Assembly: GCA_027364735.1 (NCBI GenBank)
Contig: DAHXOT010000017.1
Span: 1 to 64,000 of the forward strand
Length of the DNA: 64,000 bases
Direction: 5' to 3'
Source of the DNA: Hydrotalea sp.
GTDB lineage: Bacteria; Bacteroidota; Bacteroidia; Chitinophagales; Chitinophagaceae
Made by a program: the position numbers and the translations under genes. Shown here piece after piece: positions 1 through 64,000 of the stretch. Each line of letters opens with the position of its first letter. Within the stretch, counting starts at the first letter, position 1. The notes below the pieces were generated by a model. That model was not told where the DNA came from, searched no databases, and saw nothing but the letters and a program-made list of their open reading frames with translations.

Positions 1-270
1 GCTCCATTGTCAAGCCAAAAGTTTACTCAAATAAGTCCTACTTTATATCAGATAATTATTGCTTTAACAGGTGGCCAGTCATATACATTTGTGCCTGTTT
101 ATGGTGACTGGAGCAGTAAATACAGCATTGCAATTAAAAATGATCCAAATGAAGTTAATGGTGGTGTTTTTCAAGTAGGAGGCAATGATATTCTTGCACC
201 TGCAGTATCAGGAACATATAAAATTGTTGTTGATTTTCAACAAGGCATATTTACTGTTACCAAACAATAA
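1..270 (+). CDS. SusE/SusF-like starch-binding lipoprotein, C-terminal end (5' partial)
   Basis: The reading frame is open from the first base of the window, so this is the 3' end of a gene that begins upstream; the TTG at position 7 is only the first possible start inside the window. The 89 visible residues form one beta-rich module with the pattern G-D-W-S...G-G-N-D-I...G-T-Y-K-I-V-V-D...F-T-V, which resembles the last module of the following gene. That pattern is typical of the C-terminal carbohydrate-binding modules of SusE/SusF outer-surface proteins (known family feature). By position it is the gene before a second Sus-type lipoprotein, so a susE or susF role in glycan capture is inferred. 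The rest of the locus (susC/susD) would lie left of the window. Confidence 0.6.
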   Translation, partial: APLSSQKFTQISPTLYQIIIALTGGQSYTFVPVYGDWSSKYSIAIKNDPNEVNGGVFQVGGNDILAPAVSGTYKIVVDFQQGIFTVTKQ

Positions 271-330
271 ATTTTTAAAAGAACGAACCTAAATTATCCT
301 TAATTAGTTCATTCAAATAAAAAAAAACTT

Positions 331-2079
331 ATGAAATATTTATTAAAATTAGGCTTGCTCAGTTTCTTACTGTCAGTGATATTAATGGCATGTAGCAAAT
401 TGGGCAATTTGCCATTTTATGGAAATGGTTCGCCTGTAAGTTTGCAATCTTCGGTTGCTTCGGTATCGCCAACTATTGCCGATACAAGTAAAACAGTGCT
501 ATCATTTAGCTGGTCAAATCCAGGCTATGCTGTAGATTCGTCTAAAGTAAAATATATATTAGAAATAGATTCTACCGGAAGAAATTTCTCCAAATCTGTT
601 TCTTATACTGTTATTGGTAGTTTAACCAAAGGATTTACCGGAAGAGATTTAAATAATGTAATGGTTTCTTATGGTTTTCCGTTAAGTGTAGCGGGTAAAA
701 TAGATGCAAGATTAACTTCATCTTATCCAAATAATAACGAACAATACAAATCGAATGTTATTACGGTATCTGTTACACCGTTTAAAGATTCTTCGGTATT
801 AACCAGTGCACAAACATCGGTAACAGCTGCTTTAGCTACTTCTACACAATTGTCTAATACCTTTAGTTGGTCGCCGGCATTTAAAGGCTATACAGGTAAT
901 GTAACGTATACCTTGCAATACGATTTAAAAGGTAAAAACTTTGTAGCTCCGGCAAGTATGGCTATCGGAACAAATGTGTATACAAAATCGTTAACACAAG
1001 CCGATATGAATAACACAGCTCTTGCATCGGGTATTGGTGGAGGTAGTACAGGAACTGTTGAGTACAGAATTATGGCAGTAACTGCTACAGGTGCTACTGT
1101 TTATTCAAACGTAGTAAATGTAACAATAAGCACGTATGCAACAGCATTGTATATTGTAGGCGGAAGTTCACCTGCCGGATGGACACCCTCTGCAGCTATT
1201 CAAATGATTCCGGATCCACGTTTCCCGGGTACTTTCTTTGCCTATGCTAATTTAACTGTTACAGGATATGGCATTAAATTTTTATCTGAAAATACCAGTT
1301 GGAGTTCTCCTACACAAATAGTTTATGGCGATGCCAATGGTAACGGAATTTCGGGTACTATTACTTCTGCCGGTGGTGGAAATAATGTAAATGTTCCGGC
1401 CGATGGTATTTATCGTGTTACCGTTGATTTAGCAAATAATAAATATTATTTACAAACCGGACCAATTGGTGCAGTAGGTTTAGTAGGTGCTTTCCAAAAC
1501 TGGACACCATCTGCAGCTATTAAAATGGTTTCTCTTGCACCTAATAAATTCATTTTCATTACTAATATGACTCAAAATGATGAATTTAAATTCCATGATG
1601 GCAATGCTTGGGATAATTCAACAAATAGCAGTTCTCGTTGGTTTGACCTTACGGGTTCTGGTTCTGTGATAATTGATGGATCTGGTGCGGGAGGTAATTT
1701 TAAATGGACGGGTGCCACTGGTAAAGTAAGGGCAATTTTTGATTATAGTAATGTAAGCAATCCTCAATTTAGTTTAACCGAAGGAAATGGAATGTGGGTT
1801 ATTGGCGATGCAACGGTAGGCGGTTGGAGTAATAATGGTAATGAAACCGATGTTCAACGCCCACCATTAACTTATCAAGGAAATGGTGTATGGTCTGGTT
1901 CTGTAGCTCTTTCACCCGGTTCAATTAAATTTATTGTGAAAAAAGGAGATTGGAGCTTTAGTTATGGCGGAAGCAATGGAGTAATATCCTATCAAAACGG
2001 ATCAAACATTTCAATTGCAACTGCAGGAACGTATACTATTACAGTGAATGAATATAACTCAACTTATACCATTCAATAA
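331..2079 (+). CDS. SusE/SusF-family outer-membrane glycan-binding lipoprotein
   Basis: A 582-aa secreted lipoprotein. The signal peptide ends in a lipobox L-M-A-C with Cys21 as the lipidation site. Residues about 35-270 hold two Ig-like SusE N-terminal repeats, each with an S-W-S/F-S-W-S-P strand followed by Y-x-L-x-(I/Y)-D. After these come three carbohydrate-binding modules starting near residues 273, 380 and 490, each opening with L-Y-I-V-G / V-G-L-V-G / M-W-V-I-G and a tryptophan a few residues later (G-W-T-P-S-A-A, N-W-T-P-S-A-A, G-W-S-N-N). SusE/SusF proteins sit on the cell surface beside SusCD and hold glycans through such modules. The substrate cannot be read from sequence. It lies 60 bp behind the previous partial gene and ends before a strong terminator, so it is probably the last gene of the operon. 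Confidence 0.8.
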   Translation: MKYLLKLGLLSFLLSVILMACSKLGNLPFYGNGSPVSLQSSVASVSPTIADTSKTVLSFSWSNPGYAVDSSKVKYILEIDSTGRNFSKSVSYTVIGSLTKGFTGRDLNNVMVSYGFPLSVAGKIDARLTSSYPNNNEQYKSNVITVSVTPFKDSSVLTSAQTSVTAALATSTQLSNTFSWSPAFKGYTGNVTYTLQYDLKGKNFVAPASMAIGTNVYTKSLTQADMNNTALASGIGGGSTGTVEYRIMAVTATGATVYSNVVNVTISTYATALYIVGGSSPAGWTPSAAIQMIPDPRFPGTFFAYANLTVTGYGIKFLSENTSWSSPTQIVYGDANGNGISGTITSAGGGNNVNVPADGIYRVTVDLANNKYYLQTGPIGAVGLVGAFQNWTPSAAIKMVSLAPNKFIFITNMTQNDEFKFHDGNAWDNSTNSSSRWFDLTGSGSVIIDGSGAGGNFKWTGATGKVRAIFDYSNVSNPQFSLTEGNGMWVIGDATVGGWSNNGNETDVQRPPLTYQGNGVWSGSVALSPGSIKFIVKKGDWSFSYGGSNGVISYQNGSNISIATAGTYTITVNEYNSTYTIQ

Positions 2080-2098
2080 TAATAATATCATTCTAATT

Positions 2099-2130
2099 AA
2101 AACGCCTTCCTATCGAAGGCGTTTTTTATT
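2099..2130 (+). terminator. Intrinsic terminator after the Sus-type operon
   Basis: An 11-bp perfect stem (AAAACGCCTTC / GAAGGCGTTTT) with a 5-nt loop is followed by a T-rich run. It sits 20 bp after the stop of the SusE/SusF-like gene. Confidence 0.85.
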
Positions 2131-2201
2131 TTAACAATTATTGGCTTTCTATTCTATCTCATATCAAACATTTGTTACTTTGCATGAATTAAATTTTTAG
2201 T

Positions 2202-3077
2202 ATGCTATATTCAATGACTGGTTTTGGAAGGGCTGAAGAAAACATTAACGATAAAGTTTTTTTAGTAGAAGTAAAATCATTAAACGGTAAACAATTCGAT
2301 TTAAGATTGGTATTACCTGCATTATTAAAACCCTACGAATTTGAAGTACGAAATATTTTAAATGAAACTTTAGAAAGAGGAAGTGTAGAATGTATTATTA
2401 CCATTAAACAAAATGGTGGGGCAAAACCGGTAGTAATTAATAACGAAATGCTGAAAGCTTATTACCAATCGGTAATGGAAATAGCCGATGAATTAAATGC
2501 CGATACCAACCAATTATTAGCCGCAATTTTACGATTACCCGAAGTGGTTGTTAATTCAACAGAAATTCTGCAAGAAAAAGATTGGCATCAATTTAAAAAA
2601 GTGCTGCAAACTGCGTTAGAGCAAATTTCTTTGCATAGAAAAAATGAAGGAAATGTATTAGAAAACGATTTGTTACAACGTATTACCGAAATAGAAACAC
2701 ATCAAAAAAATATTTCGATTTTAGAACCTTTACGCAGACAAAAAATTAAAGAAGGATTACAGAAAGTATTAGATGAAAATGTTGGCAAAGAAAATTATGA
2801 TACCAATAGATTAGAGCAAGAGCTTATATTTTATATAGAAAAAATTGATGTAAGTGAAGAGCAAGTTCGCTTAAGTAATCATTGCAATTATTTCAGGTCT
2901 GTTGTAAAAGAAGCATCTAAAAGTAAAGGCAAAAAATTATCGTTTATTTTACAAGAAATAGGAAGAGAAATTAATACCACCGGATCTAAAGCGTATGATT
3001 CCGAAATACAAAAATTAGTAGTATTAATGAAAGATGAATTAGAAAAAGCAAAAGAGCAAATATTGAATGTTTTATAA
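2202..3077 (+). CDS. yicC: YicC family endoribonuclease
   Basis: A 291-aa protein beginning with the family hallmark M-x-x-S-M-T-G-F-G-R-A-E. Its C-terminal domain carries the conserved R-L-x-x-E...D-V-x-E-E-x-x-R-L-x-x-H-x-x-x-F segment (around residues 205-235) and a late K-x-x-x-F-x-x-Q-E-x-x-R-E-x-N-T-x-x-S-K block. YicC/YloC proteins are cytoplasmic hexameric endoribonucleases involved in sRNA and mRNA turnover in E. coli (known). In many bacteria gmk follows yicC; here the next gene, 9 bp on, is gldH. The length is normal for the family. A TTACTTTG box about 20 bp upstream of the ATG (2175-2182) resembles the Bacteroidota -7 element. Confidence 0.92.
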   Translation: MLYSMTGFGRAEENINDKVFLVEVKSLNGKQFDLRLVLPALLKPYEFEVRNILNETLERGSVECIITIKQNGGAKPVVINNEMLKAYYQSVMEIADELNADTNQLLAAILRLPEVVVNSTEILQEKDWHQFKKVLQTALEQISLHRKNEGNVLENDLLQRITEIETHQKNISILEPLRRQKIKEGLQKVLDENVGKENYDTNRLEQELIFYIEKIDVSEEQVRLSNHCNYFRSVVKEASKSKGKKLSFILQEIGREINTTGSKAYDSEIQKLVVLMKDELEKAKEQILNVL

Positions 3078-3086
3078 AATGGCAGT

Positions 3087-3548
3087 ATGAATAAAATTGT
3101 TACAGTAATACTTTTTGTTCTTTTCATAGCCACTTCGTGTACTACATTAGATGTGTATGAAAAGCAAGCTGCTTTTACACAGCATGTTTGGAAAAGTAAA
3201 GAAACCCCCTCGTTTACTTTTGCCATAAAAGATACCACAGTTGCCTATAATTTATTTTTAGTAATAAGGCATGAGGATGCATATCACTTTAAAAATATTT
3301 GGTTAAATATTATTGTAAAAGATCCCGATTCAACCTATACTATTAAACGCGAATTTATGTTGGCAGATAATACACATTGGTTAGGTACCGGAATGGATGA
3401 TATTATTGAGCATAGAATAAGTTTTAACCAACTTCCCATTAATTTAAAAAAAGGGAATTATACTTTTACGTTGCAGCAAATTATGCGAGAAGATCCTTTG
3501 CAATATGTTTTAAATGCCGGCATTAGGATAGAAAAAATGAAACCATGA
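3087..3548 (+). CDS. gldH: Gliding motility lipoprotein GldH
   Basis: A 153-aa lipoprotein with signal peptide and lipobox A-T-S-C (Cys18). It matches the GldH pattern: an early D-V-Y-E-K segment, a beta-rich body with L-x-x-x-I-R-H-x-x-x-Y-x-F-x-N-I-W-L, and a late G-x-Y-x-F-x-x-x-Q-x-M-R-x-x-P-L. GldH is needed for gliding motility in Flavobacterium johnsoniae (known); its biochemical role is unsettled. It starts 9 bp after yicC and its stop overlaps the next gene's ATG by 4 nt, which implies co-translation with the histidine kinase. In several relatives gldH sits next to ricT and holB; here those two are about 10 kb away on the other strand. Confidence 0.85.
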   Translation: MNKIVTVILFVLFIATSCTTLDVYEKQAAFTQHVWKSKETPSFTFAIKDTTVAYNLFLVIRHEDAYHFKNIWLNIIVKDPDSTYTIKREFMLADNTHWLGTGMDDIIEHRISFNQLPINLKKGNYTFTLQQIMREDPLQYVLNAGIRIEKMKP

Positions 3549-4522
3549 ATTTCTTTAATAAACATAAGTTATCCATACTTACTGCTTTTTATTGGTTTCT
3601 GTTAGCATATATTGTAGCAGCATTGTTATGGTGGTTTATTGCATTAAACAAACAAAATAATGCAATGATTAATTTACAGGTTTCGCAGTTACAAAAAAAT
3701 ACACCTCAATATGCTCAGCAGTATCAAAAAATTATGAACGATAAAAAAAGAAAAACTACACAATATGTTGGCGAGGGTTTTTTCTTTTTGGTATTAATTT
3801 TAATTGGTGCCGTTTTTGTGTATCGTGCTACAAGGCGGCAATTGCATTTATCGCATCAGCAACATAATTTTATGATGGCTGTAACACACGAACTAAAAAC
3901 ACCAATTGCTGTTGCACAATTAAATTTAGAAACTTTACAAAAAAGAAAATTAGATGAAGAAACGCAGCAAAAATTAATACATAATACGCTAAATGAAACC
4001 AATAGGTTAAATGGTTTGTGTAATAATATTTTATTGGCTGCTCAATTAGATGGCGGAGCATATCATTCTTTCAAGCAAAAAATATTTTTCTCCGAGCTGG
4101 TTACTAAGCAAATAGAAATGTTTAAAAATTCATTTCCCAAAAGAAAATTTAATACCGATATTGATGGCGAGGTATATTTATTAGGAGAAGAATTATTGTT
4201 GCAAATGCTGCTAAATAATTTAACCGAAAATGCAATTAAATATTCGCCTGCCGAAAAGCCAATAACTATTCAGTTAAAAATAAAAGCAGATAAAGCTGTA
4301 TTAAAAGTGGCTGATGAAGGTATTGGAATTACCGATGTAGAAAAGAAAAAAATATTTCAAAAATTTTATAGAGTAGGCAACGAAAATACGCGTAAAGCAA
4401 AAGGTTCGGGATTAGGGTTATATTTATGCAAGCAAATTATTTTAAAGCATAGAGGTGAAATTTTAGTAACAGATAATATACCTACGGGTACTATTTTTAC
4501 AGCTACATTTAAAATGTCATGA
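3545..4522 (+). CDS. Membrane sensor histidine kinase (OmpR-partner type)
   Basis: A 325-aa kinase. Two transmembrane segments (about residues 13-33 and 76-94) bracket a short periplasmic loop of about 40 residues. Next is the HisKA domain with the phospho-acceptor H-E-L-K-T-P around His115, then a HATPase domain with N box N-N-L-T-E-N-A-I-K-Y-S, G1 box D-E-G-I-G-I and G2 box G-S-G-L-G-L-Y. All catalytic boxes look intact. The ATG overlaps the gldH stop and the gene's own stop overlaps the start of the response regulator by 4 nt, so the three are almost certainly one transcript. The short sensor loop gives no clue to the signal. It is of the general type called RprX in Bacteroides, but I would not assign that name. 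Confidence 0.88.
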   Translation: MNFFNKHKLSILTAFYWFLLAYIVAALLWWFIALNKQNNAMINLQVSQLQKNTPQYAQQYQKIMNDKKRKTTQYVGEGFFFLVLILIGAVFVYRATRRQLHLSHQQHNFMMAVTHELKTPIAVAQLNLETLQKRKLDEETQQKLIHNTLNETNRLNGLCNNILLAAQLDGGAYHSFKQKIFFSELVTKQIEMFKNSFPKRKFNTDIDGEVYLLGEELLLQMLLNNLTENAIKYSPAEKPITIQLKIKADKAVLKVADEGIGITDVEKKKIFQKFYRVGNENTRKAKGSGLGLYLCKQIILKHRGEILVTDNIPTGTIFTATFKMS

Positions 4523-5226
4523 ACCTACAGAGTAAAGCCAATATATTATTAGTTGAAGATGAAGAAAATCTTCATGAAACCTTAAAAATGAATCTTGAAA
4601 TGGAAGGCTACGAAATTACATCGGCCTTTACCGGATCGGAAGCATTAAAGGCAATTAGTAATGAATACTTCGATTTAATTATTTTAGATATAATGCTTCC
4701 CGATGTTGATGGGATAAGAATTACAGAAAGTGTAAGAGTAAATAATAATGAAGTGCCTATTTTAATTTTAAGTGCAAAAAATTCGGGAGCCGATCGGGTA
4801 TTAGGTTTAAAAAAAGGTGCCGATGATTATTTAACAAAGCCATTTAATTTAGAAGAATTATTATTGAGAATTGAGAAGTTAATTCATAAAAATAAAAAAA
4901 TTCAAGACAAAGAAACTATTGGCGACACTTACTTGTTTGCAAATAATATTATTGATTTTAAAGCACAAGAAGCAACCACTTTTGATGGAAAAAAAATAGC
5001 ACTAAGCAAAAAAGAAACCATGCTTTTAAAATTATTGATTGAAAATAAAGGCGATGTAGTAACACGCGAAAAAATATTGCAAGTTGTTTGGGGATATAAT
5101 GTATATCCCAATACTCGCACTATTGATAATTTTATTTTGAATTTCAGGAAATACTTTGAACAGGATAGTCGTAATCCAAAACACTTTCATTCGGCACGCG
5201 GTGCAGGATATAAATATACCGAATGA
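4519..5226 (+). CDS. OmpR/PhoB-family response regulator
   Basis: A 235-aa DNA-binding response regulator. The receiver domain (residues about 8-122) has the acidic pair E-D-E, phospho-acceptor Asp in L-D-I-M-L-P, and the switch Lys in T-K-P-F. The C-terminal winged helix (about 135-233) has the usual L-S-K-K-E...L-L-x-x-N-x-G-x-V-V-T-R-E...V-W-G...R-T-I-D-N-F-I-x-x-L-R-K-like core and ends in R-G-x-G-Y-K. It overlaps the kinase gene by 4 nt and is its evident partner. Targets are unknown; the operon position after gldH suggests an envelope-linked role, which is inference. Confidence 0.92.
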   Translation: MNLQSKANILLVEDEENLHETLKMNLEMEGYEITSAFTGSEALKAISNEYFDLIILDIMLPDVDGIRITESVRVNNNEVPILILSAKNSGADRVLGLKKGADDYLTKPFNLEELLLRIEKLIHKNKKIQDKETIGDTYLFANNIIDFKAQEATTFDGKKIALSKKETMLLKLLIENKGDVVTREKILQVVWGYNVYPNTRTIDNFILNFRKYFEQDSRNPKHFHSARGAGYKYTE

Positions 5227-5295
5227 AATAGGGCGTTAAGTATTTTTTGCTGCACATACTACTAAGCATTTTTTTTCGTTGTAAAAAAATTACAA

Positions 5296-6438
5296 ATGCA
5301 TTTCATGAGTTTATCAACTATCATCGATTTTTTAGAGCCTGTTAATAGGTTTCAATTATCAGACGATCAAGGGTATAAAGACACGCAATTGGGTCGTCAT
5401 ATCAGTATATATGAAGAGGAATTTCCGGATATAAGTAATGCAGATTTTGTAATAGTTGGTTGCTCGGAGATGCGTGGCGAAGGGGTGGAATATAATAATA
5501 CCGATGCTGCTAATGCCATTCGCAAACAATTTTATAGTTTATTTCATTGGCATACTATGGTTAATGTTGCCGATATTGGCAATGTTAAAAAAGGTGCTTC
5601 ATTGCAAGATAGTTATGCCGCATTAAAAACAGTAATAAAAGAATTAATTGAGCAAGGTAAGCGAGTTGTTATCATAGGCGGATCGCATGATAATACATTG
5701 GCTCAATATCAGGCGTATGTTGAGTTAGAAAAAATTATTGAAGTGGCTTGTATTGATGCAAGAATAGATTTGGATATGGATAGTGTATTGCCCGCCGATA
5801 TTTTTTTAATGAATATGCTTACTGCCGAACCTAACTTTATTAAACATTATAACCATATTGGGTTTCAGAGTTATTTGGTGCATCCGCAAATGTTAGAAAC
5901 TATCGATAAATTAAGATTTGATTGCTATAGAGTTGGTAAAGTAAAAGAAAATTTAGAAGAAATGGAACCGGCTATTCGCAATGCACAATTATTTTCATTC
6001 GATATTGCTGCTATTCAACATGCCAATGCTCCTGCCAATAGATTAACACCTAATGGATTTAACGGCGAAGAAGCTTGTACATTAATGCAATATGCCGGCA
6101 TGAGCATTCATAATAATACTATCGGCATTTATGGCTATAATTCTATGCAGGATGAACATGATTTAACGGCCAAACAAATTTCGCACATGCTTTGGTATTT
6201 AATGGATGGTATTTATAAAGGAAAACAAGAAACGCATTTATCGGATAAAAGCCATTTTAATGAATTTAATATTGCTTTTGCAGAAGTAGCTACCGCTTTT
6301 TTACAAAGCAAACATACCGGTAGGTGGTGGATGCAATTACCCGATGGAAAATATACCGCTTGCAGTAAAACCGATTATTTAATTGCCAGCAATAACGATA
6401 TTCCAGAAAGGTGGTTAAGAGCGGTAGAAAGAAGTTAA
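5296..6438 (+). CDS. Arginase/formimidoylglutamase-fold protein with degenerate metal site
   Basis: A 380-aa protein of the ureohydrolase (arginase, agmatinase, HutG) fold. Its landmark motifs are present but altered: G-G-S-H-D-N (128-133) in place of G-G-D-H-S, I-D-A-R-I-D (153-158) in place of D-A-H-x-D, and S-F-D-I-A-A-I (234-240) in place of S-x-D-x-D. Several Asp/His ligands of the usual binuclear Mn site are therefore missing, so ordinary ureohydrolase activity is unlikely. No hut, arg or spe genes lie nearby. Such proteins are commonly labelled formimidoylglutamase in Bacteroidota annotation, and I treat that label as fold-level only. Residue Met4 is an equally plausible start. It is 70 bp after the response regulator and probably an independent unit. 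Confidence 0.7.
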   Translation: MHFMSLSTIIDFLEPVNRFQLSDDQGYKDTQLGRHISIYEEEFPDISNADFVIVGCSEMRGEGVEYNNTDAANAIRKQFYSLFHWHTMVNVADIGNVKKGASLQDSYAALKTVIKELIEQGKRVVIIGGSHDNTLAQYQAYVELEKIIEVACIDARIDLDMDSVLPADIFLMNMLTAEPNFIKHYNHIGFQSYLVHPQMLETIDKLRFDCYRVGKVKENLEEMEPAIRNAQLFSFDIAAIQHANAPANRLTPNGFNGEEACTLMQYAGMSIHNNTIGIYGYNSMQDEHDLTAKQISHMLWYLMDGIYKGKQETHLSDKSHFNEFNIAFAEVATAFLQSKHTGRWWMQLPDGKYTACSKTDYLIASNNDIPERWLRAVERS

Positions 6439-6466
6439 TTGTACAAAAAAACTACAATCAAATAGT

Positions 6467-7774
6467 ATGAAAAGTAAGCTTTGTGTAGTAAAGTCATTAG
6501 CCATTTTTTGTATAATGCTTTTCTTATTTTCATCTTGTTCCTTACAAAAAAAAATAGCTAACGAAGCCAAAAAATCTATTTTAAATGATGCACATCTTTC
6601 TACAGCACATATTGGCATTGTAGTGTATAGTCCTTCTCAAAAAAAATATCTCTACAATTATCAAGGCGAAAAATATTTTATTCCGGCAAGTAATACTAAA
6701 TTATTTACTTGTTATGCTGCCATGAAATATTTAGGAGATAGTTTAACAGGAATAAGATATGTAAAGAAGAGAAATGGAATTGTTGAAGTAGAAGCAAACG
6801 GAGATCCTACTTTTTTGCATCCCGATTTTAAATATCAGCCGGTATTCAGCTTTCTACAATCTCAGCAAAAAATTGTATTAACCGATGAAAACTGGAAAGA
6901 AAATTCATTAGGATTGGGATGGGCATGGGATGATTATAATGATGATTATATGGCCGAAAGAAGTGTAATGCCTATTTATGGTAATGTACTTTCTTTTAAT
7001 GCCGAAGGAAAACCTTTTGTGCCTTTTTTTGAGAATAGAATAATCAATACTAGTTCGCCTTACAAGTTTAGTATTAAAAGAGCAATTGCAGCTAATAAGT
7101 TTGAAACAATTTCTTCTGCAAAAAATTTCGAAGCAACTAATATTCCGTTTTATACTACCGAGAAAGATATCTTGACCAACTTATTGAAAGATACATTACA
7201 CACAAGCGTTGAGCAAGTTCATTTTAAAATTGATCGTTGGCCCGATGTAATAAAAATTCATTCTCAACCAACCGATTCGGTTTTAAAAATTATGATGCAC
7301 AGAAGCGATAATTTTTTTGCAGAACAAAGCTTATTAATGGTAAGTAATGAATTATTGGGTGTAATGAATGATGAGAAAATGATTGATACTTTATTACAAA
7401 CCGATTATAAAGAATTGCCTCAAAAACCTAAATGGGTTGATGGAAGCGGTTTGAGCCGATATAATTTAATTTCGCCCAAAGATTTTGTATTTGTTTTAGA
7501 AAAAATGCAAAACGAATTTGAATGGAGTAGAATTGCCAATATATTACCAACCGCAAATGAAGGAACATTAAAAGGATTATATAAAAATTATGTTGGAAAA
7601 ATTTTTGCAAAAACAGGATCGTTAAGTAATAATATTGCTTTAAGCGGATATATTATTACTAATAAAAAACATAGGTATATTTTTTCTGTGCTAATAAATA
7701 ATCATCAATCATCCACCATGATTATTCGAAAAGATATTGAAAAATTTATTACAACAATAATTGAAAAATATTAG
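6467..7774 (+). CDS. dacB: D-alanyl-D-alanine carboxypeptidase/endopeptidase (PBP4, peptidase S13)
   Basis: A 435-aa penicillin-binding protein of class C. All three active-site motifs are visible: S75-N-T-K78, S280-D-N282 and K382-T-G384. The N-terminus is a lipoprotein signal (F-S-S-C, Cys24), so the enzyme is predicted to be anchored in the envelope. Family members trim or cleave D-Ala-D-Ala stems and cross-links in peptidoglycan (known). The long insert between the first and second motif is usual for S13. It starts 28 bp after the arginase-fold gene and ends 3 bp before the convergent mutL stop, with no room for a separate terminator. Confidence 0.9.
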   Translation: MKSKLCVVKSLAIFCIMLFLFSSCSLQKKIANEAKKSILNDAHLSTAHIGIVVYSPSQKKYLYNYQGEKYFIPASNTKLFTCYAAMKYLGDSLTGIRYVKKRNGIVEVEANGDPTFLHPDFKYQPVFSFLQSQQKIVLTDENWKENSLGLGWAWDDYNDDYMAERSVMPIYGNVLSFNAEGKPFVPFFENRIINTSSPYKFSIKRAIAANKFETISSAKNFEATNIPFYTTEKDILTNLLKDTLHTSVEQVHFKIDRWPDVIKIHSQPTDSVLKIMMHRSDNFFAEQSLLMVSNELLGVMNDEKMIDTLLQTDYKELPQKPKWVDGSGLSRYNLISPKDFVFVLEKMQNEFEWSRIANILPTANEGTLKGLYKNYVGKIFAKTGSLSNNIALSGYIITNKKHRYIFSVLINNHQSSTMIIRKDIEKFITTIIEKY

Positions 7775-7777
7775 CTT

Positions 7778-9643
7778 TTATTTTCCAAACATTCTATCTA
7801 AATAATCTTCTTTAAACTCCAAATAGGTAGGAGCACCGGATATGGTAATATTGGGTGTGGTACACTGAAACAATTCTTCTACCAATGTTTGAATTTCTTT
7901 TTGCGATAGGGCTTGTCCTGCTTTAATAGCATGTTGCCTGCTTATACAACGAATAAGTTTTTCTCTTTTAGAAAATTTTACATCGCTGCTAAAATGTTTA
8001 AACTGCTCTATCAATAATTCAATAGCATGTTTTTCATTTCCTTGTAATACATCGGCCGGCGTACCTTGAATTATAAAGCTATTAGTATGTAACGCTTCAA
8101 CTTGATAGCCTATTATTGTTAATTCGGGTAATAAATCGGTTAATAAAACGGCATCGGCAGTTGCCAATTCTATTGTTACAGGAAATAAATTTTTTTGTGT
8201 AGGCATTTGTTTACTGTGTGCTGCTGTGCTATATCGTTCGTACAAAATTCTTTCATGCGCCAATTGCTGATGCACTACAATAAATCCGTTTAGCGTTGCT
8301 GCAATAAGATAAGTATTGTGTAATTGAATAAAAGATGCTGAAGAAAATGAATTAGGATAAAGTAAAGGTTGCGTACTACTTTTTTTCTCGTAATTAAATA
8401 ATTGAGATCCGGTGCTATCTTCAGTTTCCTGAATTGTACCGCTTGTGGGTTTAGTTTTTTCTAAAAATTCTTTCCAATGTTTTAGTTCGTTTTTTGTTGA
8501 AGGCTCAATAAAATGTGCTTGATTTTTTTTTGTAAATCCTTGATATAAATTCGATGAAGTGGTTATTCCTTTTTTTTCATCGGTAAATGGTTGATTGATG
8601 GCATCTAAGTTTTGTATTTCTGCGTTTAACGAAAAATCTAACGAAGGGGCAATACTAAATTGTGCCAATGCATGTTTTACAGCAGCTTGTACAAATGCAT
8701 ACATTATTTTTTCATCTTCAAACTTTATTTCTTGTTTGGTAGGATGCACATTAATATCCACTTGCGATGGATCTACATCAATAAATAAAACGTAACTCGG
8801 AAAACTATCTTTTGCAATTAAATTATCGAAAGCATTATTTACGGCATGGTTAAGGTAAGCACTTTTAATAAAGCGATTGTTTACAAAAAAATATTGATCG
8901 CCTCTGGTTTTTTTGGTTGTGTCGGGCTTGCCAATAAAACCGTAAATATTCATATAGTCAGTTTCTTCCTTTACGCTTACCAATTTAGCAGTGTAGTTAT
9001 TGCCTAAAATTTGTATAATACGTTGTTTTAAGTTTCCGGGTTCTAAATAAAATACTTGCTGCCCATTACTTATCAATGAAAAAAATAGTTTTGGAAAAGC
9101 CATTGCTACGCGAATAAATTCATCTACAATATGTCGCATTTCTGCAGCATTACTTTTTAAAAAATTTCTTCGGGCAGGAACGTTAAAAAATAAATTCTTC
9201 ATGCTTATACTTGTTCCTATATTACAAGCACAAGGCTCTTGTTGCACAACAGCACTATTCTCAATTTCAATATAAGTTCCTAATTCAGCACCGGCTTTTT
9301 TAGTTTTTATTTCTACTTGTGCTACAGCCGCAATGCTGGCTAATGCTTCACCACGAAACCCCATTGTTTTTATATGAAATAAATCTTCTATCTTTTTAAT
9401 TTTACTGGTAGCATGTCTTTCAAAAGCCATGCGAGCATCGGTTTCGCTCATGCCTATACCATTATCAATTACTTGCACCAAACTTTTACCTGCATCTATA
9501 ATAATTAATTGAATTTGGGTGGCTTCTGCATCTACTGCATTTTCCAATAATTCTTTTACAGCACTTGCCGGACGCTGAATTACTTCACCGGCAGCAATTT
9601 GATTGGCAATATTATCGGGCAATAAATGAATAATGTCGGGCAC
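7778..9643 (-). CDS. mutL: DNA mismatch repair protein MutL
   Basis: A 621-aa MutL. The GHKL ATPase half shows E-L-L-E-N-A-V-D-A (31-39), D-N-G-I-G-M (60-65), the R-H-A-T-S-K lid (76-81) and F-R-G-E-A-L-A-S-I (96-104). The transducer domain ends with V-D-I-N-V-H-P-T-K-Q-E (295-305). A low-complexity linker (about 340-430) precedes the dimerisation domain. In endonuclease-type MutL that domain carries D-Q-H-A-x2-E-x4-E; here the equivalent is H-Q-Q-L-A-H-E-R (458-465), and the late C-P-H-G-R-P-like box is C-T-T-P...I-S-G-A-P-T (594-606). The nicking site therefore appears lost. ATP-dependent mismatch signalling should remain. The gene is monocistronic and divergent from the M3 peptidase. Confidence 0.95.
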   Translation of the reverse strand: MPDIIHLLPDNIANQIAAGEVIQRPASAVKELLENAVDAEATQIQLIIIDAGKSLVQVIDNGIGMSETDARMAFERHATSKIKKIEDLFHIKTMGFRGEALASIAAVAQVEIKTKKAGAELGTYIEIENSAVVQQEPCACNIGTSISMKNLFFNVPARRNFLKSNAAEMRHIVDEFIRVAMAFPKLFFSLISNGQQVFYLEPGNLKQRIIQILGNNYTAKLVSVKEETDYMNIYGFIGKPDTTKKTRGDQYFFVNNRFIKSAYLNHAVNNAFDNLIAKDSFPSYVLFIDVDPSQVDINVHPTKQEIKFEDEKIMYAFVQAAVKHALAQFSIAPSLDFSLNAEIQNLDAINQPFTDEKKGITTSSNLYQGFTKKNQAHFIEPSTKNELKHWKEFLEKTKPTSGTIQETEDSTGSQLFNYEKKSSTQPLLYPNSFSSASFIQLHNTYLIAATLNGFIVVHQQLAHERILYERYSTAAHSKQMPTQKNLFPVTIELATADAVLLTDLLPELTIIGYQVEALHTNSFIIQGTPADVLQGNEKHAIELLIEQFKHFSSDVKFSKREKLIRCISRQHAIKAGQALSQKEIQTLVEELFQCTTPNITISGAPTYLEFKEDYLDRMFGK

Positions 9644-9779
9644 AGAAGTATTATTTTTAGAGGCGGTAAAAATAAAGCATATTGATGAACCTTTATTTAA
9701 ATGATAATTTGATTTTAGTGATAATCAATTAAATGTTGTTAATGATGGTTCTTTATCTTCGCCTCAAAATTTTTATACT

Positions 9780-11498
9780 ATGAATTTGAGTGCTGATATA
9801 AAAAAAATAGAACGAATTTTTTTACCTGCAGATTTTACAGTTACTACTTGGGAAGATTTAGAACCGTATTTTAAAAACTTAAACGATAGAGTAATAAACA
9901 ATGCTGCCGATTTACAAGCATGGTTAAAAGATATGAGCGAATTGGAAGCGGTAATAAGCGAAGAAGCTTGCTGGCGTCAAATAAAAATGACTTGCGATAC
10001 TACCAATAAAAATTTAGAAGAAGCATTTACTTTTTTTATGATGGAAATTCAACCGCATATTCAGCCTTATGCCGATGCGTTAAATAAAAAATTAATTAAC
10101 TCGCCTTATAGCAAAGAATTAGATCAACAAAAATATTTTACTTATTTACGTTCGGTAAAAAAGAATATTGATTTATTTAGAGAAGAAAATATTCCATTAC
10201 AATCGGAGTTGAGTGTAATGCAACAACAATATGGTGTTATTGCAGGCAAGATGACGGTGGAAGTTAATGGCAACGAATATACTTTGCAACAAGCCGGCAA
10301 GTTTTTAGAAAGTCATGATAGAAACTTACGCGAAGAAGTGTATAAAAAAATACAAGAAAGGCGATTGCACGATAAAGATGCCATGCATGATTTATACACA
10401 AAACTGATTGAAAAACGCCATCAGATAGCATTAAATGCAGGGTATCAAAATTATCGCGATTATAAGTTTGTAGAATTAGGCAGATTTGATTATACGAAAG
10501 ACGATTGTTTTCAATTTCATGAAGCAGTTAAATTACATGTATTGCCCATAGTTGATAAAATTTATCAAAACAAAAAAAAGAAATTGGGTTTAGATGTATT
10601 GAAGCCTTGGGATACGGAGGCTGAACCCATTGGTGTGTTGCCTTTAAAGCCTTTTACAACCGGGAAAGATTTGTTAGAAAAATCTGTAACCTGCTTTAAT
10701 GAAATGAATCCATTTTTTGCCAATTGCTTACGAAAAATGGATGAGATGAAACACTTTGATTTAGAAAGTAGAAAAGGAAAAGCACCGGGTGGTTATAATT
10801 GCCCGTTAGCAGAAAGCGGTGCACCATTTATTTTTATGAATGCAGCCGGACAAATGTCTGATGTAACCACTATGGTTCATGAAGGTGGCCATGCTATTCA
10901 TTCTTTTTTATCGCATAATTTAGAATTAAGTGCTTTTAAAGAATATCCAATGGAAATTGCAGAAGTGGCAAGTATGAGTATGGAATTGTTTTCTATGAAT
11001 CATTGGAATAGTTTTTTTGATAATGAAGCCGATTTGAAACGTGCTAAGGAACATCAGCTTGAAAGAACCATTACCATTTTTCCATGGATTGCAATAATTG
11101 ATAAATTTCAGCATTGGGTATACGAAAATCCAACACATACTGTTAATGAAAGAACTGATAAGTGGATTGAAATTGTGAATGAGTTTTCTACCAATGCTAT
11201 TGATGTTAGCGGATTAGAAGCATACAGAAAAATATCTTGGCAACGTCAATTGCATTTATTTGAAGTGCCTTTCTATTATATTGAATATGGTATTGCACAA
11301 TTAGGTGCAATTGGTTTATGGATGCAATACATTAATAATCCTGCACAAGCATTAGAGAATTATGTACATGCATTAAGTTTAGGTGGCACTAAAACCTTAC
11401 CCGAATTATATGCAGCAGCCGGATTAAAATTTGATTTCTCTCCTGACTATATTAAAACATTAATGGAATTTGTAAATGAGCAAATGGAAAAATTGTAG
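9780..11498 (+). CDS. M3-family oligoendopeptidase (PepF-like)
   Basis: A 572-aa cytoplasmic zinc peptidase. The H-E-G-G-H motif (367-371) provides two zinc ligands and the catalytic Glu; the third ligand lies in the following helix E-I-A-E-V-A-S-M. No signal peptide is present. Members of this family cut short peptides and help recycle peptides inside the cell (known). Its length matches PepF-like proteins of Bacteroidota. Upstream, TATCTTCG at 9754-9761 is a one-mismatch version of the Bacteroidota -7 box. The gene converges with the ThrE-type pair, leaving 2 bp between stop codons. Confidence 0.9.
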   Translation: MNLSADIKKIERIFLPADFTVTTWEDLEPYFKNLNDRVINNAADLQAWLKDMSELEAVISEEACWRQIKMTCDTTNKNLEEAFTFFMMEIQPHIQPYADALNKKLINSPYSKELDQQKYFTYLRSVKKNIDLFREENIPLQSELSVMQQQYGVIAGKMTVEVNGNEYTLQQAGKFLESHDRNLREEVYKKIQERRLHDKDAMHDLYTKLIEKRHQIALNAGYQNYRDYKFVELGRFDYTKDDCFQFHEAVKLHVLPIVDKIYQNKKKKLGLDVLKPWDTEAEPIGVLPLKPFTTGKDLLEKSVTCFNEMNPFFANCLRKMDEMKHFDLESRKGKAPGGYNCPLAESGAPFIFMNAAGQMSDVTTMVHEGGHAIHSFLSHNLELSAFKEYPMEIAEVASMSMELFSMNHWNSFFDNEADLKRAKEHQLERTITIFPWIAIIDKFQHWVYENPTHTVNERTDKWIEIVNEFSTNAIDVSGLEAYRKISWQRQLHLFEVPFYYIEYGIAQLGAIGLWMQYINNPAQALENYVHALSLGGTKTLPELYAAAGLKFDFSPDYIKTLMEFVNEQMEKL

Positions 11499-11500
11499 CA

Positions 11501-11989
11501 CTATTTCTTTATCAATCGAATATTTTTTGCCGATTCTTTTCGCATAACGTGCATAGGTATGGCAACGCCTACAGCCAGCGACATAAGAATGAATAATGTT
11601 TTAAGTCCGTTATTCATGGTTTCAGCTAATATGGTATTATAATCTGCTCCTATTGCACCGGTTAATTTAATAAACCCTAAAGTTGTTCTGTATGCAAAAA
11701 CACCGGGTATTAAAGGTATTACAGATGGTATGGCAAATATCATTGGAGGTACATGCCTATAGTGTGCAATTGGTATGCTTAAAATTCCTACGGCAATAGC
11801 TCCGGTAAAAGAAGCCAATACAATAGCATCTTTATTGTAATACAGTAAAATAATTTTTAGTATGCCACCAATTGCTCCACCAAGCCAAATAGCAAACAGC
11901 GTTCGAGGAGGGGCATTAAATAATATTCCAAACCCTAAGGCGGCAAAGCCAAACCAAAAAAATTTTTCAAATAAAATTATCTCATTCAT
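11501..11989 (-). CDS. Threonine/serine exporter, small membrane subunit (ThrE C-terminal half)
   Basis: A 162-aa integral membrane protein with about five hydrophobic segments and the small-residue motifs P-x-x-I-P-L-I-P-G and F-A-Y-R-T-x-x-G of the DUF3815 half of ThrE. In Corynebacterium ThrE a single chain exports threonine and serine; in many bacteria the two halves are separate genes (known). It shares a single base with the stop of the preceding larger subunit, so the two are translationally coupled. Substrate is inferred from the family. Confidence 0.8.
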   Translation of the reverse strand: MNEIILFEKFFWFGFAALGFGILFNAPPRTLFAIWLGGAIGGILKIILLYYNKDAIVLASFTGAIAVGILSIPIAHYRHVPPMIFAIPSVIPLIPGVFAYRTTLGFIKLTGAIGADYNTILAETMNNGLKTLFILMSLAVGVAIPMHVMRKESAKNIRLIKK

Positions 11990-12762
11990 TATTTAAAATT
12001 ATAAATGTGCATAGCGGTTACCAATCCTAATGCAATTGAAAATGCAATCATTAAACCATTAATACCTCTTACCATTCCGTTTTGAATATTTCCATCAATT
12101 AAATCGGTAAAAGAATTTATTAGTGGAACACCGGGAATTAAAAATAATACACAGGTTGCAAATGCATGTTCTAAATCAATTGGTAAACCGGCTTTAATAA
12201 AAGCACCTGCAAAAAGTGAGGCAGCCAATGCACCGAAATAAACACAAAAATATTGGTTGAAGTTTTTTTTAACAGCCTCTTGTCTAACAAATAATCCTAT
12301 AAATGTTGCTCCAAAAGTAATTAGCATTTCTATGGCATTGCCACCAAATAAATAGCAAAAAGATGCACCGGATAAACTTACTAAAAATAAAATAATTAAT
12401 CGGGGATAATGGGGTAATGCAGATAACCTGTTTAGTTCGGTTTTAATTTGCTGAATAGATAAATTTTTAATTACAACATCCCAACTTAATCTACTGATTC
12501 CTGAAATTAATTTTAAATTAACTCCTTGCTGATTAATACTTCGCATGCCATTAAATAAGGAGTTGTCATCTTCTTTATTTAAAGTAAGTGAAACAGATTT
12601 TGGACCAATAGTGGTATAGCAATGATAATTAAAAGCTGAAGCAATTCTGGTAATGGTTAATCTAATTCTGCTGCAACTGGCACCCGAGCTTAATAGCATA
12701 ATACCAACATCTAATAATAGAGAGCCTAAATCTTTTACTTCAGTTGTATTGGATGATTCCAT
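11989..12762 (-). CDS. Threonine/serine exporter, large subunit (ThrE N-terminal half, DUF1212)
   Basis: A 257-aa protein with an N-terminal cytoplasmic portion (about 1-115) followed by five membrane segments. Family features seen are the early L-L-S-S-G-A-S-C-S-R segment and the membrane motif L-I-P-G-V-P-L-I-N-S-F-x-D-L-I-D-G. It is the first gene of a two-gene unit with the small ThrE subunit and has about 95 bp of leader before the ricT-like gene upstream. Amino-acid export is the family role and is inferred here. Confidence 0.82.
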   Translation of the reverse strand: MESSNTTEVKDLGSLLLDVGIMLLSSGASCSRIRLTITRIASAFNYHCYTTIGPKSVSLTLNKEDDNSLFNGMRSINQQGVNLKLISGISRLSWDVVIKNLSIQQIKTELNRLSALPHYPRLIILFLVSLSGASFCYLFGGNAIEMLITFGATFIGLFVRQEAVKKNFNQYFCVYFGALAASLFAGAFIKAGLPIDLEHAFATCVLFLIPGVPLINSFTDLIDGNIQNGMVRGINGLMIAFSIALGLVTAMHIYNFK

Positions 12763-12857
12763 TCAATAAAAGTTGAATTCTGTAATAACATTATTGTGCA
12801 AAAATATATTTATTTAATTGCTTATAATATGACGAAATTCATAGGATGTATTGAATA

Positions 12858-14093
12858 TTATTTTTTAGGTAAAGAACCGGGTCGTTGATTGGGATATGGG
12901 TTATCTTTAAAATTTCTGTTTTTATTTCTATTATCTTGTTGTTTGGGTTTTTGTTCTTGAAATTGATTTTTGTTGATAGCTTGTTGTTCCTTTCTGCGTT
13001 TATCATTTCTCTCTAAACTCTTTAAACTAATATGTCCTACCACATCTACAAATTGATGTTCAACTTCTTTTGGTTTATTGCTGGTTACATCTACAGCTTC
13101 TAACTCATCGGGTTTTATTCCTTGTGCATTTAATCGTAAAATTTCTTTTACACGTTGAATAGTTAATGGATAATGTTTATTGCCTCCTTCCAAAATATAC
13201 CACATTAGGTTTTTAAAAATATCTTTCTTTATTAATGAGGCTCTGCCTTTTGCTATTTCAAGCGATTCGGCATTATCCGGAAAATGTTGTAGTGCATCTA
13301 AATAAGTATCCAATTCAAAATTTAGGCAACATTTTAATCGGCCACATTGACCACTTAATTTAGTTTGATTAATAGAAAGGTTTTGATAACGTGCAGCAGT
13401 AGTATTCACACTTTTAAAATCGCTTAGCCAAGTGCTGCAACATAATTCTCTTCCACAACTTCCAATACCGCCAACTTTTGCAGCTTCTTGCCTAATACCA
13501 ATCTGCCTCATTTCTACTTTTAATTTAAATTCGCCGGCATATTGTTTAATCAATTCTCTAAAATCAACTCTGTCATCAGCGGTATAAAAAAATGTTGCTT
13601 TTTTGCCATCTGCCTGAATTTCTACTTCACTCAATTTCATTTGTAAATTCAATGCAATGGCAAGTTCTCTGCTTCGAGCCTGAACTTTTGCTTCGCGTGA
13701 CTTATTAAAGTTAAAAGTTTCAATATCTCTATCGGTGCTTTTGCGTAAAATTTTTTTCATGTCGGGATTCCATTCGTCAATTCCTTTTTTCTTAAGTTGT
13801 AAACGAACTAATTCACCTGTTAGCGAAACTTCTCCTACATCAAAACCTCCAACACCTTCAATGGTAACATAATCTCCTTTTTCTAAATATTGTAGGGTAG
13901 TATTTCGGTAATAATCTTTTCTGCTTCCATTTTTAAAACTTACTTCAATAATTTTACAAGAGTTTTCTACATCAGTCATAGGAAGATTGCATAACCAATC
14001 GTGTATATTCAATCGGTTACATCCGCCGGTAGAGCATCCGCCATTGCTATTACAACCATTTGGTTTTCCTATTCCGCAAGATCCACAAGCCAT
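12858..14093 (-). CDS. ricT: PSP1/RicT (YaaT-like) protein
   Basis: A 411-aa protein with a PSP1 domain. The N-terminus is Cys-rich (Cys at 3, 6, 14, 20, 25, 35), and the core holds the conserved C-G-R-E-L-C-C (213-219) and C-G-R-L-K-C-C (250-256) motifs expected for the Fe-S-binding RicT/YaaT family. In Bacillus subtilis RicT acts with RicA and RicF on RNase Y-dependent RNA processing (known); whether that holds in Bacteroidota is not known to me. The last 50 residues are a Lys/Asn/Gln-rich tail likely to be disordered. Its partner position next to holB (14341-15537, same strand, 247 bp apart) is a familiar arrangement in this phylum. Confidence 0.8.
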   Translation of the reverse strand: MACGSCGIGKPNGCNSNGGCSTGGCNRLNIHDWLCNLPMTDVENSCKIIEVSFKNGSRKDYYRNTTLQYLEKGDYVTIEGVGGFDVGEVSLTGELVRLQLKKKGIDEWNPDMKKILRKSTDRDIETFNFNKSREAKVQARSRELAIALNLQMKLSEVEIQADGKKATFFYTADDRVDFRELIKQYAGEFKLKVEMRQIGIRQEAAKVGGIGSCGRELCCSTWLSDFKSVNTTAARYQNLSINQTKLSGQCGRLKCCLNFELDTYLDALQHFPDNAESLEIAKGRASLIKKDIFKNLMWYILEGGNKHYPLTIQRVKEILRLNAQGIKPDELEAVDVTSNKPKEVEHQFVDVVGHISLKSLERNDKRRKEQQAINKNQFQEQKPKQQDNRNKNRNFKDNPYPNQRPGSLPKK

Positions 14094-14340
14094 TTATAGG
14101 TATAATTTAAGATTTGTAATTTAATTGGTTAAGTTAGGATAAATATGATAGAAATAGTATCCTTCTTATCCATTTTGATAAAATTCAAAAATAAGGAAAT
14201 TAACTGTAGGCTTAGTAAGTGTAAATAAAATTGCTACCACTCCGGCGGGAAATAAAAGTTATATACAGCAATAAACTTTGTAATTGCCGGTAGTAAAAGG
14301 GAATAATTTATTTGGGGATTAACTTTAAAAACTTTTGATA

Positions 14341-15537
14341 TTATAATACCATTTGTTCCTTATTTTGAATAATGTGTTGCAGTTTAATGGTAAGTGCCTG
14401 AAATAACATTTTTGCATTGGCATTGCGTTCAATATAGTAAGTGGCTTTATCAATTTCTTCTACAATAGCTTGTTGTTGGCTTACAGATGCAATTTTATTT
14501 AAACGTTGTGCAAAATCTTTTTCCTTATCGGCAATAACAATATTTTCTGCTCCAAGTATTTTTATACGAATACTTTGTTGTAATAAGTGATTAAAGTAGC
14601 GTAAAAATTGTTTTTGTTTTTCTCTTCCCAATTTGCCGGCGTCTTCTGTAAATTTAATTTGGGCAATAGGCCCACCTTTAATTGTTGCATTTAGCCATTC
14701 TCTTAATAAATTTTGCCAATCTTCTTCGCTATGTTGTAATAATTGCAGGGCTTCGCGATAATTGCCTTCGCAAATGGCAGCAATTTGATGCGATATTGCA
14801 GCATTGGCATTGGCTCTGGTTAGTAGTGCATTTTCTATATCGTTATTTTCAAGAGAAGGAACTTTTACTAATTGGCATCTGCTTAAAATGGTAGGTAAAA
14901 TTTGTTCTTCATTCTCTGCAACTAAAATAAATAAAGTATTTGGCGGAGGCTCTTCAATAAGTTTTAATAATTTATTTCCTTCTTTACCTAAATATTCGGG
15001 CATCCATAGTATTAAAACTTTATAGTCGCTTTCAAAACTTTTAAGGTTTAGTTTTCGCATAATATCGTTACATTCTTCGGCAGTAATATTTCCTTGTTTA
15101 TTATCTGCACCAATAAATTGTAACCAATCGTATACATTGCCATACGGCATTAATTTAATAAACTCTCTCCATTCACTTATATAATCGGTACTAACTGGTT
15201 TATCGCCGGCTTTTTTAGGAATTACGGGATAAGAAAAATGAAGATCGGGATGAATTAATTGTTGTGCTCTTTGGAAAGAGGGTAATAAATAAATTTCGTT
15301 GGGATGAATAAATGATGGAACAGTTTCTATTGCTGTAAAGCCGCCAAATAAATCTTCTACCATTGGCGATGGTTGCGGTAAGCATACAACATATTGTGCA
15401 AATGCCAATGCTAATGGTAATGCACCGCTACCTTCTTTGCCTAAAAATAATAATGCATGGCTAAGACGGTTTTGTTGCACCATTTCGGTAAGATGTTGTT
15501 TTACATCGTTTAATCCTATTACTTCATTAAAAAGCAT
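14341..15537 (-). CDS. holB: DNA polymerase III subunit delta'
   Basis: A 398-aa clamp-loader subunit. The P-loop region reads G-K-E-G-S-G-A-L rather than G-x-x-G-x-G-K-T, as expected for delta', which does not bind ATP. Later conserved segments are K-L-L-K-L-I-E-E-P-P (about residues 187-196), L-F-I-L-V-A-E-N and I-L-S-R-C-Q. The protein belongs to the sliding-clamp loader with delta and tau/gamma. The zinc-binding cysteines of E. coli delta' are not evident. Its stop is followed by about 250 bp before ricT. A terminator hairpin separates it from the upstream glutathione peroxidase gene, so it probably has its own promoter. Confidence 0.85.
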   Translation of the reverse strand: MLFNEVIGLNDVKQHLTEMVQQNRLSHALLFLGKEGSGALPLALAFAQYVVCLPQPSPMVEDLFGGFTAIETVPSFIHPNEIYLLPSFQRAQQLIHPDLHFSYPVIPKKAGDKPVSTDYISEWREFIKLMPYGNVYDWLQFIGADNKQGNITAEECNDIMRKLNLKSFESDYKVLILWMPEYLGKEGNKLLKLIEEPPPNTLFILVAENEEQILPTILSRCQLVKVPSLENNDIENALLTRANANAAISHQIAAICEGNYREALQLLQHSEEDWQNLLREWLNATIKGGPIAQIKFTEDAGKLGREKQKQFLRYFNHLLQQSIRIKILGAENIVIADKEKDFAQRLNKIASVSQQQAIVEEIDKATYYIERNANAKMLFQALTIKLQHIIQNKEQMVL

Positions 15538-15553
15538 AAATGTGGCACAAAAT

Positions 15554-15586
15554 AAAAAGAAGATGTTAATGCAACATCTTCTTTTT
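15554..15586 (-). terminator. Intrinsic terminator after the glutathione peroxidase gene
   Basis: A 14-bp perfect stem (AAAAAGAAGATGTT / AACATCTTCTTTTT) with a 5-nt loop. On the minus strand it ends in a T run and lies just past the stop of the peroxidase gene. Confidence 0.8.
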
Positions 15587-15607
15587 AATAATCTTTATCA
15601 CAAGTTA

Positions 15608-16147
15608 TTATTTTAAGTATTTAGTTATTTCATCGTCGGTTGGTTTTACTTTACTGGGAAAATAGGCTATAAGTTTTCCGTTTTCGTCTATCAAAAATTT
15701 ATTAAAGTTCCAAGTAATGGTAGCATCTAAAACGCCATTTTCGCTTTTATTACAAAGCCATTTATAAATCGGTGCTATATTATTTCCTTTTACATCAATC
15801 TTTGCGGCTAAAGGAAAAGTTACACCATAATTTTTTTTACAAAATGTTTGAATTTCTTGTGCAGATCCGGGCTCTTGACCGCCAAATTGGTTACACGGAA
15901 ATCCTACAATTACCAGTTTATCTTTATACTCGGTATACAGTTTTTGTAATGCTTCGTATTGCGGTGTAAAACCACATTCAGAAGCTGTATTAACTATTAA
16001 AATTTTTTTTCCTTTAAAGGAAGAAAAATTAATTTCACTGCCATTTAGTGCTTTTACTTTAAAAGCATAAATATTGGTGATGTTAGTTCTGTTAATGGTA
16101 AATGCAGATAATGCTGTCATAATTGTAAAAATTGCTGCGTATTTCAT
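15608..16147 (-). CDS. Glutathione-peroxidase-family thiol peroxidase
   Basis: A 179-aa protein with an N-terminal hydrophobic signal (residues 1-17), so probably periplasmic. The peroxidatic Cys58 sits in N-T-A-S-E-C-G-F-T, with partner motifs F-P-C-N-Q-F-G-G-Q-E-P-G (83-94) and W-N-F-N-K-F (146-151), which supply the Gln, Trp and Asn of the catalytic tetrad. It uses Cys, not selenocysteine. Bacterial members usually reduce peroxides with thioredoxin rather than glutathione (known). It lies between comF and holB with its own terminator. Confidence 0.9.
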   Translation of the reverse strand: MKYAAIFTIMTALSAFTINRTNITNIYAFKVKALNGSEINFSSFKGKKILIVNTASECGFTPQYEALQKLYTEYKDKLVIVGFPCNQFGGQEPGSAQEIQTFCKKNYGVTFPLAAKIDVKGNNIAPIYKWLCNKSENGVLDATITWNFNKFLIDENGKLIAYFPSKVKPTDDEITKYLK

Positions 16148-16198
16148 GATTGAGTTTTTTTATACAACAAATAGAAAGCATTAAAGTTGAAAATGCAA

Positions 16199-16900
16199 TT
16201 AAATTGTATAAGCAACAGTAGCAATACTTAATTGTGTATTGCCAATTGCTAAAATAGCATTTCCGCAAGCTTCTAAAGTGGCACCTGTAGTAACAACATC
16301 ATCCACCAATAAAATGTGTTTTCCTTCAAGTACCTTGGTATTTGTAACTGCAAAAGCATTTTCCATATTTTGCCAACGATGTATTCTATTTTGTTTGGTT
16401 TGAGTTGCTGTAAAATGAGTTCTAATTACCGTTTTGGTTAGGATGGGTTTATGAATGATAGATGCTATTCCATCGCAAATAATTGTAGATTGATTATAAC
16501 CTCGTTGTATTTCTTTTTTGGGGTTAAGCGGAAGCGGAACTAAGTAATCGATAGTATTAAACCTATTAGACTGTTGTATCATTAAGCCAATCATTCTTCC
16601 TAAAAAATATCCTGCCTTTTTATTTTTCTTATATTTTAATTCAACCATTAAATGTTGTATTAAAGCATCTTTGGTAAAATAATAGCCGGCGGCAGCAGCA
16701 TTAATATTTAATCGGCCATAAAATGTTTTTTCTACAGGGTTATTTGGTTGCGAGAAGAAATTGGTTTCGGGTAATTGATGTAAGCATTGTAAACAAAGTA
16801 CATCGGAAGTATTTAAATTATCAGAACCACATTCTATACAATTATGCGGAAAAAATAAATGTAAAAAATGATGGGTATATAATTTAATAGTTGAAAACAT
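16199..16900 (-). CDS. comF: ComF family phosphoribosyltransferase-like protein
   Basis: A 233-aa ComF homologue. An N-terminal zinc ribbon has Cys21, Cys24, Cys36 and Cys39. The C-terminal type I phosphoribosyltransferase fold has the PRPP-binding loop L-L-V-D-D-V-V-T-T-G-A-T near residues 195-206, and the segment R-G-Y-N-Q-S typical of ComF is intact. ComF proteins act in the cytoplasm during DNA uptake and transformation (known genetics). A comEC gene is also present at 52.4-54.5 kb, so natural competence is possible. Confidence 0.88.
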   Translation of the reverse strand: MFSTIKLYTHHFLHLFFPHNCIECGSDNLNTSDVLCLQCLHQLPETNFFSQPNNPVEKTFYGRLNINAAAAGYYFTKDALIQHLMVELKYKKNKKAGYFLGRMIGLMIQQSNRFNTIDYLVPLPLNPKKEIQRGYNQSTIICDGIASIIHKPILTKTVIRTHFTATQTKQNRIHRWQNMENAFAVTNTKVLEGKHILLVDDVVTTGATLEACGNAILAIGNTQLSIATVAYTI

Positions 16901-16956
16901 AAATAAAAATACATGAATTTTATTTATAACGTAAAAGTGTAGAATAGCTTTATCTG

Positions 16957-18327
16957 TTAGAATAAGTTTTGATACACTTCGTGAACCTGATTTAAAGCAA
17001 TTATTTCTATATTATAGTTCTTGGGATCGAAACTTTTTTTATTGTATTTAGCTACTATTATTTTTTCGAAACCTAATTTTTCTGCTTCGGCAATACGTTG
17101 TTCAATTCTGTTTACGGCACGTATTTCGCCATTCAATCCTACTTCGCCGGCAAAGCAAATATTATGCGGAACAGGAGTATCTTCGTACGATGAAAGCAGT
17201 GCAACAATTACTGCCAAATCAATAGAAGGATCTTCTACTTTTAATCCGCCGGCAATATTTATAAATACATCTTTTGTTCCAAATAAAAAGCCGCCACGTT
17301 TTTCTAATACAGCCAGTAATAATTGTAATCTTCTTAAATCAAAGCCGCTAACTGTTCTTTGTGGTGTGCCATAAACACTTTGAGTAACCAATGCTTGTAC
17401 TTCAATTAATAAAGGTCGCATGCCTTCTAATGTAGCAGCAATGGCACTTCCGCTTAATGGTTCTTCTCTTTGTGTAATTAATATTTCTGATGGGTTAGTT
17501 ACAATACGCATTCCTTCTCCTGTCATTTCATATATGCCTAATTCAGCGGTACTACCAAAACGATTTTTTAGTGTACGTAAAATTCTATAAGCATAATGCC
17601 TGTCGCCTTCAAATTGCAATACAGTATCAACCATGTGCTCTAAAATTTTTGGTCCGGCAATTGTTCCGTCTTTTGTTATATGGCCAATTAAAAAAACAGG
17701 TGTATTAGTTTCTTTTGCAAATCGTTGAAATTCTGCAGCACATTCTCTAATTTGCGAAATACTTCCTGCACTAGAATCGATTAAAGAAGATTGTAAAGTT
17801 TGAATGGAATCTACAATTACTAAATGCGGTTTTAATTTTTTTATTTCGCTAAAAATTGTTTGTAATCCGGTTTCTGTAAGTAAGTAAAAATTGTTGTTAT
17901 TTAGTTTTAATCTATCGGCACGCATTTTAATTTGTTGTTCGCTCTCTTCACCGCTGATATATAAAATAATTAATTCTTTCATCAGCAAAGCATCTTGTAA
18001 AAACAAAGTACTTTTGCCAATGCCGGGTTCTCCTGCAATTAAAACAATACTGCCTGTAACAATACCTCCGCCTAATACTCTATTTAGTTCAGCATCTTTT
18101 GTAATAATTCTTTTTTGTTCTGAAGAGGTAACTTCATTTAGTGCAATTACTTTCGATGATTTTTTTTCGGTATGATATTCATTCCAATTTTGTTCTTTAT
18201 TATTTCCTTTATCAATTATTTCTTCTATAAAACTATTCCATGTGTTGCATGAAGGGCATTTGCCTAACCATTTGGTACTTTCGTAACCACAATGGCTACA
18301 AAAAAATGCAGTTTTTATTTTGCTCAT
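16957..18327 (-). CDS. radA: DNA repair protein RadA
   Basis: A 456-aa RadA. Visible parts, in order: a zinc finger with Cys10, Cys13, Cys24 and Cys27; Walker A G-E-P-G-I-G-K-S-T (99-107); Walker B-like L-V-I-V-D-S (169-174); the RadA signature K-N-R-F-G (254-258); and a C-terminal Lon-like domain ending near G-L-N-G-E-I-R. RadA is a DnaB-like motor that promotes branch migration during recombination and transformation (known). It begins a minus-strand run with comF 56 bp downstream. Confidence 0.95.
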   Translation of the reverse strand: MSKIKTAFFCSHCGYESTKWLGKCPSCNTWNSFIEEIIDKGNNKEQNWNEYHTEKKSSKVIALNEVTSSEQKRIITKDAELNRVLGGGIVTGSIVLIAGEPGIGKSTLFLQDALLMKELIILYISGEESEQQIKMRADRLKLNNNNFYLLTETGLQTIFSEIKKLKPHLVIVDSIQTLQSSLIDSSAGSISQIRECAAEFQRFAKETNTPVFLIGHITKDGTIAGPKILEHMVDTVLQFEGDRHYAYRILRTLKNRFGSTAELGIYEMTGEGMRIVTNPSEILITQREEPLSGSAIAATLEGMRPLLIEVQALVTQSVYGTPQRTVSGFDLRRLQLLLAVLEKRGGFLFGTKDVFINIAGGLKVEDPSIDLAVIVALLSSYEDTPVPHNICFAGEVGLNGEIRAVNRIEQRIAEAEKLGFEKIIVAKYNKKSFDPKNYNIEIIALNQVHEVYQNLF

Positions 18328-18938
18328 TGTATAAAGATAATTGTAAAACTAAAAACGAAATTGTGCTAAAATAATAATGTATATATGTGTAGCTAATCGG
18401 TTGCAGATAAAAGCATTAGTAAGTAAACTAATTTATATTATTAAAATGCAAAAGGGCTAACATTGCTGTTGGCCCTTTTACTTACTAACCCATTAAATTC
18501 TAACACTAAATTACAATAATGAGGCAGATGACAAAATAATTTTTGAAAATTGTTGATAATTTTTTTACGATTTATTTCGTAAATAAATAAAAACTATTAT
18601 TTATGAAATTGAGTTTGTGGCATTTGAAAATTTTATAGTATGTTGATGAACAACAGGTTAGAACCTTTCGGGGGCATGAATAGCTATTGCTTCGCCCTTG
18701 CTGGCAATTGTTTTAATACAAAATCATTTCGTTATAAATTCAAATTAAATTATTAGTAATTAATTATTTATAAATTTAAATATAATATAAATTAAAACTT
18801 AATTTCAATTTTAAAACTATACTTTACTAATATTTGTTAAAAAAAGTAAAAGATTTTTTATCGGGATGAGCAGCTTTTACTTAATTTGTGTGGTCAATGG
18901 TCTTTATTAAAGGCATTTTATTACCAAAATGATGTAAC
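18328..18938. other. 611-bp gene-free region between radA and susC
   Basis: No convincing ORF. It is very AT-rich and holds a strong hairpin (18450-18479), a weaker TTTACG/CGTAAA inverted repeat (18564-18583) and the divergent promoters of radA and the Sus operon. A patch around 18655-18720 is less AT-rich and has short possible stems (GGTT-AG-AACC) but matches no RNA family I recognise. Confidence 0.6.
18450..18479. terminator. Orphan terminator-like hairpin
   Basis: A 12-bp stem with one G-U pair (AAAAGGGCTAAC / GTTGGCCCTTTT) and a 6-nt loop. It resembles an intrinsic terminator, but no annotated gene ends here on either strand. It may end an unannotated short RNA or lie in a leader. Confidence 0.5.
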
Positions 18939-21900
18939 ATGAGAAAAAAATTACTTTTGGGCATTTGTGCTATGGTTATATTTAGCTTAACCACATTTGC
19001 ACAAACAACTACAGTAACAGGAAAAGTTACCGATGAAAAAGGCGCCGCAGTAGCAGGTGCCGCGGTACAAGAAAAAGGTACCAAAAATGGTACAAGCACA
19101 AACACCGATGGAACTTATTCATTAAAAATTAGAGAAGGTGCTACTCTAATTTTTTCCGGAACCGGTTTAGAAAGGAAAGAAGTAAAAGTTTCGGGCTCTA
19201 ATGTAAATACCTCACTTAAATATGTAAGTGCAGATATGAGCGAAGTGGTTGTAACCGCAATGGGTATCAAACGCGATAAGAAAGCCTTAGGTTATGCGGT
19301 TTCAACTGTAAAAAGGGATGAATTGGAAATGAGACCTGAAGGCGATATTGCTAGAGTATTAAATGGTAAAGCTCCTGGCGTTAGTATTGTTAATACTAGT
19401 GGTTTAAGTGGTAGCGGTACCAATATTAATATTCGTGGTATTAGCACTATTACTGGAAGTTCTCAACCATTATGGATTGTAGATGGTGTGCCATTCGATG
19501 GCGGTACAAACAATTCTTCTACCGATTTTACCTTTGGTACTCAAACCTCCAGTCGTTTTTTGGATTTAGATCCTAACAACATTGAAAGTATTAACATTTT
19601 AAAGGGTTTAAGTGCTACTACCCTTTATGGTTCTGCCGGTAGAAATGGTGTAATTTTAGTTACAACTAAAAATGGTTCAACCTCTACTGCTCGCAAAAAG
19701 CAAGAAATTACAGTATCTCAATCTTATTTTCAAACTAAAGCCATTCTTCCTGAATATAATACACAATATGGAGGTGGTTTTGATTTAAGTTTAGGTATTG
19801 CGTTCTTTAGTAACTGGGGTGCTAAATTTACTAATCCTCCGCAGGTGGTAAAACATCCTTACGATAGAGCTGCATTAGCCAGTGTATTTCCGCAATTTAC
19901 AGGGGCTCCTTATTACTACAAATTTTATAATAGTGTTCCTAATTTTTTCCAAACAGGAAATAGCAGCAATACGTCCATTAATATTAATGGCACTTCCGGT
20001 AAATTAAATTATAATATGAATTATAGTTATACTGGTGATAATGGATATATTCCAATGAACTCTTTGTATAAAAATACATTTGGAGTAGGCGGTTCTGCTA
20101 AACTTACCAATAACTTAACTGTTAGCGGTACATTTAACTATGTTGTAGATGATGTAAACTCTCCTCCAACAAGTAATAGTTATGGTAATAACCCGACTAA
20201 CGCATCTGTATTTGGTAATGTACTGTATACACCAACTGCAGTAGATTTAATGGGACTTCCTTATGCAAATCCTATAGATAATTCTTCTGTATATTATAGA
20301 AATGGAAATGATATTCAAAATCCTCGCTGGACTTTATACAATGCATTTACAAAAGATAAAACTTCACGTGTATATGGTCAAATGAAAATAGCTTACGATT
20401 TAATGAAAGGTTTAAATCTTTCTTATCATGTAGGATTTGATAGTTATACCGAATCTCAAACTTATGCTCAAAATAAAGGAGGTGTATTTACGCCTACCGG
20501 TATTTTACGTACTTCTACCGGTATCAATACCATTATGGATCATACCTTATTGTTGAACTTTAACAGAAACTTGAATACCGATTTTACATTAAATGTGGAT
20601 GCGGGTGTAAATGCTCGTAAATATAGCTACAGCCAAACCGGTATGACAAGCACTCAGCAATTGGTTTATGGCTTATTGAATCATGGAAATTTTATAAATC
20701 ACGATAGTAAGAGTGAAAATGGAAGTCCATTAAATTATATCCAAGAAAGATTATTAGTAGGTGCTTTTGCTCAAGGTCAATTGGGATATAAAGATTATGC
20801 GTTCTTAAATTTTGGTGGTCGTAACGACTGGTCATCCACCGTTGAGCCAAATAATAGAAGTTTATTCTATCCTAATGTAGGTGTTTCATTTATCCCAACC
20901 AGTGTTATTTCTTGGTTGCAGGATAAGAAAAACATCAACTATTTGAAATTTAGAGTAGGGTATTCAACCAGTGCTAATTTCCCGGATCCATATAGCACCA
21001 GACCTTCTTTAAATATTGGTACACGTCAATTTCTAACTGCTAATGCAACAGCTATTAATACTAATTCTTTGCAGAATCAATTGCCCAATCCTAATTTGAA
21101 GCCGGAATTGTTAAAAGAAACTGAAGTAGGGGTTGAAGGTAGATTTTTTAATAATAGAGTAAGTGCCGACCTTTCATTCTATAATAGAGTTGCCAACAAT
21201 CAAATCTTAAACAGATTCTTGGATCCTTCAACCGGTTATACTTTCCAACAAATTAATGCCGGTAAAGTAAGCAATAAGGGTATTGAATTGGCTTTAGGTT
21301 ATGATGTAATTAAAAATAAAGATTGGAAATGGCATGTAGATGCCTTGTATAGCTTAAATGTAAGTTTAGTTTCTGATTTACCCAGCTATTTAACCAGAGT
21401 AAATACTTCAGGATATTCTAATCAAGGTACATTTGCTATCAATGGTCAGGCTTTAGGCGTTATTATGGGTACTTACATTCAACGCGATGCTAAAAGTGGA
21501 CAGAAAATGGTAAGTGTTGATGGTAATTATATTACTGCTAACGATATTGGAATTATTGGAGATCCTAATCCAAAATATAAATTAACCGGTATCAGTGAAT
21601 TAAGTTATAAAGCGTTTACATTTAGAATGCAGTGGGATTATAGTGTAGGTGGCGATATGTATTCTGGAACTTCTGGCGCATTGTTAGGTCGTGGTGTTAC
21701 TAAGGATACACAGTTCGACAGAGCTGCTCCTTATATTTTTCCGGGTGTATTAGCAAATGGTCAGCCTAATAACATACAAATTTCAGCTACACAGGCTTAT
21801 TTTAGTAATAGTATTACTGGTGGAGCTGCAGATGAAACTGCCATTTACGATGCAACATTTATTAAATTAAGAGAAGCCTCATTATCTTATTCATTACCTG

Positions 21901-22106
21901 CAAATATGATATCTAAAACTCCATTTGGTTCTGTTTCAATAAGTATTTCTGGTACTAACTTATGGTATTTTGCACCTAATTTTCCTAAATATATTCATTT
22001 CGATCCGGAATCAAATGGTTTAGGAGTTGGAAATGGTAGAGGTATGGAATTCTTGTCAGGTCCTTCTGCACGCAGATATGGAGCTAGTATAAGGGTTACC
22101 TTCTAA
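18939..22106 (+). CDS. SusC/RagA-family TonB-linked outer-membrane transporter
   Basis: A 1055-aa outer-membrane receptor. A signal peptide (cut after T-T-F-A-Q, about residue 22) is followed by a carboxypeptidase-regulatory-like domain (V-T-G-K-V-T-D-E-K-G..., 27-95). The plug domain contains the N-I-R-G-I-S-T-I and P-L-W-I-V-D-G-V-P motifs (about 160-190). The rest is a long barrel with alternating aromatic strands, ending in Y-G-A-S-I-R-V-T-F. SusC proteins import oligosaccharides or peptides across the outer membrane using TonB energy, capped by SusD (known). It is the first of three genes running into the 24.8 kb terminator. No sigma/anti-sigma or hydrolase gene lies nearby, so the substrate is unknown. 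Confidence 0.95.
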   Translation: MRKKLLLGICAMVIFSLTTFAQTTTVTGKVTDEKGAAVAGAAVQEKGTKNGTSTNTDGTYSLKIREGATLIFSGTGLERKEVKVSGSNVNTSLKYVSADMSEVVVTAMGIKRDKKALGYAVSTVKRDELEMRPEGDIARVLNGKAPGVSIVNTSGLSGSGTNINIRGISTITGSSQPLWIVDGVPFDGGTNNSSTDFTFGTQTSSRFLDLDPNNIESINILKGLSATTLYGSAGRNGVILVTTKNGSTSTARKKQEITVSQSYFQTKAILPEYNTQYGGGFDLSLGIAFFSNWGAKFTNPPQVVKHPYDRAALASVFPQFTGAPYYYKFYNSVPNFFQTGNSSNTSININGTSGKLNYNMNYSYTGDNGYIPMNSLYKNTFGVGGSAKLTNNLTVSGTFNYVVDDVNSPPTSNSYGNNPTNASVFGNVLYTPTAVDLMGLPYANPIDNSSVYYRNGNDIQNPRWTLYNAFTKDKTSRVYGQMKIAYDLMKGLNLSYHVGFDSYTESQTYAQNKGGVFTPTGILRTSTGINTIMDHTLLLNFNRNLNTDFTLNVDAGVNARKYSYSQTGMTSTQQLVYGLLNHGNFINHDSKSENGSPLNYIQERLLVGAFAQGQLGYKDYAFLNFGGRNDWSSTVEPNNRSLFYPNVGVSFIPTSVISWLQDKKNINYLKFRVGYSTSANFPDPYSTRPSLNIGTRQFLTANATAINTNSLQNQLPNPNLKPELLKETEVGVEGRFFNNRVSADLSFYNRVANNQILNRFLDPSTGYTFQQINAGKVSNKGIELALGYDVIKNKDWKWHVDALYSLNVSLVSDLPSYLTRVNTSGYSNQGTFAINGQALGVIMGTYIQRDAKSGQKMVSVDGNYITANDIGIIGDPNPKYKLTGISELSYKAFTFRMQWDYSVGGDMYSGTSGALLGRGVTKDTQFDRAAPYIFPGVLANGQPNNIQISATQAYFSNSITGGAADETAIYDATFIKLREASLSYSLPANMISKTPFGSVSISISGTNLWYFAPNFPKYIHFDPESNGLGVGNGRGMEFLSGPSARRYGASIRVTF

Positions 22107-22141
22107 ATTTAATTTAAATCAACTTAATAAATCAAAACTTT

Positions 22142-23863
22142 ATGAAGTATAAAAAAATTTTACTGGGGGTATTACTTATAACAGGCATATCTTCCTGTAC
22201 AAAACAGTTTGATAGCTTATTAAATAACCCTAATTATCCCCAACTGCCTAATGCAGATGTAGATTTGTATCTAAACCAGGTTCAAATCAATTTTAATAAT
22301 TTTTGGTCTAATGTATCCGATTACACTGGCCAGCTAAGTCGCCAACAAAATTGGGGAGGTCCTTTATATAAAAATGCGTATCAACCAGCTACCTTCGATC
22401 TTATGTGGCAATATGCATATTCTAGTATGTTAGTAAATGCCAACGCATTAATTCCGCTGGCCCAGCAACAACAAAAATATATGCATTCCGGAATTGCTCG
22501 TACATTAGAAGCCTATACTTTCGCAACTTTAGTAGATGAATTTGGTGATGTGCCTTATTCACAAGCTTTATTAGGTCAGGCTAATACTACTCCTAAAGTT
22601 GATGGTGGTGCTTCTATTTATACTGCTATTCAGAGTTTATTAGATAGTGCTATTGTCGATTTTCAAAAGAAATCCTTTTCAACGCCAACCAATGATTTGT
22701 TTTATGCTGGAAAAGCAGCTAATTGGATTGCATTTGCAAAAACTTTGAAGTTGAAATATTATATGCAGGTTCGTTTGGTGGATAATACTGTATTACCAAA
22801 AATTCAGGCATTATTAACCGAAAATAACCTTATTAATGACCCATCGCAAGATTTTGTATTTAAATATGGCACTAGCCTAACCGCTCCGGATAGCCGTCAT
22901 CCACATTATGGTACCGATTATGTTCAAACTGGTGGTGTTGGTGAATATTTGAGTAATTATTTCATGTGGGATGTAACAGCTCAAAAATATAACGGAAGTG
23001 TTAGAATTACTAACTCCCCAACTAGTACTGCCGATCCAAGGGCAAGATATTATTTTTACAGGCAGTCTTTAGATTATACTTGGGCAAATCAATCAAGTCT
23101 TCCTTGTTTTATTAATTCAATGTATGGAAACTCCAATTTCCCTGCTTGGTATCCAAGTGTACCCGATCAAACACCTTTTTGTGTGATTGGAAGAGGTTAT
23201 TTAGGAAGAGATCATGGTGATAATAGTGGTGCACCACCGGATGGTAATAACAGAACTGCTTGGGGTATTTATCCTGCAGGTGGGCAGTTCGATGCAGACC
23301 AAGGCAAAACTGTAACTTTAACTATGGGTGGTCAAGGTGCAGGTATCAGTCCAATATGGTTATCTTCTTTTACCTCTTTTTTAGAAGCAGAAGCTGCTAT
23401 TGCTTTGGGTATTACCACACAAGGAAGTGCGAGATCTTTATTGCAAACAGGTGTAAATACCTCTATCAATAAAGTAATTAATTTCCCTTCTTCTATTGGA
23501 TACAACAGCATTCCCGCTTCTTATGTGCCAACTTCAGCACAAATAACCAATTATATTAATTTGGTATTAAGCAATTATGATGCTGCAACTTCTGATGATC
23601 AAAAATTAAATATTATAATGAACGAATACTATATTGCTCTATGGGGTAATGGTATTGAAGCATATAATAATTTAAGAAGAACGGGCAAACCTGCTAATTT
23701 GCAATTAGTTTTAACCACACCTGCACCAGGATTTTTTATGCGTTCATTCTTCTATCCATCGGTATTTGTTAATAGAAATTCAAATGCTCCGGCACAAAAA
23801 ACTCCAGGTGATGCAGCAAACAAAGTATTTTGGGACAATAACCCCGATAACTTTATTAAATAA
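22142..23863 (+). CDS. SusD/RagB-family surface lipoprotein
   Basis: A 573-aa lipoprotein with signal peptide and lipobox I-S-S-C (Cys19). The N-terminal half is alpha-helical with TPR-like helices (for example A-R-T-L-E-A-Y-T-F-A-T-L-V-D-E-F-G-D-V-P-Y-S around 120-141). The Y-x-A-L-W-G-N-G-I-E-A-Y-N-N-L-R-R-T-G segment near residues 497-515 is the family's C-terminal landmark. It looks closer to the SusD-like/SusD_2 branch than to canonical SusD. It starts 35 bp after susC. SusD lids the SusC barrel and binds substrate (known). Confidence 0.92.
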   Translation: MKYKKILLGVLLITGISSCTKQFDSLLNNPNYPQLPNADVDLYLNQVQINFNNFWSNVSDYTGQLSRQQNWGGPLYKNAYQPATFDLMWQYAYSSMLVNANALIPLAQQQQKYMHSGIARTLEAYTFATLVDEFGDVPYSQALLGQANTTPKVDGGASIYTAIQSLLDSAIVDFQKKSFSTPTNDLFYAGKAANWIAFAKTLKLKYYMQVRLVDNTVLPKIQALLTENNLINDPSQDFVFKYGTSLTAPDSRHPHYGTDYVQTGGVGEYLSNYFMWDVTAQKYNGSVRITNSPTSTADPRARYYFYRQSLDYTWANQSSLPCFINSMYGNSNFPAWYPSVPDQTPFCVIGRGYLGRDHGDNSGAPPDGNNRTAWGIYPAGGQFDADQGKTVTLTMGGQGAGISPIWLSSFTSFLEAEAAIALGITTQGSARSLLQTGVNTSINKVINFPSSIGYNSIPASYVPTSAQITNYINLVLSNYDAATSDDQKLNIIMNEYYIALWGNGIEAYNNLRRTGKPANLQLVLTTPAPGFFMRSFFYPSVFVNRNSNAPAQKTPGDAANKVFWDNNPDNFIK

Positions 23864-23880
23864 TTTTAAAACTTATTAAT

Positions 23881-24804
23881 ATGAGGAAGTTAATTTTTAT
23901 AACCGCTATTTTTGGCTTATTGGCGATTACTAACTCCTGTAAAAAAACAGGAGGTAGTATCAATCCATTAAGCAGCATAAGTAATTTGGGGGTTGGCTCG
24001 TATTTAACCTTAGATAGCACTTTAAATCAAAATCTTAACTATGCTTCTTTAGCTACTTCTACGGTTGGTATTATGGCTACACAATTCCCCAATGGAGAAG
24101 CTATATCAAATATTGTAGTGTATGCTGTGCAAGGCAGCTCTTACGATACCACCAAATGGGCAAAAGTAAAAACAGTAGCCTATGCAGGTGCTAAAACAGT
24201 TATTAGTGTTTCTGGTGCAGAATTAGCTGCTGCTTTGGGTGGCGCCAGTGCTATTACTCCAGGCTCTAATTATACTTTTTATAACCGTATTATTACTAAA
24301 TCGGGTAAAACATACGATGTAAACAATACCGGTAATAATAGTGGTAGTGGTTTAATTACTGGATTTTACTATCACAGTGCTTTTTATTTTTCTGCTTATG
24401 TGGTATGCCCCTTTGTTGCACCAATTGCCGGTACTTATAAAGTTATACAAGATGGTTGGGCAGATTGGAATCCGGGTGATTTAGTGCAAGTAACCGATGG
24501 TCCCGGACCAAATGAAGTTAACTTAAGTCAGGTTTGGCCAAATGCTGCTTATGGCAATGTTGTTAATCCATTAGTGGTAGATGTAGATCCTGCAACAGGT
24601 ACTGCTACTGTTAAGAAAGTAAATTTCGGTAATTATGGTGGTGGTTATAATATGACTGCCGTTGGTGTTGGTGCCAATAGTGTTGCCGGATATGTATTTT
24701 CTTGTACTGGGTACATTACTTTAACTATGAATGTTGTAGCCAATGCAGCAGGTGGTAACGGATATAATAATGGACCAACCAAATTAATTTTACAAAAACA
24801 ATAA
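23881..24804 (+). CDS. Uncharacterised surface lipoprotein of the Sus operon
   Basis: A 307-aa lipoprotein with lipobox I-T-N-S-C (Cys20). I do not recognise a named domain. The N-terminal part (about 25-100) resembles an Ig-like strand arrangement, starting S-Y-L-T-L-D-S-T. The C-terminal part is Gly/Asn-rich with G-T-Y-K-V-I-Q-D-G-W-A-D-W-N-P-G-D (around 187-203), and only two Cys follow the lipid site. It occupies the susE position, 17 bp after susD, and ends at a strong terminator, so an accessory glycan- or ligand-binding role is inferred. Confidence 0.7.
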   Translation: MRKLIFITAIFGLLAITNSCKKTGGSINPLSSISNLGVGSYLTLDSTLNQNLNYASLATSTVGIMATQFPNGEAISNIVVYAVQGSSYDTTKWAKVKTVAYAGAKTVISVSGAELAAALGGASAITPGSNYTFYNRIITKSGKTYDVNNTGNNSGSGLITGFYYHSAFYFSAYVVCPFVAPIAGTYKVIQDGWADWNPGDLVQVTDGPGPNEVNLSQVWPNAAYGNVVNPLVVDVDPATGTATVKKVNFGNYGGGYNMTAVGVGANSVAGYVFSCTGYITLTMNVVANAAGGNGYNNGPTKLILQKQ

Positions 24805-24818
24805 TATTTGGTTCTTTC

Positions 24819-24858
24819 AATTAAAAAACCCATTCAAATTTGAATGGGTTTTTTAATT
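24819..24858. terminator. Bidirectional terminator, 40-nt perfect palindrome
   Basis: Two perfect 20-nt arms centred at 24838/24839, with a GC-rich core (AACCCATTC) flanked by A and T runs. It separates the convergent Sus lipoprotein and rng genes and works as a terminator in both directions. Confidence 0.9.
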
Positions 24859-24860
24859 AT

Positions 24861-26411
24861 TTAAAATTTAATTTCTTCCTCGTGGGTATCAAAAAAATGG
24901 AATTCAATTAATTGATAATTGTTATTGGATGCAATGGTAAGTTTTATTTTATGTTTTCTTTTCCATTGTTTAGCAATTGAATTAAACCAGCCTTTGGTAA
25001 GATGCGAATATACAATAGGATGTACCAATAAGGTTAAATTTTGGTGCGAATGTGTTGCTAAATAATGTAAACGTTTTTCAATTTCATCTTCTAATAATAA
25101 GGTGGAAGCTACTTTGCCTGTGCCGCCGCAAGAGGGGCAAATTTCGGTAGTATTAATATTTACCTCGGGTCGCATACGCTGCCTGGTAATTTGCATCAAT
25201 CCAAATTTAGAAATAGGCAATACCGCATGTTTAGCCCTATCGTATTTCATAAAATCTTCCATTGCCTCTTGTAATTTTCTTTTATTATCGGGCAATTTCA
25301 TATCAATAAAATCAATTACAATAATTCCGCCTATATCTCTTAATCTTAATTGTCGGGCAATTTCTTCTGCGGCTTCTAAGTTGGTTTCTAAAGCATTTTC
25401 TTCTTGGTTATTGCTAACACTTTTATAACCGCTATTTACGTCAACTACATGCAAAGCTTCGGTATGTTCAATAATTAAATAGGCACCACTTGGTAAATTA
25501 ACTGTTTTACCAAAAGAGCTTTTTACTTGTTTTGTAATTCCAAAATGATCGAATATGGATGAACTATTATTGTAGAAGGTTACAATATCCGATTTATCGG
25601 GAGCAATGCGTTGAATATAACTTTTGGTATCGTTAAAAATATTTTTATCGTTAACAATAATTTTATTAAAATCTTCGGTTAATAAATCTCGAAGTATGCT
25701 TGTAGTTTTATCTTGTTCGCTTAAAATTTTAGCAGGTGCTTCAGCATTTTTTAAATTTGCTTGAATAGATTTCCATGTTTCAACTAAATCTAATAAATCT
25801 TGATGAAGCTCTGCAGTAGATTTTCCTTCTGCAGCAGTTCTTACAATTACACCAAAGTTTTTTGGGCGAATGGCTTCTACAATTTTTTGTAATCTTTTTC
25901 TTTCTTCGGAGGAATGAATTTTTTTAGAAACGGCAACTATTTCGTTGAAAGGTGTAACCACAACAAATCTGCCAGGCAAGCTTAATTCGCAACTTAATCT
26001 TGGGCCTTTTGCGGCAATAGGTTCTTTAAGAATTTGAACAAGAATATTCGGTTTTCCGTTAAGAACTTCATTAATTTTTCCGGTTTTAACAATTTCGGGT
26101 TCTATATGAAAAGTAGAAAAATCGAAACTATTTTCTTCCTTATTAGCAACAGAAAGATGGGTAAATTTTAATATAGAGCGAGCAAAAGGAGAAAGATCGG
26201 TATAATGCAAAAAGGCATCTTTTTCGAAACCAACATCTACAAATGCAGCATTTAATCCGGGAATTAGTTTTTTTACTTTTCCAAGATATAAATCGCCAAC
26301 GGCAAAATTGGCATCTGCTTTTTCGTTATGTAATTCTACCAGTTTTTTATCTTCTAATAATGCAATTTCAACACCCGATCCGGTAGAATTTATTATCAGT
26401 TCTTTATTCAC
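24861..26411 (-). CDS. rng: Ribonuclease G/E family protein
   Basis: A 516-aa Rne/Rng nuclease. An S1 RNA-binding region occupies about 36-125 (D-L-Y-L-G-K-V...G-L-N-A-A-F-V-D-V-G). The DNase I-like catalytic region has the metal-binding Asp residues in V-V-D-V-N-S-G (near 330) and I-V-I-D-F-I-D-M (near 368). The zinc link C-P-S-C-G-G-T-G-K follows at about 424-432. It is RNase G length, without the long disordered tail of RNase E. It processes rRNA and mRNA (known). The gene lies downstream of the HU/TPR/small-basic-protein run, separated from it by a terminator. Confidence 0.92.
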   Translation of the reverse strand: MNKELIINSTGSGVEIALLEDKKLVELHNEKADANFAVGDLYLGKVKKLIPGLNAAFVDVGFEKDAFLHYTDLSPFARSILKFTHLSVANKEENSFDFSTFHIEPEIVKTGKINEVLNGKPNILVQILKEPIAAKGPRLSCELSLPGRFVVVTPFNEIVAVSKKIHSSEERKRLQKIVEAIRPKNFGVIVRTAAEGKSTAELHQDLLDLVETWKSIQANLKNAEAPAKILSEQDKTTSILRDLLTEDFNKIIVNDKNIFNDTKSYIQRIAPDKSDIVTFYNNSSSIFDHFGITKQVKSSFGKTVNLPSGAYLIIEHTEALHVVDVNSGYKSVSNNQEENALETNLEAAEEIARQLRLRDIGGIIVIDFIDMKLPDNKRKLQEAMEDFMKYDRAKHAVLPISKFGLMQITRQRMRPEVNINTTEICPSCGGTGKVASTLLLEDEIEKRLHYLATHSHQNLTLLVHPIVYSHLTKGWFNSIAKQWKRKHKIKLTIASNNNYQLIEFHFFDTHEEEIKF

Positions 26412-26550
26412 AAAATTTGCAACTTTAAAATGTACAATAATGTTCCATACAATAGCTGTAGGAACTATCGGTAAAAAATTTTATGTATTTGCTCAAAGGA
26501 AGGAAAGGTAAAGTTGCAGCAATAGAAGAGTTATGGCAAACACATAAGTA

Positions 26551-26586
26551 TATAAAGAAGCCCTTTAAGGAGAGGGCTTCTTTATA
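26551..26586 (-). terminator. Terminator after the small basic protein gene
   Basis: A 14-bp perfect stem (TATAAAGAAGCCCT / AGGGCTTCTTTATA) with an 8-nt loop, 15 bp past the stop of the 31-codon gene on the minus strand. Confidence 0.75.
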
Positions 26587-26601
26587 GGTTTAATAAGAGA
26601 A

Positions 26602-26697
26602 CTATTTGTTCTTTTTCTTATGACGATTTTTTCTTAAACGTTTTTTACGTTTGTGCGTAGCAATTTTATGACGTTTTCTTTTCTTACCACAAGGCAT
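26602..26697 (-). CDS. 31-aa very basic protein, AURKAIP1/COX24-like (possible ribosomal protein)
   Basis: The minus-strand frame starts with ATG at 26697 and ends with TAG at 26604-26602. The product is 31 aa, opens M-P-C-G-K-K-R-K-R-H-K, and contains I-A-T-H-K-R-K-K-R-L-R-K-N-R-H; about two thirds of its residues are Lys, Arg or His. Short basic proteins of this pattern are widespread in Bacteroidota and are often labelled AURKAIP1/COX24 domain proteins. That domain is shared with mitochondrial mS38 and with a small mycobacterial ribosomal protein (recalled family knowledge). A place in the ribosome is therefore plausible but inferred. It starts 28 bp after the TPR gene stop and has its own terminator, which supports a real gene. 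Confidence 0.8.
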   Translation of the reverse strand: MPCGKKRKRHKIATHKRKKRLRKNRHKKKNK

Positions 26698-26725
26698 ACA
26701 CTGAATGTTTTAATTATTAAAAATT

Positions 26726-27571
26726 TTATTTTAAACTCTGAATTCGCTTATCCAATTCTTCTTTTATCTGGTCGTTGTTAATTTGTTTTTTCAATGCCTC
26801 ATACCATTTAATGGCATTGGGTTTATCGCCCTTTAGCTCATTACATTCTGCTAATTGAAAAAGTGCTTCAACATTTCCCGGTTGTTTATTAATTATTACC
26901 GTAAAATGCTCAATGGCTTTATCATACTGTCCACTTTTTTTACCTCCTAAACCTAATACTAATTGCGCATATAGGTTGTTAGGATTTTTTTGAACAATTT
27001 CACGCACTTTCATAATTCCTTCCATTGGACTGGTAGAAATATTGCCAAATAAATAGCAGGCACCAATTCCAATTTTTGCCGAATCGTTAGTAGGATTGAT
27101 TTCCAAAACCTTATCTAAAAGAACTTTTGCATTTGTAGCCAACCAATTTTGCATAGGTGCATCATTAGAGCCAATTAGGTTATCTACAAAAAGTTGGGCG
27201 GCAAAGGTGAGGCTTTTTTCCGAATTTTCCAACTTAGCGGCTTCGGCGGTATAATAAGCATAGGGTTCAAATGCATGAATCGAATCTTTCCAATAGTGGG
27301 CTAATTGATGGTAAATGTGAATTTTTTGTTCTTTTACATCGCCTCTTATTACTGCATTCTCCATGCTTATTAAGCGTTCATTTTGTGCCGAGTTTAATTT
27401 TTGTTTGGCAGTTGCTATAATTTCTGTAGTGCTTATAGATTTATTACCGGCAGCCTGCTGCATAGGTGTAGCGGAAGTATCTTTTTTAGGCGGAATTGTT
27501 TTTCCAAAGAAAAAAATAAGGAGGAATAGTGCCAATCCTCCACCAACCAGAAATAGTTGTTGACGTTTCAC
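26726..27571 (-). CDS. Membrane-anchored tetratricopeptide repeat protein
   Basis: A 281-aa protein with an N-terminal membrane anchor (about residues 5-24, very hydrophobic) and then mostly helical sequence. TPR-like repeats are visible at about 195-265, e.g. N-L-Y-A-Q-L-V-L-G-L-G-G-K-K-S-G-Q-Y-D-K-A and N-V-E-A-L-F-Q-L-A-E-C-N-E-L-K-G-D. It probably acts as a protein-binding scaffold on the outer face of the inner membrane. It follows HU by 21 bp and precedes the small basic protein by 28 bp, so the three are likely co-transcribed. No more specific function can be given. Confidence 0.75.
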   Translation of the reverse strand: MKRQQLFLVGGGLALFLLIFFFGKTIPPKKDTSATPMQQAAGNKSISTTEIIATAKQKLNSAQNERLISMENAVIRGDVKEQKIHIYHQLAHYWKDSIHAFEPYAYYTAEAAKLENSEKSLTFAAQLFVDNLIGSNDAPMQNWLATNAKVLLDKVLEINPTNDSAKIGIGACYLFGNISTSPMEGIMKVREIVQKNPNNLYAQLVLGLGGKKSGQYDKAIEHFTVIINKQPGNVEALFQLAECNELKGDKPNAIKWYEALKKQINNDQIKEELDKRIQSLK

Positions 27572-27592
27572 ATGAATATATTTGCAGCAAAT

Positions 27593-27883
27593 TTACTCAG
27601 ACCGAAGATTGCTTTTCACTTCGTTCATAAATTCTTTTGCAGGTTTAAATGCAGGTATAAAATGTTCGGGAATATCTACTGCTGTATTTTTTTTAATATT
27701 TCTACCAATTTTGGCAGCTCTTTTTTTAGTAATAAAACTACCAAAACCACGTATGTAAATATTATTTCCATCCGATAAACTATCTTTTATTTCTTTAAAT
27801 GCGGTTTCAAGTGTAACCAACACATCTACTTTAGGTATTCCGGTTTTCTCAGAAATATTGTTAATCAAATCAGACTTTCTCAT
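27593..27883 (-). CDS. HU/IHF-family DNA-binding protein
   Basis: A 96-aa histone-like protein with the family layout: an N-terminal helical dimerisation part (M-R-K-S-D-L-I...) and the signature I-R-G-F-G-S-F at residues 44-50. The beta-arm reads R-A-A-K-I-G-R-N-I-K-K-N-T, and the usual R-N-P-x-T sequence is replaced by R-N-I-K-K-N-T; the late P-A-F-K-P-A-K-E-F motif is present. It bends and compacts DNA. It is the first gene of the minus-strand run and diverges from mutY. Confidence 0.92.
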   Translation of the reverse strand: MRKSDLINNISEKTGIPKVDVLVTLETAFKEIKDSLSDGNNIYIRGFGSFITKKRAAKIGRNIKKNTAVDIPEHFIPAFKPAKEFMNEVKSNLRSE

Positions 27884-28063
27884 ATGGTTGTTATTTGATT
27901 CGAAAAATTGTAATAATAAAGAAAACTATTTTTTTTAATTTTTGCAAGAAAAGCGAACATTTTTTTTGAATATGTTAGTATTTGATATGCAATATTTGAA
28001 GGTATAAAATTTGCAGTAATTAAAATAATTTTATTTGAAGATGATTAACCATATTTGTACGCT

Positions 28064-29143
28064 ATGTTAAGAAAGGATTTTACTACCTATTTAATGCAAT
28101 GGAATGCACATGAAAATACCCGAATAATGCCTTGGAAGGGAGAATTAGATGCATATAAAATTTGGATTAGCGAAATTATTTTGCAGCAAACCCGCGTAGA
28201 ACAAGGCTGGGCCTATTATGAACGATTTATTCAAAAATTTCCTACGGTACAACAGTTGGCACAAGCCAATGATGAAGAGGTTTTTAAATTATGGGAAGGC
28301 TTAGGTTATTATAACCGATGTAAAAATTTACTGTTTACAGCAAGATTAATTGTAACCAATTACCAGGGTATTTTTCCGAATAGTTTTGATGAAATTATTA
28401 ATTTAAAAGGAATAGGTACTTATACAGCTTCGGCTATTGCATCGTTTGCATTTAACCTGCCTTATGCAGTGGTGGATGGAAATGTTTTTAGAGTATTAGC
28501 AAGAGTATTTGCCATTCAAGTTCCAACAGATACTGTAGAAGGTAAAAAAATATTTTTGGAGTTAGCCAATAGCCTGCTCGATAAAAATAGACCGGGCTTA
28601 TACAATCAGGCAATAATGGATTTTGGTGCCACAGTTTGTAAGCCTTTTGCACCAGCATGTAATCTGTGTAGTATCAATAAAATTTGCAAAGCATTTGAAA
28701 AAGGAATTGTAAATGATTTACCAATAAAAGAAAAAATAATTAAGAAGAAAAACCGGTGGTTGTATTATTTTATTTTTTTGAAGAACGATACTGTAATGGT
28801 TCGAAAGCGAATACAGCAAGATATTTGGCAAAATTTGCATGAATTTTATTTAATAGAATCGAATGAAACAATTAAATGGAATGAACAAGAAATTGAAAAT
28901 ATTTTGCAAAATCATTTACATATTTCAAACTATACGCTTTTACATATTTCTCCTACAATTGAACAACAGTTAACGCATCAAAAAATAAAAGGACAGTTTA
29001 TAACCATTCAGCTAACAAGTATTCCCAAAAATATTCAGCAGTATAAATGGTATCCGCGTAATAAAATGTATGAATTGGCTTTTCCTAAATTTATTAACCA
29101 ATATCTTGATAAATATTTTATAGAAAATAAAAACGAGATGTAG
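28064..29143 (+). CDS. mutY: A/G-specific adenine glycosylase
   Basis: A 359-aa MutY counted from the ATG at 28064; an in-frame TTG at 28055 adds three residues without support. Catalytic Glu37 lies in S-E-I-I-L-Q-Q-T. The helix-hairpin-helix is L-K-G-I-G-T-Y-T-A-S-A-I (114-125), catalytic Asp138 is in V-V-D-G-N-V, and the 4Fe-4S ligands are Cys192, 199, 202 and 208. The C-terminal NUDIX-like domain (about 225-350) recognises 8-oxoG. It removes A mispaired with 8-oxoG. In several Bacteroidota mutY precedes ssb-gldE-gldD; here that cluster is 15 kb away. The stop is 5 bp from the convergent small membrane protein. Confidence 0.95.
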   Translation: MLRKDFTTYLMQWNAHENTRIMPWKGELDAYKIWISEIILQQTRVEQGWAYYERFIQKFPTVQQLAQANDEEVFKLWEGLGYYNRCKNLLFTARLIVTNYQGIFPNSFDEIINLKGIGTYTASAIASFAFNLPYAVVDGNVFRVLARVFAIQVPTDTVEGKKIFLELANSLLDKNRPGLYNQAIMDFGATVCKPFAPACNLCSINKICKAFEKGIVNDLPIKEKIIKKKNRWLYYFIFLKNDTVMVRKRIQQDIWQNLHEFYLIESNETIKWNEQEIENILQNHLHISNYTLLHISPTIEQQLTHQKIKGQFITIQLTSIPKNIQQYKWYPRNKMYELAFPKFINQYLDKYFIENKNEM

Positions 29144-29148
29144 GTAAT

Positions 29149-29499
29149 TTATTTTTTATTATTTGCAATTAGGGTATTAATAAAAGAACTAATAATAGAA
29201 ACAATAATACTAAATAATAAAGCCCAAAACCAATTATCTACTGTAAAACCCGGAACAATATCGGATGCCCATTTAATAATTAAAATATTAATTACAAGTA
29301 AAAATACACCTAAGGTTATTATAGTAATAGGGATAGTAAAAACAATAAGAATGGGTTTAATAAAACTGTTTAAAATACCTAATACAGCAGCCACTAATAT
29401 GGCAGTTATTGTTCCATCAATATGAACACCGGGTAAAATAAATACAGCAAATAATATTGCTACCGATGTAACTAATGTTTTAGTTAAAAATTGTGTCAT
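29149..29499 (-). CDS. Phage holin family 4-like membrane protein
   Basis: A 116-aa membrane protein with four hydrophobic segments (about 5-24, 28-50, 55-76, 88-110). It has the G-I-L-N-S-F-I-K-P-I-L turn of the Phage_holin_4_2/YvlD family. Despite the family label, these are chromosomal membrane proteins of unknown role and no phage genes are near. It is monocistronic. Confidence 0.75.
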   Translation of the reverse strand: MTQFLTKTLVTSVAILFAVFILPGVHIDGTITAILVAAVLGILNSFIKPILIVFTIPITIITLGVFLLVINILIIKWASDIVPGFTVDNWFWALLFSIIVSIISSFINTLIANNKK

Positions 29500-29620
29500 A
29501 GCATAATAGTATGCATGTAAGTTAATAATAGATTTTTGTATAAGCTAACAGTATAAAATATTTTGTCTAAGAATATTTTTGAGTAGCTTCGATAACAGTT
29601 TTTACACTAAACAATTAACC

Positions 29621-30121
29621 ATGATAGTACAATCTCTTTTAGGAGAATTTATGCATGAAGCAGAAAATACGCGTAAATTATTAAATGCCATTCCCGATTC
29701 AGCATTAAGTTATAAACCTGCAGAAAAATTATGGACAACGGCTCAGTTGGCTTCTCATATTGCGGAAGTATATAACTGGTTCGATGATACTTTTAACTCG
29801 GATGTATTTGATATGGGAACTTATAAATACGATAAAGGAGATATTTCTAAAGCAGCAAATATTGTAGCCAAGTTTGAAGAGAATGTAAAAAAAGCACAAG
29901 CCGTTTTAGAAGCAGCAAAAGATGAAAATATGATGACCATGTGGAGAATGACTTTTAATGGAAAGGATGCATTTCCAGCTATGCCCAGAATTCAGGTGGT
30001 AAGGGGATTTTTATTTAATCATTTATACCATCATAGAGGTGAACTGATAGTGCATTTAAGAGCTACAGGCAATAAAGTGCCCGGATTGTATGGGCCAACT
30101 TTTGATGATAATAATAGGTAA
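29621..30121 (+). CDS. DinB-family protein
   Basis: A 166-aa protein counted from the ATG at 29621; an upstream in-frame TTG at 29579 would add 14 residues. It has the four-helix bundle pattern of the DinB/YfiT superfamily: E-A-E-N-T-R-K-L-L at the start, T-A-Q-L-A-S-H-I-A-E around 45-54 with the first metal-ligand His, and L-F-N-H-L-Y-H-H-R-G-E-L near 136-147 with the paired His. Members are metal-dependent thiol transferases or hydrolases, often of unknown substrate. It ends at a bidirectional terminator. Confidence 0.85.
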   Translation: MIVQSLLGEFMHEAENTRKLLNAIPDSALSYKPAEKLWTTAQLASHIAEVYNWFDDTFNSDVFDMGTYKYDKGDISKAANIVAKFEENVKKAQAVLEAAKDENMMTMWRMTFNGKDAFPAMPRIQVVRGFLFNHLYHHRGELIVHLRATGNKVPGLYGPTFDDNNR

Positions 30122-30133
30122 TAATTATAAAGC

Positions 30134-30162
30134 AAAATGCCTCATTTTTAATGAGGCATTTT
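30134..30162. terminator. Bidirectional terminator between dinB-like and M16 genes
   Basis: A 13-bp perfect stem (AAAATGCCTCATT / AATGAGGCATTTT) with a 3-nt loop and T runs on both strands, lying between convergent genes. Confidence 0.85.
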
Positions 30163-30168
30163 TATATG

Positions 30169-31449
30169 TTATATTACAATTAATTGATAAAATTCAGAAG
30201 GGTTTAAATATTTTTTTGCGAGTGATTGTAATTCTTCGGCCGATACAGTTTTTATAGTTTGTATACTATTATAAAAATAAGCTTCGGTTAAATTATTTAA
30301 AATATAATTTTTCCATCTTGCAATAATTTGAAAAGGTCCATCTAAATCGCCTAATAACCCACCAATCATGTAGTTTTTAACTAAATGCAATTCATCTTCA
30401 TCAATTAGCTGCGTGCGAAGAATTTCCATTTCTTTATACGTTTCTGTAATGGTAGCTTCACATACATCTTTTCCTGCTTCGGTACTAATCATCCATGCTG
30501 TTTCGTGAATATGATTTTGAATATAAGAATGAATACCATAAGTATATCCTTTATCTTCCCGAATATTACTCATTAATCTTGAGCCGAAAAAACCTCCTAA
30601 AATATTATTTAAAACTTGTACTTTTTGAAAATCGGGATGATGGCGATTAGGAAAAGGTCTTGCTAACCTAATAGCTCCCTGTACACCATTTTTATCATTA
30701 ATAATTGTATATTTTTTTTCTGTTGCCGGCTTGGTTATTATTTCAGTTTCTTTAATAGCATTTTGATTAAGTGGTAACGAACCAAAAAAAACATTTAATT
30801 GTTGCTCAAGTTGTTGGGGTAATTTTCCTGCAACAAATAATAAGCATTTTCCTGAAGTATAATATTGTTGATAATATTTGGTTAATTCATCTCTTTGTAA
30901 ATGATCATAATCTAAGGTAGATGTATATTTTCCGTAAGGATGATGAAATCCAAAAACATATTCATCTATTAAGCGGTTAGCTACAAAATCGCATTTTTTT
31001 AAATTAACTTCTAATCTTTGTTTTTGGTTTTGTTTATAAATAGCCAATTCATCTTCCGGAAATACCGAATCGGTAAGTATTTCAGCAATTACGGGTAAAA
31101 GTTTAGGCAAATGTTTGGCTAAAGTATGTAAGGTAATAGTGGCTGTTTCGTTATAACAATTTCTGCTTAAATAAGCACCATAAAATTCAAAGTGCTCGTT
31201 AATGGCAAAAGCATTTTTCGAGGTTGTTCCATTTTTTAATAAAAAATTTGTAGTAGCAGCAACAATATTTTTTTCTTCGTACCAATTGCCGGCATAAAAC
31301 ACAAATTCTAGCATTATTACTTCTTCTGCACCTGCATTAACTGCATAAACCGGAACACCATTATCTAAATTAAATTGATGATATGGTTTTAATTGTAAAT
31401 TAAATTCTACTGCATCTAATATTGTGGGAGCTTGTTTTCTGTTAATCAT
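30169..31449 (-). CDS. M16-family peptidase, non-catalytic partner subunit
   Basis: A 426-aa M16 fold protein without the H-x-x-E-H zinc motif: the equivalent N-terminal region (about 60-85) reads A-A-T-T-N-F-L-L-K-N-G. It keeps the second-half landmark F-F-G-S-R-L-M-x-N-I-R-E-x-x-G-Y-T-Y (about 284-301), the substrate-binding R/Y pair found on the inactive subunit of two-chain M16B enzymes (known for processing peptidases and bacterial pairs). Its start overlaps the stop of the catalytic M16 gene by 4 nt, so the two are translationally coupled and probably form a heterodimer. No signal peptide, so it is cytoplasmic. Confidence 0.85.
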   Translation of the reverse strand: MINRKQAPTILDAVEFNLQLKPYHQFNLDNGVPVYAVNAGAEEVIMLEFVFYAGNWYEEKNIVAATTNFLLKNGTTSKNAFAINEHFEFYGAYLSRNCYNETATITLHTLAKHLPKLLPVIAEILTDSVFPEDELAIYKQNQKQRLEVNLKKCDFVANRLIDEYVFGFHHPYGKYTSTLDYDHLQRDELTKYYQQYYTSGKCLLFVAGKLPQQLEQQLNVFFGSLPLNQNAIKETEIITKPATEKKYTIINDKNGVQGAIRLARPFPNRHHPDFQKVQVLNNILGGFFGSRLMSNIREDKGYTYGIHSYIQNHIHETAWMISTEAGKDVCEATITETYKEMEILRTQLIDEDELHLVKNYMIGGLLGDLDGPFQIIARWKNYILNNLTEAYFYNSIQTIKTVSAEELQSLAKKYLNPSEFYQLIVI

Positions 31450-32690
31450 AATGAATGCTTACTGTAATAGTGTAGGGTATTGCTGTTGTTATCGGTAAAA
31501 ATTTCTTTGGCATAATTTCTAATATCCAAATTAGTTACTGCTTGGTATTTACTTAATTCGGTATTAATTAAAGTTGCATCGCCAATTAGTTCATAAAATG
31601 CTAAGCTATTGGCACGGTTCATAATGCTCATATCTTCAAAAGCCAAAACACTTTCTGTTTTATTTTTTACTTTTTCTAATTCGTGCTCGTTGATTAAGTT
31701 GGTTTTAATTTTTTCCAGTTCTTCTTCAATTGCTTGTTCTGCTTTTTCCATTTCAATGCCTTTAACCAATTTTCCTTCTATCGTTAATAAACCAGGTTCA
31801 ATTGTTCCAAAATGATAACAATCTAACGAAGAAAATAGCTGTTTTTCTTTTACTAATGATTGATATAATCTGGAAGAGCTGCCACCACCTAAAATTTCGG
31901 TAATTAAATCGGCTATATAATAAGAAGTTGATAATCTGCCGCCAATATGCCAAGTTTTAATTATTGCATCTAAAGGTACATCGGCAGTATAGTTTAATAA
32001 TTTTGCTTTTGTTTGGGTAGGTTCTTGTACTATATTTCGTTGGTATTTTTCTCCACTTTCAATATTGCCAAACCATTTTTCGGCCAGTAGTTTTATTTCA
32101 TCTGTTTTTACTTTTCCTGCAACTACTAAAACGGCATTTATAGGCCGATAGTGTTTGAAGAAAAATGATTTTACATCTTGAATATTTGCATTTTCAACAT
32201 GGCTTAATTCTTTTCCAATAGTCATCCATTTATACGGATGAACAGTATAAGCCAATGCCCTCATTTTATGCCATACATCGCCATAGGGTTTATTAATATA
32301 ATGTTCTTTAAATTCTTCGCAAACTACTTTGCGTTGTACATCTAAGCTTTTTTCGCTAAAAGCTAAACTTAGCATTCTGTCACTTTCTAACCAAAAAGCA
32401 GTTTCAATATTTTCGGCCGGAAGTGAGCAATAGTAATTGGTTAAATCGTTAGTGGTGTATGCATTGTTTTCGCCACCTGCTCTTTGAAGTGGCTCATCGT
32501 AATCCGGAATATTAATGCTGCCGCCAAACATTAAATGTTCGAATAAATGTGCAAAGCCTGTTTTATCTTCTTGTTCATCTCTTGCTCCCACATCGTACAT
32601 AACATTAACAACTGCTAAGGGAGTAGAATGATCTTCATGCACCATTACTCGCAATCCATTAGAAAGGGTAAACTTATTAAACTCAATCAT
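31446..32690 (-). CDS. M16-family zinc peptidase, catalytic subunit
   Basis: A 414-aa protein counted from the ATG at 32690; an in-frame start 33 bp upstream adds a poor leader. The inverted zinc motif H-L-F-E-H (48-52) in G-F-A-H-L-F-E-H-L-M-F is intact. Other landmarks are N-A-Y-T-T-N-D-L-T-N-Y (about 75-85) and G-G-G-S-S-S-R-L-Y-Q-S-L. There is no signal peptide. It pairs with the following M16 gene, with which it overlaps by 4 nt. A TTACTTTG box just upstream (32709-32716, minus strand) resembles a Bacteroidota -7 element. Confidence 0.88.
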   Translation of the reverse strand: MIEFNKFTLSNGLRVMVHEDHSTPLAVVNVMYDVGARDEQEDKTGFAHLFEHLMFGGSINIPDYDEPLQRAGGENNAYTTNDLTNYYCSLPAENIETAFWLESDRMLSLAFSEKSLDVQRKVVCEEFKEHYINKPYGDVWHKMRALAYTVHPYKWMTIGKELSHVENANIQDVKSFFFKHYRPINAVLVVAGKVKTDEIKLLAEKWFGNIESGEKYQRNIVQEPTQTKAKLLNYTADVPLDAIIKTWHIGGRLSTSYYIADLITEILGGGSSSRLYQSLVKEKQLFSSLDCYHFGTIEPGLLTIEGKLVKGIEMEKAEQAIEEELEKIKTNLINEHELEKVKNKTESVLAFEDMSIMNRANSLAFYELIGDATLINTELSKYQAVTNLDIRNYAKEIFTDNNSNTLHYYSKHSL

Positions 32691-32752
32691 ATTGTAAATA
32701 GATATTGTTGCAAAGTAATACAAAAACTATTGGCAGCAATTGTTAAAAGCAA

Positions 32753-33955
32753 TCACTTTCTTTTTAGAATATTTTTAATTTTTAAATTAATTTCTAATGG
32801 TTGGTTGTTTCGTAATATAAGCAGTTTAACTACAGAATCGGCATTCTGTAATAAGGTTTTATATGTTTGAATGTTTTTAGAAATATTATTATCAATAGCA
32901 AGAATTATATCGTTTTCTTTTAAGCCGGCTTTATCGCCCGGGGAGTTTGGAATAATATCTATAATCTTTACATCTCCATCAATATCATAAATTCCCAAGC
33001 CTGTATAAGAGTAATCGAAAAAATCTCCAAAATGAATATTAGGTTTAAAATAAAAAATTTGATCGGGATAGTTAATAATAATATTAAATCTTCTCATTAA
33101 ATCATTGCCTATTACCCCATCAAAAAAAGGATACGATGTTACATTGTATTCATCATTAAAAATATAGGCTGGTACTTTTTTAAATCGGTAAGGGCCAAAG
33201 CGAACAGATTGGGCAATGGTTAAACCCATTTCTTTTTTACCGCCAATACCTTCGGTTTGTGTGGCAAATATTTTATATTTTTTATTGAGGGGTAAACTAT
33301 CATCAACAAAGTCTTGCGAAAATAGTACACACAAACCGGCACCGGTATCTAAAATAAATTTTCCATTAATGGGTGCATTGCCTTCAATGGTTACAGAATG
33401 ATAGGGTAACGAGTTAAAACCTGCATGCAACAAATAACCTCCTTTAGGATATTTAATATAACCGGGCGAGTGTACTTCAATAACGTAATGTTCAAAGTCA
33501 ACTTTTACAATATATCTTCTTAAAAAACTAAAGCCAATAATACCATCAATTCTAACACCATAAACACTACTTAAAAGCTCATAATTATTAATATGAAAAT
33601 CTAAACTGTCAACCATTAATCCGGGTAAGCGTAATGCATGGTTAAAGGCAAAATCAACTTTTTTTAAACCTGCAATACCTCTTACTGTTCTATCGGTTTT
33701 TTGTGTGGCTAAATGCAATTCTGCAGCAGTAAGCGAATCTAAAGAGATACCTCCACTGCCTGTATCAAAAACAAAGTTCAGTGAATCGGGGAAATTATCT
33801 ATACCTGCTTTTACTATAATAATGCCACCGGATAACATAGAAAAGGAAAATTTTGTAAGGAATTTAGATTGAGGTTTTACAAACTCTTCCTGAGAAAATA
33901 CTGAGATATTTACTGAAATTTGAAAAAATAAAAATAATAATATTGTTTTTTTCAT
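32753..33955 (-). CDS. Secreted retropepsin-like aspartyl protease with PDZ domain
   Basis: A 400-aa secreted protein with a signal peptide (about 1-21). Two aspartyl-protease half-domains carry active-site motifs F-V-F-D-T-G-S-G (62-69) and F-I-L-D-T-G-A-G (200-207), each followed by an I-D-G-I-I-G-F / F-D-G-V-I-G-N flap-region landmark. A C-terminal PDZ domain (about 305-385) has I-I-P-N-S-P-G-D-K-A-G-L and D-I-I-L-A-I-D. The duplicated retropepsin plus PDZ layout is common in Bacteroidota; substrates are unknown. It lies 62 bp upstream of the M16 pair on the same strand. Confidence 0.88.
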   Translation of the reverse strand: MKKTILLFLFFQISVNISVFSQEEFVKPQSKFLTKFSFSMLSGGIIIVKAGIDNFPDSLNFVFDTGSGGISLDSLTAAELHLATQKTDRTVRGIAGLKKVDFAFNHALRLPGLMVDSLDFHINNYELLSSVYGVRIDGIIGFSFLRRYIVKVDFEHYVIEVHSPGYIKYPKGGYLLHAGFNSLPYHSVTIEGNAPINGKFILDTGAGLCVLFSQDFVDDSLPLNKKYKIFATQTEGIGGKKEMGLTIAQSVRFGPYRFKKVPAYIFNDEYNVTSYPFFDGVIGNDLMRRFNIIINYPDQIFYFKPNIHFGDFFDYSYTGLGIYDIDGDVKIIDIIPNSPGDKAGLKENDIILAIDNNISKNIQTYKTLLQNADSVVKLLILRNNQPLEINLKIKNILKRK

Positions 33956-34113
33956 TGCTATAAAATCAAATCTTACTTTAAGTTACAGAAACATACATTA
34001 CACTTATCATAACAGGCAAATATTTTATTTTAAAGAAAAAATATATTGAAGGATGGTAAATGCTACGCTATTTTTTTTGAACTATATTTTAATGGTACAA
34101 GCATTTACATTAC

Positions 34114-34121
34114 TACCTTTG
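34114..34121 (+). promoter_or_regulatory. Candidate -7 promoter element for mqnC
   Basis: TACCTTTG is an exact match to the Bacteroidota TAnnTTTG -7 box and lies 20 bp upstream of the mqnC ATG. No good -33 TTG box is seen at the usual spacing. Confidence 0.4.
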
Positions 34122-34141
34122 TTGGCATTTAACTAATAATT

Positions 34142-35266
34142 ATGCAATTAGCCGATTTATACCAGCGAGCATTAAATTTTGAGTTTTTAACAAGAACCGA
34201 AGGAATGTTTTTATTTAATAATGCACCACTTACAGAGTTAATGTATGTGGCCGATGAATTAAGGAAGAAGCAAATACCACACGGAAAAGTTACATGGCAA
34301 ATAGATAGAAACGTAAATACTACCAATGTTTGCATAGCCAATTGCAAGTTTTGTAATTTTTATAGAATTCCAGGCCATAGCGAAGCGTATATTACCGATA
34401 TGGATACGTATCGGAAAAAAATAAGCGATACCATAAAATACGGTGGAGATCAATTATTATTACAAGGTGGGCATCATCCCGAATTGGGATTAGATTTTTA
34501 TACAAATACTTTTAAGCAAATAAAGCAAGAATTTCCTACCATTAAATTACATGCACTTGGTCCGCCGGAAATTGCACATATCACTAAATTAGAAAAATCA
34601 ACACATAAAGAAGTATTAACGGCTTTGAAAGAAGCAGGAATGGATTCGTTGCCGGGAGCCGGTGCAGAAATTTTAGTAGATAGAGTGAGAAGATTAATTT
34701 CTAAAGGTAAATGCGGTGCCGATGAGTGGTTGGCCATTATGCACGAAGCTCATAAATTAAATATTACCACTTCTGCAACCATGATGTTTGGCCATGTAGA
34801 AACTTTAGAAGAAAGATTTATTCATTTAGAAAGAATACGAGAAGTTCAGGCAATGAAACCAGAAGGAGCAAAAGGATTTCTTGCATTTATAGCATGGACA
34901 TTTCAGGATGTAGATACTTTACTTGCTAAAATTAGAGGCGTACAAAACCTAACTACCCCCGATGAATACATTAGAATGATTGCAATAAGTAGAATAATGT
35001 TGCCCAATATTACCAATATTCAATCGAGTTGGTTAACTGTTGGTAAACAAACAGCACAAATTACTTTACATGGCGGTGCTAACGATTTTGGAAGTATAAT
35101 GATTGAAGAAAATGTAGTAAGTGCTGCCGGAGCACCTCATAGGTTTACCTATAAATCAATACAACAAGCTATTAAAGAAGCAGGCTTCGAACCTCAATTG
35201 CGTAATCAGCAATATGAATGGAGAACTATTCCCGACAATATTCAAGAACAAATAATTGAATATTAA
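34142..35266 (+). CDS. mqnC: Cyclic dehypoxanthinyl futalosine synthase (MqnC)
   Basis: A 374-aa radical SAM enzyme. The Fe-S cluster Cys residues are C64-x3-C68-x2-C71 in N-V-C-I-A-N-C-K-F-C. The phrases D-R-N-V-N-T-T-N, Q-G-G-H-H-P-E-L-G and L-P-G-A-G-A-E-I-L are those of MqnC rather than MqnE. It catalyses the cyclisation of dehypoxanthine futalosine in the futalosine route to menaquinone (known). The other mqn genes are not in this window. It is followed after 47 bp by kbl, which may or may not share its transcript. Confidence 0.9.
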   Translation: MQLADLYQRALNFEFLTRTEGMFLFNNAPLTELMYVADELRKKQIPHGKVTWQIDRNVNTTNVCIANCKFCNFYRIPGHSEAYITDMDTYRKKISDTIKYGGDQLLLQGGHHPELGLDFYTNTFKQIKQEFPTIKLHALGPPEIAHITKLEKSTHKEVLTALKEAGMDSLPGAGAEILVDRVRRLISKGKCGADEWLAIMHEAHKLNITTSATMMFGHVETLEERFIHLERIREVQAMKPEGAKGFLAFIAWTFQDVDTLLAKIRGVQNLTTPDEYIRMIAISRIMLPNITNIQSSWLTVGKQTAQITLHGGANDFGSIMIEENVVSAAGAPHRFTYKSIQQAIKEAGFEPQLRNQQYEWRTIPDNIQEQIIEY

Positions 35267-35313
35267 AAGCAATTACTTATATATAGTGGCTAATAAAAAA
35301 TAAACACCGAAAT

Positions 35314-36498
35314 ATGAACGAACATTTTGTGCATAGAATTAAATCCGAATTGGCCGAAATTGAAAATGCAGGTTTGTTTAAAAAAGAACGCATTATTACC
35401 AGCGAACAAGGCCCGGAAATAATTGTAAATGGAAAAACTGTTTTAAACTTTTGTGCTAATAATTATTTGGGTTTGTCATCTCATCCAAAAGTTATTGAAG
35501 CTGCACATAAAGCTATTGAAACACACGGCTATGGAATGAGTAGTGTTCGGTTCATTTGTGGCACACAAGATATTCATAAAGAACTGGAAGAGAAAGTTGC
35601 AAAATTTTTAGGTACAGAAGATACTATTTTGTACGTGGCTGCCTTCGATGCCAATGGTGGTGTTTTTGAACCTTTGTTTAATGAAGAAGATGCAATTATT
35701 AGCGATGCTTTAAATCATGCTTCAATTATTGATGGTGTTCGTTTATGTAAAGCACAACGTTACCGCTACGAGCATAACAATATGAACGATTTAGAAATAA
35801 AATTGCACGAAACCCAAAATTTACGCAGCAGAATTATTGTTACCGATGGCAGTTTTAGTATGGATGGAACTATTGCACAGTTAGATACAATTTGCAATCT
35901 CGCCGATCGATATAATGCTATTGTAATGATTGATGAATCTCATTCTTCTGGCTTTCTTGGAAAAACAGGAAGAGGTACGCACGAATATAGAAATGTGATG
36001 GGCCGAGTTGATATTATTACCGGCACATTTGGCAAGGCACTTGGCGGTGCCAGTGGCGGATTTACAAGTGGGAGAAAAGAAATTATTGAAATGTTACGTC
36101 AGCGTTCTCGTCCATATTTGTTTTCTAATTCAATGGCTCCAAGTATAGTAGGTGCAAGTATTGCGGTATTAGATATGTTAACCGAAACAACCGAATTGCG
36201 CGATAAATTAGAATTTAATACGCAATATTTTAGAACAAATATGACCAAAGCCGGTTTTGATATAAAACCGGGAGATCATCCTATTGTTCCCATTATGTTG
36301 TACGATGCAGTGGTGGCACAAAATTTTGCTGCCAAATTATTAGAAGAAGGTATTTATGTAATTGGCTTCTTCTATCCGGTAGTGGCAAAAGGTTTAGCTC
36401 GTATTCGCGTACAATTAAGTGCAGCACACGAACAACAGCATCTCGATAAAGCAATTACAGCATTTACTAAAGTGGGTAAAGCGTTGCAGGTAATTTAA
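35314..36498 (+). CDS. kbl: Glycine C-acetyltransferase (2-amino-3-ketobutyrate CoA ligase)
   Basis: A 394-aa PLP enzyme of the alpha-oxoamine synthase family. The PLP lysine is Lys241 in T-F-G-K-A-L-G-G; D-E-S-H-S-S-G (207-213) and N-N-Y-L-G-L (49-54) are further landmarks. The sequence follows Kbl (I-D-G-V-R-L-C-K-A-Q-R-Y-R-Y, I-V-T-D-G-S-F-S-M-D-G) rather than BioF, HemA or SPT. It converts 2-amino-3-oxobutyrate and CoA to glycine and acetyl-CoA in threonine breakdown. The tdh dehydrogenase partner is not adjacent. Confidence 0.92.
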   Translation: MNEHFVHRIKSELAEIENAGLFKKERIITSEQGPEIIVNGKTVLNFCANNYLGLSSHPKVIEAAHKAIETHGYGMSSVRFICGTQDIHKELEEKVAKFLGTEDTILYVAAFDANGGVFEPLFNEEDAIISDALNHASIIDGVRLCKAQRYRYEHNNMNDLEIKLHETQNLRSRIIVTDGSFSMDGTIAQLDTICNLADRYNAIVMIDESHSSGFLGKTGRGTHEYRNVMGRVDIITGTFGKALGGASGGFTSGRKEIIEMLRQRSRPYLFSNSMAPSIVGASIAVLDMLTETTELRDKLEFNTQYFRTNMTKAGFDIKPGDHPIVPIMLYDAVVAQNFAAKLLEEGIYVIGFFYPVVAKGLARIRVQLSAAHEQQHLDKAITAFTKVGKALQVI

Positions 36499-36519
36499 AA
36501 TAAATTTCAACTAACTATT

Positions 36520-37344
36520 ATGCATCTTCCATTCAACAAAAAAGTTACAATAAGTTTTTTGAGTTTAATTTTTTTATTCGCTTCTTGTTCAAATAATAAT
36601 GTAACTATTAACAACAGCTTTAAAAAATATTTCGATGCAAATAAAGTAACCGGCTCATTTGCATTATTTGATAATGGTGAAGGTTCTTTTGTTATTTATA
36701 ATTTATCGCGGTACAAAGATTCGGCTTATTTGCCTGCTTCAACCTTTAAAATTGTTAATGCATTAATTGGTTTGCAAACCGGCGTTATAAGTAATGACAA
36801 AATGATCATTAAATGGGATGGTATTGTAAGGCCAATAGCTGCTTGGAATAAAGATTTAACAATGGAAGAAGCATTTAAAGTTTCTGCGGTTCCTTATTTT
36901 CAGCAAGTAGCCAAACGAATTGGAAAAGATACTATGCAAATTTGGTTAGATAGTTTGCATTATGGCAACAAAAAAATAGGAAATGCTATAGACTCTTTTT
37001 GGTTAGATAATTCGCTAAAAATTACTGCCGATGAACAACTGGGCTTAGTAAAGCAATTATATTTTGGCAAACTTCCTTTCAATAAATTTTCAACCGATAT
37101 TGTAAAAAAAGCAATGATTCAAGAAAATAATGCTAAATATATTTTAGCCTATAAAACAGGATGGGGAAATAAAGAAAATGGTAATTCTATTGGTTGGATA
37201 GTTGGGTGGATTGAAGAAAATAAACATCCCTACTTTTTTGTTTTAAATATTGAAGGAAAATCTGATATAGATATGGTTACAATTAGAAAAAATATATTGA
37301 TGGATATTTTGAAGCAGCAAGGATTTTTGCAGGGAAAAAGATAA
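36520..37344 (+). CDS. Class D beta-lactamase-like lipoprotein (OXA family)
   Basis: A 274-aa protein with lipobox F-A-S-C (Cys23). The class D motifs are all present: S74-T-F-K77, S122-A-V124, Y148-G-N150 with the following F-W-L-D-N-S-L-K-I (160-168, holding the omega-loop Trp), and K212-T-G214. Class D enzymes acylate at the first Ser and use a carbamylated Lys to hydrolyse beta-lactams. An intact site makes activity likely, though some related proteins are sensors. It is chromosomal with base composition like its neighbours and no mobile element near, so it looks resident. It lies 21 bp after kbl. A terminator follows. Confidence 0.88.
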   Translation: MHLPFNKKVTISFLSLIFLFASCSNNNVTINNSFKKYFDANKVTGSFALFDNGEGSFVIYNLSRYKDSAYLPASTFKIVNALIGLQTGVISNDKMIIKWDGIVRPIAAWNKDLTMEEAFKVSAVPYFQQVAKRIGKDTMQIWLDSLHYGNKKIGNAIDSFWLDNSLKITADEQLGLVKQLYFGKLPFNKFSTDIVKKAMIQENNAKYILAYKTGWGNKENGNSIGWIVGWIEENKHPYFFVLNIEGKSDIDMVTIRKNILMDILKQQGFLQGKR

Positions 37345-37366
37345 TGTAGTAAGTAATTAAAAAGGG

Positions 37367-37401
37367 AAGTGCTCATACCGAAAACGGCATGGGCACTTTT
37401 T
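37367..37401. terminator. Terminator between the beta-lactamase and pspC genes
   Basis: A 14-bp imperfect stem (AAGTGCTCATACCG / CGGCATGGGCACTT) with an AAAA loop followed by T5. It serves the plus-strand operon and probably also the convergent pspC gene. Confidence 0.75.
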
Positions 37402-37420
37402 GTTCCCAACTTCAACCAAG

Positions 37421-39625
37421 TTATACTAAAAATTTAAGAAATAATAAATCCTCAAATTGAATAGAAGGCTTACCATTATTAATTTTTGCAGAGCGAACAG
37501 CATTTTTTGTTGCCGGTGCAGTTGGGGTTTGTTTGGGCTGATAATGGTATCGAGTTGAATCATTATTATTTTGTTGTAATTGCTTATCTATTTCTTTTAG
37601 TTCTTTTAATTTTTGTTCTTTTTCTCTTAGTATTTGTTCTTTACTCTTTTTATATTCTTCTAATGTGTTATTATAATCTCCATTATCAGAATTGTTGTCA
37701 TCATCCCGTAAATTATCGGTTCTTTGTAATCCTTTTTCGGTTTGTATGTATTCAACACCGCGTCTCCATCTTTCTTCTTCTTGATCTTGATAGTAATAGC
37801 TTTCCCAATTATCACCATCTAAACCAATATGAACATCAAATCCATCATTCCATCCAATATTATCGTTTACCATAATTTTCTTTCCAACAGGTACAGCAAT
37901 AGTTAAAATAATATGTTGATTACGAAATTTTTGATCTTGTGTAATGCCAATGCCTTTATCTAATTTCAGTAAAGAATCTTGCTGAATAATGTCGTACTTA
38001 ATTTTAGAAGCAATATTATCGGCTTCTCTTTTCGAACTTCCATTGGCTAATTTTACCATGGTAACTGTAAAGCTGTCGGACAAAGATTTTACAATTCTTA
38101 TTTTTACGTTTTGAACAAAAACAGTGTCTTCATCTAATTTTACAAATGGTTCAATTTTTAACCATCTGCGGTTATAATATTTGATGGTATTGGGTGCTGT
38201 TAATTCTAATTTATTAATTTTAGGATTTGATATACTTATATTTTCTTCTGTTGCATGATTGGTATAATGATAATCGGTTCTTAAACTGCTAATTAATGCA
38301 ATGAAGCAAAAAAACCCTATTAACCATAATGATAAAAATGAGTACCTAATAAGTTTGCTATTTCTTTTAATACCTGCAATGCGGCGAATAATTAAAGTAA
38401 TAATGCCAATTACTGGTACCCAAATGAAGAATAATAAAGTACCCCATACTAAAACTTCTTCCCATCCATTAGCTATAATAAAAGGTTTTAAAGGCATAAG
38501 ACTGGTTAAGGCAATACCCATTGCAAAAAGTGCAATTACTACAGCAATTAAAACTACACCAATAATAAAATAAGCAAATATTTTAAAAATTAGTACAATA
38601 ATATCGCCCAAACCTCTTCCGGCTTTTTTAGCAACTGTTGATGCTTCGGTGCTAAATTGTTTTCCTTTTGAAGAAACTGTTTGGCTAAATTCTTCGCTAA
38701 ATTGTTTGCTTTTGCTGCCAACGCTTGCACCAATTTCTTGGCCCCATTGTTGGGCTTTTTTTCCAAAGCCTTCTAAATCACTTTGAATAGTGGTTTTAAT
38801 ATTATTTAAATCTACTTTTTCGCCTTTCATTTCTAATTTATCGGCACTACTTTTTGCTTCAGGAATTACCAGCCAAAGAATAATATAAAATATGAATGAA
38901 CCCGGGCTAAATGAAAAACTTAAAAAATGAGGAAAATCCCACCAACCCCAATGCGAAAATTGAAAAACAAAAGATAAAAAAGGAATAATAAATAATAATC
39001 TGGGAATAATAACACTAATACCAAAATATTGTGCCAATCCGCTGCAAACACCGGCAATTACTTTTTCATCTGGATCTCTAAATAATCTTTTGCGCTGCGA
39101 GCCAATAGCGGTAGAGGCACTGCTGGGTAACACTACCCATAATATTAAATAAGGTATAAAAGTTGCACCAAAAAATATAATGGTAATTACCCGCATAATT
39201 ACCGGATCAATGCCAAAATAATTGGCAAATCCGGCACAAACACCACCTAATACTTTATGGTTTTCATCTCTAAATAGTTTTTTAGTTTCTGATGTATAAC
39301 TATTGGTAGATGAATTGGATGTTGAAGATGCATTGGTTTTGGTTGTTTGTTCTGTTGAAGCATCTTCTTCAAAATCTTCCGGACGTCCCATGCTGGCAAT
39401 AATTCTATTTACATCATCATCGGTAATACATGTACTTCCTTTCTTTAAGCTTTCTCCAAATAGCTCGGCAATGCGACCTTCAATATCATTTATAATTTCT
39501 TCTTTACCCTCTTCGTGAGCAAAAAATTTTGTCAAACTTTCAATATATTGTTTTAATATATCATAAGCAGATTCTTCAATAGGTATAACTCTGCCTTGAA
39601 AGTTGATGTTAATTACCTTTTTCAT
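37421..39625 (-). CDS. Large PspC-domain membrane protein
   Basis: A 734-aa membrane protein. A short N-terminal region (about 1-90, with M-G-R-P-E-D-F-E) is followed by two PspC modules, each starting K-x-L-F-R-D and containing G-G-V-C-A-G-F-A-N-Y-F-G-I / A-G-V-C-S-G-L-A-Q-Y-F-G-I (about 110-170 and 180-260). Three further membrane segments lie around 350-455. The C-terminal part is soluble and ends in a Glu/Lys coiled coil (about 645-690) and a Gln/Asn tail. PspC domains take part in envelope-stress signalling (known). It follows the PadR regulator by 17 bp in one operon, a pairing seen in other Bacteroidota. Confidence 0.88.
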   Translation of the reverse strand: MKKVININFQGRVIPIEESAYDILKQYIESLTKFFAHEEGKEEIINDIEGRIAELFGESLKKGSTCITDDDVNRIIASMGRPEDFEEDASTEQTTKTNASSTSNSSTNSYTSETKKLFRDENHKVLGGVCAGFANYFGIDPVIMRVITIIFFGATFIPYLILWVVLPSSASTAIGSQRKRLFRDPDEKVIAGVCSGLAQYFGISVIIPRLLFIIPFLSFVFQFSHWGWWDFPHFLSFSFSPGSFIFYIILWLVIPEAKSSADKLEMKGEKVDLNNIKTTIQSDLEGFGKKAQQWGQEIGASVGSKSKQFSEEFSQTVSSKGKQFSTEASTVAKKAGRGLGDIIVLIFKIFAYFIIGVVLIAVVIALFAMGIALTSLMPLKPFIIANGWEEVLVWGTLLFFIWVPVIGIITLIIRRIAGIKRNSKLIRYSFLSLWLIGFFCFIALISSLRTDYHYTNHATEENISISNPKINKLELTAPNTIKYYNRRWLKIEPFVKLDEDTVFVQNVKIRIVKSLSDSFTVTMVKLANGSSKREADNIASKIKYDIIQQDSLLKLDKGIGITQDQKFRNQHIILTIAVPVGKKIMVNDNIGWNDGFDVHIGLDGDNWESYYYQDQEEERWRRGVEYIQTEKGLQRTDNLRDDDNNSDNGDYNNTLEEYKKSKEQILREKEQKLKELKEIDKQLQQNNNDSTRYHYQPKQTPTAPATKNAVRSAKINNGKPSIQFEDLLFLKFLV

Positions 39626-39642
39626 TATTCAATATTTTTTGG

Positions 39643-40008
39643 TTAAGGTTGGGTTTCAATTGTATCAAATGCAGTATTTGATGGAGGTTGTGTTAATGTA
39701 TGAACAGCATCGGCCAGTTCCTTCCATGTAAGTTCTAACTCATCATAAAATTGCATGCCTTTATCTGTCATCATAAAATATTTTCGAGGAGGGCCGCTAT
39801 TGCTTTCAACCCATCTGTAGTTTAATAATCCGGCGTTTTTTAATCGGGTTAATAATGGGTACAATGTGCCTTCTAAAATGTGCAGATTAGCAAGTTTCAT
39901 TTTTTCTACAATATCACTCGGATATACTTCTCCTTGGCGAATGATGGATAGAATACAAAATTCAAGCACACCTTTTCGCATTTGGCTTTGTGTATTTTGA
40001 ATATCCAT
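39643..40008 (-). CDS. PadR-family transcriptional regulator
   Basis: A 121-aa winged-helix regulator with the PadR core: M-R-K-G-V-L-E-F-C-I-L-S-I-I, L-E-G-T-L-Y-P-L-L-T-R-L and P-R-K-Y-F-M-M-T-D-K-G near residues 10-85. It is the first gene of a two-gene operon with the PspC protein and probably controls it. An inverted repeat 22 bp upstream of its start (40030-40059) is the likely autoregulatory site. Confidence 0.9.
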   Translation of the reverse strand: MDIQNTQSQMRKGVLEFCILSIIRQGEVYPSDIVEKMKLANLHILEGTLYPLLTRLKNAGLLNYRWVESNSGPPRKYFMMTDKGMQFYDELELTWKELADAVHTLTQPPSNTAFDTIETQP

Positions 40009-40029
40009 GGCAATTTTTTTGCGATTTTA

Positions 40030-40059
40030 TTTTGTTGTATAAAACTATATGCAACAAAA
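40030..40059. promoter_or_regulatory. Candidate PadR operator upstream of padR-pspC
   Basis: An inverted repeat, TTTTGTTG / CAACAAAA arms with TATA/TATA inside, spans 30 nt just upstream of the regulator start. It contains a TGCAACA core that recurs at 40096 and 40356. Confidence 0.5.
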
Positions 40060-40107
40060 AATCTTTTTTAAAATGTAAGAATAATTACGTTGTACTGCAA
40101 CATAGTA

Positions 40108-40290
40108 TTATAGGTATCTTCTATAAATTCTATCTCTTCTTAATTTTTGTACGTGCCACATATCAACGTTTCCGAAACTTGGTTTGTGTTGATTGCTGGT
40201 TTCACGAGTAGATACTTCTTTTATTTCTTTTACTGCAACTTTTACTTCGTTATTATGTGATAGTAAGTTGTTATTTGCTGCTGTGTTCAT
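40108..40290 (-). CDS. Small uncharacterised protein (60 aa) upstream of padR
   Basis: A 60-aa frame from the ATG at 40290; an upstream in-frame start adds 25 residues of unlikely sequence. The composition is polar: Asn-rich start M-N-T-A-A-N-N-N, then V-K-E-I-K-E-V-S-T-R-E and F-G-N-V-D-M-W-H-V-Q-K-L-R-R. The C-terminus is basic (R-R-D-R-I-Y-R-R-Y-L). Short proteins with a central F-G-x-x-D-x-W-x-(I/V)-(H/Q) and an Arg-rich tail occur in other Bacteroidota, from memory. It lies between two TGCAACA-containing sites, just upstream of padR on the same strand, so it may be under the same regulator. Function unknown. Confidence 0.55.
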   Translation of the reverse strand: MNTAANNNLLSHNNEVKVAVKEIKEVSTRETSNQHKPSFGNVDMWHVQKLRRDRIYRRYL

Positions 40291-40347
40291 AAAACTATTT
40301 TTTTGATTGATTAATTGATTTTGATAGAACAAAGATAAGGGTATTTT

Positions 40348-40372
40348 TAGTACCATGCAACACATAGTACTA
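40348..40372. promoter_or_regulatory. Palindromic site upstream of the 60-aa gene
   Basis: TAGTAC and GTACTA arms (extended TTAGTAC / GTACTAA) flank a TGCAACA core, about 60 bp upstream of the small gene start. It shares the core with the PadR-side site, so it may bind the same regulator. An overlapping inverted repeat (ACATAGTACTA at 40362-40372, TAGTAATATGT at 40382-40392) extends it. Confidence 0.45.
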
Positions 40373-40574
40373 AGTTTGTTTTAGTAATATGTAGTAGTAA
40401 GATGTATTTATTTGATATATTCTATTGGTAATCAGTTAATTAAAATGAAAAACTCTTTTTCGCCAATTTGATAGGTGGTAATTTAGCGAGGATGAGTGGG
40501 GCTTATTAGAAAAAGCTAAATTTACTTTTTTGGTACAGTACATTATTGCACAGCGAATAATGGCAAGCAGCTAT

Positions 40575-40790
40575 TTACGAGCAACAAGCATTTTCGTTTT
40601 GTTTTGGAGGGCATTTTACATTTCCATAACTACAAAAAACGCAACAATCGCCCAATTTAGGTTGTAACCTTGTTTTACAGTTTGTGCATTCATAAAAAAA
40701 TTGGCATGCATTGGTGGGCATTGTTTCTACTTTTTGGTATCCACAAATTGGGCAGGTTATGGTTGATTCAAGAATATTTTTTTCAGTCAT
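40575..40790 (-). CDS. GDCCVxC-domain small cysteine-rich protein
   Basis: A 71-aa protein with two C-x-x-C knuckles (Cys13/16 and Cys35/38), the motif G-D-C-C-V-F-C-S-Y-G (47-56), Cys60 and a terminal Cys pair (69-70). This is the GDCCVxC family, whose members are often found near arsenic or other metal-resistance genes and in some organisms are selenoproteins; here all positions are ordinary Cys codons. A metal- or metalloid-binding role is inferred. It is divergent from arsR and shares its operator region, which places it in the arsenic regulon. Confidence 0.85.
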   Translation of the reverse strand: MTEKNILESTITCPICGYQKVETMPTNACQFFYECTNCKTRLQPKLGDCCVFCSYGNVKCPPKQNENACCS

Positions 40791-40810
40791 CTTACTTTTT
40801 TTAAAAAATA

Positions 40811-40832
40811 TTTATCGTAAAAATACGATAAA
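40811..40832. promoter_or_regulatory. ArsR operator 1 (palindrome)
   Basis: TTTATCGTA - AAAA - TACGATAAA: 9-bp arms and a 4-nt spacer in the divergent promoter region. The core is identical to the palindrome at 40858-40873. Confidence 0.75.
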
Positions 40833-40857
40833 TGAAAAAATCTTATTTACTTTGTTC

Positions 40858-40873
40858 ATCGTAAAAATACGAT
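40858..40873. promoter_or_regulatory. ArsR operator 2 (palindrome)
   Basis: ATCGTA - AAAA - TACGAT: the same core as operator 1, its centre 44 bp downstream and ending 6 bp before the arsR ATG. A TTACTTTG -7-like box (40847-40854) lies between the two sites. Confidence 0.75.
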
Positions 40874-40879
40874 ATTATT

Positions 40880-41215
40880 ATGGCAATACATAAATTAGAA
40901 GAATTTGGTAAAAAAGAGCAACACCTTGCAAGTTTTGCCAAAGCAATGGGTCATCCTGCTCGGATTGCAATTTTAAAAGTATTGGCACAACGTAGCGAAT
41001 GTGTGTGTGGAGAAATAGTAAATGTAATTCCATTGGCGCAAGCAACGGTTAGTCAGCATTTAAAAGCTTTAAAAGAGGCCGATTTAATACAAGGAACGAT
41101 TGATGGACCCAAAAGTTGTTATTGTATTAATTGGAAAACAATTGAGAAATTTTATACAGAATTTAATACACTATTCAGCAAGTTGCAAGAAGGAAAATTA
41201 AAATCTTGTTGTTAA
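40880..41215 (+). CDS. arsR: ArsR-family arsenic-responsive repressor
   Basis: A 111-aa ArsR/SmtB regulator. The winged helix is V-P-L-A-Q-A-T-V-S-Q-H-L-K-A-L type (about 48-63). Candidate arsenite ligands are Cys41/Cys43 (E-C-V-C-G-E), Cys80/Cys82 and the terminal Cys110/Cys111. It should repress the operon and the divergent GDCCVxC gene by binding the two palindromes, releasing them on arsenite binding (family knowledge plus site inference). It is followed by arsM. Confidence 0.92.
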   Translation: MAIHKLEEFGKKEQHLASFAKAMGHPARIAILKVLAQRSECVCGEIVNVIPLAQATVSQHLKALKEADLIQGTIDGPKSCYCINWKTIEKFYTEFNTLFSKLQEGKLKSCC

Positions 41216-41238
41216 TAATCATTTTTAAATTATACATT

Positions 41239-42084
41239 ATGAAATCAGAATCAGAATTAAAAGAAATAGTAAAGCAGAAATACAGCGAAATAGCTTTACA
41301 AGATAGAAACACCAATAAAAGTTCTTGTTGTGGATCGGGTGGGTGTTCAAAAGAAGTTTATACCATTATGAGTGATGATTATGCATCAGTTGAAGGATAT
41401 AATGCAGATGCAGATTTGGGGTTAGGATGTGGACTGCCAACCGAATATGCAAAAATAAAAAAAGGTGATACGGTTATTGATTTAGGAAGCGGTGCCGGCA
41501 ACGATTGTTTTGTTGCAAGAGCCATAACCGGCGATACAGGAAAAGTGATAGGAATTGATTTTACTGAAAAAATGATTGAGTTGGCACGTGCCAATGCCAA
41601 TAAATTGAAATATAATAATGTTGAATTTAGGTTAGGTGATATTGATCAATTACCTGTATCGGCTAATGTTGCAGATGTAATAATAAGTAATTGTGTGTTA
41701 AACTTAGTGCCTAATAAAAATGCAGTATTCAGCGAAATATATCGTGTATTAAAACCCGGTGGGCACTTCAGTATTTCCGATATTGTACTTATAGGATTGC
41801 TACCCGATAATATTAAATCGGCAGCTGAAATGTATGCCGGTTGTGTAGCAAGTGCAATTCAAAAACAAGTGTATTTGGAATTTATTACCATGAATGGGTT
41901 TAAAAATATTACCATTCAAAAGGAAAAACCAATTATTGTTCCAAACGATATATTAAAAGATTATTTAAGTGAAGAAGAAATAATAAACTATAACAATAAA
42001 CCTACAGTCATATACTCAATTACAGTATATGCAGAAAAACCGACTGAAGAGAATTGTTGTACACCAAGTACTGGATGTTGTTAA
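41239..42084 (+). CDS. arsM: Arsenite S-adenosylmethionine methyltransferase
   Basis: A 281-aa methyltransferase counted from the ATG at 41239, which avoids the arsR overlap. The SAM motif is D-L-G-S-G-A-G-N-D (81-89). Cys64, Cys152 and Cys202 fit the three conserved ArsM cysteines; the last pair shows the expected 50-residue spacing. An N-terminal C-C-G-S-G-G-C cluster (30-36) and a C-terminal C-C...C-C tail are added thiols. It converts As(III) to methylated species, which detoxifies by volatilisation or changed handling. It lies in the operon between arsR and acr3. Confidence 0.92.
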   Translation: MKSESELKEIVKQKYSEIALQDRNTNKSSCCGSGGCSKEVYTIMSDDYASVEGYNADADLGLGCGLPTEYAKIKKGDTVIDLGSGAGNDCFVARAITGDTGKVIGIDFTEKMIELARANANKLKYNNVEFRLGDIDQLPVSANVADVIISNCVLNLVPNKNAVFSEIYRVLKPGGHFSISDIVLIGLLPDNIKSAAEMYAGCVASAIQKQVYLEFITMNGFKNITIQKEKPIIVPNDILKDYLSEEEIINYNNKPTVIYSITVYAEKPTEENCCTPSTGCC

Positions 42085-42103
42085 ACCAAATCAATAATAA
42101 AAT

Positions 42104-43174
42104 ATGAGTGCAGAAAATTGTTTTCCGGCTGCAGAAAGAAAGAAGTTAAACTTTTTGGATCGTTATCTTACTTTATGGATTTTCTTAGCAATGTCTGTTG
42201 GTGTTGCAACCGGTTATTTTATTCCATCCAGTGCAACATTTATTAATTCTTTTTCGAGTGGAACAACTAATATTCCTTTAGCAATTGGATTAATATTAAT
42301 GATGTATCCACCGTTAGCAAAAGTTAGATATGAAAAAATGGGAGAAGTTTTTAGGAACAAAAAAATATTGAGCATTTCTTTAATTTTAAATTGGATAGTT
42401 GGGCCCATTTTAATGTTTTTTCTTGCTATAATTTTTCTTAAAAATTATCCCGATTACATGATTGGTTTAATTTTAATTGGTTTAGCACGTTGCATTGCAA
42501 TGGTTATAGTGTGGAATGAATTAGCTGAAGGCAATAGAGAATATGCCGCAGGATTAGTAGCATTAAACAGCATTTTTCAGGTATTATTATACAGTGTGTA
42601 TGCTTATGTATTTATTACTTTATTGCTTCCTTATTTTGGTGTTAAAGCAATAGAAATAAACGTAACAATTGCCCAAATAGCCAAAAGTGTAGGTATTTAC
42701 TTAGGCATTCCATTTGCTGCCGGAATAATAAGCAGGTATGTTTTATTAAAGCTAAAAGGCGAAACATGGTATCAAACAAAATTCATTCCTATAATATCAC
42801 CCATTACATTAATTTCTTTATTATTTACCATTATTATAATGTTTAGTTTAAAAGGAAATTTAATTGTGCAAATACCTTTAGATGTTTTGCGTATTGCTAT
42901 TCCTTTAGTTATTTACTTTATTGTAATGTTTTTATTAAGTTTTTTTATTGGAAAATATTTAGGTGCAGATTATTCTCGAAATGCTTCTATAGCATTTACT
43001 GCTACAGGAAATAATTTTGAATTAGCTATTGCAGTTGCCATTGGTGTATTTGGTATTAATAGTGGAGAAGCTTTTGCGGGTGTTATTGGCCCTTTGGTAG
43101 AAGTTCCGGCATTAATATCTTTAGTAAATGTAGCCTTTTGGCTAAAGAAAAAATATTATAAACAAGTACTCTAA
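42104..43174 (+). CDS. arsB: Arsenite efflux permease Acr3
   Basis: A 356-aa, ten-segment membrane protein of the Acr3/BASS type. The family landmarks are [13 protein letters not shown] (about 126-138, with the essential Cys) and the late [14 protein letters not shown] (about 304-317). It extrudes arsenite from the cytoplasm. It starts 19 bp after arsM. The gene is often called arsB or acr3; it is of the Acr3, not the E. coli ArsB, family. Confidence 0.93.
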
Positions 43175-43230
43175 AAAATATACATACAAAATTGGGTACA
43201 ATTAATATTGATAATTTATAAAATTGTTAC

Positions 43231-43644
43231 ATGAAAAAAAAACTATTATTTGTTTGTATAGAAAACAGCAATCGTTCTCAAATGAGCCAAGCATTTGCAA
43301 TTATGTTAGGCGGAAATAAAGTTGAAGCCTTTAGTGCAGGCAGTAAACCCAGTGGCATTGTTAATCCTAAAGCAATTGCAGCAATGCAAGAATTAGGGTA
43401 TGATTTAAGTAAACATGATTCTAAATCATTACAAGATGTTGAACAGTTTGCACCCTTCGATGCTGTAATTACTATGGGTTGTGGAGATGCTTGTCCTTGG
43501 ATGCCCGCTAAAAAATTTATCGATTGGCAAATCCCCGATCCAAAATATATGGAGCCAAAAGAATTTAATACCGTTCGAGATTTTATAAAAGATAAAGTAA
43601 AACAGTTATTAGTTGATTTAGAACTAAACATTTTAGAAGGTTAA
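43231..43644 (+). CDS. arsC: Arsenate reductase, LMW-phosphatase (thioredoxin-coupled) type
   Basis: A 137-aa ArsC with the phosphatase loop C9-I-E-N-S-N-R15 and a redox pair Cys84/Cys88 in M-G-C-G-D-A-C-P-W, matching the three-cysteine relay of Staphylococcus-type ArsC. D-P in I-P-D-P (101-104) is the usual acid. It reduces arsenate to arsenite with thioredoxin, feeding Acr3 and ArsM. It is the last gene of the arsenic operon. Confidence 0.93.
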   Translation: MKKKLLFVCIENSNRSQMSQAFAIMLGGNKVEAFSAGSKPSGIVNPKAIAAMQELGYDLSKHDSKSLQDVEQFAPFDAVITMGCGDACPWMPAKKFIDWQIPDPKYMEPKEFNTVRDFIKDKVKQLLVDLELNILEG

Positions 43645-43765
43645 TAAACGTTAGGTAATACATAATTTACATCTCATAACTTAATTTTCAGAAATACTAC
43701 TTGTTATTTTATAAAAAAAGCTAACTTTAAGATGGCTAAATTTTATTGCTCTAAAAATTTTAAGT

Positions 43766-44200
43766 ATGAGAGGTGTAAACAGAGTTATGCTTATTGGCAA
43801 CTTAGGTAAAGATCCTGATGTGCAATTCTTAGAAGGAAATATTGGCGTTGCTAAATTTCCATTGGCTACAACAGAAACGTATAAAGACCGCAACGGAAAA
43901 CTGGTATCTCAAACCGAATGGCATACAGTTGTTTTGTGGCGTGGCTTAGCAGAATTGGCACAAAAATATTTACATAAAGGCAGCTTAATATATGTTGAAG
44001 GAAGATTAAGAACTCGTAGTTGGGAAGATAAGGAAGGAAATAAAAAATTTGCAACCGAAGTAGTGGGAGATAACTTAATTATGTTAGATAAAAGAGGAGA
44101 AGGCCATACACATGGAGGCGGTGCACATGATGCCATAGAAGGTTTTGGAGGCGATGAAGTACCTCCTATTGCCGATTCGGGAGAAAATTTGCCTTTTTAG
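43766..44200 (+). CDS. ssb: Single-stranded DNA-binding protein
   Basis: A 144-aa SSB with the OB-fold phrases N-R-V-M-L-I-G-N-L-G-K-D-P-D (5-18), T-E-W-H-T-V-V-L-W and G-S-L-I-Y-V-E-G-R-L-R-T-R-S-W (about 74-88). It has a Gly-rich tail and the acidic end D-S-G-E-N-L-P-F, close to the canonical D-D-x-x-P-F tip that binds partner proteins. It is followed by gldE and gldD, the order found in other Bacteroidota (recalled for Flavobacterium). Confidence 0.95.
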   Translation: MRGVNRVMLIGNLGKDPDVQFLEGNIGVAKFPLATTETYKDRNGKLVSQTEWHTVVLWRGLAELAQKYLHKGSLIYVEGRLRTRSWEDKEGNKKFATEVVGDNLIMLDKRGEGHTHGGGAHDAIEGFGGDEVPPIADSGENLPF

Positions 44201-44240
44201 CTGAAGTTGTATAAAAAAGATATTTTTGCATGTGCAATAG

Positions 44241-44264
44241 AAGGCCGATTTATGTATCGGCCTT
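44241..44264 (+). terminator. Terminator after ssb
   Basis: A 9-bp perfect stem (AAGGCCGAT / ATCGGCCTT) with a 6-nt loop and a short T run. It implies that gldE can be transcribed separately from ssb. Confidence 0.75.
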
Positions 44265-44299
44265 TTGTGATAAAGAATTATTAAACTAAATATTTTATT

Positions 44300-45631
44300 T
44301 TGGATTATCACTCGGTTCTCGAAAAAACTACTACTTTATTACTAATTAACCCACAGGCAACTACTGTGTTGATAGTATTATTGTTATGCTTATTAATTTT
44401 ATCTTTTATAGTTAGTGGTGCCGAAGTGGCTTTTTTCTCTCTTACTTATAAAGAAATTAACCTTTTAAAAACTAAACAGCATTTAGCCTATAAAAGAATT
44501 ATAGAGCTGTTAGACGATCCTAAAAAATTATTAGCCTCTTTATTAATTGCCAACAGCTTTATTAATATTGCTATAATTATCATTTCTAATATTTTAATTG
44601 ACGACTTACTCTCTTTCGGCAAAAATTTTGAGTGGATTGAATTTTTAATAAAAGTTATTTTAGTAACATTTATCCTTTTACTTATAGGTGAAGTAATGCC
44701 CAAAACAATGGCTGCTCAAAATAATATTCGTTTCGCTAAAGAAACCGGTCCTGTAATAGAATTATTGCACTATGTATTTAAAAATTTTAGTGGTTGGTTA
44801 GTAAAATATACCGATATTATTGAAAAGCAAATTACTAATAAATCCGGCGGTACTATTAGTAATGAAGAGTTATACCATGCCATAGACATTACCGATACCG
44901 GTACAACCGAAAACGAAAAAAATATTTTAAAAGGAATTTTAAAGTTTGGTAACATAACCGTAAAACAAATTATGCGAACAAGGCTTGAAGTGCATGGCAT
45001 TGATTACGATACAAACTTTCATGAATTGCTACAACGCGTTACAGAACTACATTATAGCCGATTGCCTGTTTATAAAGAAGATTTAGATGAAGTAGTAGGA
45101 ATTATTCATACAAAAGATTTAATGCCTTTATTAAATTCTGATAACAATTATAACTGGCATCAATTATTGAGGCAACCTTATTTTGTACACGAACAAAAAA
45201 TGATTGAAGATTTACTACGCGATTTTCAAAGTAAGCATATTCATTTTGCAGTAGTGGTAGATGAATTTGGCGGTACCAGCGGAATTGTAACTTTAGAAGA
45301 TGTATTGGAAGAAGTTATTGGAGATATTAAAGATGAATTTGATGAAGAAGATGCAGGATTTAAAAAAATAGATGAGTATAATTTTATTATGGAAGGAAGA
45401 ACCATGATAAATGATGTATGTAAATTTATGGAATTGCCAGTAGATACTTTTGATAATGTAAAAGGTGAAAGCGATTCTTTAGCAGGATTAATATTAGAAT
45501 TAGCCGGCGAAATACCTAAAGTAAATCAAATAATATTGTGTGGTAATTTTGAATTTACAGTAATGGAAGTTGAAAAAACTCGCATTAACAAAATTAAAAT
45601 TACTATTAAGCCACAACCAAGTGAAGAATAA
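44300..45631 (+). CDS. gldE: Gliding motility-associated protein GldE (CNNM/CorC-like)
   Basis: A 443-aa membrane protein with a DUF21/CNNM transmembrane domain (about 20-190, S-G-A-E-V-A-F-F-S-L). A CBS pair follows (about 205-340, including M-R-T-R-L-E-V and H-F-A-V-V-V-D-E-F-G-G-T-S-G-I), then a C-terminal CorC_HlyC domain. No ATG fits the N-terminus, so translation likely starts at the TTG at 44300. GldE acts with GldD in gliding of F. johnsoniae (known genetics). gldD follows with a small overlap. Confidence 0.85.
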   Translation: MDYHSVLEKTTTLLLINPQATTVLIVLLLCLLILSFIVSGAEVAFFSLTYKEINLLKTKQHLAYKRIIELLDDPKKLLASLLIANSFINIAIIIISNILIDDLLSFGKNFEWIEFLIKVILVTFILLLIGEVMPKTMAAQNNIRFAKETGPVIELLHYVFKNFSGWLVKYTDIIEKQITNKSGGTISNEELYHAIDITDTGTTENEKNILKGILKFGNITVKQIMRTRLEVHGIDYDTNFHELLQRVTELHYSRLPVYKEDLDEVVGIIHTKDLMPLLNSDNNYNWHQLLRQPYFVHEQKMIEDLLRDFQSKHIHFAVVVDEFGGTSGIVTLEDVLEEVIGDIKDEFDEEDAGFKKIDEYNFIMEGRTMINDVCKFMELPVDTFDNVKGESDSLAGLILELAGEIPKVNQIILCGNFEFTVMEVEKTRINKIKITIKPQPSEE

Positions 45632-46256
45632 ATTATTTAAAAATAAAGTAGAGAAATTTAGCAGTAAGAAATTCTTGCAAGTGCTAATGTTTATTTTTTC
45701 TACATTACCGCTTAACTATTCATGTAACAACACTTACATGCCAAAACCTAAAGGCTATTTTAGCATTAATTTTCCCGAAAAAAAATATCAAATATTTAAT
45801 CAAAATGGCTATCCATATACGTTCGAATATCCTGTGTATGCCAATGTGGTAAAAGATTCTACCTTTTTTGGCGAGGCCACCGAAAATCCATGGTGGATTA
45901 ATATTAACTTTCCACAGTTTAACGGAAGAATGTATGTTAGTTACAAAGAAATAGGAAAAAACAAGTTAGATAAATTAGTAAACGATGCATTTAATTTAAG
46001 TAATAAGCATGCATCAAAAGCCAACTCAATCGATGATTCTGTAATGCTTACTCAAAATAAAGTGCATGGTGTTTTTTTTAAAATTGGAGGAGATGTTGCA
46101 ACTGCCAATCAATTCTTTTTAACCGATTCAACCAAACATTTTTTGCGTGGAGCATTATATTTTGATGCCACACCTAATGAAGATTCTTTAAGTATTGTAA
46201 ACCAATTTTTATTAGAAGATATGAAGCACTTAATTAATTCTTTTAAGTGGAAATGA
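45621..46256 (+). CDS. gldD: Gliding motility lipoprotein GldD
   Basis: A 211-aa lipoprotein counted from a GTG at 45621, which overlaps gldE by 11 nt; a TTG at 45570 would make a long overlap and extra charged residues. The signal region is K-K-F-L-Q-V-L-M-F-I-F-S-T-L-P-L, followed by N-Y-S-C. The mature part has P-K-P-K-G-Y-F-S-I-N-F-P, A-T-E-N-P-W-W-I-N-I-N-F-P and the A-T-A-N-Q-F-F-L-T-D-S-T-K-H-F-L-R-G-A-L-Y-F segment of GldD. It is required for gliding in F. johnsoniae (known). The start codon is uncertain. Confidence 0.83.
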   Translation: MKNKLFKNKVEKFSSKKFLQVLMFIFSTLPLNYSCNNTYMPKPKGYFSINFPEKKYQIFNQNGYPYTFEYPVYANVVKDSTFFGEATENPWWININFPQFNGRMYVSYKEIGKNKLDKLVNDAFNLSNKHASKANSIDDSVMLTQNKVHGVFFKIGGDVATANQFFLTDSTKHFLRGALYFDATPNEDSLSIVNQFLLEDMKHLINSFKWK

Positions 46257-46324
46257 TACTTGCAAATGAATGATGCGTTATGAATGTTATACTTTACTTT
46301 TAATTTAAAATTATTCAGTATTAT

Positions 46325-46909
46325 ATGATAGCAATAGATGATAAATTGATAAGTGATGAAATTATTGAAGAACAATTTGTTTGTGATTTATCAAAGTGTA
46401 AAGGCGGTTGCTGCGAGCAAGGCGATGCAGGTGCTCCTTTAATGAAAGAAGAATTGGATTATATGGTAGAGCATTACGATGCCATAAAAAACTATATGAC
46501 TGCAGAAGGTATTGCACAAGTAGAACGTAATGGTAAATATGAATATGATAGAGAATTTGGATGGGTAACACCTACTATTAATGGAGGTATTTGTGTGTAT
46601 GGGTTTAAAGATAAAAATGGCATTATTTACTGTGCCATTGAACAAGCATATAATGATAAAAAAATTGATTGGAAAAAACCTATCAGTTGTCATTTGTATC
46701 CTATTAAATCTTCTAAAAGTAAAATGGATCCTGATGTAGAGTATTTGAATTATATTCCACGAGAAGATTTATGCAGCTCTGCTTGTGCCTTTGGTAAAAA
46801 ATTAAAAGTACCCGTATATGTTTTTTTGAAAGAAGCATTAATTAGAAAATATGGTGAAGATTTTTATAATGCTTTAAACGAAACAGCAAAACATGTAAAC
46901 GGATATTGA
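46325..46909 (+). CDS. DUF3109 family cysteine-cluster protein
   Basis: A 194-aa cytoplasmic protein. The N-terminal cluster C-D-L-S-K-C-K-G-G-C-C (about 19-29), the later G-G-I-C-V-Y-G and I-S-C-H-L-Y-P-I (about 120-127), and C-S-S-A-C form a set of Cys and His residues typical of DUF3109/YkgJ-type metal-cluster proteins. Function is unknown; Fe-S or zinc binding is likely. It follows gldD by 68 bp and precedes lutB. Confidence 0.85.
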   Translation: MIAIDDKLISDEIIEEQFVCDLSKCKGGCCEQGDAGAPLMKEELDYMVEHYDAIKNYMTAEGIAQVERNGKYEYDREFGWVTPTINGGICVYGFKDKNGIIYCAIEQAYNDKKIDWKKPISCHLYPIKSSKSKMDPDVEYLNYIPREDLCSSACAFGKKLKVPVYVFLKEALIRKYGEDFYNALNETAKHVNGY

Positions 46910-46984
46910 TAGGCGTAATATTGCAGTTGTTTGAGTAATAGAACATACGTTTACCAACAATAAAAAGCTTATTAAAAAATTTGT

Positions 46985-48370
46985 ATGAGTAATACGGTAG
47001 ATTCATTTATGGCAAAAAGCACTATTAAAGCTGCTGATTTAGATCATAGAAGAAAAATTAATTTTAATATTAGCAAATACAATGCAGTTGTACCGCAAGG
47101 GAAACAACAATTTACCGATGTAAATATTGTTCGAGAGCATGCTAAAAATGCAAAATGGCGTGCCATAGAAAATTTAGATAAATATTTAGAACATTTTGAG
47201 AAACAAATATCTGCTCGTGGTGTAAAAGTGTTGTGGGCCGAAACTGCAGAAGATGCCCTAAATGAAATTAATAAAATTTGCAAAGAAAAAAATTGCAAAA
47301 CATTGGTTAAGAGCAAGAGCATGGTTACCGAAGAAATTCACCTAAATAAATTTTTAGAAAAAAATGGAATTGAAAGTGTAGAAACAGATTTGGGTGAATA
47401 TATTCAGCAATTAGATGGAGAACCTCCTTATCATATTGTTACACCTGCTATGCATAAAAGTAAAGAAGATGTAGCTAAATTATTTGCTAATAAATTGGGT
47501 GTACCCGGTGGTTTATCTCCCGAAGAATTAACACAGGTTGCCAGAAAATTATTGAGAGAAAAATATGTACAAGCCGAAGTAGGTGTTACAGGTGCCAATT
47601 TTATAGTAGCAGATATTGGCGGTATTGCCATTACAGAAAATGAAGGCAATGCTCGGTTAAGTTGTGCTTTTCCTAAAACACATATTGTGTTGGTTGGTAT
47701 TGAAAAAGTAATACCAACGTTACAGGATTTAAGTTTGTTTTGGCCATTACTTTCAACTTTTGGAACCGGACAAAAAATTACGGTATATAATACTATTGTT
47801 ACTGGTCCTCGTCAGGCTAATGAAACGGACGGGCCGGATGATATGTATGTAATTTTATTAGATAATGGAAGAACTAATCTATTGGCAAATCCCATTGCAC
47901 GGGAAGCTTTATATTGTATTAGATGTGGAGCTTGTTTAAATGCTTGTCCTATTTATAAAAATATTGGCGGACATGCCTACGAAACTACCTATAGCGGTCC
48001 TATTGGAAGTGTTATTACACCTCATTTAAGTGGCATGAAAGCATTCAAGCATTTAAGCTATGCATCTTCTTTATGTGGAAACTGTACCGAAGTTTGTGCC
48101 GTTAAAATTAATTTGCATGAATTGTTATTAGCTAACCGACATGAATCTGTAGCAGATGGATTAAGTTCTTTAAGTGAAAGATTAGCATGGAAGATGTGGA
48201 AAATGGCGAGCATGAATAGGAAGATGTATAATATGGCTAATGCTAAAATGAAAAATTTTGTAGTGAATAATGTATTTAAAGGATGGAATAAGCAAAGAGG
48301 CGATTTAAATTTTAGCAATAAAACATTTAATGAAATGTGGAAAGAAAAAATGTATAAAATTCGCGATTAA
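46985..48370 (+). CDS. lutB: LutB-type iron-sulfur lactate-oxidation protein
   Basis: A 461-aa LutB/LldF homologue. The LUD domain (about 75-300) is followed by two ferredoxin-like clusters, C-I-R-C-G-A-C-L-N-A-C-P (about 313-324) and L-C-G-N-C-T-E-V-C-A (about 362-371). In Bacillus subtilis LutABC form the L-lactate oxidation complex (known). lutA and lutC are not adjacent here, and the second cluster has Ala in place of the usual Pro, so a role in this exact pathway is inferred. It is followed after 10 bp by a deacetylase-like gene. Confidence 0.88.
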   Translation: MSNTVDSFMAKSTIKAADLDHRRKINFNISKYNAVVPQGKQQFTDVNIVREHAKNAKWRAIENLDKYLEHFEKQISARGVKVLWAETAEDALNEINKICKEKNCKTLVKSKSMVTEEIHLNKFLEKNGIESVETDLGEYIQQLDGEPPYHIVTPAMHKSKEDVAKLFANKLGVPGGLSPEELTQVARKLLREKYVQAEVGVTGANFIVADIGGIAITENEGNARLSCAFPKTHIVLVGIEKVIPTLQDLSLFWPLLSTFGTGQKITVYNTIVTGPRQANETDGPDDMYVILLDNGRTNLLANPIAREALYCIRCGACLNACPIYKNIGGHAYETTYSGPIGSVITPHLSGMKAFKHLSYASSLCGNCTEVCAVKINLHELLLANRHESVADGLSSLSERLAWKMWKMASMNRKMYNMANAKMKNFVVNNVFKGWNKQRGDLNFSNKTFNEMWKEKMYKIRD

Positions 48371-48380
48371 GTATAAATGA

Positions 48381-49715
48381 GTGCTTATATATTCAACAGA
48401 TATTACTTTAAGGCTACGGTGGATTGCTACAACTTTATTAGGCAATGAGGTTGTGTTTACTTCATCTAAAGAAGATTTTAAAGTTTGCAAAACACTAAAA
48501 ATTAATTACTCCTTCGAACGCATAAGTGACAACGAATTTTTTATTCAACCTAACGGATTGTTATCGCAAACAACAATTCAATCACAATTAATTGAATGTT
48601 TTAAATGGAATGATCTCACAGTTTTTTTTAAAACAATTGGCGATATTCCGTTTGATATTTTTGCAGCAGCATTTTATTTATTGAGCCGGTACGAAGAATA
48701 TTTGCCACACATAAAAGATAATTATGGAAGATATGCTGCTGCTAATAGCCTTGCGTATAAAGAAAATTTTTTGCACTTGCCCTTAGTAAATCTGTGGATG
48801 AAAGAATGGGAAAAAGAAGTAAATGCTATGTGGCAAATAAAGCATAGAAATGCGTATCAATTTTGTAGTTCTAAATTTAGCTTTATTCCTACTTACGATA
48901 TAGATATAGCGTATGCTTATTTGCATCAGCCAATTTTAAAAAATGTAATAGGATTTTATAAAGATTTATTGAAAACTGATTTTGATAAAGTAGTTGAAAG
49001 AGCTGCTGTTTATAGCAATAAAAAATGTGATCCTTTTGATGTGTACAATTGGTTAGATGCCTTGCATGAAAAAATGCAGCTTACGCCTATTTACTTTTTT
49101 CTTACTTGTATTCAAAAAGGGAAATACGATAAAAACCTATCTATCCGAAATAAAGCTTTACAACAATTGTATCGGCAATTAGCCGAAAAGTATTCATTTG
49201 GAATTCACCCTAGTTGGAAATCGGGAGATGATGAATTACAAGAGAAATTAAGCAAAAAACAAAAGCATAATTTATTATTGAAAGAAATACAGGCATTAAA
49301 CAAAATTACTGAACTGCCTATTAAAAGAAGTAGGCAGCATTATTTACGATTTGAAATTCCGCATACATTTAGAAAGTTAATTAGTGCAGGAATTACAGAT
49401 GAATATTCTATGGGATATGGTGGCAGCAATGGTTTTAGAGCGTCGTATTGTTTGCCGTATTATTGGTACGATATAGAAAAAGAATCTATTACTTCGTTAC
49501 AATTGCATTCATTATGTTTTATGGATACTAATGCTATTTTCGAAAAAAATTATTCGGTGTATGAAGCTGCAATTGAATTGAAACATTATTTTGATATTAT
49601 AAAATTGGTAGGTGGCGAATTTATCTGTTTGTTTCATAATCATTTTCTTACAGAACAAAAAGAATGGGTAGAATGGAGAAGATTATACGAGAACTTTTTA
49701 ATAACTACTTGCTGA
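48381..49715 (+). CDS. Polysaccharide deacetylase-like family protein
   Basis: A 444-aa protein. The likely start is a GTG at 48381. An N-terminal region (1-165) is of the DUF7033 type, with D-I-F-A-A-A-F-Y-L-L-S-R-Y-E-E-Y (about 92-107). A NodB-like half follows with F-I-P-T-Y-D-I-D (about 166-173), the usual acidic pair, F-G-I-H-P-S-W-K-S-G (273-282) with a metal-ligand His, and R-Q-H-Y-L-R-F (313-319). Such proteins are common in Bacteroidota but the substrate is unknown. It has no signal peptide, so it is probably cytoplasmic. It lies 10 bp after lutB. Confidence 0.75.
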   Translation: MLIYSTDITLRLRWIATTLLGNEVVFTSSKEDFKVCKTLKINYSFERISDNEFFIQPNGLLSQTTIQSQLIECFKWNDLTVFFKTIGDIPFDIFAAAFYLLSRYEEYLPHIKDNYGRYAAANSLAYKENFLHLPLVNLWMKEWEKEVNAMWQIKHRNAYQFCSSKFSFIPTYDIDIAYAYLHQPILKNVIGFYKDLLKTDFDKVVERAAVYSNKKCDPFDVYNWLDALHEKMQLTPIYFFLTCIQKGKYDKNLSIRNKALQQLYRQLAEKYSFGIHPSWKSGDDELQEKLSKKQKHNLLLKEIQALNKITELPIKRSRQHYLRFEIPHTFRKLISAGITDEYSMGYGGSNGFRASYCLPYYWYDIEKESITSLQLHSLCFMDTNAIFEKNYSVYEAAIELKHYFDIIKLVGGEFICLFHNHFLTEQKEWVEWRRLYENFLITTC

Positions 49716-49786
49716 TGTTTTAACTTGAAAGTACAAGTGTGCGACGCAACTTTAGCTGAGTAAAGGATTGGCTGTTGGTTACCAAC

Positions 49787-50680
49787 TTATATTTTTTTTA
49801 AACTTTTATTTACCATATATACACCAGCAAGTGTAACGATTGAGCCAATAAGAATGTTTAAGGTAAGTCGTTCATTAAAAACAACCGATCCAATTAAAAT
49901 AGCAATAATAGGATTGATGTATGCGTATAACGACGCTAATGCAGGAGGCAAATATTTTATAGTATAAATAAAAGCAACAAAAGTAATAATAGAGCCTACA
50001 ATTACTAAATAACTAATGCATAGCCATGTTTTGGTTGTAATGGTTGCAATAGAATAAAAATTGTGTGTAACAAGTGCCAGAATAAATATCATAAATGACG
50101 CCAAAAATAATTGCCAACCTAATGCATAATAAGGATTGATTTGATATTTATTACGGGCAATAACAATAGTGCCAATGCTCCAACTGATGATGCCTGCAAA
50201 ACATAATAATAGGCCAAATGTATATCCGGCAGGATGTTGGTGGAAAGCGTTTTCATAAAATACAATAGCAATGCCAATAATGCCGGTAATAAGACCAATA
50301 AAAGTGGATAGTGTATAGTTTTTGCTCTTAAAAAAAATCATTTCAATTAAAACAACAAAAAGGGGCGATAATGTACCAATTAATGCAGCTAATCCGCTGG
50401 GAATATACTTTACACTCCAGGTAGTTAATCCGCTATTAAATACTACTAAAAATAAAGAAGACATTAATAGCCATACAAATTGTTGTTTGGTAGGAAGTTT
50501 TTCTTTTTTTAAAAAAAAATACAATAGAAATATACAGCCTGCAATACCTTGCCGGATAGAAGATACTTGTAGTCCGGGTATATTTTGAACTGCAATTTTA
50601 CTAACCACCCAAGTAGTACCCCATGCAATGCAAGTAACAGAAAGGGCTAAATATGCTTTTTGTTTGGTTGTTATTCTCAT
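49787..50680 (-). CDS. EamA-family (DMT) transporter
   Basis: A 297-aa membrane protein with ten hydrophobic segments in two EamA repeats (about 8-140 and 153-292). The landmarks are A-W-G-T-T-W in the first segment and an A-Y-I-N-P-I-I-A motif in the second repeat. These are drug/metabolite exporters of broad range; the substrate is unknown. It lies 29 bp downstream of purH on the same strand, possibly co-transcribed. Confidence 0.88.
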   Translation of the reverse strand: MRITTKQKAYLALSVTCIAWGTTWVVSKIAVQNIPGLQVSSIRQGIAGCIFLLYFFLKKEKLPTKQQFVWLLMSSLFLVVFNSGLTTWSVKYIPSGLAALIGTLSPLFVVLIEMIFFKSKNYTLSTFIGLITGIIGIAIVFYENAFHQHPAGYTFGLLLCFAGIISWSIGTIVIARNKYQINPYYALGWQLFLASFMIFILALVTHNFYSIATITTKTWLCISYLVIVGSIITFVAFIYTIKYLPPALASLYAYINPIIAILIGSVVFNERLTLNILIGSIVTLAGVYMVNKSLKKI

Positions 50681-50709
50681 TTATTATTAAAGCAGCAGCA
50701 CAAGTAATA

Positions 50710-52224
50710 TTAATGTTTAAAATGCCTTAATCCCGTAATAACCATTGCTAGTTGATTTTCTACAGCATAAGCAATACTATCTTTATCTCTAATAGAACCG
50801 CCGGGCTGAATAAATGCTTCAATACCTGCCGCATGTGCAATTTGTACACAATCGTTAAACGGGAAAAAAGCATCACTTGCCAATACTGCATTTTTTAAAT
50901 TAAAATTAAATTGTTGGGCTTTAGCAATTGCTTGTTTACATGCATCAATCCGCGAAGTTTGACCGCAACCTTTACCTATTAGTTGTTTATCTTTTATTAG
51001 GGCTATGGCATTACTTTTTAAATGTTTGCAGATAATATTGCCAAATGCTAAATTTTCTTTTTCTGATAAGCTGGTTTCTCTTCCGCCTACTTCTTTCCAT
51101 TCAGAAAAATTACCTTTATCGGGCTCTTGAATTAATGTGCCATTTAGTAATGATTTGCTCTGTGGTTTTAAATTAGTTCTTTCAGTTTTTAGCGATAATA
51201 CAATGCGGTTTTTCTTCGATTTTAAAATTTGTAAAGCCTCCTCTTGAAATGAAGGAGCAATTAATACTTCAAAAAATATTTCGTTAATAGCTTCTGCGGT
51301 TAATTTATCTATAGTGCCATTGCTAACTAAAACACCTCCAAATGCACTTTCCGGATCGCCGGCTAAAGCTGCATCCCAACTTTCTTTTACTGTATTTCTT
51401 TTTGCTACGCCACAAACATTGGTATGTTTAATAATTGCAAATACATTTTCGGCATCTTCAGAAAATTCGTTGATGAGCTGAATGGCAGCATCCACATCAA
51501 CCAAGTTGTTATACGATAATTCTTTTCCATTAAGTTGGTTAAAGGTTTCTTGCAAATTGCCATAAAATACTGCCGATTGGTGTGGGTTTTCGCCATAACG
51601 TAATACTTGTTTTGCAGCAGAAGTTGGTGTGGCAATATTAGTAGGGTTGAAATAATTATTAATGGCAATATCGTAATTCATTACTACCTCAAAAGCTTTT
51701 GCCGCATAGGTTTTACGTTGCTCAATTGTAGTTGCTCCTTTTTGTGTGTCTAATAAATTTTCTAACGAAGCATAATCGTCTTTTGCCGCAATAACTACTA
51801 TATCTTTAAAATTTTTGGCAGCAGCACGTATCATAGATGGTCCGCCAATATCTATTTTTTCGATGATTAATTTTTCTTCCGATGTGTTGCGTAAAGTTTC
51901 TTCAAACGGATATAAATCTACAATTACCAAATCAATTTCAGGAATGCTGTATTGTTTCATTTCTGCTACATCTTGTAATTCTTGTCTTCTTCCTAAAATA
52001 CCGCCAAATACCACAGGATGCAATGTTTTAACCCTGCCACCTAGAATAGATGGATAGGTTGTTAAACTTTCTACGGCAATACAAGGAATGCCGGCATCTT
52101 CTAAATATTTTTGAGTGCCACCGGTTGAATAAATTGTAATACCAAGTTGGTGTAATTTATTGGCAATGGGCTGTAATCCGTCTTTATAAAATACCGATAT
52201 TAAAGCTGATTGAATTTTTTTCAT
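50710..52224 (-). CDS. purH: Bifunctional AICAR transformylase/IMP cyclohydrolase
   Basis: A 504-aa PurH. The N-terminal MGS-like IMP cyclohydrolase half has Y-S-T-G-G-T-Q-K-Y-L (about 32-41) and G-G-R-V-K-T-L-H-P. The transformylase half has R-Y-G-E-N-P-H-Q-S-A (about 209-218) and K-H-T-N-V-C-G-V-A (about 263-271), with the catalytic Lys and His. It does the last two steps of IMP synthesis. The gene starts its unit and is followed by the EamA transporter. Confidence 0.95.
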   Translation of the reverse strand: MKKIQSALISVFYKDGLQPIANKLHQLGITIYSTGGTQKYLEDAGIPCIAVESLTTYPSILGGRVKTLHPVVFGGILGRRQELQDVAEMKQYSIPEIDLVIVDLYPFEETLRNTSEEKLIIEKIDIGGPSMIRAAAKNFKDIVVIAAKDDYASLENLLDTQKGATTIEQRKTYAAKAFEVVMNYDIAINNYFNPTNIATPTSAAKQVLRYGENPHQSAVFYGNLQETFNQLNGKELSYNNLVDVDAAIQLINEFSEDAENVFAIIKHTNVCGVAKRNTVKESWDAALAGDPESAFGGVLVSNGTIDKLTAEAINEIFFEVLIAPSFQEEALQILKSKKNRIVLSLKTERTNLKPQSKSLLNGTLIQEPDKGNFSEWKEVGGRETSLSEKENLAFGNIICKHLKSNAIALIKDKQLIGKGCGQTSRIDACKQAIAKAQQFNFNLKNAVLASDAFFPFNDCVQIAHAAGIEAFIQPGGSIRDKDSIAYAVENQLAMVITGLRHFKH

Positions 52225-52366
52225 GGTTGATACTCCAATTTTTTTTAGTACAAGAATATTTATTTAAAGTAACTGTTGTATTAATATAGTTTGTTGCGGT
52301 TGGCTTCATAAAATTGTACAATGCAACAGCGGTCTAATAATAATAATACAGCTTGATTAAAAGTTG

Positions 52367-54460
52367 TTATAAATTTATTTCAAAAGCTCCTTGTTCGGGA
52401 ACAGAATAATGTCGCAAATGTAGGCTGTCGCAATCTTTTTTCCATTTGTTGATTTTCCACAGCGGGTTGGTAGTATCAAAAATGTAGTAATCACAATCGA
52501 ATAATGAATGTACTTGAGCTATATATAGTGTAGGGTTTTTGCTGATAATAATAGCATCTACTTTAATTTTTTGAGGAAGTTGGGTTGCCGGTATATTCTG
52601 CTGTAACACAATAATATTTTTGTTGTAAGAGCTGATGATATTGTTTTGAAACGAAATACCATTGAGCCGATTGGTATAGTTTGTTCGGTGTAATATTCTG
52701 GATGGTTGCAAATGAAAGTTTCGTAAAAAACCATCTTGTTGTAAAATACTATCGCCTATAAATTGATACTTTGTTCCTTCAATAATATCTATTGCTTGGT
52801 GTTTGGGAATATTATATACAATTAATTTTTGTTGATTGGTTTTCTCAAATAAATCCCAACTTCTTATTGCATAAAAAATAGATAGTGTAACAAGCGAAAA
52901 AATAAATGCTCTATTGTTTTTATACATTAACCAATAAGCAATACCCGCAATGCAACCAAAAAGAATAAAGGTTTGCACCAAATTTATTTGAATACCAGTT
53001 ATTTGTGCTAACGTAATAGTATTTATTTTATCAATAAAATTATTTAGTAAGCTTATGCTGTTGCCGGTAACAATACCAATAAAAGTTGCAATGGTAGTAA
53101 ATGGAGAAAAAATAAGTAAAGCCAATTCGCAGTATAAAATAAATGCCGATAAAGGAACTGCTAATAAATTGCTGAATAAAAATAACGTAGGGAATTGATG
53201 AAAATGATATACAATAATAGGGAATGTAAGTATTTGTGCCGCAAGCGTAATGGAAGTTAACTCCCATATAAGTTGTAATAATTTATTTTGAAAGCGTATA
53301 GTGTACTGAATGGGTTTTGCAAAAATACTAATGCTTAATACGGCGGCATAACTTAATTGAAAGCCAACATCCCATAAGCTAAAAGGCTGAAAAAGTAATA
53401 TTACAAATGCCGAAGCAGCTAAGTTGTTGTAGGTACTAATTTTCTTGTTAAATAAGTCGCCTATAATTAGGCCGCTAAACATAATGGCACTGCGTAAAAT
53501 AGAGGGAGCATTACCTGCAATACAAGTAAATAGCCATAAAATAAATAAGGTACAAATGGCTTTAATTAAGCGAATGGTTTTTTTATTGCCCAATGGCCTA
53601 AATACTGCAATCAGTAATCCGTAAATCATTGCTATGTGTAACCCGCTAATTGCAATAATATGCACCACACCGGTATTGCTGTAGGCTTGTACCACATCTC
53701 TATCTAAATCATTTTTATAACCTATTAATAATGCTTCGGCAATACCTTGTTCTTTTTTTAGTGGAATATATTTTTTAATAATCTGTAAAATAGATAGTCT
53801 GCTGTCATTTATCCATTGAGCCAATGTGTTGCTATTGGTTTTGTAAAGTATTTCGTAGTCGGATGGATTTAAAAAAGCCTGTGCTCCTATATTTTGAAAT
53901 AAAGCATATTGCCGATAATTAAATGCCCCCGGATTTTTTGAATTGCTTATTGCTTGCAGAGGTTTATAAATAATAATTTGCGAGCCATAACTTACAAATG
54001 GTTTTGCCGAATCTTTGTTAAAATACAATAGTATATTACCTGCACTATTGCTCCACGTATTTTTTGTAAATGTATATTGTACTGTTGCAATGGCTTTGTA
54101 CGATCTTTCTTTTTCAATAAGTGGTTCTTTTATAATAACACTTACTGCTTTTAAATTACTAAGTTGATGTGCGATATATTTTTTGTTATTTTCTGCAGAA
54201 TGTATATAGCCAATTAAATTACCCAAAGCCAGTAACAGTAAGCCAATTGCCGTACCTGTTATCCACGAATATTTAAATTGTATGGGAATAGAAAATAGGC
54301 TGTATAATACTAAGGCAATTATTGCAATTGTAATAGCAATAAAACTATACCATACTGCAATAGCCGTATATTGTTGTACAATAATGCCTGCTACTACAAA
54401 TAATAACAGCCGTAGCATAGGTGTTTGTTTGTAAAAAGTAACTCCGGCAAATTTTTGCAT
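52367..54460 (-). CDS. comEC: ComEC/Rec2-type DNA-uptake channel protein
   Basis: A 697-aa membrane protein. An N-terminal DUF4131/OB-like region (about 1-220) precedes the Competence domain, whose H-I-I-A-I-S-G-L-H-I-A-M segment (about 267-278) is the family's signature, followed by many membrane helices (to about 545). The C-terminal 150 residues take the place of the beta-lactamase-like domain but lack an H-x-H-x-D-H motif, so that nuclease-like part seems degenerate. ComEC carries single-stranded DNA across the inner membrane (known). The gene is monocistronic with a large gene-free region upstream. Confidence 0.88.
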   Translation of the reverse strand: MQKFAGVTFYKQTPMLRLLLFVVAGIIVQQYTAIAVWYSFIAITIAIIALVLYSLFSIPIQFKYSWITGTAIGLLLLALGNLIGYIHSAENNKKYIAHQLSNLKAVSVIIKEPLIEKERSYKAIATVQYTFTKNTWSNSAGNILLYFNKDSAKPFVSYGSQIIIYKPLQAISNSKNPGAFNYRQYALFQNIGAQAFLNPSDYEILYKTNSNTLAQWINDSRLSILQIIKKYIPLKKEQGIAEALLIGYKNDLDRDVVQAYSNTGVVHIIAISGLHIAMIYGLLIAVFRPLGNKKTIRLIKAICTLFILWLFTCIAGNAPSILRSAIMFSGLIIGDLFNKKISTYNNLAASAFVILLFQPFSLWDVGFQLSYAAVLSISIFAKPIQYTIRFQNKLLQLIWELTSITLAAQILTFPIIVYHFHQFPTLFLFSNLLAVPLSAFILYCELALLIFSPFTTIATFIGIVTGNSISLLNNFIDKINTITLAQITGIQINLVQTFILFGCIAGIAYWLMYKNNRAFIFSLVTLSIFYAIRSWDLFEKTNQQKLIVYNIPKHQAIDIIEGTKYQFIGDSILQQDGFLRNFHLQPSRILHRTNYTNRLNGISFQNNIISSYNKNIIVLQQNIPATQLPQKIKVDAIIISKNPTLYIAQVHSLFDCDYYIFDTTNPLWKINKWKKDCDSLHLRHYSVPEQGAFEINL

Positions 54461-55011
54461 ACTATTTATACTAAAGTAATTGCAATGGGGGAGGAGGCTA
54501 CCTGTGTAAGTAAAATAAGTGTAGTAAGTTACCGTTTTATTTAATATAATTTTGTTGTATCAAAATAATTTCCTCAGTAAGTTTAGTGAAAAAACTTATG
54601 AGGAAATTGGATGGAGTTTTTAATAGATAACGGATTTTAAACTAAATAGGAATAAAGGAAAATAAATAAAGAATACAGGATGTTTTTTTATTGTTATTCA
54701 ATATCGAAAAGAAAATGAAATAACACAAAAATTTGGGCAAAATGTTTTCACGGTATTTTTATACCGTGTTTTAACGGTAAAAACTACCCGTTTTTTCACG
54801 GTGTTTTTTTGTAACTTTTCACGGTATTTTTTGTAACTTTTCACGGTTTTTTTTACCGTGTTTTCAACGTAAATAATCAATTTTTAACTTTTTATAAATT
54901 CTGTTAATTTATAATTAATTGATTATCACTATTTTTTGAAAAAAAATACTCGTTTTTCGTTTTTAGTTTTAGGGTGTAATTAAAATCATTCATCCCAAAA
55001 AACTAAACATC
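54461..55011. other. 551-bp gene-free region between comEC and an unknown gene
   Basis: No convincing ORF. It is very AT-rich apart from a 112-bp array of CACGGT/ACCGTG repeats at 54749-54860. The only long frame, on the minus strand at 54698-54880, encodes a repetitive Val-Lys-Lys-rich string produced by the repeats and is not called. Both flanking genes point away, so both promoters should lie here. Confidence 0.6.
54749..54860. repeat. CACGGT direct/inverted repeat array
   Basis: Copies of CACGGT at 54749, 54797, 54820 and 54842, and reverse copies ACCGTG at 54763 and 54855. The first and last pairs form hairpins (8-bp CACGGTAT / ATACCGTG with a TTTT loop; CACGGT / ACCGTG with a T8 loop). 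Three middle copies lie in 22-23-nt direct repeats that start TTTTCACGGT, the first two ending TTTGTAAC. Confidence 0.85.
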
Positions 55012-55497
55012 ATGCAAACAATTCAAAAAAAATCATTAAAGGTTGGAAAGTATGTAAATAACAATCATGTAGATGCTGTAATTAGAAATTATAAAACTGA
55101 AAGATGGGTTTATAATAGCGAAAGAATTGGTAAAGAAGACTCTTTAAGTGCATGGTGGAGTGTTGAAGAAGTTGAAGAATTTTTAGAAAAAGCAAAAATG
55201 TATGGAGCCGATGGCGTTAAATTTTATTTTGCTGCTTACGACGAAAAAACAGCACACGACCCCAATTATATTGGCCGCCAAACTTTGGTAATGGTAGGTA
55301 CCAAACAAAAAGAAAATGCCGATGGCACTACTAAAAATAAAGACATTTATATTAATACCGAAAATGGTAACCAAATATTAGCATATAATCTAGGTGCATT
55401 ATGTCCGCCTTATTGCGGTACCAGCCAAGATTTAGATGATGCCGAGCCGGGCGTTACTATTATTGAAAAGAAAGACAATAGCTTTGTAATTGTATAG
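55012..55497 (+). CDS. Uncharacterised 161-aa protein
   Basis: I do not recognise a named family. The protein has no signal peptide or membrane segment. It has a central A-W-W-S-V-E-E-V-E-E-F-L (about 46-57) followed by A-D-G-V-K-F-Y-F-A-A-Y (about 65-75), then G-R-Q-T-L-V-M-V-G-T-K and K-D-I-Y-I-N-T-E-N-G. The late L-C-P-P-Y-C-G contains its only two Cys. The whole reads as a compact alpha/beta domain. It stands alone: a 551-bp repeat-bearing region precedes it and a terminator follows. Codon use matches its neighbours. Confidence 0.7.
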   Translation: MQTIQKKSLKVGKYVNNNHVDAVIRNYKTERWVYNSERIGKEDSLSAWWSVEEVEEFLEKAKMYGADGVKFYFAAYDEKTAHDPNYIGRQTLVMVGTKQKENADGTTKNKDIYINTENGNQILAYNLGALCPPYCGTSQDLDDAEPGVTIIEKKDNSFVIV

Positions 55498-55523
55498 ATG
55501 TATAGTTGTTAATACAAAAAATT

Positions 55524-55545
55524 AAACCTCCTAAACCGGAGGTTT
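55524..55545 (+). terminator. Terminator after the 161-aa gene
   Basis: An 8-bp perfect stem (AAACCTCC / GGAGGTTT) with a 6-nt loop and a T7 run. It lies before the plausible start of the next gene, which argues against the far-upstream TTG start. Confidence 0.85.
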
Positions 55546-55583
55546 TTTTATATAATTACCAATTGTTGATTATTTTTGAAATA

Positions 55584-56231
55584 GTGAACTTGTACATATA
55601 TATATTTATTATTTTAGCTGATGTTTTTATCGGTTTTTATGGTCTTTTTAAAAAAAGATTCTCTTTTTTATATTTAAAGCTATTTCCTTTTTTTTTATTA
55701 ATTTCCTTAACTGCTGAATTAATCGGTATATATTTTATTTATGTATTAAAACGGCATAGCAATCTTTTTATTTATAACCCGTTTTCGGCATTCGAGTTTG
55801 TATTTTATATATGGTTGCTTAGGGCAATTATTCGCAATAAGTTGGTAAAAAAAATATTAATAGTATTATTAGTGCTGTATCCTATTGGTGCCGGTATTAA
55901 TATTTATTTTTTTCAGGGCATAAATGGGTTTCATTCCATTACCTATGCAGTGGGTTGCTTACTAATTATTACTTTTAGTACGTATTATTTTTACGAGTTA
56001 TTTTTAATTCCCGAGCCGGTAAACTTACTATTCGAGCCCGCATTTTGGATATGTACAGGGTTATTATTTTTTTATAGTTGTACTTTTCCGCTTTTTGGAT
56101 TAAGCAATATTGTAACAAGTTTGCCCAGAATAATTATAAATAATATAGAAATAATCATCAACATGCTTAATTCGTTATTATATTTAATGTTCAGTATTGC
56201 CTTTTTATGCACAATCAGGAAAACGAAATAA
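55584..56231 (+). CDS. Uncharacterised seven-helix membrane protein beside a histidine kinase
   Basis: A protein of about 215 aa from a likely GTG at 55584 (a TTG at 55590 is close). It has about seven hydrophobic segments, very rich in Ile, Leu, Phe and Tyr, and short loops such as F-K-K-R and P-F-S-A-F-E-F. No catalytic motif or known domain is visible. Its end overlaps the start of the following kinase gene by 25 nt, so the two are surely co-expressed. It may be the membrane sensor of the kinase, whose own sensor part is minimal (inference). Confidence 0.7.
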   Translation: MNLYIYIFIILADVFIGFYGLFKKRFSFLYLKLFPFFLLISLTAELIGIYFIYVLKRHSNLFIYNPFSAFEFVFYIWLLRAIIRNKLVKKILIVLLVLYPIGAGINIYFFQGINGFHSITYAVGCLLIITFSTYYFYELFLIPEPVNLLFEPAFWICTGLLFFYSCTFPLFGLSNIVTSLPRIIINNIEIIINMLNSLLYLMFSIAFLCTIRKTK

Positions 56232-57052
56232 TTACTATTTTAGCTATTGGCAGTACTATTGCATGGGTATTGGTAGTATTTATAGTAACAATGATATATT
56301 TATATCAGAAAAGGCAAAAAAAATTTAAAAAAGAAGTAGAACGAATAATAGAAGAATACAATAAAGAACTATTGAAAAGCCAGTTAGAAATACAAGAAAA
56401 AACAGTAAAAAAAATTAGTCAGGATTTACACGATAATGTAGGTCAGTTATTATCGGTTATTAAATTAACAGTGGGTGGAGCAGCCAATTTAGTCAATAAA
56501 TCTTCAACCGAGTACGACATGTTATCTTCAACTATTCCAATATTAACCAGAGCAATTGATGAAGTATCGCACTTAACCAAAAGTTTACATACCGATAGAA
56601 TTGTAGAAGTTGGGTTAGAAGATGCCATAAAATACGAAATTGAAACCGTAAATAAAGCCAAATTGTTGCATGTAGATTTTAGTTCGGAGGATGCTTTTAC
56701 ACAAAAATCATTAAGTAAAGAAAATACCGTTTTTTTATTTAGAATATTTCAGGAATTACTCAATAACATTTTAAAACATGCTAATGCCACTTATATAAAC
56801 GTTACAATAAAATACAAAGAAAAAAAGAACTTTATATTAATAGTAAAAGATAATGGAATTGGGTTTGATGTAGAAGCAATGAAAAAAAATACCAATTCGG
56901 CGGCGGGTGTAGGTTTAAGAAGTATGACAAACAGAGCAAAATTAATAGGCGCTAAATTGGTAATTAACAGTGCCATTAACGATGGTACAGAGGTTAAAAT
57001 AACCTTACCTTTAGACGAAGACAGAAAATTATTTGAAGAACAAAGTAAATAG
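56207..57052 (+). CDS. NarX/LiaS-type sensor histidine kinase (HisKA_3)
   Basis: A 281-aa kinase. A single N-terminal membrane segment (about 8-30) is followed by a coiled coil and the HisKA_3 dimerisation helix with D-L-H-D-N-V-G-Q-L-L (phospho-acceptor His near residue 75). The HATPase part has F-Q-E-L-L-N-N-I-L-K-H-A, D-N-G-I-G-F and G-V-G-L-R-S-M. No extracytoplasmic sensor domain is seen, so it may receive its signal from the upstream membrane protein. It overlaps that gene by 25 nt and is 2 bp ahead of its regulator. Confidence 0.92.
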   Translation: MHNQENEIITILAIGSTIAWVLVVFIVTMIYLYQKRQKKFKKEVERIIEEYNKELLKSQLEIQEKTVKKISQDLHDNVGQLLSVIKLTVGGAANLVNKSSTEYDMLSSTIPILTRAIDEVSHLTKSLHTDRIVEVGLEDAIKYEIETVNKAKLLHVDFSSEDAFTQKSLSKENTVFLFRIFQELLNNILKHANATYINVTIKYKEKKNFILIVKDNGIGFDVEAMKKNTNSAAGVGLRSMTNRAKLIGAKLVINSAINDGTEVKITLPLDEDRKLFEEQSK

Positions 57053-57054
57053 TT

Positions 57055-57720
57055 ATGGGAATAGCACTTAAGAAAATGTATTCTGTGGCAATTGCGGATG
57101 ATCATACATTAATGCGCAATGCTTTGGCCAGATTAATTGGTGGGTTTAATCACTTTTCTGTAGTGTATGAAGCAGGAAACGGGAAAGAATTATTAGAAAA
57201 AATACAAACAATTCAAATTCCCGATATTGTTCTTTTAGATATTAATATGCCCGAAATGAATGGTTTTGAAACAGCAAGCATATTAACCAGATACTATCCT
57301 CAAATAAAAATACTATCACTATCCATGAATACCGATGAAGCAAGTGTTATAAAAATGCTTCGTTTAGGTGCTAAAGGATATTTAATGAAAAATGTAGAAC
57401 CCGATGAACTTCATTTGGCATTAGATTCTATAGTTAAAAAAGATTTTTATTTATCGGAAAGTATATCGGGTAAAATAATTAGTGGCTTACACAAAGCAGT
57501 AGATGTTAATCCCGATGAAATAAAAATTTCGGATAAAGAGAAAGAATTTTTAAGGCTCACTTGTACCGAAATGAGTTATAAAGAAATTGCAGATAGAATG
57601 TTTGTTAGTCCGCGAACAATAGATGATTACCGAAATGCCCTTTTTGAAAAATTAAACGTTAAAACCAGAATGGGTTTAGCCATGTATGCTATTAAAAATA
57701 AAATGATAGATGGGTTATAA
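57055..57720 (+). CDS. NarL/FixJ-family response regulator
   Basis: A 221-aa regulator. Receiver acidic pair A-D-D-H (14-17), phospho-acceptor Asp in L-L-D-I-N-M-P (near 62) and conserved Lys in G-Y-L-M-K-N. The LuxR-type helix-turn-helix is at about 155-212, with S-D-K-E-K-E-F-L, M-S-Y-K-E-I-A-D and S-P-R-T-I-D-D-Y. It is the partner of the preceding kinase and ends the operon, whose target genes are unknown. Confidence 0.92.
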   Translation: MGIALKKMYSVAIADDHTLMRNALARLIGGFNHFSVVYEAGNGKELLEKIQTIQIPDIVLLDINMPEMNGFETASILTRYYPQIKILSLSMNTDEASVIKMLRLGAKGYLMKNVEPDELHLALDSIVKKDFYLSESISGKIISGLHKAVDVNPDEIKISDKEKEFLRLTCTEMSYKEIADRMFVSPRTIDDYRNALFEKLNVKTRMGLAMYAIKNKMIDGL

Positions 57721-57733
57721 TTACCTGCCAAAG

Positions 57734-57774
57734 TTGATTATCTGCCACACTTTTAAAGCGTGGCAGATAATCAA
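57734..57774. repeat. REP-like palindrome, downstream side of the RAYT gene
   Basis: Two perfect 15-nt arms (TTGATTATCTGCCAC / GTGGCAGATAATCAA) flank an 11-nt centre that pairs further (CTTT/AAAG). It shares the core TGCCACACTT...GTGGCA with the palindrome at 58431-58459. It may also end the response-regulator and transposase transcripts. Confidence 0.8.
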
Positions 57775-57777
57775 TAG

Positions 57778-58377
57778 CTAAACAAATATTTCTCGTAATT
57801 TATCTTCATCAATTGCGGCATAACTTTCTTTATAAAAAGAACTTTTATCAATATTAAAAAGTTGAAAAGCTCTCTCTTTGTTAATAATGTTTTTGTCTTT
57901 TCTATCTACTAAAAAATCTATAAAAGAAGAAAACTTCCAATCTTCCATTCTTTCAACTAATCTTGCCTTCCATGGGTTTTGATGAATATAATTGATACAA
58001 GTAAATCTATAATATTCGGTTTGTTCATTTTCGGAAATATTTTTGCATTTTGTATTTTGAGTAAATAAAGAGCCTGTTCTATTTTGTTGTTTATTAAATG
58101 CTTTTGTATAGCTACTTAATAAATGTTGTATTGCATAAGAAGTTTGTTGCATGATAGCAAAACCTGCTTTTTTTTCAATAACACTTTCTGAAGTGGCTTC
58201 TATTATTATATGAAAGTGATTGGGCATTAAACAATAAGAAAGTATATTACAAACCGGAGAAAGATAATATTTTATTTTTTTGATAAAGAAGTGGTAATGC
58301 GCTTCATATAAAAAGATAGGTTGTTTATTTAAGCCTCTATTGTAAATATGATAAATATTATTTTTAACTAATTGCAT
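57778..58377 (-). CDS. REP-associated (RAYT-like) Y1/HUH transposase
   Basis: A 199-aa single-domain HUH nuclease of the Y1 transposase family (Y1_Tnp). It has an N-terminal Y-H-I-Y-N-R-G (9-15), the metal-binding P-N-H-F-H-I-I (52-58, His54 and His56), a catalytic-tyrosine candidate Tyr90 in S-S-Y-T-K-A-F-N, and the RAYT-typical stretch N-R-T-G-S-L-F (99-105) plus Y-I-H-Q-N-P-W-K-A-R-L-V (130-141). Such enzymes are thought to mobilise REP palindromes (known for E. coli TnpA-REP). The related palindromes on both sides support that role. The domain looks complete. Confidence 0.85.
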   Translation of the reverse strand: MQLVKNNIYHIYNRGLNKQPIFLYEAHYHFFIKKIKYYLSPVCNILSYCLMPNHFHIIIEATSESVIEKKAGFAIMQQTSYAIQHLLSSYTKAFNKQQNRTGSLFTQNTKCKNISENEQTEYYRFTCINYIHQNPWKARLVERMEDWKFSSFIDFLVDRKDKNIINKERAFQLFNIDKSSFYKESYAAIDEDKLREIFV

Positions 58378-58409
58378 TACACAAATTAATATTTTTTTAT
58401 CATTTTAAT

Positions 58410-58461
58410 GCAGATGCCCACTTTAGATAAAGATGCCACACTTCAAAAGTGTGGCATCTGC
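58410..58461. repeat. REP-like palindromes, upstream side of the RAYT gene
   Basis: A 13-bp perfect stem (AGATGCCACACTT at 58431-58443, AAGTGTGGCATCT at 58447-58459) with a 3-nt loop. A further GCAGATGCC at 58410 can pair with GGCATCTGC at 58453-58461, giving a nested alternative structure. The core matches that of the palindrome at 57734. Confidence 0.8.
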
Positions 58462-58482
58462 ATAAGTATATAGAAATAAAAT

Positions 58483-59676
58483 TTATTTACTTAGGTTCAT
58501 ACTTCTTTCTTTATACAATCTTCTAAAATAGGGGTCGCGTAAATCTTTAATAAAGCGAATTGCTTCTCCGGTACTTTTCATTTCAGGTCCTAATTCTTTA
58601 TTTACTCCCGGAAATTTATCGAAGCTAAATACAGGTTCTTTAATGGCATAACCATCTAACTTCTTTTCTAAATTAAAATCGGTTAGTTTGGCAACGCCTA
58701 ACATTATTTTGGTAGCAATATTTAAATAAGGAATTCCATAAGCTTTTGCAATAAAGGGAGTGGTTCTTGAAGCACGAGGGTTGGCTTCAATTACAAATAC
58801 TTTTCCATCTTTAATAGCAAATTGAATATTAATTAATCCGCGAATACACAAAGCTCTTGCAATTTTTTCGCTATAATATTCCATGGTTTCAACAATTAAT
58901 GGCGTTAAGTTAAAAGCGGGTAAAACTGCATTACTATCACCACTATGAATACCGGCCGGTTCAATATGCTCCATAACGCCCATTACATGAAAATTTTCGC
59001 CATCAAAAATGGCATCTACTTCTGCTTCTTGGCATCTATCTAAAAAATGGTCAATTAAAATTTTGTTTTCAGGAATATGTTTTAATAAGCTAATAACTGC
59101 TTTTTCAACTTCATCATCGTTAATAACAATACGCATTCTTTGTCCGCCTAAAACATAGCTGGGCCTTACTAAAACGGGATATCCAACTTTATTGGCTACT
59201 TCAATAGCTTCATCGGCGGTAAAGGCGGTTCCGTATTCGGGATAAGGTATTTCTAATTCTTTCAATAAATCAGAAAATCTTCCCCTGTCTTCTGCAATAT
59301 CCATATCATCGAATGAAGTACCTATAATTTTAATTCCTTTTTTTGTTAAGCGTTTCGATAATTTTAAAGCAGTTTGGCCTCCTAATTGAACAATTACACC
59401 TTCGGGTTTTTCTAATTCAATAATTTCCCATAAATGTTCCCAATATACCGGTTCGAAATAAAGTTTATCGGCAATATCAAAATCGGTAGAAACTGTTTCG
59501 GGATTGCAATTAACCATAATAGCTTCGTATCCGCATTCTTTAATAGCCATTAAGCCATGAACGCAGCAATAATCAAATTCAATACCTTGTCCAATTCTAT
59601 TGGGGCCACTGCCTAATACTACTATTTTTTTCTTAGAGGAAGGGATAGATTCGTTGAAAGAAATTGTATTGCTCAT
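58483..59676 (-). CDS. carB: Carbamoyl-phosphate synthase large chain, C-terminal half only
   Basis: A 397-aa protein counted from the ATG at 59676; a TTG at 59694 adds six residues. It begins with the second ATP-grasp synthetase unit of CarB: V-V-L-G-S-G-P-N-R-I-G-Q-G-I-E-F-D-Y-C, then P-E-T-V-S-T-D-F-D, G-G-Q-T, Y-P-V-L-V-R-P-S-Y-V-L-G-G and E-A-N-P-R-A-S-R. It stops near T-G-E-A-I-R-F and lacks the C-terminal MGS allosteric domain. The N-terminal half (ATP-grasp 1) is absent here, so the gene is a split or partial carB. This half normally makes carbamoyl phosphate from carbamate. Upstream is a 3'-end of the porZ locus. Confidence 0.88.
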   Translation of the reverse strand: MSNTISFNESIPSSKKKIVVLGSGPNRIGQGIEFDYCCVHGLMAIKECGYEAIMVNCNPETVSTDFDIADKLYFEPVYWEHLWEIIELEKPEGVIVQLGGQTALKLSKRLTKKGIKIIGTSFDDMDIAEDRGRFSDLLKELEIPYPEYGTAFTADEAIEVANKVGYPVLVRPSYVLGGQRMRIVINDDEVEKAVISLLKHIPENKILIDHFLDRCQEAEVDAIFDGENFHVMGVMEHIEPAGIHSGDSNAVLPAFNLTPLIVETMEYYSEKIARALCIRGLINIQFAIKDGKVFVIEANPRASRTTPFIAKAYGIPYLNIATKIMLGVAKLTDFNLEKKLDGYAIKEPVFSFDKFPGVNKELGPEMKSTGEAIRFIKDLRDPYFRRLYKERSMNLSK

Positions 59677-59765
59677 TTTTAACAAATTGTGCAAATGTAA
59701 GAATGTATGAGTTTTTGAAGAGATTATTTTTTGAATTACTTAAAATAGCTTCAATAGCCAATTAA

Positions 59766-62078
59766 TTATCTGCCACTAATGAGTATAATTTTAGTAACTA
59801 ATTTTTCGGTTTCATTGGTGTTTTTTGCAAATACTAAATACACGCCACTGGCTACTTTTTCGTTTTTATAGTTTAATCCATTCCATATTGCCTGTCCGCC
59901 CAACGCCACTGTTTGATACACTAATCTGCCATTCATTTCTGTAATTTTTACAATAGAATTATTTTGCAAACCTCTTATGGCAATAGTACCCTTAAACTCA
60001 GGTGGTACCGGATTGGGGAAGACTAATACATTATTATTATCTGTAGTTGCTTCTGTAGCTGTACTTCTAAAACTACTAATGCCCGAGAAGGTTGAAAAAA
60101 ATACTTCGCCGGTTTTTGAGTTAATTGCAATATGATTTACATCGTTATTTAATAATGGCGAATTATTACTTGTAAAATGATAAATGGTTTGTGTGCCATC
60201 GGCCGAAATTAGCCAAACCCCATTTTTTGTTGCTATCCATTTTCTGTTAGCACCATCAACAGCAATAAATTGTACCGTTTGATTTTGAAATAAATATCCG
60301 GCAATTAAATCGGTTTGTACAACAGGCAAAACAGCATCGCAATTTTGTTGAAAAATTGTAGTTGCACATTGTACAATTGCAATACCGTTATCGGTGCCAA
60401 TCCAAATAAAACCATCTTTATCCTTTGCTAAACAATAAACGTTATTGCTGGGTAAATTTCCATTACCAATTCCGGTTCTAAAATATTTCCATTGATCGTC
60501 TGCAGTATTATCAATAGTTCCATTATTATTAAAACAAAATACGCCATTGCCTTTAGGACTAACCATCCATATTTGATTAGCATCGTCAATTACAATTTGC
60601 GATAAAGCATTTTCGGTATGTGTAAAAGGAATAGTAAATGCATTCCAAGAACCATCGGATTTTCGAACTTTTAAATCTTGAGGTGCACCATAATTACTTA
60701 TCCATAAATTATTATTTTGGTCTACAGCTAATCCGCTTATTCTATATCCATTTATATCGCCTATAGCTGGTTGAGCATAATTTTTTTTATAGATGCTTAG
60801 TTGATTAGTATTGAAATATACTAATCCTCCTCCATAACTTCCTGCCCAAAGTCCTTTATAAACCGGTTCTTCGGCCAATGTAATAAAATCGAGAACAGAA
60901 TCTAACGCAGGGGTGTTGTAGTAATTTTTAAAATTCCATTCATCATTATTAAAAGAGTATATGCCATTTCTGTTGTAAGTATAATTCCATGCAGCATCTA
61001 CACCACCGGCAGCTACAAATAAAGTATCGTTAATAAAAATCATTTCGCCACTTGCTGTGCCGGGAGGACCATTAGGAATATAGCGTTGAGTGGTAGTAGA
61101 AAAATTCGATAATCCTCCATAATAATCTGCCACCCATATTGTGTTGTTATCTGTAATAGCATTTTTAGGAAATGAAATTACTCCGGGTTGCGAAATTGTT
61201 TTTTCAATACTGCCATTCCTATTTAACTGAATTACTCTGCTGTTGCCCGTAGAGGTTTGTTGGCAAATAAGTAATTGATTGTTTGATGAGTTAACATTTA
61301 TAATATGCCAAACGGTATCGGTATAGAACAAACTCCAATTATTATTTTGTAACTGAAATAGTGAATCGTTTTTTTGAGCAAGTATTGTATTGTTTACATT
61401 AATAACATTGTTTACAGCCCCAATGCCTAAGCCGTTTGTTGTTTGATTATTCCAATAAATATAGTTGGCAAGATTAGGTGCATTGGTGGAAGCTATTTTT
61501 AAACCTTCGGTTGTAGCGGCATAAAAATAAGTTCCATCCGAAGTAAATCCGGTAACTTTTACATTGTTACCCATATTACCAATTATCCAAGTATCTTTTA
61601 TTTCTAATTTGGAAAGATCTACTTTAATAATTCCTAAGCCACTCGATAAATAAGCAAATCCATTGGTACAAAAAACAGCATAAATAGTTTTATTGCCACT
61701 AATAGCACTTTGCAAAATATCTCTAATGTTTTGAACAATACTTCCTTTTAAAATATCAATATTGCTATTGTTATAAGCAATTACTAATTGTTGGGTTGCA
61801 TCATCCCATGCAATAGCACTAACACCTATATCATTTAGTCCGTTTGTTTTGCTATATCGGTCTACCATATTATTGGCATCAACACTAAAAATATTATTAA
61901 TTGTAGCACAATAAATTTTATCGCCTTTTACAACTTGTATAGTGTTTTGATAATTTAAGTGTTCTCTCCAATAACCTATTGCAGGTATTGAATTTTGTGC
62001 GTTTAGCATGATTGCTAAAAAAAGAAACACCATCAATACAATTAACTTTTCTTTCTTTTTACTAACTACATGCATCAT
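59766..62078 (-). CDS. porZ: T9SS-associated beta-propeller protein PorZ
   Basis: A protein of about 770 aa from the ATG at 62078; an in-frame start 75 bp upstream would overlap the permease gene. A signal peptide (hydrophobic stretch ending L-N-A-Q) precedes the PorZ start, I-G-Y-W-R-E-H-L-N-Y and Y-C-A-T-I-N-N-I-F-S. Two propellers of repeated short strands (for example G-L-N-D-I-G-V-S-A-I-A-W, I-W-I-G-T-D-N-G-I-A) fill the middle. The C-terminus is a type A T9SS sorting domain (F-P-N-P-V-P-P-E-F-K-G, later Y-L-V-F-A-K-N). PorZ helps attach A-LPS to type IX substrates in Porphyromonas (known). It ends a three-gene run with the ABC transporter genes. Confidence 0.85.
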   Translation of the reverse strand: MMHVVSKKKEKLIVLMVFLFLAIMLNAQNSIPAIGYWREHLNYQNTIQVVKGDKIYCATINNIFSVDANNMVDRYSKTNGLNDIGVSAIAWDDATQQLVIAYNNSNIDILKGSIVQNIRDILQSAISGNKTIYAVFCTNGFAYLSSGLGIIKVDLSKLEIKDTWIIGNMGNNVKVTGFTSDGTYFYAATTEGLKIASTNAPNLANYIYWNNQTTNGLGIGAVNNVINVNNTILAQKNDSLFQLQNNNWSLFYTDTVWHIINVNSSNNQLLICQQTSTGNSRVIQLNRNGSIEKTISQPGVISFPKNAITDNNTIWVADYYGGLSNFSTTTQRYIPNGPPGTASGEMIFINDTLFVAAGGVDAAWNYTYNRNGIYSFNNDEWNFKNYYNTPALDSVLDFITLAEEPVYKGLWAGSYGGGLVYFNTNQLSIYKKNYAQPAIGDINGYRISGLAVDQNNNLWISNYGAPQDLKVRKSDGSWNAFTIPFTHTENALSQIVIDDANQIWMVSPKGNGVFCFNNNGTIDNTADDQWKYFRTGIGNGNLPSNNVYCLAKDKDGFIWIGTDNGIAIVQCATTIFQQNCDAVLPVVQTDLIAGYLFQNQTVQFIAVDGANRKWIATKNGVWLISADGTQTIYHFTSNNSPLLNNDVNHIAINSKTGEVFFSTFSGISSFRSTATEATTDNNNVLVFPNPVPPEFKGTIAIRGLQNNSIVKITEMNGRLVYQTVALGGQAIWNGLNYKNEKVASGVYLVFAKNTNETEKLVTKIILISGR

Positions 62079-62088
62079 TATTAATAAC

Positions 62089-63276
62089 TTATTTGTTATG
62101 AAGTGATATGTATGTTGAAATAGTACGATTATTGGTAACCCATAATACAGCAATAACCAATAATGCAGTTAATACGGTATATGCCGAAATATAACTACTC
62201 ACAAAAATATTTTGTTGTAATAAAAAACCGTGTAAAATATATTGTAAAGCAGCTACACTAATTAGTGCAATAAGTACAATAATAATATTCGATGGGAAGA
62301 ACTGGTTTAATAAAAATAATTTTAATTGTTTGGGAGAAGCTCCTAAAGTTACCAATAGCTGAATTTCGTCTTTACACGAAGCAATAGTTAATTGAATGAA
62401 TAAAGTAAATATTAATAAAGCAAATAATAGCATTACTGCTCCAGTTATCCAACTAATATTTACAATGGCATTTACAATTTGGCGATATTTAGAAAAACGT
62501 GTTTTATCGGCATCGGTAGTTAAGTTATGTTCTTTTAAATAGCTTACCAGCAAAGGATTTCCAGGGTCTTTAGTTCTAATTACTGCTCTGGAAGGTTGTG
62601 TATTTTGTGTGCTGCCATAATGTTGATTAGCCCAATCCATAAATTCTTGTGGAACTAATAGCGATGTTATTCTATCGCTAAATCCAACTATTTTTCCATT
62701 AAAAATTATTACGCCGGTTGAGGTAGTAATATTTACTTTAAACACAATCATTTTTACAACTTCTTGTGTTAACTGTGGAAGGTTTTGCGATAATGAAAAT
62801 TGAAAATTGTAAAAATCTAAAAACATATTTGGCGCAATCATAGGAATATAGTTGCTCTGTTCATTCCATTGCCAATCTTTAGTGCTAACATCAATAAATG
62901 TTGCGGGAACACTTTCGAAAGAAATTTCGGTAAAGAATGGAAAGCGATTGCTAAAGCTTTGTATAGATGATTTATATCTGCTGGGAGTTAAAATTCCTAC
63001 GGCATCAATAAAAGATTGTTGTTGTAAATTTTTAATCTCATTGTTCGATAGAGTAGTTGTGCCATAACTTTTACTGTTAAGCAGTTTATTGATAACTAAA
63101 AAATTGGCAATACTATCCTGATTGGTTTTACCATGTAATAATTCGTTATAATTTATTTCTATTTGTACAGCTGAAAAAATTAATAATAGCGCAATTGATA
63201 ATCCAATAATTGCCATTACAAATCTTGTTCTTCCCGATGCTGTTCGAATTATCTTTTGTAGCAGTTGATAAAACAT
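62089..63276 (-). CDS. FtsX/MacB-type ABC transporter permease
   Basis: A 395-aa permease. One N-terminal membrane segment (about 18-40) precedes a large extracytoplasmic domain (to about 270), then three C-terminal segments (about 275-300, 325-348, 360-385). This is the FtsX/MacB permease topology. The extracytoplasmic part may bind lipoproteins or lipid-linked molecules. It lies 35 bp after the ATPase gene and 10 bp before porZ, so the three probably form one operon. Confidence 0.85.
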   Translation of the reverse strand: MFYQLLQKIIRTASGRTRFVMAIIGLSIALLLIFSAVQIEINYNELLHGKTNQDSIANFLVINKLLNSKSYGTTTLSNNEIKNLQQQSFIDAVGILTPSRYKSSIQSFSNRFPFFTEISFESVPATFIDVSTKDWQWNEQSNYIPMIAPNMFLDFYNFQFSLSQNLPQLTQEVVKMIVFKVNITTSTGVIIFNGKIVGFSDRITSLLVPQEFMDWANQHYGSTQNTQPSRAVIRTKDPGNPLLVSYLKEHNLTTDADKTRFSKYRQIVNAIVNISWITGAVMLLFALLIFTLFIQLTIASCKDEIQLLVTLGASPKQLKLFLLNQFFPSNIIIVLIALISVAALQYILHGFLLQQNIFVSSYISAYTVLTALLVIAVLWVTNNRTISTYISLHNK

Positions 63277-63311
63277 GTATTAATAAGTTTGATATAAAAT
63301 AATCGAAAATT

Positions 63312-63959
63312 TTATAGCAATAATTTTTTGGTGTAATTAAAATGATTGTCTTCATCTAAATCGGTAATAATAAATCCTGCTTTTCTTTTAGCACATTCTT
63401 CCGAAATTAACCATGCGGCTTTATGTGTATTTTGTTCGTCTAAATGGCTAAAAGGTTCATCCATTAATAACCAATCAAAAGGCTGAACTAATGCTCTAAT
63501 TATAGCAATACGTTGTTGCTCTCCATAACTGCATAAACCTGCTTTTTGCTTTAAAATATGCACTATTCCTAATTTTTCTGCCATTTCATGAATAATATTT
63601 TTTTCATAAATGGGTGTTTGCATTACTCTTTTTAGTTCAATATTTTCTGCAGCTGTTAGGTTAGGAAACAATCGAAGGTCTTGAAATATGATACTTATTT
63701 TTTGTTGTCGAATTATGGCTAATTCATCTTTTTTTATTTCTACAATATTGGTAGAATCGTATAAAACATGGCCTTCAAAATCGTGTCGTAATTTATAAAG
63801 GATATGAATAAATGTTGTTTTACCTGTTCCGCTTGGAGCTTTAATTTTTATATATTCTTCTTTCAAAAAAGTAATGTCTTTATTCCAAATATCAGATTGC
63901 CGTTGAGAAAATATATCTTTTAAAGGTGTAGGAACAATATGTTTTAATTGAAATTGCAT
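63312..63959 (-). CDS. ABC transporter ATP-binding protein
   Basis: A 215-aa ABC ATPase with Walker A A-P-S-G-T-G-K-T-T (41-49), Q-loop Gln93 in F-Q-D-L-R, signature C-S-Y-G-E-Q-Q-R (143-150) in place of L-S-G-G-Q, Walker B L-L-M-D-E-P-F (164-170), and D-loop S-H-L-D. The usual H-loop His is not evident (I-I-T-D-L-D near the end). The ATP-binding core is complete, but the signature is atypical. It is the partner of the downstream FtsX-like permease. Confidence 0.9.
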   Translation of the reverse strand: MQFQLKHIVPTPLKDIFSQRQSDIWNKDITFLKEEYIKIKAPSGTGKTTFIHILYKLRHDFEGHVLYDSTNIVEIKKDELAIIRQQKISIIFQDLRLFPNLTAAENIELKRVMQTPIYEKNIIHEMAEKLGIVHILKQKAGLCSYGEQQRIAIIRALVQPFDWLLMDEPFSHLDEQNTHKAAWLISEECAKRKAGFIITDLDEDNHFNYTKKLLL

Positions 63960-63970
63960 TTTTGTATGTA

Positions 63971-63993
63971 AAAGGCTGCATTAAGCAGCCTTT
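63971..63993 (-). terminator. Terminator of a gene right of the window
   Basis: A 9-bp perfect stem (AAAGGCTGC / GCAGCCTTT) with a 5-nt loop; on the minus strand a T run follows. It lies upstream of the ABC ATPase gene, so it probably ends the next minus-strand gene beyond the edge. Confidence 0.6.
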
Positions 63994-64000
63994 ATGTTAA

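Follow-up and report, generated by a model that had tools for sequence, protein, structure and literature searches.

The 64,000-nucleotide stretch of Hydrotalea sp. DNA analysed here (hereafter the window) contains a RAYT-hairpin unit that resembles a published, little-described branch of such systems in Bacteroidota. A gene for a RAYT-like HUH/Y1 transposase stands between two hairpins, gene and hairpins are maintained together in a congener, and homologous genes in relatives are accompanied by matched hairpins of their own. We consider it highly probable that the locus is a REPtron-like unit of the Bacteroidota RAYT (TnpAREP) branch, with the HUH/Y1 gene held between its own recognition hairpins. 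The window represents the low-copy extreme, in which enzyme and hairpins are kept together without spread; the part most deserving of attention is a double-dyad design found in the hairpins of the wider family.

The RAYT gene and its hairpins in the window

The RAYT gene (positions 57778-58377, minus strand) encodes a 199-aa protein which, judged by its motifs, carries the HUH motif (H54-F55-H56) and single catalytic tyrosine (Y130, within YIHQNP) of RAYT/TnpAREP enzymes, together with N134. An earlier note on this DNA, made from the letters alone, had described this ORF, its motifs and a palindrome on either side, all of which hold up, the downstream palindrome to the base (57734-57774). The alignment of homologues that it proposed agrees as well: H54, H56 and Y130 fall on columns that are invariant or at least 90% conserved in alignments of 23, 11 and 67 sequences. 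The protein alignment omitted 14 of 80 loci (stops, no start found, or motif mismatch), and in alignment A5 three of the 45 rows were displaced by the aligner and retained. A RAYT match at E ≤ 0.001 was found in 51 of 119 genomes (the window's own genome and relatives). By their titles the 80 relatives are, we take it from the names, Bacteroidota or Balneolota, except for two without a taxon.

A protein model was computed with AF2 (input alignment: window protein plus 66 homologues; pLDDT 94.2). Its best PDB match is 4er8, the E. coli RAYT/TnpAREP with REP hairpin (Foldseek E 2e-7; Z 15.5, rmsd 2.5 over 152 residues), followed by IS608 (Z 9.8), and the model thus supports a RAYT-type fold that is clearly nearer to 4er8 than to IS608. 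The NCBIfam equivalog NF047646 (REP_Tyr_transpos, REP-associated tyrosine transposase) matches residues 5-150 at 54.8 bits, under the curated cut-off of 80 bits, so membership is not claimed; the match to Pfam Y1_Tnp is faint (E 0.013) and below its cut-off. The fold match and the sub-threshold NF047646 match together bear out the RAYT-type transposase proposed in the earlier note.

The downstream (3') hairpin, TTGATTATCTGCCACaCTT-tta-AAGcGTGGCAGATAATCAA (57734-57774, 41 nt), lies between the converging stop codons of the RAYT and a LuxR-type response-regulator gene (57055-57720, plus strand; the same neighbour is present in the congener) and is built of 15 bp, one A.C (plus strand) or G.T (minus strand) position, 3 bp and a 3-nt loop. 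Its DNA fold (-16.4/-18.8 kcal/mol, z about -8) was equalled by none of 200 shuffles on either strand. The upstream (5') hairpin, AGATGCCACACTT-CAA-AAGTGTGGCATCT (58431-58459, 29 nt), is bordered by the 3' end of the C-terminal half of a split carB (58483-59694, minus strand); this right palindrome has z -6.6/-5.9, and both hairpins fold far better than shuffled sequence. A third, partly decayed half-arm, TGCAGATGCCCACTT (58409-58423), which the congener has in another state of decay, can pair with 58447-58462 and displace the 5' arm of the upstream hairpin, so the earlier count of "one or two" palindromes on this side was correct. With up to one mismatch allowed, TGCCACACTT has 9 matches in the window where 3.4 would be expected, and the two hairpins account for four of these. 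The two hairpins agree at 10 of 15 arm positions, which is below what is usual: among 24 loci with a 33-nt hairpin on both sides, at least 12 of 15 positions agree in 21, and the window is one of the three exceptions. No GT[AG]G stands at the hairpin foot in the window, a departure from canonical REPs, and the search of 57500-58700 for terminator-like sites, with the T tract that follows the stem of an intrinsic terminator, found none.

The split of carB, already remarked on in the earlier note as a half-length gene, was confirmed and is a matter separate from the RAYT. The half at 58483-59694 corresponds to profile positions 547-943 of TIGR01369, and the N-terminal half (profile positions 1-544) is on another contig (G000:C43:99233-100873). 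The carB 3' end is the same in the congener, and carB exceeds the full-length cut-off in all 14 control genomes.

The congener has the RAYT at the same place, with a shared carB 3' end and response regulator; the window's ORF is intact, retains the catalytic residues and is 97% identical to its counterpart there. The 12-nt arms of the upstream hairpin, GATGCCACACTT/AAGTGTGGCATC, are identical in both, and the loop (window 58431-58459, congener locus L010 63-89) is TTG in one of the species, where the other has the reverse complement CAA. This exchange looks as if the hairpin had flipped in place; TTG and CAA are the two commonest loops in the family. The downstream stem of the congener shows a compensatory change at its base, G-C to C-G, and an A-T pair in place of the window's G.T. 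On both sides the extra half-arms are in different states of decay in the two species, while the main hairpins are kept.

A search of the whole genome (54 contigs, 99.9% complete) for the hairpin core, ungapped with up to three mismatches, returned the two copies at the locus and one look-alike with two mismatches (G000:C12:9677), which is flanked by converging ORFs, is preceded by an A tract and followed by a T tract, and was therefore called terminator-like. The congener genome (86% complete) has two hairpin copies. Dispersed copies, as expected of a canonical REP, were thus found in neither genome, which leaves mobility at this locus hypothetical. The reading in the earlier note is partly supported: it holds for the enzyme and the layout and fails for genome-wide REP spread. 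Its term "REP-like" suits the cognate hairpins that flank the gene and does not suit a locus with neither a GT[AG]G guide nor dispersed copies in its own genome or the congener. Two outcomes had been named in advance as speaking against it, of which one, the lack of further copies, was observed, and the other, that the palindromes are ordinary terminators with no conserved core in relatives, was not.

Stems of the form TGCCAC...GTGGCA with A and T tracts are present at G000:C12:9677, C28:8992 and C43:118425 (L002, L004 and L005), and these three are probably terminators.

Both congeners also have a second RAYT, between cas9 and cas1 of a type II CRISPR-Cas locus (L212, G000:C21:34500-48500, in the window's genome; L213, G001:C106:6500-18000, in the other). 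The second RAYT of the window's genome is 36% identical to the window RAYT and broken by an in-frame TAA; next to it cas1 is split into 176 and 110 aa and is intact in the congener (304 aa). The broken RAYT and the split cas1 are at L212 7157-7761 and 7762-8676. Within the broken gene lies a nested hairpin, AACTTTTTCAAAGTT-TGA-AACTTTGGAAAAGTT, whose pattern was matched nowhere else in the genome. Between the two loci the RAYT-cas1-cas2 stretch aligns at 86% and the consensus of the 47-nt CRISPR repeat, derived from 14 units in one locus and 7 in the other, is the same, whereas the two Cas9s are only 27% identical over their best-scoring segment. Alignable DNA starts again one base ahead of the RAYT start codon, and an exchange of cas9 with its breakpoint at the RAYT seems to have taken place.

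Hairpins at related loci and in related genomes

Homologous loci were taken as the best 80 of at least 556 that encode relatives. By a fold-based search with an alignment score of at least 30, matched upstream and downstream hairpins were found at 49 of the 76 testable loci among these 80 (4 omitted for too little flank), against 1 of 136 positions shifted by 1400 bp; the remaining 27 of 76 did not reach that score. A strict inverted-repeat detector found flanking pairs at 26 of 77 loci from the same 80 (3 omitted for too little flank) and at 0 of 136 shifted positions. The matching hairpins occur in direct or inverted arrangement and differ widely between loci, and similarity of hairpin arms tracks similarity of the proteins (Mantel r 0.50, p 2e-4, over the 27 loci with both an aligned protein and a 33-nt flanking hairpin), a result that common descent of hairpin and protein would also give. 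These relatives and the congener support the view that the window's gene is flanked by cognate hairpins, and the palindromes that the earlier note had taken as related partners of the enzyme are best regarded as such.

Two loci carry larger sets of hairpins. At L166 (G137:C141:1600-8400) the RAYT is accompanied by five hairpins of one type, two flanking it, one in the gene and the remaining two, both at phase 0, in long ORFs next to it (525 and 679 aa). At L021 (G021:C105) four 33-nt hairpins form a tandem array with a 69-bp unit beside the RAYT.

Hairpin spread is moderate and confined to some relatives. The pattern AST-N9-ACT-N3-AGT-N9-AST has 26 matches in the genome of L104, 30 in that of L119 and 21 in that of L126 (control with the pattern reversed: 3, 8 and 3); 7 of the 26 belong to a tandem repeat of a different kind. 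Among the 13 remaining genomes, 9 do not exceed the control and 4 do (16/9, 4/3, 10/2 and 2/0). The pattern CNGTGSCACNGTT-N3-AACNGTGSCACNG was found in 8, 8, 4, 3 and 1 copies in five of the 12 genomes tried, with controls of 0, and in 0 copies in the window's genome and the congener. Four of these five genomes have such hairpins beside a RAYT, and the fifth (L058) has a related form. Hairpins of the AAACCT type are present in 15 relatives, 6 of them without a RAYT match at E ≤ 0.001; by an eye count over 119 relatives, RAYT matches occur in 9 of 15 genomes with such hairpins and 42 of 104 without, a weak difference that was not used. In 47 fetched stretches, chosen for holding a hairpin and therefore informative on place and not on frequency, 48 of 64 hairpins lie outside ORFs of at least 90 aa, and a RAYT is present in 3 stretches.

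Nested symmetry of the family hairpins

Hairpins with exactly 15 stem positions, at least 13 of them paired, and a 3-nt loop were collected from 110 loci (the best 80 of at least 556, 29 further relatives and the window). Within 400 bp of the gene on either side, 97 such hairpins were found in 52 loci, against 15 in the rest of the 110 loci; about 0.15 Mb was scanned near the gene and 0.35 Mb in the rest. In these 97 hairpins the arms are themselves symmetric about stem position 8, with 69.5% of dyad positions paired against 26.6% in shuffled arms; this inner symmetry played no part in selecting the arms, and no other axis is raised among them. Examples are ATCCGTG-C-CACGGTT, AAACCT-ATA-AGGTTT and AACTTT-TCC-AAAGTT. 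The 15 distant hairpins have an inner dyad of 50.5%, as dispersed copies would show. With one representative for each group of similar arms and none dropped, the 17 dissimilar hairpins give 56.3% against 25.8%, above all 1000 shuffles.

The nested pairs also covary. In a set of 45 hairpins, with one taken from each locus, both sides had changed in 152 cells (shuffles: 61). The covariation score of 0.459, against 0.172 in shuffles, was reached by 0 of 500 shuffles, and slid versions scored no more than 0.13; the numbers of pairs and of pair types are unremarkable (327 and 46 of 500 shuffles as high), and the two nested helices are not mutually independent because the long stem links them. A scan for 4-nt loops gave 13 hairpins near RAYTs in which axis 8 is also raised (59%; axis 9, 47%), and a scan for 5-nt loops was left aside because it was judged likely to re-find mostly those of 3 nt. 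We add to the published branch a hairpin with a 15-bp stem and a 3-nt loop whose stem, in many members of the family, is palindromic about base pair 8. No description of this nested symmetry was met in the portions of PMC6006769, PMC3733652, PMC8266576 and PMC12306157 drawn on here, and an earlier description is possible. The window's two hairpins do not follow the rule: each pairs at 2 of 7 dyad positions, with about 1.9 expected by chance, and the downstream hairpin of the congener pairs at 3 of 7 against the same expectation.

A GT[AG]G guide was found at 1 of the 97 family hairpins, against 3 expected from shuffled flanks, and pooling the flanks over both orientations revealed no tetranucleotide; all that stood out was a T/A bias beside the stem (T 0.48 at -1). 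In 83 of 97 hairpins the loop is of the form Y-N-R. Since this class reads the same as its reverse complement, it allows neither head nor tail to be assigned. A T tract (at least 6 T of 8) accompanies 4 of the 97.

Twenty of the 97 hairpins lie inside the RAYT gene. Of the fifteen that were mapped, 14 occupy 11 whole codons at phase 0, and 13 begin within residues 62-74, directly behind the HUH strand; that of L125 is at phase 2, as is the hairpin in the broken second RAYT of the window's genome. In the fetched stretches 16 hairpins overlap an ORF, and 10 of the 12 inspected lie wholly within an ORF of at least 90 residues (7 at phase 0, 2 at phase 1 and 1 overlapping ORFs of several phases), not all of these ORFs being proven genes. 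A hairpin in the valyl-tRNA synthetase gene of L184 was considered as proof of insertion; comparison with 15 homologues placed it in a variable loop that is longer by a net 4 or 5 residues, and the site was dropped as evidence of mobility for want of a clean 11-residue insertion.

Mechanism, alternatives and known systems

TnpAREP binds its hairpin as a single strand, cuts beside it through the tyrosine and transfers the strand from the 3'-OH (PMC8266576). By analogy, the palindromes of the window would fold when the region becomes single-stranded as lagging-strand template; the enzyme would bind the hairpin, and Y130 would attack the strand near its foot, leaving a 5'-phosphotyrosine and a free 3'-OH. 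If this end were joined elsewhere or used for priming, hairpins could be copied or turned over, and the same process may have spread them through the genomes of some relatives. In the two searched genomes of the genus only the gene-side copies remain, perhaps kept by selection or recent activity, and these would serve as the enzyme's own cis sites, with a possible role in autoregulation.

The GTAG guide participates in the choice of cleavage site by TnpAREP (PMC8266576), and with GT[AG]G absent from the family hairpins this choice cannot apply unchanged; in subclass 2.6 of Quentin et al. 2018 the region that contacts the guide is not conserved (PMC6006769). Part of recognition might have passed to the symmetric stem. 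More fully, and only tentatively, Bacteroidota RAYTs might act on a distinct 33-nt double-dyad palindrome in which each 15-nt arm is near-palindromic, in effect a REPIN shortened to a pair of inverted 15-nt mini-hairpins that are 3 nt apart. A symmetric duplex read from either end, or by a dimer, would then replace the GTAG guide, and elements, being 11 codons long, could be accommodated in reading frames, that of the RAYT among them. The unit in the window would be a low-copy member of the branch whose inner symmetry has been lost. We know of no account of hairpin recognition and cleavage by RAYTs that lack the GTAG guide. A 15-3-15 geometry whose dyad is centred on stem base pair 8 offers a concrete, testable recognition rule for the whole branch, with natural variants for comparison in perfect and mismatched stems, in-gene copies, and genomes with 2 or about 20 copies.

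Three other explanations were weighed. The palindromes could have nothing to do with the enzyme and be ordinary, bidirectional terminators serving carB, the RAYT and the response regulator that converges on it; they do sit exactly between genes, one of them between converging stop codons, and the other TGCCAC hairpins of the genome (C12, C28 and C43), with their A/T tracts, look like terminators. We regard this as very unlikely given the empty terminator search at 57500-58700, the rarity of T tracts in the family, the hairpins placed within RAYT coding sequence, and the specificity of matched pairs for RAYT genes (49/76 among the best 80 of at least 556, against 1/136). An IS200/IS605-type insertion sequence, moving as a unit with the palindromes as left and right end hairpins, would share the catalytic fold and the hairpins on both sides, and direct or inverted matching hairpins at homologues would suit it too. 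The gene, however, is present in a single copy, the only other homologue found in the genome being the 36% identical one in the CRISPR-Cas locus, and as the congener has it at the same site, neither the near-identical copies nor the differing sites that mark an insertion sequence were found; the fold is clearly closer to 4er8 than to IS608, and subclass 2.6 averages 1.8 copies per genome at 40.7% identity (PMC6006769, Table 1). This explanation appears the least probable of the three.

Less improbable, yet still unlikely, is a decaying relic, a former REPtron whose enzyme is inactive and whose hairpins persist by chance. Dispersed copies are lacking in both searched genomes of the genus, decay of the third arms on either side has taken a different course in each species, the second RAYT of the genome is broken, and the inner symmetry of the family is at chance level in the window. 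Against decay stand the intact RAYT ORF with its catalytic residues and its 97% identity to that of the congener, and the main hairpins, which are kept, one of them by a compensatory change, while the extra arms decay. The preferred reading is that of a REPtron-like unit in which enzyme and hairpins belong together.

Among known systems, IS200/IS605 elements (IS608, ISDra2) share the HUH/Y1 fold and hairpin recognition with the window's unit, and differ in being mobile as a unit and in their weaker fold match to the window protein (Z 8-10). The E. coli REPtron (TnpAREP, 4er8; group 2) has the closest solved fold and cognate hairpins flanking the gene, but E. coli REPs are dispersed and need a GTAG foot and an internal bulge (PMC8266576), while the window has neither GTAG nor dispersal. 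Group 3 REPtrons (S. maltophilia, Marinomonas) have perfect palindromic hairpins with short loops, as here, on stems of 8 and 5 bp with GTAG, compared with the 15-bp stem without GTAG of this family; the portions of PMC8266576 on group 3 contain no mention of nested symmetry that we met. The biochemistry in that paper is on groups 2 and 3.

A Bacteroidetes branch with "atypical secondary structures" has already been published (PMC6006769), and its subclass 2.6 holds all 40 sequences of Bertels group 5. The window resembles this subclass in its Bacteroidetes host, in the tyrosine motif (YIH[QN]NP there, YIHQNP here), and in flanking structures without GT[AG]G that have copies elsewhere, in the hosts there and in relatives here (PMC6006769). 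It differs in the HUH motif (NH[LIV]H there, NHFH here) and in a genome without dispersed copies; as the comparison is by motifs only, we describe the window as resembling 2.6 and do not file it as a member. In-gene REPs are given as a unique feature of subclass 2.4 in PMC6006769, whereas 20 of 97 hairpins are in-gene in the present family. The structures of classes 2.6 and 3 were called weaker and found by manual inspection (PMC6006769), whereas many of the hairpins collected here are strong 15-bp stems with a nested dyad.
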